Source: a virus
Virus record (IMG/VR): IMGVR_UViG_3300027983_000100
Span: 1-27,706 of that record
Strand: one strand, 5' to 3'
DNA: 27,706 nt
The notes below the pieces were generated by a model. The model worked only from the letters and a program-made list of their open reading frames with translations. It did no database searches and had not been told where the DNA came from. The position numbers were made by a program, and so were the translations under genes. Every line of letters begins with the position of its first letter. Positions within the stretch are counted from its first letter, which is position 1. Shown here piece after piece: positions 1 to 27,706 of this stretch.

Positions 1-1
1 C

Positions 2-184
2 TATGATGAAATAAAAGATGTATTTATTCCTCAACAACCTTTTAAATCTTGGTTATTAGATGAAAATATTTATCAATGGTATCCTCCATCTCCAATGCCA
101 CAGGTTGAAGACATTTCTAATGGAGATCATTATGTATGGAATGAAGGATTGCTAGTTTGGGAATTAAGACATTCTTCAATATAA
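2..184 (+). CDS. phage structural (tail) protein, C-terminal fragment
   Basis: The reading frame is open from the window edge to a TAA at 182-184, giving 60 residues; the start lies outside the window. The end reads PFKSWLLDENIYQWYPPSPMP, then later HYVWNEGLLVWEL. This Trp/Pro-rich pattern (P-x-SW-L-x-E/N-x-x-x-QW-x-P-P-x-P-x-P, then YVWNE...W) is a recurring C-terminal element of tail and structural proteins in many environmental tailed phages, which is why I call it structural. It stands directly before other tail genes. Its exact role (fibre, baseplate or decoration) cannot be read from this fragment. Confidence 0.6.
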   Translation, partial: YDEIKDVFIPQQPFKSWLLDENIYQWYPPSPMPQVEDISNGDHYVWNEGLLVWELRHSSI

Positions 185-192
185 AATAAATC

Positions 193-201
193 TGGTATAA
201 T
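193..201 (+). promoter_or_regulatory. extended -10 promoter element
   Basis: TGGTATAAT (TG at 193-194, TATAAT at 196-201) lies in the short gap after the previous stop and 18 bases before the ATG at 220. No good -35 is visible, as is usual for extended -10 promoters. The predicted start near 208 leaves a leader of about 12 bases containing the AAAGGTGA ribosome binding site. Confidence 0.45.
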
Positions 202-219
202 ATTAAAAGGTGATTAACT

Positions 220-603
220 ATGGCATTTCCAGGTACTTATAACTTCAATTATTACGCAGGCGATACCTTCGAGTTTTTTGTATACCCAAAAAATTCTACT
301 GGTGGAGTATTTGATAATCTTGAAGATTATGAGCCAAACTTTGTTATTGCAACTGCAAGAGGATCTGCTTCTGCCGCAGTCTTGTCATCAGAAGATGTAT
401 TAGAACTATTAGCAGTAACTGTTGATAATGAATATGTTTCTTGTACAATTCTCCCAGATGGCGGTAGAAATCTTACGAATGCCACATACCTATATGACTT
501 AGAAATTGAAAATACAAATGTTTCATCCCCTTCTTATGGAAAATTATTTACTCTGTTAACAGGAACAATAAGTGTGACCCAAGACGTAGCAAGGCCGTCA
601 TAA
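220..603 (+). CDS. small phage structural protein, probably tail/fibre associated
   Basis: A 127-residue protein starting at ATG 220 behind the ribosome binding site AAAGGTGA (206-213). It opens with MAFPGTYNFNYYAGDTFEF, a beginning shared by small beta-rich proteins of tail-fibre regions (aromatic residues, then a D/N-rich strand pattern). It has no signal peptide, membrane segment or catalytic motif. The sequence suggests a single beta-sandwich, perhaps like the LtfC/gp6 beta-sandwich domain of some phage tail proteins, but that is inference. It lies one base before the next gene, so the two are probably co-translated. Confidence 0.55.
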   Translation: MAFPGTYNFNYYAGDTFEFFVYPKNSTGGVFDNLEDYEPNFVIATARGSASAAVLSSEDVLELLAVTVDNEYVSCTILPDGGRNLTNATYLYDLEIENTNVSSPSYGKLFTLLTGTISVTQDVARPS

Positions 604-604
604 C

Positions 605-1189
605 ATGGCAATTGATACAGTCATATCTGGACAAGACTTAGTTGTAATTGGACCTCCAGCATCAATATCTGTCAGCGTTGACATTGGTCCGACAGGCAGC
701 AGAGGTTCTGAATTTTATACTGGAATTGGTCCTCCATCAGAAAATGCTTCAAGTCTTATTTATGCAAGAGTGAATGATCTATATATCAATAGAAGACTTG
801 GTGGTAATTACGGAGTTGTTTATAAACTTAATGCAGTTCCAGGCGGAAGTTCTTGGCAATCAGTCTTAAAATTTCAACCAATATCTTATAGCATTAAAAA
901 ATTAGTAGATTTTTCTGCAGGATCGGGATCTATATCAATACCACTTGTTGATTTTTATCCAAATGCTCCAGTTGGTCTGGATGCTAATATAATTCTTATT
1001 CAGGCAACAGCAGAACTTGCTAATCCAGCATTTATTTCTATATCAAATAAAGAAATAACAGATGTTGATGATATAACAACATTTATTGCAGAATTAAAAG
1101 GGGCAGAATTTTCTTATGGAACAACTTCTTTAATATCAACATCTGCTACCCCAATAAATTTATATATAACAGCTGGAGTAGGTACTTAA
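605..1189 (+). CDS. minor tail protein with short collagen-like motif
   Basis: A 194-residue protein from ATG 605, one base after the previous stop. Residues about 25-35 read DIGPTGSRGSEFYTGIG, a very short collagen-like Gly-X-Y stretch followed by the EFYTGIGPP turn. This arrangement is common in minor tail/fibre proteins of actinobacterial and environmental siphophages, where a virion-attaching N-terminus is joined to a beta-rich C-terminus. The rest is Ser/Ile/Thr-rich and looks like beta structure, as in fibre shafts or heads. No enzyme motif is seen. It stands between two other tail genes. The exact function is unknown. Confidence 0.6.
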   Translation: MAIDTVISGQDLVVIGPPASISVSVDIGPTGSRGSEFYTGIGPPSENASSLIYARVNDLYINRRLGGNYGVVYKLNAVPGGSSWQSVLKFQPISYSIKKLVDFSAGSGSISIPLVDFYPNAPVGLDANIILIQATAELANPAFISISNKEITDVDDITTFIAELKGAEFSYGTTSLISTSATPINLYITAGVGT

Positions 1190-1190
1190 G

Positions 1191-2261
1191 GTGGCAGAAA
1201 AAATTAGTGCAAGCAAGGGATTTGATGATGACACATTTGATACCTATGTCCCACAGTTATCAGATAATGCAGATATTCAAAACGCATTAGAGTGGTTTTA
1301 TTATGGAGACTCATCTGATGGAAATGCTACTGGAAATGTAAGTCTTCATGCAAATCTTGTAGATTTTGATTCAAGAATAACTTCAGTAGATGGACAAATA
1401 GTTGGTCATACTGGAGCTACGTCTGATACGCATGGGGTTGGACTAGGAAACTCGCTAGTAGGAACTGGAACATCTCAAGTTCTTACAAATAAAACGGTTA
1501 ACCTAACAAGCAATACACTTACTGGCACAACTACTCAATTTAACACAGCGTTATCTGATAATAATTTTGCTACCCTTGCTGGTACCGAATCTTTGACCAA
1601 TAAGACTTTAACAAACCCTACAATCAACGCCGCTACGGTAACTGGAACAGTTGTCCTACCTGCTACGACTTCCATTGGCACTATCACTGCTACTGAACTT
1701 GCTTATGTAGACGGTGTAACTTCTGCTATCCAAACTCAGTTAAATACAATCGTAGATGTAACTATCCCAGCCTCTACTCCTGTTGGAACTATGGTTATGT
1801 ACGCTGTAAATCCACCAGATCCTCCTAGTGGATGGTTGTATTGTGATGGTTCTGAAAAAGCAGTTGCTGCCTACGGTGCGCTAAATACCCTACTTGGAAC
1901 TACCTATGGTATTAGAACTAATGGCGCTGGTGCTGCAGGTACTACCCACTTCCGCCTACCTGACCTTCGTGGTCGTGCGCCTATCGGTGTTGGTACTGGT
2001 AGAAACGTTGCTGATAGCGCAAACCTAACCCCTCGTGCTTTGGGTAAAGTATTCGATTCTGAAACTCATACTCTTATAACTTCAGAAATGCCAAGTCACA
2101 CTCATCCTGGACAGATTGTATTTGGCTCAGGTAGTGGAAATTCGGGCGTAGTTCCTACTGGCATAGGTAATTATCAACCTAGTACTGGAAGTACAGGTAG
2201 CAATGCACCACACAATAACATGCAACCATCTACTGTTGTTAACTTTATAATTAAGCACTAA
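1191..2261 (+). CDS. tail fibre protein with phage tail-collar domain
   Basis: A 356-residue protein. The start is GTG 1191, one base after the previous stop; there is no closer ATG that keeps the conserved beginning. The middle carries the repetitive fibre signature LTNKTVNL / SLTNKTLTNPTINAATV, common in fibres that end in a collar domain. From about residue 195 a tail-collar domain follows: a PVGTMVMYA entry strand, PSGWLYCDGSEK, then THFRLPDLRGRAPIGVG. The C-terminus (MPSHTHPG ... HNNMQPSTVVNFIIKH) has the His-rich metal-binding look of trimeric fibre tips. This is likely a receptor-contacting fibre. The collar part uses more C/G-ending codons (CGT, CCT, GGT) than the AGA/ATA-rich genes around it, suggesting a separately acquired module. 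Confidence 0.85.
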   Translation: MAEKISASKGFDDDTFDTYVPQLSDNADIQNALEWFYYGDSSDGNATGNVSLHANLVDFDSRITSVDGQIVGHTGATSDTHGVGLGNSLVGTGTSQVLTNKTVNLTSNTLTGTTTQFNTALSDNNFATLAGTESLTNKTLTNPTINAATVTGTVVLPATTSIGTITATELAYVDGVTSAIQTQLNTIVDVTIPASTPVGTMVMYAVNPPDPPSGWLYCDGSEKAVAAYGALNTLLGTTYGIRTNGAGAAGTTHFRLPDLRGRAPIGVGTGRNVADSANLTPRALGKVFDSETHTLITSEMPSHTHPGQIVFGSGSGNSGVVPTGIGNYQPSTGSTGSNAPHNNMQPSTVVNFIIKH

Positions 2262-2270
2262 GGATAAACT

Positions 2271-2327
2271 ATGACAGTACCGTATGATATTACAGAAGAA
2301 ACTCTATATGATTTATCATCAAATTAG
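2271..2327 (+). CDS. 18-codon micro-ORF of unknown role
   Basis: ATG 2271 follows AAGGA (2260-2264) at a 6-base spacing, a good ribosome binding site, and encodes MTVPYDITEETLYDLSSN before TAG at 2325-2327. The next base begins the TTGACA of a promoter. It may be the remnant of a truncated tail gene, a tiny real peptide, or a translated spacer. The length alone gives no statistical support. Confidence 0.3.
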   Translation: MTVPYDITEETLYDLSSN

Positions 2328-2356
2328 TTGACAATTTACAATGAATAAGATATAAT
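2328..2356 (+). promoter_or_regulatory. consensus sigma70-type promoter before the holin gene
   Basis: TTGACA at 2328-2333, a 17-base spacer, and TATAAT at 2351-2356: both hexamers match the bacterial vegetative consensus exactly at optimal spacing. The predicted transcript start is near 2363, giving a leader of about 25 bases with the AGGAG ribosome binding site at 2376-2380 before ATG 2388. It is the strongest promoter by sequence in the window. Confidence 0.8.
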
Positions 2357-2387
2357 ATTTATAAGTACTATCGATAGGAGAATTAAT

Positions 2388-2597
2388 ATGGTACTAGATA
2401 AGAAAATTTTACAATCCGCATTAAATGCATTACTCATCGCCCTTTTGACACAATTCGTGGCACTTGGAGCAGATGTATTTGCATTAGATTCAGATTCAGT
2501 AAAAACATTAGTAAATGCTGGAGTATCTGCAGCAGTTTGGGTAGTCTTTAGATTCCTAAATCCAAAAGATACCGATTACGGTGTTGGCGTAAAGTAA
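2388..2597 (+). CDS. holin-like small membrane protein
   Basis: A 69-residue protein from ATG 2388 with AGGAG at 2376-2380. It has two hydrophobic segments: about residues 11-31 (ALNALLIALLTQFVALGADVF) and 43-56 (NAGVSAAVWVVFRF), separated by a short acidic loop, with a polar tail (NPKDTDYGVGVK). Length, two membrane segments and a charged C-terminus fit small class II-type phage holins, which make the membrane lesion that lets the endolysin reach the cell wall. No endolysin is visible beside it, so the lysis role is inferred from topology. A membrane protein of another function remains possible. It has its own near-perfect promoter. Confidence 0.6.
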   Translation: MVLDKKILQSALNALLIALLTQFVALGADVFALDSDSVKTLVNAGVSAAVWVVFRFLNPKDTDYGVGVK

Positions 2598-2610
2598 AAA
2601 ATATATAACC

Positions 2611-3702
2611 ATGCCACCTCCTGCAGTTGCTTTTCTAACTTACGATTGGACATTTGGCTTCAAACCATTACAACCAAACGGTTGTGCTTGGTATAGATGC
2701 TATTTACCAATGAAGCAACTGAAGGAGCTTGGCTGGGAATCTGGTATTGGATTACCAGGATTCAATCCCGATAATGGATTTGGAATATTAATTCCAGATG
2801 AAAAAGCTATTCATGGTTGGGACATTGTTGTTTTAAAACTTATAATGCTTGAAAGATGTGTAGAACAAGTTAGACAGGCAAGAGAATTTGGTCAAAAAAT
2901 AGTTATTGATATTGATGACCATATGGAAGGGCTTGATGAAACAAATCTTGCATATAAATTAACTCATCCCGATTCAAATCCAAATAATAATAGAGATCAT
3001 TATATTGCTATTATTGAACAAGCAGATGCACTTATTACATCTACCCCATTTCTTTATGATTGGTATAAAAATAAATATCCAGAAAAACCAATTTTTATAG
3101 TTAGAAATGGTATTGATATTGAAAGATGGAAAATAAGAAAAGACCATAATGGTCGACTACCTACGTTTGGATGGGTTGGAGCAACCCCTTGGAGGTCTGG
3201 AGATCTTGAAACTCTTAATCCATTCTTTGGAGAATTCTTAAAACAAAGACATTTAAAATTTCATCATGCTGGAAATATCATAGGAGCTCCTACTGCTGCT
3301 AAGCAAATTGGAATTGATAAAAAAATATGCACGGTAGAGCCAATGCAAACCTTGAGAAATGTTCCAGACCTTTATAGAAGAATTGATGTTGGAATTGTTC
3401 CACTAAACAATATTTCATTTAATCATGCAAAGTCAAACCTTAAAGGATTAGAATATGCAGCGTCAGGTGTACCATTTATCGCATCTGGAGGACTACCCGA
3501 ATATCAACTGCTTGCTGATGCTGGAGTTGGAAGAGTGGCTAATACCCCATACGAATGGTTTGGACATATGGAAGAATTGTTAGATCCAAAAGTAAGACTG
3601 GAAGAAAGAACTAAATCATATGAAATTGTATCAAATCAATTCTCTATGAAACAAAGAGGGCAGGACTGGAAAGAAGTATTTGAACAGATACTTGCGATAT
3701 AA
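2611..3702 (+). CDS. GT-B fold glycosyltransferase (GT4-like)
   Basis: A 363-residue soluble protein. The N-terminal Rossmann half carries NGCAWYRCYLPMKQL (residues 23-37) and KIVIDIDDHMEGLDETN (about 91-107). The C-terminal half opens with IFIVRNGIDIERW (about 151-163) and holds the nucleotide-sugar-binding signature KSNLKGLEYAASGVPFIAS (about 274-292), whose Glu in GLEYAASG corresponds to the conserved acidic residue of GT1/GT4 enzymes. Likely role: transfer of a sugar from an activated donor, either onto phage DNA or structural proteins or onto the host surface; the acceptor cannot be told. The start at ATG 2611 has no clear ribosome binding site, so expression may depend on read-through from the gene before it. 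Confidence 0.75.
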   Translation: MPPPAVAFLTYDWTFGFKPLQPNGCAWYRCYLPMKQLKELGWESGIGLPGFNPDNGFGILIPDEKAIHGWDIVVLKLIMLERCVEQVRQAREFGQKIVIDIDDHMEGLDETNLAYKLTHPDSNPNNNRDHYIAIIEQADALITSTPFLYDWYKNKYPEKPIFIVRNGIDIERWKIRKDHNGRLPTFGWVGATPWRSGDLETLNPFFGEFLKQRHLKFHHAGNIIGAPTAAKQIGIDKKICTVEPMQTLRNVPDLYRRIDVGIVPLNNISFNHAKSNLKGLEYAASGVPFIASGGLPEYQLLADAGVGRVANTPYEWFGHMEELLDPKVRLEERTKSYEIVSNQFSMKQRGQDWKEVFEQILAI

Positions 3703-3709
3703 TAAGAGT

Positions 3710-4240
3710 ATGGCAAAATTATTTATCAAGAGTGACGAAGATTCAAATTTAGTTAAAGAGTTTTTAAAGCAATACATTAGACAAGAAACAGTTCACAACA
3801 TATCAGTCCACGAAGCAAATGCTGATATTTGTATTAGTTTAGTTATTCGAGAGTATCCAGAAGAGGAAAAACTTCAAGCATATTTTTACAATAACACAGA
3901 AGGCTTGGAAGATCTTGCTGACAAGATTTATTATCAATGTTTGAAGGCTGACATTAAAACCAGAACTTTAGCAAAAAGGTCAATGCCAAGAGACGAATAT
4001 GAAATAGATTTTAAATGCCCTACTTTAATTATTAGTTTAACAAATGACTCAAAAGAAATTGATGAAGAAATATATGCTTTGGCTATTGGTCAAGGAATTG
4101 TTTCTAAGTTTAAGCCTGGAACTGTATTCGACACCTTCTCAGTAAAAGACAGGGTTAAAAAGCCAGGGAATGGAAAAGCTGTTGATAGAAAATTCATACA
4201 AGAGCCAACAAGTAACTCAAGACTTCTTTTTAGGAAGTAG
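3710..4240 (+). CDS. unknown protein; weak resemblance to an amidase domain lacking metal ligands
   Basis: A 176-residue protein. I start it at ATG 3710 (MAKLFIKSDEDSN), 8 bases after the previous stop; a TTG 30 bases upstream lies inside the glycosyltransferase gene and is less likely. I do not recognise the family with certainty. The strand/helix order ADICISL ... LADKIYYQCLKADIKTR ... CPTLIISLTNDSKEIDEEIYALAIGQGIVSKF resembles the second half of Amidase_3 cell-wall amidases (normally ADLFVSIHAN ... LA..I ... PAVLVE.GFLSN ... IA.GI). The Zn-binding His/Glu positions are not there (SLVIR replaces SIHAN) and the N-terminal GHGG part is absent. If related, it is inactive. Its 3' end overlaps the convergent gene by 11 bases. 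Confidence 0.5.
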   Translation: MAKLFIKSDEDSNLVKEFLKQYIRQETVHNISVHEANADICISLVIREYPEEEKLQAYFYNNTEGLEDLADKIYYQCLKADIKTRTLAKRSMPRDEYEIDFKCPTLIISLTNDSKEIDEEIYALAIGQGIVSKFKPGTVFDTFSVKDRVKKPGNGKAVDRKFIQEPTSNSRLLFRK

Positions 4241-4451
4241 CTAAAGAAATATATCCTTTAATTTTTCCCATTATATTAATTCCTGGATAAAAAGATGAAT
4301 GACATCCAAGACAATAAAAGAAAACTTTGTCATTAGAATCTACTTTAGAAATTACAGTATCATCTTTGTCAAATTTACATTCTATTCTTTTAGCCTTTCC
4401 ATATCTTACTAACTTATTATAGTAGTTTACTTCTTGAATTGTTAGCTCCAT
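4230..4451 (-). CDS. small Cys-rich (zinc-ribbon-like) protein of unknown function
   Basis: The only minus-strand gene in the window, 73 residues. I choose the ATG at 4451-4449 because a strong ribosome binding site, GGAGGAG, lies at 4464-4458 with a 6-base spacing; the upstream ATG at 4469 would place this site inside the gene. The protein begins MELTIQEVNYYNKLVRYGKA and has Cys25, Cys47, Cys50 and His51 (YCLGCHSSFYPG), enough for one metal site of zinc-ribbon type. Small proteins like this occur in many phages, but no function can be given. It runs divergently from the ribonucleotide reductase gene and converges on the gene to its left. Confidence 0.6.
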   Translation of the reverse strand: MELTIQEVNYYNKLVRYGKAKRIECKFDKDDTVISKVDSNDKVFFYCLGCHSSFYPGINIMGKIKGYISLATS

Positions 4452-4561
4452 TTGCTTCTCCTCCAACATTGGTGTACAATGTATATACCCCCAATTTTAC
4501 CAGAATAAAGATTTTTATGATTTAAAATACAATAAAATAAAAAGAAAAGGAATGATTTACA
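4452..4561. promoter_or_regulatory. divergent AT-rich intergenic region
   Basis: This 110-base gap separates two divergent genes and should hold a promoter for each. Several AT-rich hexamers are present (TATGAT at 4516-4521, TAAAAT at 4523-4528, TACAAT at 4528-4533 on the + strand), but none pairs with a convincing -35. It is too short for a cobalamin riboswitch. AAGGAA at about 4547-4552 is the ribosome binding site for the gene at 4562. Confidence 0.35.
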
Positions 4562-6502
4562 ATGAACAAGATTGACGAAAAAGGATCTTTAATAGATGGA
4601 TATTCAAATTTTATAGCAATATCACGATATGCGAGGTGGGTAGAGAGTGAAAATCGTAGAGAAACTTGGCAGGAGACTGTTAATAGATATTGTAACTTTA
4701 TGAAAGACCATTTAGTTTTAAATTATGGATATAGTCCAAATGCAAAGATTTTTGATGAAGTAAGATATGCTATTCTTAATCATGAGATAATGCCGTCTAT
4801 GAGGGCACTGATGACCGCAGGGCCAGCTTTAGAAAGAGACCACATTGCAGCGTATAACTGCTCCTTTATTGCTGTGGACAGCCCCAGAGCCTTTGACGAG
4901 GCCATGTACATTCTTATGAACGGAACTGGAGTTGGCTTCAGCGTTGAGCAAAAATATATAAACGAATTGCCAGTAGTCTCTGAATCATTTTTTGATACTG
5001 ACACAACTATTGTTGTTGACGATTCTAAACTTGGATGGGCAAAGTCATATAAAGAACTAGTTGCACTCTTGTATCAAGGACAAATTCCAAACTGGGATGT
5101 CTCCAAGGTTCGCCCTGCAGGAGCCAGGCTAAAAACTTTTGGTGGACGTGCATCAGGACCAGAACCACTAGTTGATCTATTTAAATTTACTATCGAAACC
5201 TTTAAAGCGGCTGCAGGAAGAAAATTGAAATCAATTGAATCGCATGACATCATGTGTAAAATTGGAGAAGTAGTTGTTGTTGGAGGAGTTCGTAGAAGTG
5301 CATTAATTTCACTTTCAAATCTTGACGACTTTGAAATGGCAAAGGCAAAGAGCGGTCAATGGTGGGAAGTAAATTCTCAAAGAGCACTTGCTAATAACTC
5401 TGCTGTTTATAATTCAAAGCCAAACACTGCTCAATTCCTTCGTGAATGGAGAAATCTATATGAATCAAAATCTGGAGAACGTGGAATTTACAATATAGAT
5501 TCAGTTCGTAAGCATATTGACTCATTTGGTCGGAGAGATTCTAGCCTCGTTGCAGGAACAAATCCTTGTGGAGAAATCTTATTGCGCCCTTCCGAATTTT
5601 GCAACCTTACAGAAGTTGTAATTAGTGCATTAGATACAAGGGAAACTTTGCTTGAAAAAGTAAGACTTGCCACTATCCTTGGAACGTGGCAGTCTACCTT
5701 GACTAATTTCAAGTATATTAGAAAAGCATGGAGAGATAATTGTGAAGAAGAAAGACTTCTTGGAGTATCTTTAACAGGTATTTATGGAAATAAAATAACT
5801 TCTACAAATGGAAAAGCTCTTGAAGCACTTCTTGATGAAATGAGACATCTATCTGTTTCAGTAAATGAAAAAGAAGCAAACTCTTTAAAGATTAATCCTT
5901 CAGTATCAATTACTTGTGTAAAGCCGTCAGGGACAGTCTCCCAGCTCACAGGAGTGTCCTCTGGTATCCACCCGTGGCATTCAGAATACTATATGAGAAG
6001 TGTTAGGGCTGACAACAAAGATCCGTTAACTCAGTTCCTAAAGGAGTCTGGAATCCCGTCTGAGCCAGATGTAATGAAGCCAGACATGACTACTGTATTC
6101 TATTTTCCAATTAAGGCTCCAAAGAATGCAGTTGTTACAAAAGATTTGACTGCAATTGATCATCTTGAAATGTGGAAAACTTATAGGACACACTGGACAG
6201 AGCATAATCCAAGTGTTACTATCAATGTTGAAGAGGACGAGTGGATGCGTGTTGGTGCTTGGGTATTTGACAACTTTGATTCAATTGGAGGAGTTTCTTT
6301 TCTTCCAGCGGTAGAGCATTCTTATAAGCAAGCTCCTTATCAAGAAATCTCAAAGGAAGAGTATGAGAAAATGGTAAAAGATATGCCAGACCCAATTCAA
6401 TGGGAAATGCTTTCTTTATATGAAACAACAGATGGAACTACGGGTAGCCAAGAGCTTAGTTGTGTGGCTGGGGCTTGCGATATTGTCGACATCACAAGCT
6501 AG
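4562..6502 (+). CDS. nrdJ: adenosylcobalamin-dependent (class II) ribonucleotide reductase, monomeric type
   Basis: This 646-residue enzyme reduces ribonucleotides to deoxyribonucleotides using adenosylcobalamin to make the active-site thiyl radical, feeding phage DNA synthesis in the cytoplasm. Motifs in order: PSMRALMTAGPAL with NCSF (Cys100, first active-site redox Cys), GTGVGFSVE (121-129), RPAGARLKTFGGRASGPEPL (184-203), GGVRRSALISL (241-251), TNPCGEI (Asn334, radical Cys336, Glu338) and FCNLTEV (Cys347, second redox Cys). The tail ends SCVAGAC (Cys634 and Cys639), the shuttle pair that re-reduces the active site through thioredoxin or similar. The motif spacing matches the monomeric Lactobacillus-type enzyme (739 residues) rather than dimeric NrdJ, but this protein is about 90 residues shorter. 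It stands among late structural genes, with a divergent region upstream and a new promoter after it. Confidence 0.92.
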   Translation: MNKIDEKGSLIDGYSNFIAISRYARWVESENRRETWQETVNRYCNFMKDHLVLNYGYSPNAKIFDEVRYAILNHEIMPSMRALMTAGPALERDHIAAYNCSFIAVDSPRAFDEAMYILMNGTGVGFSVEQKYINELPVVSESFFDTDTTIVVDDSKLGWAKSYKELVALLYQGQIPNWDVSKVRPAGARLKTFGGRASGPEPLVDLFKFTIETFKAAAGRKLKSIESHDIMCKIGEVVVVGGVRRSALISLSNLDDFEMAKAKSGQWWEVNSQRALANNSAVYNSKPNTAQFLREWRNLYESKSGERGIYNIDSVRKHIDSFGRRDSSLVAGTNPCGEILLRPSEFCNLTEVVISALDTRETLLEKVRLATILGTWQSTLTNFKYIRKAWRDNCEEERLLGVSLTGIYGNKITSTNGKALEALLDEMRHLSVSVNEKEANSLKINPSVSITCVKPSGTVSQLTGVSSGIHPWHSEYYMRSVRADNKDPLTQFLKESGIPSEPDVMKPDMTTVFYFPIKAPKNAVVTKDLTAIDHLEMWKTYRTHWTEHNPSVTINVEEDEWMRVGAWVFDNFDSIGGVSFLPAVEHSYKQAPYQEISKEEYEKMVKDMPDPIQWEMLSLYETTDGTTGSQELSCVAGACDIVDITS

Positions 6503-6515
6503 CCTATGATAAAAT
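6486..6515 (+). promoter_or_regulatory. promoter before the large tail protein gene
   Basis: TCGACA (6486-6491, five of six matches to TTGACA), an 18-base spacer and TAAAAT (6510-6515) with an upstream TG at 6507-6508 make an extended -10 promoter. The -35 lies inside the end of the reductase gene. The ATG at 6533 follows 17 bases after the -10, with AGAGGT at 6521-6526 as ribosome binding site. Confidence 0.5.
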
Positions 6516-6532
6516 AGACATAGAGGTAATCT

Positions 6533-9500
6533 ATGTCTTATACACGTTCAAATCTTTATGCTTCAAGGGTCTACGCAGAACATTCTGTAGCCACCTGGTC
6601 TATGGATGAACAAAACTATTTTGTCTCTTTAATCTCTGAATTAGAAAAAGATATATCAGTATCTAATTGGACTTTTGACAATGCAACAAGTTCTTCTGCT
6701 ATATTTACATTGTCTGGATACCCTTTTGACAACTTGGCTGTCAATAAGATATATCTTTCTACAGATAGTCCTAAAGAGTTCACCTTGTCATTATCTGCCT
6801 CAGTAATGTCTGGAGAACTTGATTTAGAAAAAGGAAGTATATGTGTTTCTAATTTTGTATATGTTCCAGCATCAACTTTAATTTTATATTTAGATATAGG
6901 ATTTATTGTTGACGGAGAAGAGCATTATAAAAGATATTCAGAATTGAAAATAAATAATTGGGAAAAAATTTCTTATACAATAGACACTCTTGACAACGAT
7001 GCTTTCGTTCCATTTATAAGAGTTAATTTTAATCCAGACGTTGATGCATTAGAAGACGAGGCATCTTTATATTTTAATGGACTATCCGTTGGTCAATGGT
7101 CAGAGCCACATAATTCAGAGAGTACTGGAATTTTCCCACAATCATTACCATTGAATATAGAAAATCTTTTAGGATACTCAGGATCTTTAGATATAAATTA
7201 TGTCCCATTGGACCCGTATGGGTTCAACAATGAGTTAGATTCTGGATATATTGTTGCCATAAACAACTCTCTGCTTGCAGCCTTGTCAGGAATTCCAATG
7301 GTATATGGGTCAAGTGGAAATGTAAAATTAACTGCAAGGCAAGAACTATCCAGTCTTTCTATACCAATGCCATCTTTAATTTTTCCAGGAAAAGGATTTT
7401 TAAATAAAACTGGATATAATAAAACTCTCACAACAGAATTCTGGTTAAGAATAAGTCCCGAAACAACAAGCAAAGAAAAAATCTTTGGACCACTTACATC
7501 GAATGATGGAATTTATGTAGATCGAGATTTTATAAGCATAAATGTTGGGAAATATACTAAGTCATATTTTATTGGAAAATGGTATAGGCCGATGCTGGTT
7601 CATTTTTGTCAGAGCCCAACAGAGATATTCTTAATGATTAATGGTGAAAAAGTTATCTCTATTGCAATCGATTCTTTGAATATTGAAACATTTACTGTAG
7701 AAGAAGAGGACTTTCTAGGATTCTATACAAGTGAAAACATTTATATTTATGAAATTGACTGTTTCTCAATATTCCCATATGTTGTTGCCGAACAAGTTGC
7801 AAAGAAAAGATATGTCTTTGGACAAGGAGTTCAGGAGCAGGAAAACATTGTAGCCGCAAACAATGGAACTCTTTCATATATAGACTTCCCATTCTCTGGA
7901 TATAGTTCCACTATTAGATACCCAGATAGGACTAGATGGGATGATGGATTTTATAACAACATAATTGCCAACTCTGAAGGAATATCTTTACCAAGCTACG
8001 AACTTCCACAAATTATATTTAATAATGAAACTGGAATATCTGAATATGAAAAGTCTTTAATCCATTCAAATTTTTATAGTGAAAATTACCTGATACAGGA
8101 TGAAGACTATCCATTTATTTATATGGATCCAGATGGAAGTTATATAGATAGCGAGTCCTATGGAACAATTTATTTCTCACAACTGAATAGAACAAGTTCT
8201 ATAACAAGGTCGGTATTCTCTATATTAAGAGCATCTGGAGATGTTGATAAAAGACAGTCTTTGCTATATATCTCAAATAGTATTGATACGAATAACTTTG
8301 AAATATTTATTAATTCTGGAAGTGTACACTATAAATTTAATGATACGGTACTAAAAACAGAGTCCTTAGATGTAGACGGTTACTTTGTGGCTGGAATTAA
8401 TCTTGATAAGATGGCCCAAAATTATGGAGATACGGTAGGGACATTCTTTTCAAATACGAATATGCTTTCTCTTAATTTTGCAGGAAATCAAAACGACACG
8501 TTCTTGGGAAAAATATTTTCTTTAACAATGAATAATGATTTCTTTACTGACAACGATGTTTTAGAAATATTCGACTCAAGTGGTTTCGCATTTCAAAATT
8601 CTTTCTCTAACATGTTCAACTATATTGGATCGTATACTTTACTTCCAAAAACAAGTAATACTTCAATGTTTTTAGATATTGGGGCATCTGGATATTGGGA
8701 AAATTCAATACCGCTTTCATACTTCGGAAAAGATATTGTGCAATCAAACGGGGAACTAAAATATGATTTAGATCTAATTCAATTTAATATAGATTCTCCA
8801 ACTTCAGTATTCTCAAAATACAATCTAAACTCTTCATTATTTCAAGATTCACTATCAACAAGAGTTTACATAACTATGCAAGAAATTTCTCAAATAGGAG
8901 ATTTTACATATAGTACATATACAAATAATGAAGTCGTTGGATTAAATCGGGTACTAGATTTAGGAGAAGTTACAGGAACTAATAATACAAAGTTTGAAAT
9001 TAATGATGGAACAATAATCTATCCACCAAAAGATATATCTGGATTCACCAATTACTACATAACTATTCATATTGAAATATCTTCTAAGGGTATAAATACA
9101 GAAAACGTAAGAATTAAAAATATGGGGTTGTCAGCACTATCATTTAATGAGGGAGAATTCTATTCAATAAATACTCCAGCAACAGGAAAATTTTATCCAA
9201 TAGCAAAAAATGAAGACCAGCATGTTTATAAAAGAAATATTCCCGTAGTAATTGACACAGAGTCGTCTCCCTACCTATACCTATCGGGAGACTCTGGAGT
9301 GGAGGTTCTGCCACAGCCCGATGGAGACCTATTAAAGGGAATATCAATTCCAATTAATGAAAGTCTAAAATTGGGGCAAAGTCTTGTAGGATTCCAAATG
9401 TTTTTAATGTTTGACGAAGATGCCCTATTTTTAGAAAGAAGGGTAGTTGGAAAGATATTCAGTTCAAACAATAATTATGAGATTGTGTTGGTTCCAGAAA

Positions 9501-10006
9501 ATGACAGCAAGAGGGCATTCCTACATATTTATGATTCCAATACTGGAAAACAGTTTATTACTGCAAAATTATTTTTAAATGGAAAACTTGTAAGTGATAT
9601 CGTTGTGGAACCCCTTGCTTGGAATTGTATTGTAGTTTCCTTACAAGAAAATTCTATGAATCTTGATGGAATTATTGCTCAACTTGAAGTATATGCTGGA
9701 GTCAAGATAGACAATGTTGCTAGCTTTATGGAGTTAGACTCACCCAAGCAACTATTGATTGCTTATGATAAGTGGAACTTTGTTGATGATGAGTTGTGGG
9801 ATTATTGGTCAGCTTCGGCAACCTGGACACATGTCCTAGATGAAAGGTCACTTGAAATTGTAGTGCTTTCATTAGATGGAGAAGGTATTTTCAATGTTTA
9901 TGCAGGCCTGTCATCGGGGACAGTTTCTGACAATAGCTCCATTAGCGTCAGTACTGATTCAATTGTGATACTAAATGACATAGCTTGGACCAGTTATTTG
10001 GTGTAA
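6533..10006 (+). CDS. large tail/structural protein with LamG-like segments
   Basis: A 1157-residue soluble protein from ATG 6533 (AGAGGT upstream). It is Ser/Asn/Ile-rich, with the alternating hydrophobic pattern of beta-sandwich proteins. Three segments look like concanavalin/LamG-type folds: about residues 300-400 (TTEFWLRISPE, then IGKWYRPMLVHF and EIFLMINGEKV), 555-680 (SITRSVFSILRASG, LLYISNSI) and 950-1070 (GFQMFLMFDEDALF, GKIFSSNNNYEIV, then WNCIVVSLQ). After the first segment, IFPYVVAEQVAKKRYVFGQGVQ (about 412-433) resembles a stretch I know from minor tail proteins of actinobacterial phages. No enzyme residues are seen. The likely role is a carbohydrate-binding or structural tail component. 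Unusually it lies before the portal gene, away from the tail module. The precise family is uncertain. Confidence 0.6.
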   Translation: MSYTRSNLYASRVYAEHSVATWSMDEQNYFVSLISELEKDISVSNWTFDNATSSSAIFTLSGYPFDNLAVNKIYLSTDSPKEFTLSLSASVMSGELDLEKGSICVSNFVYVPASTLILYLDIGFIVDGEEHYKRYSELKINNWEKISYTIDTLDNDAFVPFIRVNFNPDVDALEDEASLYFNGLSVGQWSEPHNSESTGIFPQSLPLNIENLLGYSGSLDINYVPLDPYGFNNELDSGYIVAINNSLLAALSGIPMVYGSSGNVKLTARQELSSLSIPMPSLIFPGKGFLNKTGYNKTLTTEFWLRISPETTSKEKIFGPLTSNDGIYVDRDFISINVGKYTKSYFIGKWYRPMLVHFCQSPTEIFLMINGEKVISIAIDSLNIETFTVEEEDFLGFYTSENIYIYEIDCFSIFPYVVAEQVAKKRYVFGQGVQEQENIVAANNGTLSYIDFPFSGYSSTIRYPDRTRWDDGFYNNIIANSEGISLPSYELPQIIFNNETGISEYEKSLIHSNFYSENYLIQDEDYPFIYMDPDGSYIDSESYGTIYFSQLNRTSSITRSVFSILRASGDVDKRQSLLYISNSIDTNNFEIFINSGSVHYKFNDTVLKTESLDVDGYFVAGINLDKMAQNYGDTVGTFFSNTNMLSLNFAGNQNDTFLGKIFSLTMNNDFFTDNDVLEIFDSSGFAFQNSFSNMFNYIGSYTLLPKTSNTSMFLDIGASGYWENSIPLSYFGKDIVQSNGELKYDLDLIQFNIDSPTSVFSKYNLNSSLFQDSLSTRVYITMQEISQIGDFTYSTYTNNEVVGLNRVLDLGEVTGTNNTKFEINDGTIIYPPKDISGFTNYYITIHIEISSKGINTENVRIKNMGLSALSFNEGEFYSINTPATGKFYPIAKNEDQHVYKRNIPVVIDTESSPYLYLSGDSGVEVLPQPDGDLLKGISIPINESLKLGQSLVGFQMFLMFDEDALFLERRVVGKIFSSNNNYEIVLVPENDSKRAFLHIYDSNTGKQFITAKLFLNGKLVSDIVVEPLAWNCIVVSLQENSMNLDGIIAQLEVYAGVKIDNVASFMELDSPKQLLIAYDKWNFVDDELWDYWSASATWTHVLDERSLEIVVLSLDGEGIFNVYAGLSSGTVSDNSSISVSTDSIVILNDIAWTSYLV

Positions 10007-10026
10007 GTAATATTTTATGGTACAAT
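9998..10026 (+). promoter_or_regulatory. promoter with leaderless spacing before the portal operon
   Basis: TTGGTG (9998-10003), a 17-base spacer and TACAAT (10021-10026) preceded by TGG (10018-10020), an extended -10. Only six bases separate the -10 from ATG 10033, so the predicted transcript starts at or next to the start codon. No ribosome binding site is present, which agrees with a leaderless mRNA. Confidence 0.55.
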
Positions 10027-10032
10027 ATTGTC

Positions 10033-10401
10033 ATGGAATATGGAAAAGCGTTAGGCAAGTTACCAAATAAGCCAAAAGTAAGAGTAGTAGAGAACGATTC
10101 CGAATATGGCTTATATGTATGGAAGACAGTAGATGGAAAAATATTTGGAGATGGCGAAGGCAATTTCATGAATATCCCAGCCAGAAAATATGATTTAGAT
10201 TGTATTAACAGAATTACACAAGCCGCAGCACATTATGGTGCTGGAGAAGGAAAGGCGGCATTTATGCCAGGAATAACAAGAATTACAGATGAAGAGCATT
10301 CTGTACAGATTGACAGAATGAGGCAAGGGTTAATTCCAAGTGAATTTGACACTGGTGCTTTTAAAGACGCGGCCAAAGGATTAAAAACTCATGGAGAATA
10401 A
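10033..10401 (+). CDS. conserved phage protein preceding the portal gene, unknown function
   Basis: A 122-residue protein. ATG 10033 is chosen over an in-frame upstream start at 9985 because the latter lies inside the previous gene and a promoter -10 ends at 10026. The sequence (MEYGKALGKLPNKPKVRVVE, YGLYVWKTVDGKIFGDGEGN, then the charged IDRMRQGLIPSEFDTGAFKDA) has no membrane segment or known catalytic motif. It reads like a small mixed alpha/beta protein conserved upstream of portals in related phages. It overlaps the portal gene by 11 bases, so the two are translationally coupled and a head-assembly role is plausible. It is too short and lacks the DNA-binding look expected of a small terminase. 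Confidence 0.6.
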   Translation: MEYGKALGKLPNKPKVRVVENDSEYGLYVWKTVDGKIFGDGEGNFMNIPARKYDLDCINRITQAAAHYGAGEGKAAFMPGITRITDEEHSVQIDRMRQGLIPSEFDTGAFKDAAKGLKTHGE

Positions 10402-11950
10402 TGACAATTTAATTGCCAGACTTGACAACTTGGACAAGAATAAGCCAACAGCGAATAAGACAGATGATTTTATGCTTGAAGCTGATGATGTAAAAAGTTT
10501 TGATGGTATTGATGCAAACTTTAAACGCAGAATTACAAGAATGAGCAAGGCCTATGCTGGTCAAGATGGCTCAAAATCAAAGCAACTATTTCCAGAACAA
10601 GATATCACAACTGCTTATGGACTTTTTGATGTAGTAATTCCCCCCTACAATCTTGATGAACTTGCATTCTTTTTCGACAACTCTTTTGCAAACCATGCTG
10701 CTATTAATGCAAAGGTTGCAAATACAGTAGGTCTTGGATATAGTTTTGTTATGTCAGATATTGTTAAATATAGAATTGAAGAAATCGAAGATGTTAATCA
10801 AAGAGTTCGGGCACAAAGAAAAGTTGAAAGAACCAAGACAGATCTAACTGCTTGGTTAGAAGAACTTAATGATGAAGACACTTTTACTCATGTACTTGAA
10901 AAAGCAATGATTGATTATGAAGCAACTGGAAATGGATACATTGAAGTTGGAAGAAAAAATACTGGAGAAATTGGATATATTGGACATATTCCAGCAACAA
11001 CTATTCGTGTAAGAAGGCTAAGAGATGGCTATCTTCAACTTGTAAATCAAAAAGTAGTTTACTTTAAAAACTTCCAAGATAAAAAAACAGCCAATCCAGT
11101 CACAACAGATCAAAGGCCAAATGAATTAATTCATATCAAAAAGTATAGTCCAAAGAATACCTACTATGGTGTTCCAGACGTAGTGTCTGCTGCAACTTCT
11201 GTGGTGGGAGATAATCTTGCTGCAAGATATAATATTGATTATTTTGAAAATAAAGCTGTTCCAAGATATATTGTTACCCTTAAGGGTGCAAAGCTAAGTT
11301 CAGATGGCGAGGATAAGCTCTTTAGATTCCTACAATCTGGTCTTCGTGGACAAAATCATAGAACACTTTATATCCCACTTCCTGGAGATAGTTCAGACAA
11401 TAAAGTTGAATTTAAAATGGAACCAGTTGAAAATGGAATTCAAGAAGGATCATTTGATAAATACAGAACTTCTAATGTTCATGATATCTTAATGGCTCAT
11501 CAAGTTCCAATTTCCAAAGTTGGCTCAGATCCAGGAAGCTCTATTGCATCTGCTCTTGTATCAGATAGAACTTTTAAAGAACAAGTGGCAAGGCCAGCAC
11601 AAAAGAACTTGGAAAAGACAATTAATAAACTTATAAAAGAGAAGACAGATGTTCTTTTACTAAAGTTCAATGAATTAACGCTAACAGATGAGAACACTCA
11701 GTCACAAATAGACGAAAGATATTTAAGAGCACAGGTAGTTGTGCCTAATGATATCAGACCTCGATTAGGACTCCCAGTAATTCCACAAGGAGACATTCCA
11801 GTTGTCATGACCCCTCAACAAAGATCAGAACAAAATGCTCAAATGTCTGGAACAAGACAAAGAGATCAACAGAGAACAAATCAATCGTCTGACTCAACTG
11901 CTACTACCTCAGGTAGAAATCCTGGTGGAGAGGGAAGATCTACACCATAA
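10391..11950 (+). CDS. phage portal protein
   Basis: A 519-residue protein from ATG 10391, with AAAGGA at about 10375-10380. It forms the dodecameric ring at the capsid vertex through which DNA is packaged and ejected. Diagnostic stretches: PPYNLDELAFFFDNSFANHAAINAKV (about 75-100), MIDYEATGNGYIEVGRK (about 174-190), HIKKYSPKNTYYGVPDVVSAA (about 250-270), YNIDYFENKAVPRYIV (about 281-296) and DPGSSIASALVSDRTFKEQVARP (about 379-401). These match PBSX/HK97-type portals in order and length. The C-terminal 50 residues are Gln/Ser/Thr-rich and disordered, common in portals. It is coupled to the preceding gene and followed by a 31- to 49-base gap before the protease. Confidence 0.85.
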   Translation: MENNDNLIARLDNLDKNKPTANKTDDFMLEADDVKSFDGIDANFKRRITRMSKAYAGQDGSKSKQLFPEQDITTAYGLFDVVIPPYNLDELAFFFDNSFANHAAINAKVANTVGLGYSFVMSDIVKYRIEEIEDVNQRVRAQRKVERTKTDLTAWLEELNDEDTFTHVLEKAMIDYEATGNGYIEVGRKNTGEIGYIGHIPATTIRVRRLRDGYLQLVNQKVVYFKNFQDKKTANPVTTDQRPNELIHIKKYSPKNTYYGVPDVVSAATSVVGDNLAARYNIDYFENKAVPRYIVTLKGAKLSSDGEDKLFRFLQSGLRGQNHRTLYIPLPGDSSDNKVEFKMEPVENGIQEGSFDKYRTSNVHDILMAHQVPISKVGSDPGSSIASALVSDRTFKEQVARPAQKNLEKTINKLIKEKTDVLLLKFNELTLTDENTQSQIDERYLRAQVVVPNDIRPRLGLPVIPQGDIPVVMTPQQRSEQNAQMSGTRQRDQQRTNQSSDSTATTSGRNPGGEGRSTP

Positions 11951-11984
11951 CACAATACTGTGGTAAACTTATATATACTACATG

Positions 11985-11990
11985 TATAAT
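11985..11990 (+). promoter_or_regulatory. possible -10 element for a leaderless protease transcript
   Basis: TATAAT at 11985-11990 with TG directly in front (11983-11984) lies 9 bases before ATG 12000. Neither ATG 12000 nor the in-frame ATGs at 11982 and 11994 has a ribosome binding site. A transcript starting near 11997-12000 would be leaderless. The -35 region (TGGTAA, 11961-11966) is weak. Confidence 0.4.
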
Positions 11991-11999
11991 TGGATGGAT

Positions 12000-13382
12000 A
12001 TGAGTATTTTAAATAAAGCTAATTGGGTGTCTGACAATAACGACATCAGCCTGTCTATGCCAATTGCTAAAATAGATACAGAACGTAGAATCGTCTCTGG
12101 CTTTGCCACGCTTGATAACATTGACAAGCAATCAGACATTGTTCCAATCGATGTTAGTTTAAAAGCCTTTGAAGCATTCCGTGGAAATATTAGAGAAATG
12201 CACCAACCGTTAGCAGTTGGAAGAGTAATTAATTTTAGACAAGAAAAGTTTTTTGATAAATCTACAGATAAGCTTTATAACGCTGTCTATGTAGATGCAT
12301 ATGTTTCAAAGGGAGCACAAGATACCTGGGAGAAAGTTCTTGATGGAACTCTTTCAGCATTTTCTATTGGAGGAGTAATCAAAGATTCAGAAAATTCTTG
12401 GGATGAAAATGTTGATAAAACTATTAGAGTCATAAAAGACTATGAACTTCTGGAGCTATCTTTGGTAGATAATCCAGCTAATCAATTTGCAAATGTTGTA
12501 TCAATTGAAAAATTTGATAAAGACTCTCAAACTAATGGTATAATTGCAAAAGCAGATACTGAAAATGTCTACTGGTGTGAGAATGATGGAATAGTCAGAC
12601 TCTCAGAAGTTGATGATTCAAGCTGTCCTTCATGTGATATTAGCATGAAGAATATTGGTTTCGTAGAGACAAAGGATGCAGAAAAGGCTATGACTGTCAA
12701 ATCACTTTTAAATAAACTTATTGGTGTTACAGACCTGGAAAAATCCGAAGATGTTTCCGAAACCCTAAAAACTTCAGGCGAAACGTCTGAAATCACAATT
12801 GATGAAAATTTGTCAGTTGTAGAAAAAAATATCAAGGAGGAGAACAACGTGTCAGAAGAAAATACATTAGTAGAAGAGACCGTTGAAAAAAGTGCAGTCG
12901 ATGAGACTGTTGCCGAAGCTCCTGCCGAAGAAACCGTAGAAAAATCAGTTGACGCAGTAGACGATGTTGAGGAAACAGTAGTTAAGTCTGCTGATTCAGA
13001 AGAGGCGCTTGCAGAAGTTGCTTCCGATGTCGTTGAAGTTGAAAAGTCCGTTGCTGAGGTTAATGCAACTGATTCTGAGCTTGTAAAAGCTGTTGACGAA
13101 ATCAAGGTTTCAGTAACAGAGGCAGTGAGTGAACTTGTTTCAACAATTAAGTCACTAAATGAAGAGGTTGCAGGTATCAGAAAGTCAATTGATACCGTAA
13201 AGGAAGAAATTTCTGGAGTAAAAGGCAATCTTGAAGATTTCGGAAAGCGAGTTGACGGTCTAGAAGACGACACAGCTGTCCAAAAGTCTGGCGATCTCGG
13301 CGGGATCGTTCAGGGAACAAAAATAACAAAAGGGTCTATGTGGGGTGGACGTTTCCTAAGTTCCGCTGACCTATATTCTTAA
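12000..13382 (+). CDS. HK97-type prohead maturation protease fused to a scaffold domain
   Basis: A 460-residue protein; ATG 12000 (MSILNKANWV) is preferred because of the -10 at 11985-11990, with ATG 11982 as alternative start. Residues 20-170 are the HK97-like (S78) prohead protease: MPIAKIDTERRIVSGFATL, His68 in MHQPLAVG, Ser122 in LSAFSIGG, then ELLELSLVDNPANQF. Next comes a small Cys motif (Cys193, Cys209, Cys212; VYWCENDG ... CPSCD). From about residue 240 it turns into a Glu/Val/Ser/Lys-rich repetitive stretch (VEETVEKS-type units), then a predicted coiled coil (EIKVSVTEAVSELVSTIKSL, IRKSIDTVKEEISGVKGNLE) and a conserved-looking end GGRFLSSADLYS. The protease trims head proteins after assembly; the C-terminal half is scaffold-like and has its own internal start at 12849. 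Confidence 0.85.
   Translation: MSILNKANWVSDNNDISLSMPIAKIDTERRIVSGFATLDNIDKQSDIVPIDVSLKAFEAFRGNIREMHQPLAVGRVINFRQEKFFDKSTDKLYNAVYVDAYVSKGAQDTWEKVLDGTLSAFSIGGVIKDSENSWDENVDKTIRVIKDYELLELSLVDNPANQFANVVSIEKFDKDSQTNGIIAKADTENVYWCENDGIVRLSEVDDSSCPSCDISMKNIGFVETKDAEKAMTVKSLLNKLIGVTDLEKSEDVSETLKTSGETSEITIDENLSVVEKNIKEENNVSEENTLVEETVEKSAVDETVAEAPAEETVEKSVDAVDDVEETVVKSADSEEALAEVASDVVEVEKSVAEVNATDSELVKAVDEIKVSVTEAVSELVSTIKSLNEEVAGIRKSIDTVKEEISGVKGNLEDFGKRVDGLEDDTAVQKSGDLGGIVQGTKITKGSMWGGRFLSSADLYS
12836..12851 (+). promoter_or_regulatory. internal in-frame ribosome binding site and GTG start
   Basis: GGAGG at 12836-12840, within AAGGAGGAG (12834-12842), lies 8 bases before GTG 12849. It is among the strongest ribosome binding sites in the window and sits inside the protease reading frame, in the same frame, exactly where the protease part gives way to the scaffold part. 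Confidence 0.6.
12849..13382 (+). CDS. nested scaffold protein from internal start
   Basis: Translation from GTG 12849 in the protease frame would give a 177-residue, acidic, largely helical protein beginning VSEENTLVEETVEKS and sharing the C-terminus of the protease fusion. Its composition (Glu, Val, Ser, Lys, Ala), coiled-coil segment and position directly before the major capsid gene fit a capsid scaffold. This parallels the known lambda C/Nu3 arrangement, where a scaffold is translated from inside the protease gene. The reading frame and ribosome binding site are visible; expression of the short form is inference. Confidence 0.55.
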   Translation: MSEENTLVEETVEKSAVDETVAEAPAEETVEKSVDAVDDVEETVVKSADSEEALAEVASDVVEVEKSVAEVNATDSELVKAVDEIKVSVTEAVSELVSTIKSLNEEVAGIRKSIDTVKEEISGVKGNLEDFGKRVDGLEDDTAVQKSGDLGGIVQGTKITKGSMWGGRFLSSADLYS

Positions 13383-13406
13383 TAGAAACTGGAGGTGAAA
13401 TAAAAA

Positions 13407-14405
13407 ATGACAGAAAATAATGAAATTTTAGAAAAGTCGGCTGCAGCAGGTTCAATCGTATCTGGTGGTATCGGAGGTGTCTCCGATCCAATTGCTGGTA
13501 TTCTCGATAACACTAACCCAGTTGGTGATCTAGTATCTGATGGCGGTATTTTGCAGCCAGAACAGTCACGTCAGTTCATTGAGTATATCTTTGAACAACA
13601 AGTACTAGCTCGTGATGGACGTAGAGTTACAATGAGAGCTAATACAACCGAACTTGAAAAGATGAATGTTGGAGAGCGTGTAATTCGTGCAGCAGCACAA
13701 GCTGATGCATCTTACACAAATGCCGATGTTCAATTCACTAAGGTTCAACTTACCACGAAAAAGATTCGTCTTGACTGGGAAGTTTCAACTGAAGCTCTTG
13801 AGGATAATATCGAAGGTTCTGGTCTTGAGGATCACTTGGTCCGTACAATGACCCGTGCTTTCGCAAACGATCTTGAAGATCTAGCCATCAATGGTACAGG
13901 AAGTGGTACAAACAACTTCCTTAATATCCTTGAAGGTTTCGTCTCGTACGAAGCTGATGGAAATTCAGCGACTTATGGTACAACTGTAGAAGACTTGCAG
14001 GGACTTATCCTTGCAATGCCTCGCAAGTACCGTGCAGCTCGCTCGAACATGAAGTTCTATGCAGACACAGAGACTGTTGGTACAATTATCAACGGACTAG
14101 GTTCTGCTGGTAACCTGAATTCAGAAAGGATTGTTGAGCGTGTTATCGATGGTACTGCTCCGCAAACCATGGGTATGCCAATCGCATATCGTGTTCTGGG
14201 TCTTCCACTAGTCGAAGTTCCTTTGATGCCTTCTGGTTATGTATCACTTACATTCCCAGAAAACCGTATCTGGGGCTTCCAGAGAGATGTAACAGTGCAC
14301 CGTGAATTCAAGCCAAAGAAAGATACAGTAGAATATACCGTATTCTTACGCTTTGGTATTGCAGTCGAAGAAACTGATGCAGTAGCATTCATGCAAGAAG
14401 CCTAG
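13407..14405 (+). CDS. major capsid protein, HK97 fold
   Basis: A 332-residue protein from ATG 13407 behind GGAGGTGA (13391-13398), one of the best ribosome binding sites here. After a flexible N-terminus (EKSAAAGSIVSGG) come GGILQPEQSRQFIEYIFEQQ and RDGRRVTMRANTTELEKMNVGERV (about 47-96), then KIRLDWEVSTEALEDNIEGSGLE, FANDLEDLAINGTGSG (loop and spine-helix region), and a late YRVLGLPLVEVPLMPSGYVSLTF with RIWGFQRDVTVHREFKPKKDTVEYTVFLRFG, typical of the P-domain and end of HK97-like capsid proteins. Size and position after protease/scaffold agree. Arginine is written mainly CGT/CGC while the portal uses AGA, consistent with very high expression. A terminator follows 20 bases later. Confidence 0.88.
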   Translation: MTENNEILEKSAAAGSIVSGGIGGVSDPIAGILDNTNPVGDLVSDGGILQPEQSRQFIEYIFEQQVLARDGRRVTMRANTTELEKMNVGERVIRAAAQADASYTNADVQFTKVQLTTKKIRLDWEVSTEALEDNIEGSGLEDHLVRTMTRAFANDLEDLAINGTGSGTNNFLNILEGFVSYEADGNSATYGTTVEDLQGLILAMPRKYRAARSNMKFYADTETVGTIINGLGSAGNLNSERIVERVIDGTAPQTMGMPIAYRVLGLPLVEVPLMPSGYVSLTFPENRIWGFQRDVTVHREFKPKKDTVEYTVFLRFGIAVEETDAVAFMQEA

Positions 14406-14426
14406 TTAAGTCTAGCAATATTTGTG

Positions 14427-14462
14427 GGGGAGACATTAACTTGTCTCCCCTTCATCTATTTA
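14427..14462 (+). terminator. rho-independent terminator after the major capsid gene
   Basis: GGGGAGACA (14427-14435) and TGTCTCCCC (14442-14450) form a perfect 9-bp stem with a 6-base loop, followed by a T-rich stretch (TTCATCTATTTAT). It begins 21 bases after the capsid stop. Confidence 0.8.
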
Positions 14463-14466
14463 TAAA

Positions 14467-14475
14467 TGCTATAAT
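14467..14475 (+). promoter_or_regulatory. extended -10 promoter for the neck operon
   Basis: TGCTATAAT: TG at 14467-14468, TATAAT at 14470-14475, starting just after the terminator tail and 14 bases before ATG 14490. No -35 is recognisable because that stretch is the terminator stem. AGAGG at 14481-14485 serves as ribosome binding site. Confidence 0.6.
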
Positions 14476-14489
14476 ACTATAGAGGCGTT

Positions 14490-14681
14490 ATGGAAAAAAT
14501 TAAAGATAGTTTAGTTTGTTTGTTTGTTGAGAATTCAGGAGTTTATGAAAAGACTCTTGGCAAACTTGATAGAGGATATAATGTTGTAAATAAAAAAGAT
14601 GCTGATGTATGGGTTATAAAGTTCCCAAAAATTAGAGTCGCATCTCACGAGGAGGTAGCCGAAGTTTTCGGTGTTAAATAA
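14490..14681 (+). CDS. small protein between capsid and connector genes, unknown
   Basis: A 63-residue protein from ATG 14490 (AGAGG at 14481-14485). It is basic in the middle, with no membrane segment: it begins MEKIKDSLVCLFVENSGVYE and later has DADVWVIKFPKIRVASHEEV. The last base of its TAA is the first base of the next ATG (TAATG), so it is translationally coupled to the head-tail adaptor. Small genes at this position are common in siphophages; it may be a head decoration or connector accessory protein, but there is no motif to support either. Confidence 0.6.
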   Translation: MEKIKDSLVCLFVENSGVYEKTLGKLDRGYNVVNKKDADVWVIKFPKIRVASHEEVAEVFGVK

Positions 14682-15556
14682 TGGAAATTTTAAGAATCAA
14701 TGGACAAGTTCCATCTGCAATTTTTACAGGATTAATTCCTGAATCAGAATACACTTTAACATATACAGATATTTCTAATGATATTGGGACTGTCATTACA
14801 GCAGAATCTGATATTTCTGGAAAAGTAGTATTTTTACTTAATGATAAGTATTCTTCATATGATGCCATTTTAGAAGGGGTAGTTTCTAACTACTTAGATG
14901 AAGTTGTTATCATTGACAATATTGATATTGTTAGACCATATGTATTAAATCTATTGGCATTATCAGAAAGCTTGAACAAATCTTTACCCGCAGTTACAGA
15001 AATGGAAAGAATTGCTCGGCACATAATCGACTCTGAAGTTGCAGAGGGATTTGGATTTGTTAGAAAAGAAAAAGAGATAGTTGGAAATGGCTCTGATTAC
15101 TTGGTAGTAAATGAAAAAATAAATAAGCTTTACAAAGTGTATGAAAATGGAACACTAATGTTTGATTCCACACTAATGTCTAATGATACAAATTTTGCTA
15201 TTAGCAAAGACAGAACATCCGTAGTTCCTGTTTATGGTGAGGACAATAAGACAGAATATCCCCAGGTATGGAGAGATAGATATCTTTCAAGAGCATTTGC
15301 CGATGGATATGATTATCTTATAGATGCTGATTTTGGATATAAAGTTGTTCCACAAGATATTCAAGACGCAGCAAAACTACTTTGTGTTGATATCTCAAGT
15401 GATAATATGAAGTACTTAAATAAGTATATTGAGTCATTTGACAATGATGATTTTAAAATTAAGTTTGCCAAAAATTTCAATGCTTCAACTGGAAATCTTG
15501 TAGTAGATAGAATTTTGCAAAAGTATAAGCATAATATTCGCATTGCGGTGTTATAA
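14681..15556 (+). CDS. probable head-tail adaptor (connector) with N-terminal beta domain
   Basis: A 291-residue protein starting at ATG 14681, overlapping the previous stop by one base. The first 75 residues (MEILRINGQVPSAIFTGLIP, ESEYTLTYTDISN, SGKVVFLLNDKYSSYDAI) look like an Ig/FN3-like beta-sandwich. From about residue 85 it becomes helical and charged (LLALSESLNKSLPAVTEMERIARHIID, then QVWRDRYLSRAFADGYDYLID and IPQDI-like QDIQDAAKLLCVDIS), as expected for the helical gp6/gp15-type adaptor that binds under the portal. The assignment rests mainly on its place, second gene after the capsid. The fused beta domain is larger than in the simplest adaptors, which are about 100 residues. Confidence 0.5.
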   Translation: MEILRINGQVPSAIFTGLIPESEYTLTYTDISNDIGTVITAESDISGKVVFLLNDKYSSYDAILEGVVSNYLDEVVIIDNIDIVRPYVLNLLALSESLNKSLPAVTEMERIARHIIDSEVAEGFGFVRKEKEIVGNGSDYLVVNEKINKLYKVYENGTLMFDSTLMSNDTNFAISKDRTSVVPVYGEDNKTEYPQVWRDRYLSRAFADGYDYLIDADFGYKVVPQDIQDAAKLLCVDISSDNMKYLNKYIESFDNDDFKIKFAKNFNASTGNLVVDRILQKYKHNIRIAVL

Positions 15557-16030
15557 ATGTTATTTAATTCATCTCTTGACGACATTCTTTATCCAATGAC
15601 TGCAGACATTTATTATTCAGTTGAAGTACAATCAGAGTATGGGAATATGACAAGAACTTGGCAGTTAGATAGAAAAGTTGACTGTTCTGCAATCAGTGCG
15701 GTAACTGGTCTCCTTGACGCTGAGTTGAAGGTTAGAGACAAGTCGTTCAACTATGACTCATCAATATTTTTTAGAACAAATGAAGATATTAGAAAAAAGT
15801 CAGATGGAAAATATTATCCAATAACAGCAACTGCAGTAACTAATTTTAGAGATCCAAATGGTGATCCAGTTTGGATTAATTCAGAAAATCTTAAAACAAA
15901 GGCTGAGACGGTAAAAACAAAGTATGAGGTCAAAACTATAGTTCCAAGTTTTGATATGTTTCATAATATTGGAATGTATAGAGTATTTCTAACAAGGTCA
16001 GCAAATCAGAAGTGGGACACACCAGAATGA
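15557..16030 (+). CDS. probable head closure (stopper) protein
   Basis: A 157-residue protein whose ATG 15557 directly follows the previous TAA. Its N-terminus LYPMTADIYYSVEVQSEYGNMTRTWQLDR, with a beta-rich continuation (VDCSAISAVTG, FFRTNEDIRKKSDGKYYPIT), is like head-closure proteins that start with a tag-like strand on the theme M-x-A-D-I-Y/V ... D-x-Y/W-G. It has no membrane segment or catalytic motif. Position third after the capsid supports the role of sealing the portal channel before tail joining. The family match is by pattern and context only. It overlaps the next gene by four bases (ATGA). Confidence 0.5.
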   Translation: MLFNSSLDDILYPMTADIYYSVEVQSEYGNMTRTWQLDRKVDCSAISAVTGLLDAELKVRDKSFNYDSSIFFRTNEDIRKKSDGKYYPITATAVTNFRDPNGDPVWINSENLKTKAETVKTKYEVKTIVPSFDMFHNIGMYRVFLTRSANQKWDTPE

Positions 16031-16716
16031 TAACAGCAAGGATTAGAGGCGATAACGTTATCAAGATGCTTAAAAATACTGTTGATTATTCAGAGTCTTT
16101 TCTTACAGAGTTAAGAAGAAACAAAGAGGTTCTAAATAGAAAGGTTGGAGAAGAGTCAATTGATGCCTTCTATGATTATCTTGATGGTCTTGCCAGGTCT
16201 CATCCAGGGATGCTACACCATGTATACGAATGGGGGGCAGTTGGAAATCCAATGGGAAGATTATTTGAATTAACAATGTCTTCTAACAATACATCTGCAG
16301 TAGTCTCTGCTGATTTTTTACAATCAGACGTTCCTTCTCCAACATCAACGGTACCATTTTATGATAAAGCCAAGATTATGGAAGATGGTCAAACTGTAAC
16401 TATTAATCAAGTTGAGGCAGAAGTTTTATTCTTTGAAATAGAGGGAGAAGAGTTCTTCAGAAGTGGTCCAATTGTAATTGCAAATCCTGGTGGAGCAGCA
16501 ACGAGAGGCTCATTCTTACAAGCCTTCAATGAATTTTATGGATCATACTTTACAGAAGTACATTTAAAAGCAATAAGGTTCTATCAATACTTTGCAAATC
16601 CAAAAGTTTTTGAAACATACTTTGCATCTGCAACCAAGGGTGGGGCTTCTGCAAAAGGTAGAAAAGCTGCACTATCATGGATTATGAATGCTCCAGGAGG
16701 AAGTAATGGTTTATAG
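16027..16716 (+). CDS. neck/tail-completion protein, HK97 gp10-like
   Basis: A 229-residue protein. ATG 16027 is chosen because it forms an ATGA overlap with the previous stop (16028-16030); an upstream GTG at 16012 lies fully inside the previous gene. The sequence begins MITARIRGDNVIKMLKNTVD, has a helical part (FLTELRRNKEVLNRKVGEESIDAFYDYLDG), then HPGMLHHVYEWGAVGNPMGRLFEL, typical of gp10-like neck proteins, followed by beta structure and a C-terminal helix. It would join the head-closure ring to the tail terminator. It overlaps the next gene by 11 bases. Confidence 0.5.
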   Translation: MITARIRGDNVIKMLKNTVDYSESFLTELRRNKEVLNRKVGEESIDAFYDYLDGLARSHPGMLHHVYEWGAVGNPMGRLFELTMSSNNTSAVVSADFLQSDVPSPTSTVPFYDKAKIMEDGQTVTINQVEAEVLFFEIEGEEFFRSGPIVIANPGGAATRGSFLQAFNEFYGSYFTEVHLKAIRFYQYFANPKVFETYFASATKGGASAKGRKAALSWIMNAPGGSNGL

Positions 16717-17287
16717 ACCAGAAAATATTATAAATCTTTATGTGTGGGAACAGTTTAGAACTCATGCTCCAGCATTTTACAACCTATATGGGCCAACTTC
16801 TGGAGGACCTGACATAGTTCCGTTCTTTCCAGCACCAGCAAGCAATCTTCCAACTGGGGTGCTTGAAAATGATTTGCCGTATATTATGTTTGATAAGTTT
16901 AGTAGAGTGCGTGGAGGCTATAAATATTTTTACCCTGTCAAGACTGACCAGATGAGGTATACAATCGTTGGTGGCTCGCTGTATGACACTCAGAGGAATC
17001 AGCAAGATAGGTATGCCACAACCATAAACCTTACAAGTCTTATTCAAAATATATTAGACAGGGAAGATGATGCAGCAAGTGATATTAACGAATTTACTAA
17101 AACCTTGTCAGATTATAACTCTTCAAGCTACTCAGAATTGAACAAGTATTACTTTCATTGTGTAAATGTGTATCAGTCTGGATTCACAGATACCCAACAA
17201 GATGTGTCTGATTTTATGGAATATAACCCAACAAGAGATCTTATTATTAGATATGACTATCATTCAAAACAGTTTAACGAATCATAA
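16706..17287 (+). CDS. probable tail terminator protein
   Basis: A 193-residue protein. ATG 16706 is chosen over the in-frame ATG 16688 because AGGAGGA (16695-16701) lies four bases before it and would otherwise be inside the gene. It begins MVYRPENIINLYVWEQFRTH and has PYIMFDKFSRVRGGYKYFYPVKTDQMRYTIVGG in the middle, then helical TTINLTSLIQNILDREDDAASDINEF. This alpha/beta order, with one strand-turn-strand and a central long helix, resembles proteins that cap the growing tail tube. Its place between the gp10-like gene and the tail tube gene is the place of the tail terminator in siphophages. No sequence motif is unique to that family. Confidence 0.5.
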   Translation: MVYRPENIINLYVWEQFRTHAPAFYNLYGPTSGGPDIVPFFPAPASNLPTGVLENDLPYIMFDKFSRVRGGYKYFYPVKTDQMRYTIVGGSLYDTQRNQQDRYATTINLTSLIQNILDREDDAASDINEFTKTLSDYNSSSYSELNKYYFHCVNVYQSGFTDTQQDVSDFMEYNPTRDLIIRYDYHSKQFNES

Positions 17288-17297
17288 AAACTGGGTA

Positions 17298-17303
17298 TAT
17301 AAT
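17298..17303 (+). promoter_or_regulatory. possible -10 element before the tail tube gene
   Basis: TATAAT at 17298-17303 in the 77-base gap, preceded by TTTAAC (17273-17278) at a long 19-base spacing. The transcript would have a leader of about 55 bases, containing a small inverted repeat TTTAA-AGACT-TTAAA and the ribosome binding site GTGAGGTGA. It is plausible for a highly expressed gene but not strong. Confidence 0.4.
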
Positions 17304-17364
17304 TAACTTAGGAAACGCCAAATCCCTATAAATTTAAAGACTTTAAAGTGAGGTGAAAAAAAAT

Positions 17365-18045
17365 ATGGCTACTCGTGGAAATTCCAATCAAATTATTGTT
17401 GGAGCAGCACAACTGTTTATCTCAAAGCAGGGCCCACTGGAATACATTCCAGCAACAACCCCAGCAGAGTACTCCTTCAATAGTGGATCCGTATCAAGTG
17501 TCCCAGCTTTCGCAGCAGGAACACTTTATGCAGACACTGTTGACGCAAGCACAGCAAACTGGAGAAACGTGGGCTACACTATGAACGGTCTGGAAGTACA
17601 ATTCCAGCCAGACTTTGGTGAAGTTCAGGTTGATCAGCTTCTTGACGTTGCAAAGCTTTTCAAGCAAGGTATGCAGGTGAATATGGTAACAGCATTTGCT
17701 GAAGCTACTCTTGAAAATCTTGTTGTTGCAATTGCAACTTCAGACTCTAACTATACAAGCGGTGATCCAGATGAATTAGAACTTAACCTGTCCGCAGGAG
17801 ACTTAGGTGAGGTTCCTTTGGAACGTGCACTTATTGCTATTGGCCCAGGTTCTGGTGATCCTACAGCAACTGGCGCAAGCAAGGTTGAACGTGTCTATGT
17901 TGCAAACCGTGCCCTGTCTATTGACAGTGTAACAGTTTCGGCAAAGCGTGATACTGCATCTACATACGAAGTATCGTTCCGTTTGCTACCAGCTAGCAAT
18001 GGCTCGTACGGCAAGATTGTTGACCGTGTAAAAGGCACAGCCTAG
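17365..18045 (+). CDS. major tail (tube) protein
   Basis: A 226-residue protein. ATG 17365 (MATRGNSNQIIVGAAQLFIS) is preferred over GTG 17353, which is part of the ribosome binding site AGGTGA (17351-17356). The sequence is beta-rich: NWRNVGYTMNGLEVQFQPDFGEVQVDQ (about residues 68-94), NMVTAFAEATLENLVVAIAT, then VERVYVANRALSIDSVTVSAKRDTASTYEVSFRLLPA near the end. This is the usual outline of siphophage tail tube proteins, which stack into hexameric rings around the tape measure. Arginines are nearly all CGT, as in the capsid gene, again pointing to high expression. A terminator follows 29 bases after the stop. Confidence 0.75.
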   Translation: MATRGNSNQIIVGAAQLFISKQGPLEYIPATTPAEYSFNSGSVSSVPAFAAGTLYADTVDASTANWRNVGYTMNGLEVQFQPDFGEVQVDQLLDVAKLFKQGMQVNMVTAFAEATLENLVVAIATSDSNYTSGDPDELELNLSAGDLGEVPLERALIAIGPGSGDPTATGASKVERVYVANRALSIDSVTVSAKRDTASTYEVSFRLLPASNGSYGKIVDRVKGTA

Positions 18046-18074
18046 CAATACCTTAATATAACTGAATAATAGAT

Positions 18075-18116
18075 ATTACCTACTCTCATTAATTTGGGGG
18101 TAGGTAATTTCTTTTA
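18075..18116 (+). terminator. rho-independent terminator after the tail tube gene
   Basis: ATTACCTAC (18075-18083) pairs perfectly with GTAGGTAAT (18100-18108). TCTC and GGGG inside extend the stem with G-C and G-T pairs to 13 positions around an 8-base loop. TTCTTTTAT follows. It separates the tube gene from the chaperone genes. Confidence 0.75.
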
Positions 18117-18129
18117 TACAAGCACTCTA

Positions 18130-18138
18130 TGATATAAT
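18130..18138 (+). promoter_or_regulatory. extended -10 promoter for the chaperone and tape measure genes
   Basis: TGATATAAT: TG at 18130-18131, TATAAT at 18133-18138, right after the terminator and 24 bases before ATG 18163. The ribosome binding site AGGAGG lies at about 18153-18158. No clear -35 is seen. Confidence 0.6.
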
Positions 18139-18162
18139 TGAATATATTCTATAGGAGGATAA

Positions 18163-18498
18163 ATGGCAACAAGTGTATATGAAGTTGTAGAGGTAGAACT
18201 ATTAGATGGTTCTGCTATTTCTATGAAACCACTAAAGATTTCTTTATTGAGAGATTTTATGAAAGAGTTTCAAAAGATTTCGGATCCAAAAATTGCAGAT
18301 GATAATATCAAATCAATGGATCTTTTGTTAAGCTGTGCAACTATTGCAATGAAGCAGTATAACCCAGATATAGCAACGAAGGAGCAGTTGGATGAAATTT
18401 TAGATCTTCCAACTGTGTATAAAATTATTGAAGTGGCTGCAGGGATCAAGTTGAATGACCCAAACGCACTAGCAGCGGCTCTAGTTGGGACGAACTAG
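18163..18498 (+). CDS. tail assembly chaperone, short form (gpG-like)
   Basis: A 111-residue protein from ATG 18163 behind AGGAGG (about 18153-18158). It is small, helical and acidic (MATSVYEVVEVELLDGSAIS, PLKISLLRDFMKEFQKISD, DEILDLPTVYKIIEVAAGIKLND), as in gpG-type chaperones that bind the tape measure during tail assembly. It lies directly between tail tube and tape measure, where every well-studied siphophage has this gene. A slippery heptamer ten codons before its end lets some ribosomes change frame and make the longer GT form. Confidence 0.8.
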   Translation: MATSVYEVVEVELLDGSAISMKPLKISLLRDFMKEFQKISDPKIADDNIKSMDLLLSCATIAMKQYNPDIATKEQLDEILDLPTVYKIIEVAAGIKLNDPNALAAALVGTN

Positions 18499-18833
18499 AT
18501 CTTGCTGAGTTAGAATCAAGAGTATTTCTTCTGGGGTTCTGGAAGAATTATTCTGATATGGAGGAAAGTATATCAATGCCTGAACTGGTAGCAATACTAG
18601 AAGCTAAAAGTAGTCAAGACTATGAAGAAAAGAAATTTTTAGCAGCATTACAGGGTGTAGATATGGATTCCTCTTCGTCTGAAAATAAATGGGAAGAGAT
18701 AAAGGCCAGAGCTTTTAGCAATGGTGCTACGTCAAATCCTAATGATATTCTTGCTTTGCAAGGTGCTGCCGCTAGAAGAGCGGGATTTGGCATTGGACAG
18801 GGTTTAGAATACGAGGTGGTGAATGATGGCTGA
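18163..18833 (+). CDS. tail assembly chaperone, frameshifted long form (gpGT-like)
   Basis: Reading frame 1 to the slippery site at 18459-18465, then the -1 frame to TGA 18831-18833, gives about 223 residues. The -1 frame is open from 18459 and reads SSWDELDLAELESRVFLLGF, WKNYSDMEESISMPELVAIL, EEKKFLAALQGVDMD and an end QGLEYEVVNDG. This is a typical T-domain: an ELA/AELE...FW...Y helix after the junction, then a helical tail. An independent start at ATG 18558 would lose this conserved helix and has no ribosome binding site. The end overlaps the tape measure start by eight bases. By analogy with lambda, the T part recruits tube subunits to the tape measure. Confidence 0.8.
18459..18465 (+). 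promoter_or_regulatory. -1 programmed frameshift slippery site CCCAAAC
   Basis: CCCAAAC is phased C-CCA-AAC in the G frame, so both tRNAs can re-pair one base back on CCC-AAA. The -1 frame has a TGA at 18456-18458 just before it and is then open for 123 codons. A possible stimulator follows: CTAGTT (18481-18486) pairs with AACTAG (18493-18498) around GGGACG, 15 bases downstream. Confidence 0.8.
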
Positions 18834-21800
18834 AGTAGCAAAAGGCATTATTGATATTGAGATTAATACAGGCAGTGCTGCGTCTCAACTTCAAGCCTTG
18901 CAAGCCCAGATTAATGCTTTCAACTTAGCCCTTAACAAGGGCAATAGGGCGCAGGGAACTTTCGCATCTGAATATTCAAAAGATCTACAAAACGCAATCA
19001 ACAAGACTGGATTGTTCACAACAGAAACAGTAAGGCTCTCAACTGCAGCATCAACATTAGATAAAAATTTATCCAAGGGAAAAGCCTCTCTCGGTAATTT
19101 TTTTAGTGCAAAATTTAATAGAAATGGTGCAATTGCCGCAGAGACGATGGCACTTGCATCAGAACGTGCAAGAAGACTTCAAACACAATTTATAGCCACC
19201 TCTGGTGCTGCAAATGGATTTCAAGATGTTTTAGCAGTTAGACCACTTGCTGCATTTTCTTCACAAGCCGTTGTCGCTGCTCAAAAAGCACAAATTCTTT
19301 CTTCAATGTTCAAGCAAGGATCTACACAACTTATCAATTTTGGTAAAAATGTTCAATGGGCTGGTCGCCAACTTATGGTTGGTTTTACCGTACCTCTTAC
19401 AATATTCGGGGCAGTTGCTGGAAAAACATTTATGCAGCTTGAAAAAGAAATGGTTGCATTTAAAAAAGTTTATGGAGATCTTACTACAACTACTGAAGAT
19501 ACCAACAGAAATCTAGAAGCAATAAAAAGTCTTGCTAGAGAATATACAAAATATGGCATTGCAGTAAAAGATACTATTGGACTTGCAGCAGAAGCAGCGG
19601 CAGCAGGTAGGCAAGGTGCAGAACTAACTGATGCAGTAACTCAGGCAACAAGGCTCGCAACTCTTGGACAAATGGATCAAAACCAAGCACTTGAAACTAC
19701 AATTTCTTTACAGTCTGCCTTTAAACTATCTGGTCAAGAGCTAGCAGACACCGTTAACTTTTTAAATATGGTTGAGAACCAGACTGTCGTTACCCTCAAC
19801 GATATTGCTACCGCAATTCCTCGGGTTGCCCCAGTTATTAATGGTCTTGGTGGAAACGTAAAAGACCTTACAGTTTTTCTTGCAGCAATGCAAGAGGGTG
19901 GAGTTGATGCTGCAGAAGGTGCGAATGCATTGAAGTCTGGACTTGCTTCCTTGATTAATCCATCAAAACAAGCAACAGAAATGTTAAGCGGAATGGGAAT
20001 TGGTCTGGATACAATTATCCAAGCAAATAAGGGAGACCTTATGGGAACAGTGACAGCATTTGCAGAAGCCCTAGCAGGTCTTGATCAATTTTCAAGACAG
20101 CAAGCACTTGAACAAGTATTTGGAAAATTCCAATATGCAAAACTTGGGGCATTGTTTGATAATATTAACAGAAAAGGATCTCAGGCTCAACAGGTTATCG
20201 CAACAATGGGATACACGACAGAGCAACTTGGAGCAACTGCTGACAAAGAATTAAAAACCATTGAAGAATCTTTTGGAGTTCAATTAATTGGGGCAGTAGA
20301 AAGATTTAAATTAGCAATAGCTCCTGTTGGTCAAGTGTTTGTTCAAATTGCAATTCCAATTGTAAATTTTGTTACAAAAATAGTTGATGGATTTAATGGA
20401 TTATCAGATGGTACTAAAAAGTTTATAGCAATTTTTACAATAGCTGTTGGAGTAGTTCTTCCAGCATTAACAATGATGGCTGGATTGTTCTTGAACCTAC
20501 TTGGAACTATGGCAAAAGTTGGACAAAATATGTTCCTTATTGGAAAAGGATTTATCTCTGGAGGTCCAGTAGGTGCTTTTAAAGCAGTTACTCAGAGTGC
20601 AAAATATTTGAGCCTTGCTGAAATGGATGCAGCAATGGCCGCACAACAACTATCTGGAGCCACACAAGTTTTAAATACCACGCTTGTCCAACAAGCTGGA
20701 TCAGCAAATGCGGCAGCAGTGGCTGTAGGAAACTTGACAAGAGCCTATTCTGCAATGATTGCTACTCAAAGAGCTGCTGCAGGCCTGCCATCATTTGCAG
20801 TTGCAGGTGCTGCAGGTGCCGCAGGAGCTACTGCAGCGGCTGGGGCAACGGCTGGAGTGGCTGGTGGAGCAAAAAGAATTAATCCTGGTAATTTAATAGT
20901 TAGAGCATTAAGAAGAAATTCTGGTGGACCAATATTTATGTCAGGTGGAACTACTGTTCCTGGAGTTGGAAATACGGACACCGTTCCAGCAATGCTTACC
21001 CCTGGAGAATTTGTTGTAAATAAAGAAGCTACTCAAAATAATTTAGGACTTCTACATCAAATTAATAATAATGGAAAATCACAGTCATTTAATTCTGGAG
21101 GAATGGCAAAAGGAATTCAGCATTTAAATAGAGGAGCAGTTGTTTCCCAGGCAAGGTTAATTCTTGACCTAATAAAAAGAGGTGGCATGGGGAGTCTTGA
21201 CGACTTCTTAAAAAGTACTACCGCAAATCCTAAAGTCCAGGCCTTGCTAAAAAGAAACTCAAGTATAAGTAGAGCTAAAAATAGTCCAAACGCTACTAGT
21301 CAAATTAATAAAATAGTTCCTGGAAAATTAAATAAAGAACAGATGAAGGTCGTTCATCCAAATTTCAGAGGCGAAGGTGATGGATACGTCCCCAAAGGAA
21401 CGGGGGGGCTATATATAGGAGATATAACTGATCCAGAAGTTTTGAAAAAATTTCCAGATCTTGTAAAAAATGGAGTTATTTCAAGAGAAAGGATTAACGG
21501 ACTACTTTCTACTGGGTCGCTTCCTACTGAATTAATGAAATCTGCATTTCTAGCAAGTAATGGAAAGAACAGAAGTTCTACACAACAGTTTCTTGATGCA
21601 TTGACAAGAACAGGAAATCCTATTATTGATGAAAAAACGGCTGCTAAATTATCAAACAGCATTCACTCAGAATATTTTAAAACTATATCTAAAGGATCAA
21701 GGTTAGGGGATAAGGCAAACCCATTTTGGCAAGTCTCTGATGACATCATTAGAAAAGAACTAGGAGGAAACTCAGAGGCTTTGGAAGTTTGGAAACTTTT

Positions 21801-24800
21801 TTCTCGAAGCATGGGGGCCCACACAAGCTCAAAAAGAAGATCAACTACTGCTCAAGTTCTAAAATTTAGGTCTCCGAATGGTCAGAGTGTAGAAGTAGGA
21901 AGGCTGGCAGGATCAAGAAAAGATAATAGTCTTTTTGCACACACCTCTACACCAAAACCATTACAAGACGTGATAGATACATTATTTGCAAACAAGGGTG
22001 GAAAAGTTCCAGGAGTTCAATATTTAAATCCTGGAGGAGAACTTCTTTCACAAGTTGGTAGTAACGCAATAAAATCTCTTAGAAGAACAAGAACAAGACT
22101 TCCAAGCCAACAAAGAAAATTAAATTTTAAAACTTTAAATGAGTATCTTAGAACTGGTGGACCAAAAAAAATAAGAGAGGGAGATCTACAGCATGGGTGG
22201 AATGGTGTAACTAAACAAAATACAGTAAGTGATCCAGACTTTACTATGTTAAATTCTTTAAATTCACAGTTTAAACCTACACAAAAACAACAAAGTCTTA
22301 CTAGAGCAACTACTGTAGGAAGCAATATGAGCGATGAGCTTCCAGTTGCACAACAAGCAAAAATTGTTAGAGCACTTAGATCTGGAAATTATGATGAACT
22401 TCATGATATGATTTTAAATTTTAAAAGTTTTGGCTCTTATACAGGTAATAGAAATTTAGATTTCAATCCGTTTATAGCTGGATCAAGCAATAGATTAACA
22501 AGTGCTTTTACATCAAGTATAGATAGTCTTGCAGGATATAAAACAAATATAGCTTTAGTTAGAAAAGGAATTAAAGAAGCAAAAAGAAGAAAACTAGTTC
22601 CTGGATCTGATGATTATAGAAGATTGCTTGCACAGTCTTCATGGAGTAATGCTTTAACAAGGGGAAATCCTGGAAGTGAAATGACATTTGAAGAAGTACT
22701 TTCATATTACTTAAAATTTTATAAAGAAGGTAAGGCAACATTTAATAGCCGTTTTCCAGAAAAAATGGTTAAACAATTATTAATAAATGAAAAAGTACCA
22801 GCTGGAACTCCTGCTTTAAATTTAATGGAAGCATTTGGAAGCAGAATACCTACTGCTTATCATAGAAGCCCTGGCTATGCTATGGAATTAATGAAAAAAG
22901 AACAAGAAACGCTTTTAGGTAAAAGAACATCTAGAATAACTGGAGTATCAAGTGATTTAAAAACTAAACTTCCCGTTCTACAGACAGAAACTGTAAAAAG
23001 AAATAATGGTGGAATAATACCAGGATATAATTTTGGAGGAGAAATATTTTCAAGCTTATTAAAAAAAGTTTTACCTACTGGTAAAATAAAAACTCCTATG
23101 GCAAATCAAAGAGAAATGTCATCCTTACAAGAATATTGGATGAATCCAAGATTTGCACATCAAGGTAATAGCACGTCTAGATCTATACTAGAACAGTTTA
23201 CCCAAAAAGGAAATGTAGGAAAGGGAAACCAACTATTTAGAGCATTAAGTCCAGCAGATGCCGAATTGCTTGCAAAAAATCCAAAATCTTTTTCAACAGG
23301 ATCAGTTAGATCAACTACAAGAAATAGGGAAGACGCTTTTCAAATTTCAGCAGGGCTAAATGATCTTGGAACTGGAAGTAGAGAAGTAGCACAGGTTGCT
23401 AGAATACTTGTTAATTCTAAAAAGGGTACTGCTGGAATTGATATGGGCAAAGCTCTACCCTTTACCACTCCAACATCAGGATCAAATTTCAGCATGGATG
23501 AAGTACTACTTTCTCCACAAACATTACATTCTATAGCAAGTATAACAAGAAAAGTAACATCTTCAACAACTGGTGAAAGTAAAAAAATTATTGAAACTTT
23601 AATGACAACCTCTAATCCAACAAAAGCTGAAAAACTTGTTCTAGCTGCAATGTTTAAAATATCTGGTTTGAATCCTAAAAAAATGAAGCTATCAGATCCA
23701 GTTGGAGAGGCGGCAATTTTAGAAAAGGCTATTAAAAAGAAGGCAAACGAAGATTATTTAAATTCCTGGAGCAACTCCACTGGAGTAAATCTTGGAGGAA
23801 AAATTGTTTCACCAGGAAATGTTTTAAGAGCAAATAATGGAACCATTGTTCCTGGAGTTGGAAATACCGATACCGTTCCAGCAATGCTTACCCCTGGAGA
23901 ATTTGTTGTAAACAAACAAGCAACACAAGGAAATATGGATTTGCTTAAACAAATTAATAATGGTGAAAAATTAAATTCTGGCGGAGTTGCAGGTATGCAA
24001 TATTTTGCTAAAGAAAATATTCAAAGAATAGTTCAGAATGTAAAATATTTAAAACCAACACTTCCTGGTCTTCCATATACAAGAGCAAATATTATGATGG
24101 GACAAAGAGATCCATATCAAAGAGCAAGTAGCTCCGCAACTGGTCAAGCATTAAGAACAGATACATCTATGACACCATCAAGAGCTATTGTAAAACTTAA
24201 CTTAGCATTAAATGATGGGGCACAAAAACTATCAACAACATTTGCAAAAATATCTGCAAACAATACAGCATATGCAAAAGCAGGAGCAATGCATACAATG
24301 GCAATGCAAAGAATGGTATCCACAGTAGACTCTGCAGGAAATTCAATTAAAGGTGGAGCTTCTAGATTTATTACAGATATGAAAGCATCTGGTGTTAAAG
24401 TAGAAAAAGGACCAGGGGCTCTTAAGCGTGGTTTTAATGTTAAACAAATAGGTGTAGGAATTGGTGGATATGCTGGTGGAGAATTCATTGCAAAAAAAGC
24501 TGGAGTAGAAAGTGCATTTGGAAAAGAAGCAGCTGGAGCTGCAGCAAGTCTAGCTGCAGTAGCAGCATTTAATAAATTTTCAAAAACATTAGTAGTGGCT
24601 TCAAAAAATACTCAATTAACTTCAAAAGGAATGGGAAAGTTAATTCCTAAAATTGCAACCTCTGTGTCCACATTTTCAAAATTTGCAATGATAGGGGGTC
24701 CAATTGGTATTGCTGTACAGGGTTTACTTACTACAGGATTTTTATTAAATGCTTTAAATCAAGATTTAAAAAAGGCAAAAAAAGCATCTTCAGAATTTAC

Positions 24801-27706
24801 AAAAGCAATGTATGGAAGTGCTGATAAAACTAATGAGATGGCGAAATTCTTTGGAAGACAAACAAATTCTCAAAAATTATTAACATCTTCAATTGAAAAA
24901 GCTTCAGGCTCAACTATATCGCAAGAGGATCAACAGGCTGGAACGGGATTTGTTCAATCAAGTGCTGGAAAAACAATGGTAGATGATATTAAAAATGTAA
25001 AATCTTCTGGAGGGGATGCTGTAAAAGCTTTAAGAAATCAATTAACATCTTCAATAATTGCTGGAATAATTAGTCCAGAAGAGGCGGCAGCTATTGCTTC
25101 AGAAGTTGGTAAAGCCATTGGAGACGAAAGGTTTGGAGTTCAAGTTGTTGGAGAGTTGACTTCATTAATTGGAGTAGGAGGAAAAAATTTATTAACAAAT
25201 GCTGTAGAAATTAATGCAGAAATCTCTGCTAAGCTAGATTTAGCTCAGCTTAAAGCAGATGCTCAAAAAGTTTATAATGAATTAAATTTTGGAGAAAAGA
25301 TTTTACAGGGATTATTTGGTAGTGGACGAAAAGGATTTATAGATGAACAAATTTTATCACAAAATTCAGAAATAACAGTTGAAAATTATAAAAAAGAAGC
25401 AAACGCAAGAGCCCTTATAAGTCTTGCATTCCAAGAAGGAACTATTGATTTAAAAGAATATAATAGACAGGTTTCTATATTAAATGAAGAGTCCGATAAA
25501 ATAAGTACAAGGTCAATGATAATATTGGCAAAAACTTCTGGATTTAATTCAACCGAAGATCTTTTAAAAGCTGCAAAGGAATCTGGAGATGCTTTAAGGC
25601 GCTTCCAACAAACAAATAGTCAATTAGACCCAACGCAACCAATTGATCCAACAAGAGCAACAGAGGCAGGTCCCATGGTTCCTACTGCAAGCGAACAGGA
25701 GCAGGCACAAATTAAAGCAGATCTTGAAGCAAAAAATTCAATAGCATTAAATGCATTAAAAGAAAATTTAAATAAATATAAAGATATATATGTGAAAACA
25801 TTAATAGATTCTGGAGCTAGTGAAGAACTTGCAAAACAAATGTCAAAAGACTTAGAAGATGCAATTGGTTCTGACAACGTTGCAGCTTCTACAAAAATAC
25901 TTGCATCAATTCTTGCTGGAGAAATATCACAATATGGAGGAATTGCATTAGGAAAAATAGTAAACTTTGATAATATTGACTTAGATAAGCTGGATGAATT
26001 AAAAGATAAATTATCATTTATTGAAAGTTTTTCAGCAATTACAACAACTATAGATATTTCAACAATTGGTCAAGAAGAAATAGACTCTTTATATTCTGCT
26101 GCAACAAGAATACATGCTCTTGAAACTCCAATTACAAAACAAGTAGTTTTTGATACTATTGGATATGATCTTATGGGTGAAGAACTTAACGGATTTTTAA
26201 AATTAGATGATAAAACAAGAAAAGATTTACTGCTAGTTTACACAACAACATATCAAACAAAAGTTTTAGCAGCGCAAGAACAGTATGCTGGTGGTGAAGG
26301 TGGAGCGAATAAAGCAGTTTTACAGGCTATAGAACAAGCAGAAGTAGATGCCGCCAAAGCTTTCAAGACTGAATATAATAAGGCAATAGATACGCAAGGT
26401 GACGATCCTAACGAAGACAAAGGCGGATCTAAAACTCAAACTCTTAAAGAATATGTAGAAGAATTTATTAAGTTTACAAAAGAAAAACAAAAATACTTGC
26501 AAGTAACTATGGAAATTATTGGAACTTCAAAAATGGAAGCAATTTTATTAATAGATCAAGTAAGATATCTAGAAGCAATTGCAATGACAGAATCAAAAAC
26601 TTCTAAAATTAGAAAAGAAGGAAAAAGAATTTTAGATGAATTAACAAAGTCTGCAGAAAAAAGATTGATTGCTGACAGAGCTTTTGCATACCTATCAATG
26701 AGTTCAGAAGAAAAAACAATTGCAAGTCTAAACAGCCAAACAAAAGCATTAGAACAAAATGCCGAAAATGAAAATAAAGTTATAAGAGTAAAGCAAAGAC
26801 AGTTAGCATTAAATAATAGAGGTCTTGAGGAACTTTCTGAAAAAGAAGACTCTATAAATAAAGTTTATGATGAAAGATTTAAGGCATTAGATAAGGTTGC
26901 TAATACAAATGATAGAATATTAAGTCAAGATGAATCTAGACTAAGCCTTGCAACCGCCCTAGCATCTGGAGATATAGCAGCAGCAGCAAGTGCGGCAAAT
27001 GATATGCAATATAAATCTGCACAATATCAACTTGAAGATACAAGAGCAGCATTGGAAGAAAAGATGCAGTCAGAAATAAAATCTTTAGCAATATCAATTA
27101 ATAATGAAATGTTAACAAGAGAGCAAATATTGGGAAGAAATAAAACTCTTAATGAACAAATAGAGGTAGTTGAAGATAGATTATATATTATTGAAGAGCA
27201 AAGACTAAAGTTGGCTGATGCAAGAGCTGCAACAGAACTAAGAATATACTTGCTTCAACAAAAGCAAACCATAGAAGCTATAAGGGCTCAAAAAAACTTA
27301 ACAAGTGCTCAAAAAGAAATGCTAAAATCATTGATGGCTGATTTTAAAAACGTATCTGGAGTTGACCATAATCAATATAGGCAGTATGGTGGAAAAATGA
27401 TGAAAATGGCTTATGGAGGCGTTGCATATAAAGGATCAAATGAATCACCTCCAACGCTAAAAATGGCTTACGGTAGCACTGTGCCAGGCGTAGGCATGAC
27501 TGACAAGGTTCCAGCGATGCTTACTCCAGGTGAATTTGTTATAAGAAAATCGGTAGCAAAAAACAATATGCCATTCCTAGAAGCACTAAATAATCAGGCC
27601 TTCCCTGGAATTGGTTCAGGATCAAAGGTTCCAACTAACAACTTCCTGGATGGAATGGGTTCTCCAAGATATTCTATTCCAGAACGAGGATCTTCAAGTA
27701 TACCAG
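18826..27706 (+). CDS. tail tape measure protein, incomplete at the window end
   Basis: Open from ATG 18826 (GAGGTGG ribosome binding site at about 18813-18819) to the window edge, at least 2960 residues. The N-terminal 500 residues are TP901-type tape measure: GKNVQWAGRQLMVGFTVPLT, then MVAFKKVYGDLTTTTEDT and AAEAAAAGRQGAELTDAV. Hydrophobic segments lie near residues 525-570 (IAIFTIAVGVVLPALTMMAG) and about 1900-1990. An Ala/Gly linker (about 645-690) leads to the first of three VPGVGNTDTVPAMLTPGEF motifs (about 711, 1675, 2886). Between them are large unidentified modules joined by GG-VPG-Y-GG linkers, one (about 1460-1580) resembling an ADP-ribosyltransferase. Near 2560-2850 it is a long charged coiled coil. 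Very long for a tape measure; inserted modules mean length need not equal tail length. Confidence 0.88.
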   Translation, partial: MAEVAKGIIDIEINTGSAASQLQALQAQINAFNLALNKGNRAQGTFASEYSKDLQNAINKTGLFTTETVRLSTAASTLDKNLSKGKASLGNFFSAKFNRNGAIAAETMALASERARRLQTQFIATSGAANGFQDVLAVRPLAAFSSQAVVAAQKAQILSSMFKQGSTQLINFGKNVQWAGRQLMVGFTVPLTIFGAVAGKTFMQLEKEMVAFKKVYGDLTTTTEDTNRNLEAIKSLAREYTKYGIAVKDTIGLAAEAAAAGRQGAELTDAVTQATRLATLGQMDQNQALETTISLQSAFKLSGQELADTVNFLNMVENQTVVTLNDIATAIPRVAPVINGLGGNVKDLTVFLAAMQEGGVDAAEGANALKSGLASLINPSKQATEMLSGMGIGLDTIIQANKGDLMGTVTAFAEALAGLDQFSRQQALEQVFGKFQYAKLGALFDNINRKGSQAQQVIATMGYTTEQLGATADKELKTIEESFGVQLIGAVERFKLAIAPVGQVFVQIAIPIVNFVTKIVDGFNGLSDGTKKFIAIFTIAVGVVLPALTMMAGLFLNLLGTMAKVGQNMFLIGKGFISGGPVGAFKAVTQSAKYLSLAEMDAAMAAQQLSGATQVLNTTLVQQAGSANAAAVAVGNLTRAYSAMIATQRAAAGLPSFAVAGAAGAAGATAAAGATAGVAGGAKRINPGNLIVRALRRNSGGPIFMSGGTTVPGVGNTDTVPAMLTPGEFVVNKEATQNNLGLLHQINNNGKSQSFNSGGMAKGIQHLNRGAVVSQARLILDLIKRGGMGSLDDFLKSTTANPKVQALLKRNSSISRAKNSPNATSQINKIVPGKLNKEQMKVVHPNFRGEGDGYVPKGTGGLYIGDITDPEVLKKFPDLVKNGVISRERINGLLSTGSLPTELMKSAFLASNGKNRSSTQQFLDALTRTGNPIIDEKTAAKLSNSIHSEYFKTISKGSRLGDKANPFWQVSDDIIRKELGGNSEALEVWKLFSRSMGAHTSSKRRSTTAQVLKFRSPNGQSVEVGRLAGSRKDNSLFAHTSTPKPLQDVIDTLFANKGGKVPGVQYLNPGGELLSQVGSNAIKSLRRTRTRLPSQQRKLNFKTLNEYLRTGGPKKIREGDLQHGWNGVTKQNTVSDPDFTMLNSLNSQFKPTQKQQSLTRATTVGSNMSDELPVAQQAKIVRALRSGNYDELHDMILNFKSFGSYTGNRNLDFNPFIAGSSNRLTSAFTSSIDSLAGYKTNIALVRKGIKEAKRRKLVPGSDDYRRLLAQSSWSNALTRGNPGSEMTFEEVLSYYLKFYKEGKATFNSRFPEKMVKQLLINEKVPAGTPALNLMEAFGSRIPTAYHRSPGYAMELMKKEQETLLGKRTSRITGVSSDLKTKLPVLQTETVKRNNGGIIPGYNFGGEIFSSLLKKVLPTGKIKTPMANQREMSSLQEYWMNPRFAHQGNSTSRSILEQFTQKGNVGKGNQLFRALSPADAELLAKNPKSFSTGSVRSTTRNREDAFQISAGLNDLGTGSREVAQVARILVNSKKGTAGIDMGKALPFTTPTSGSNFSMDEVLLSPQTLHSIASITRKVTSSTTGESKKIIETLMTTSNPTKAEKLVLAAMFKISGLNPKKMKLSDPVGEAAILEKAIKKKANEDYLNSWSNSTGVNLGGKIVSPGNVLRANNGTIVPGVGNTDTVPAMLTPGEFVVNKQATQGNMDLLKQINNGEKLNSGGVAGMQYFAKENIQRIVQNVKYLKPTLPGLPYTRANIMMGQRDPYQRASSSATGQALRTDTSMTPSRAIVKLNLALNDGAQKLSTTFAKISANNTAYAKAGAMHTMAMQRMVSTVDSAGNSIKGGASRFITDMKASGVKVEKGPGALKRGFNVKQIGVGIGGYAGGEFIAKKAGVESAFGKEAAGAAASLAAVAAFNKFSKTLVVASKNTQLTSKGMGKLIPKIATSVSTFSKFAMIGGPIGIAVQGLLTTGFLLNALNQDLKKAKKASSEFTKAMYGSADKTNEMAKFFGRQTNSQKLLTSSIEKASGSTISQEDQQAGTGFVQSSAGKTMVDDIKNVKSSGGDAVKALRNQLTSSIIAGIISPEEAAAIASEVGKAIGDERFGVQVVGELTSLIGVGGKNLLTNAVEINAEISAKLDLAQLKADAQKVYNELNFGEKILQGLFGSGRKGFIDEQILSQNSEITVENYKKEANARALISLAFQEGTIDLKEYNRQVSILNEESDKISTRSMIILAKTSGFNSTEDLLKAAKESGDALRRFQQTNSQLDPTQPIDPTRATEAGPMVPTASEQEQAQIKADLEAKNSIALNALKENLNKYKDIYVKTLIDSGASEELAKQMSKDLEDAIGSDNVAASTKILASILAGEISQYGGIALGKIVNFDNIDLDKLDELKDKLSFIESFSAITTTIDISTIGQEEIDSLYSAATRIHALETPITKQVVFDTIGYDLMGEELNGFLKLDDKTRKDLLLVYTTTYQTKVLAAQEQYAGGEGGANKAVLQAIEQAEVDAAKAFKTEYNKAIDTQGDDPNEDKGGSKTQTLKEYVEEFIKFTKEKQKYLQVTMEIIGTSKMEAILLIDQVRYLEAIAMTESKTSKIRKEGKRILDELTKSAEKRLIADRAFAYLSMSSEEKTIASLNSQTKALEQNAENENKVIRVKQRQLALNNRGLEELSEKEDSINKVYDERFKALDKVANTNDRILSQDESRLSLATALASGDIAAAASAANDMQYKSAQYQLEDTRAALEEKMQSEIKSLAISINNEMLTREQILGRNKTLNEQIEVVEDRLYIIEEQRLKLADARAATELRIYLLQQKQTIEAIRAQKNLTSAQKEMLKSLMADFKNVSGVDHNQYRQYGGKMMKMAYGGVAYKGSNESPPTLKMAYGSTVPGVGMTDKVPAMLTPGEFVIRKSVAKNNMPFLEALNNQAFPGIGSGSKVPTNNFLDGMGSPRYSIPERGSSSIP
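20956..21024 (+). repeat. tape measure repeat, copy 1 (VPG...TPGEFVVNK)
   Basis: Encodes 23 residues, VPGVGNTDTVPAMLTPGEF plus VVNK. It matches copy 2 at 66 of 69 bases; the three differences are silent. The motif is a known recurring element of phage tape measures, probably a domain boundary. Confidence 0.85.
23200..23560 (+). other. ADP-ribosyltransferase-like region inside the tape measure
   Basis: Residues about 1460-1580 of the tape measure show, in order, the three landmarks of the R-S-E class: QLFRALSP (Arg1472), SVRSTTRNREDAFQIS (STS-like strand followed by A-F), ILVNSKKGTAGIDMG (the VPKGTxG-type strand turn) and FSMDEVLLSP (Glu1559 before VLL). The first Glu of the usual ExE is Met here. 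Order and spacing fit the family; activity is not implied. Confidence 0.4.
23848..23916 (+). repeat. tape measure repeat, copy 2
   Basis: Encodes the same 23 residues as copy 1, with three silent base differences. The residues after it are also similar (ATQ-N-LL-QINN-SGG). Together the copies bracket a 2.8-kb block of the gene. Confidence 0.85.
27481..27549 (+). repeat. tape measure repeat, copy 3 (diverged)
   Basis: Encodes VPGVGMTDKVPAMLTPGEF plus VIRK. It is similar in protein but clearly diverged in DNA from copies 1 and 2, so it is an older copy. AYGG linkers precede it (KMAYGGVAYKG, KMAYGSTVPG). Confidence 0.8.

Follow-up and report, generated by a model that had tools for sequence, protein, structure and literature searches.

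The stretch of viral DNA analysed here (the window, 27,706 nucleotides, IMG/VR record IMGVR_UViG_3300027983_000100) carries a prohead protease gene directly ahead of its major capsid gene, and the question arises whether this gene encodes one protein or two. A sequence-only reading had proposed that a Shine–Dalgarno (SD) sequence and a GTG codon inside the gene start a nested scaffold gene in the same frame. Judged by comparison with related phages, positions 12000–13382 very probably encode two co-terminal proteins, a near-leaderless S78 protease–scaffold fusion of 460 aa and an SD-led free scaffold of 177 aa. In this phage group a single gene almost certainly gives rise to two proteins.

The protease gene and its domains

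The full-length gene (12000–13382, plus strand, start ATG 12000) was assigned by alignment, Pfam and PHROG as a candidate prohead protease–scaffold fusion of 460 aa. Pfam Peptidase_S78 (PF04586) matches with 29.8 bits against a cut-off of 21, and phrog_9427 (head maturation protease) covers the full-length product end to end with an E value of 5e-121. In the AlphaFold2 model, for which an alignment of 30 relatives consisting of the window and the searched loci was used, the protease domain (residues 1–175, 12000–12524, plus strand) is predicted confidently, with a pLDDT of about 85 over most of residues ~1–175. All 36 sequences compared have His68 and Ser122, which represent the putative catalytic His and Ser; both precede the internal start at residue 284. 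The best folds found for the protease model in the PDB are HCMV proteases (probability 1.00, but E 3e-3 and TMt 0.38), and the best BFVD matches to the model include viral prohead proteases. By these family matches the protein belongs to the Peptidase S78 (HK97-like) prohead proteases, with a predicted herpes-protease-like fold.

The protease domain is followed by a zinc-ribbon-like module (WC...CPSC, residues 187–223, 12558–12668, plus strand), recognised by strands in the model and partly kept cysteines. These cysteines are retained in many lineages and replaced in several others, and the whole module is absent from the Rhodococcus phage NiceHouse. One relative (L121, 2495–4084) has several dozen extra codons between this module and the internal start, with SD and ATG kept. 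After the module the model shows a helix and then a low-confidence stretch of residues 243–358, presumably disordered. GTG 12849, that is residue 284, falls within this stretch and ahead of a further helix at residues 358–430. The earlier claim that the internal site lies exactly where the catalytic part ends thus holds for the junction of protease and scaffold parts in general, but not for the catalytic core, which ends near residue 175. A search for naturally split protease and scaffold genes gave no convincing case among the relatives; in two loci (L101 and L281) the protease part is interrupted or followed by an in-frame stop.

The internal start and its conservation

The proposed signal was confirmed in the letters of the window. 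The SD AAGGAGGAG occupies 12834–12842 on the plus strand, inside the prohead protease gene, and GTG 12849–12851 follows in the protease frame with a spacing of 8 nt between GGAGG and GTG. The nested reading frame (12849–13382, plus strand) comprises 177 codons and shares the protease's stop at 13382; its delimitation is supported by GTG or ATG at this codon in close relatives and by the predicted fold. With an anti-SD duplex energy of −12.1 kcal mol−1 the internal site is exceeded by only three starts in the window, those of the major capsid gene (−15.2) and of the genes at 17365 (−13.7) and 18826 (−12.8). The strongest SDs of the window are those of structural genes, and the internal protease site is among them. 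Synonymous shuffling of the whole window gene matched the internal-site energy in 0 of 200 cases. Since this procedure is too blunt where the encoded residues already favour an SD, a site-specific synonymous shuffle was added, giving p=0.0075 at the exact site.

The sequence-only reading had named conservation of the internal site in related phages as a check, and loss of the site with the protein sequence kept as the outcome that would speak against it. Relatives were collected from freshwater viral contigs and from Streptomyces and Rhodococcus phages, with identities down to ~30 %. Viral contigs searched with a profile contributed 80 loci among at least 599 matching stretches, a search starting from the second clade 80 further loci, and a scaffold-only search 74 further ones, again among at least 599 matching stretches. 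Among the distinct relatives whose 3′ end is complete, 191 of 195 carry a strong SD with an in-frame start at the protease/scaffold junction. Of the four exceptions, two contigs (L268, L273) end inside the nested part and two (L063, L260) are broken; the latter pair had been considered as split genes and was rejected for this reason. The second clade also keeps internal SD and start. In the Streptomyces phages of the Stanwilliamsviridae as well as in the Rhodococcus phages Weasels2, Trina, Dorin and NiceHouse, this junction likewise carries an SD of the GGAGG or AGGAG type and, behind it, a GTG or ATG in frame. These relatives share about 30–44 % identity with the window protein and their junction residues do not align, though SD and start are retained. 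The outcome was therefore the opposite of the one named: the DNA site is kept while the surrounding residues change.

For a quantitative comparison 31 representatives, each below 75 % identity, were used, in which the nested product measures 160–207 aa. The SD at the junction is kept in 31 of 31, in two codon phases: in one the motif encodes K-E-E, K-E-V, K-E-A or K-E-G, in another E-G-G or K-G-G. All 31 also have a start codon at workable spacing behind it. Under site-specific synonymous reshuffling the summed energy was −395 observed versus −189 for the shuffled sequences (sd 18), with a combined Fisher p of 1e-12. The p values of single lineages were often modest (0.1–0.3), because the residues encoded at ATG starts (KE.., M) favour an SD in themselves. 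As a control, in-frame internal sites with dG≤−11 were counted in other genes; they occurred in 29 of 31 protease genes, compared with 3 of 31 portals and 2 of 26 capsid genes.

Among close relatives (38 distinct coding sequences, identity of at least 68 %) 37 carry GTG at codon 284 and one carries ATG, although GTG accounts for only 8 % of their Val codons. Both GAG codons ahead of codon 284 are invariant, GAG making up 24 % of the Glu codons. Much of the 3′ half shows little synonymous diversity in this set, also beyond the internal site, so that conservation among close relatives is weak evidence when taken alone. Across the wider set, the DNA-level comparisons indicate that the internal site is a conserved start, and we infer that it is used.

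Initiation of the full-length protein

The sequence-only reading and the raw list of open reading frames placed the start of the full-length gene at 11982. This position was rejected, as the alignment with about 60 close relatives places the start at ATG 12000; they share a TATAAT 9 nt upstream of it. In the window this hexamer lies at 11985–11990 (plus strand) and represents a putative −10 element with a predicted transcript start 0–4 nt before ATG 12000. The full-length start had further been described as having no ribosome binding site. It is indeed preceded by a very weak SD (dG −3.1), but an SD is not absent, since close relatives carry AGGA at this place (about −4). That the internal signal is stronger than that of the full-length gene was borne out both in the window (−12.1 versus −3.1) and in all 31 representatives, whose mean SD energies are −2.8 (full-length ATG), −12.7 (internal site) and −14.2 (capsid gene).

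The hexamer itself recurs. An exact TATAAT 8–10 nt before the protease ATG was found in 25 of 31 representatives compared with 1.3 % of the ATGs in the same loci, and a match in at least five of six positions in 28 of 31 compared with 5.8 %. In nearly all lineages a −10 hexamer is located 6–10 nt upstream of the full-length ATG. Nearly all named Streptomyces phages checked show the arrangement TTG-17/18-TANNNT-6-ATG, and nearly all named Rhodococcus phages checked show TTG-17/18-TANNNT with 9–10 nt to the ATG; Weasels2 has TTGACA-17-TATACT-9-ATG, and NiceHouse has no good −35. The TATAAT at 11985 was missed by a scan of the region for consensus promoters, as no TTGACA-like −35 accompanies it in the window. 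If the transcript starts about 7 nt after the −10 box, the distance to the ATG leaves a leader of 0–4 nt, too short for an SD; with a predicted gap of 9–10 nt the leader is not strictly zero. A −10 element close to the start combined with the lack of a strong SD is also the pattern of leaderless genes in actinobacteria and their phages. The full-length start is thus probably (near-)leaderless as judged from promoter spacing, and we infer that the protease is translated from leaderless mRNA. The earlier suggestion of a control by leaderless versus led initiation gains support from the fixed position of the −10 element.

Alternatively, the full-length protease could be translated from an ordinary SD or by coupling to the upstream gene, the TATAAT marking only the promoter of the capsid operon. 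We regard this as rather unlikely, though it deserves more weight than the other alternatives considered below. The AGGA before the ATG in the closest relatives of the window fits such a start, and some SD use is possible there; likewise, some Streptomyces relatives overlap the upstream gene, as coupling would require. Most lineages, however, lack a good SD at the full-length ATG, as the mean energy given above shows, and the distance from −10 to ATG is fixed at 6 or 8–10 nt, too short for an SD in such a transcript. The (near-)leaderless start is therefore preferred.

Promoter spacing and alignment also favour the second ATG in BoomerJR, Tomas, Bordeaux and Trina (L068, L074, L076, L080), where the annotated protease start looks misplaced by two codons in the first three and by four in Trina. 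Elsewhere in the window, a TATAAT ends about 6 nt before ATG 3710 (3698–3712) and a −10-like TGGTACAAT ends about 6 nt before ATG 10033 (10010–10035), both with almost no SD. The (near-)leaderless arrangement may accordingly occur at several genes of this phage.

The nested product and related systems

The nested product lacks the catalytic residues, and it has the in-frame internal start and shared stop of a nested protease/scaffold gene. It is predicted to consist of an acidic disordered N-terminal part, a 73-residue helix (358–430) and a conserved C-terminal tail, with low model confidence in this half (pLDDT about 30–70). The major capsid protein downstream (13407–14405, plus strand, 332 aa) is preceded by a strong SD (dG −15.2), and its capsid domain PF05065 begins at residue 48; in the Streptomyces relatives about 25 residues precede the domain. 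Comparison of the capsid N-termini across the representatives revealed no HK97-type delta-domain, as there is no room for one ahead of the capsid domain. No further gene separates the protease gene from the capsid gene. Since the capsid protein is without a delta-domain, the nested product is likely the scaffold, a role with which its predicted structure and its position are consistent. Pfam searches of the nested part gave only sub-threshold coiled-coil matches and no scaffold family, and a sequence search against solved structures with the whole alignment returned coiled-coil noise only.

Lys-Ser dipeptides are frequent in the scaffold part of the 31 representatives (170 versus 38 expected, ~4.5-fold) and are not enriched in the protease part (41 versus 59 expected); they are possibly cleavage sites of the maturation protease. 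On the 3′ side of the capsid gene a strong terminator-like hairpin (14426–14475) is directly followed by a TATAAT, which precedes the next gene by 14 nt. Adjoining the structural genes are also a glycosyltransferase (2611–3702) and a ribonucleotide reductase with an insertion domain of the B12-dependent type (4562–6502).

Three further explanations of the internal site or its product were weighed. If both starts are used, the short product might still be something other than a scaffold, for example a protease regulator or a minor virion protein, and the missing match to any Pfam scaffold family would agree with this. We consider it improbable, as no other scaffold candidate exists between protease and capsid gene and an acidic, helical protein with a conserved C-terminal tail just before the capsid gene has the layout of known scaffolds. 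A free scaffold might also be cleaved from the fusion, as happens with P2 gpO, the internal SD being incidental. Such a protease would be expected to process the fusion of which it is part, and the Lys-Ser pairs may be the cut sites; nevertheless, proteolysis leaves unexplained why SD and start are conserved at the DNA level while residues and codon phase change, which makes it a very improbable source on its own. Cleavage may, however, come on top of internal initiation. Least probable, by a little, is a ribosome pause without initiation, in which the SD-like motif at the domain junction would aid folding of the protease. The motif does sit between a folded domain and a disordered linker, but a pause site needs no start codon 7–11 nt downstream, whereas a start at workable spacing was found in every representative, and in the close relatives the rare Val codon is invariant or swapped for ATG only.

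With internal initiation of a scaffold as the preferred reading, the following sequence of events can be proposed. Transcription from a promoter with its −10 box 9 nt before ATG 12000 would yield a (near-)leaderless mRNA, from which the full-length fusion would be made; ribosomes would bind the same mRNA again at 12834–12842 by SD pairing and produce free scaffold. Free scaffold and a minority of fusion would co-assemble with the capsid protein via the shared C-terminal tail. The fusion would carry the protease into the prohead, and the protease would digest the scaffold and itself before packaging. As to the molar ratio, the strong internal SD with its good spacer would favour much scaffold, but leaderless starts can also be efficient, and leaderless mRNAs can be translated well in actinobacteria. 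We lean, with modest confidence, towards one capsid-operon mRNA with two modes of initiation, a leaderless or ultra-short leader for the fusion and an SD for the scaffold, the ratio being set by the balance in the host and the arrangement being conserved across many actinobacterial phage lineages.

The annotated Streptomyces and Rhodococcus records examined list only the full-length protease in this region and not the internal start; the record of Mandalore carries no annotation. A phage collection gave 164 matching records, the majority from Streptomyces phages in which the gene is labelled ‘capsid maturation protease’ only, and two profile scans of viral contigs returned at least 599 matching stretches each. 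In the open-access literature we found no published nested scaffold or leaderless start for these phages. From the comparisons made here, the nested scaffold gene appears deeply conserved and unannotated, and would supply the missing scaffold gene for a large and common phage group. It would also place the protease/nested-scaffold design in an S78 herpes-like protease, as a UL26/UL26.5 pairing achieved by translation. The most interesting part is the two-mode initiation, since it offers a way to test whether a ratio of structural proteins can be set by leaderless and SD-led initiation on a single mRNA.

Nested scaffolds as such are already known from lambda C/Nu3, Mu and herpesvirus UL26/UL26.5; the one described here is unannotated, occurs in an S78 herpes-like protease and has signal strengths opposite to those of lambda. 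The analogy to lambda C/Nu3 drawn in the sequence-only reading holds for the architecture, a protease gene with an in-frame nested scaffold gene and a common stop ahead of the capsid genes. It does not extend to the enzyme, as lambda C is annotated as an S49 peptidase and the window protease, belonging to S78, is not a member of the lambda C family proper. The SD strengths are reversed as well: lambda has a strong SD on C (aggaggaga GTG, −12.2) and a weak one on nu3 (−6.9). HK97 gp4/gp5 shares the gene order of maturation protease and HK97-type capsid protein, but there the capsid protein carries the scaffold as 102 additional residues at its N-terminus (PMC12749128), whereas the window scaffold is fused to the protease and its capsid protein has no delta-domain. 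In two-polypeptide endolysins an in-frame internal start likewise gives a C-terminal product, and cluster-wide conservation of its position was used as evidence (PMC9430671); protein and function differ from those of the window gene.

Closer parallels are found in Mu and herpesviruses. In Mu and the Mu-like phage PaMx73 a scaffold start lies in frame within the protease gene, and PaMx73 uses a Val codon preceded by an SD, the relative position being retained in divergent relatives (PMC4378225). These phages belong to another group, and the passages of that source covered here report no (near-)leaderless promoter for the full-length start. The herpesvirus genes UL26 and UL26.5 overlap, sharing reading frame, 3′ end and scaffold, and the protease part on the 5′ side is unique (PMC4498786). 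The short herpesvirus form comes from a separate 3′-coterminal transcript (title of Welch 1991, cited in PMC4498786), in contrast to the internal ribosome binding site of the window gene, while the predicted fold of the window protease is closest to HCMV protease in the PDB. The window gene is thus nearest to the herpesvirus pair by protease fold and to Mu by mechanism.
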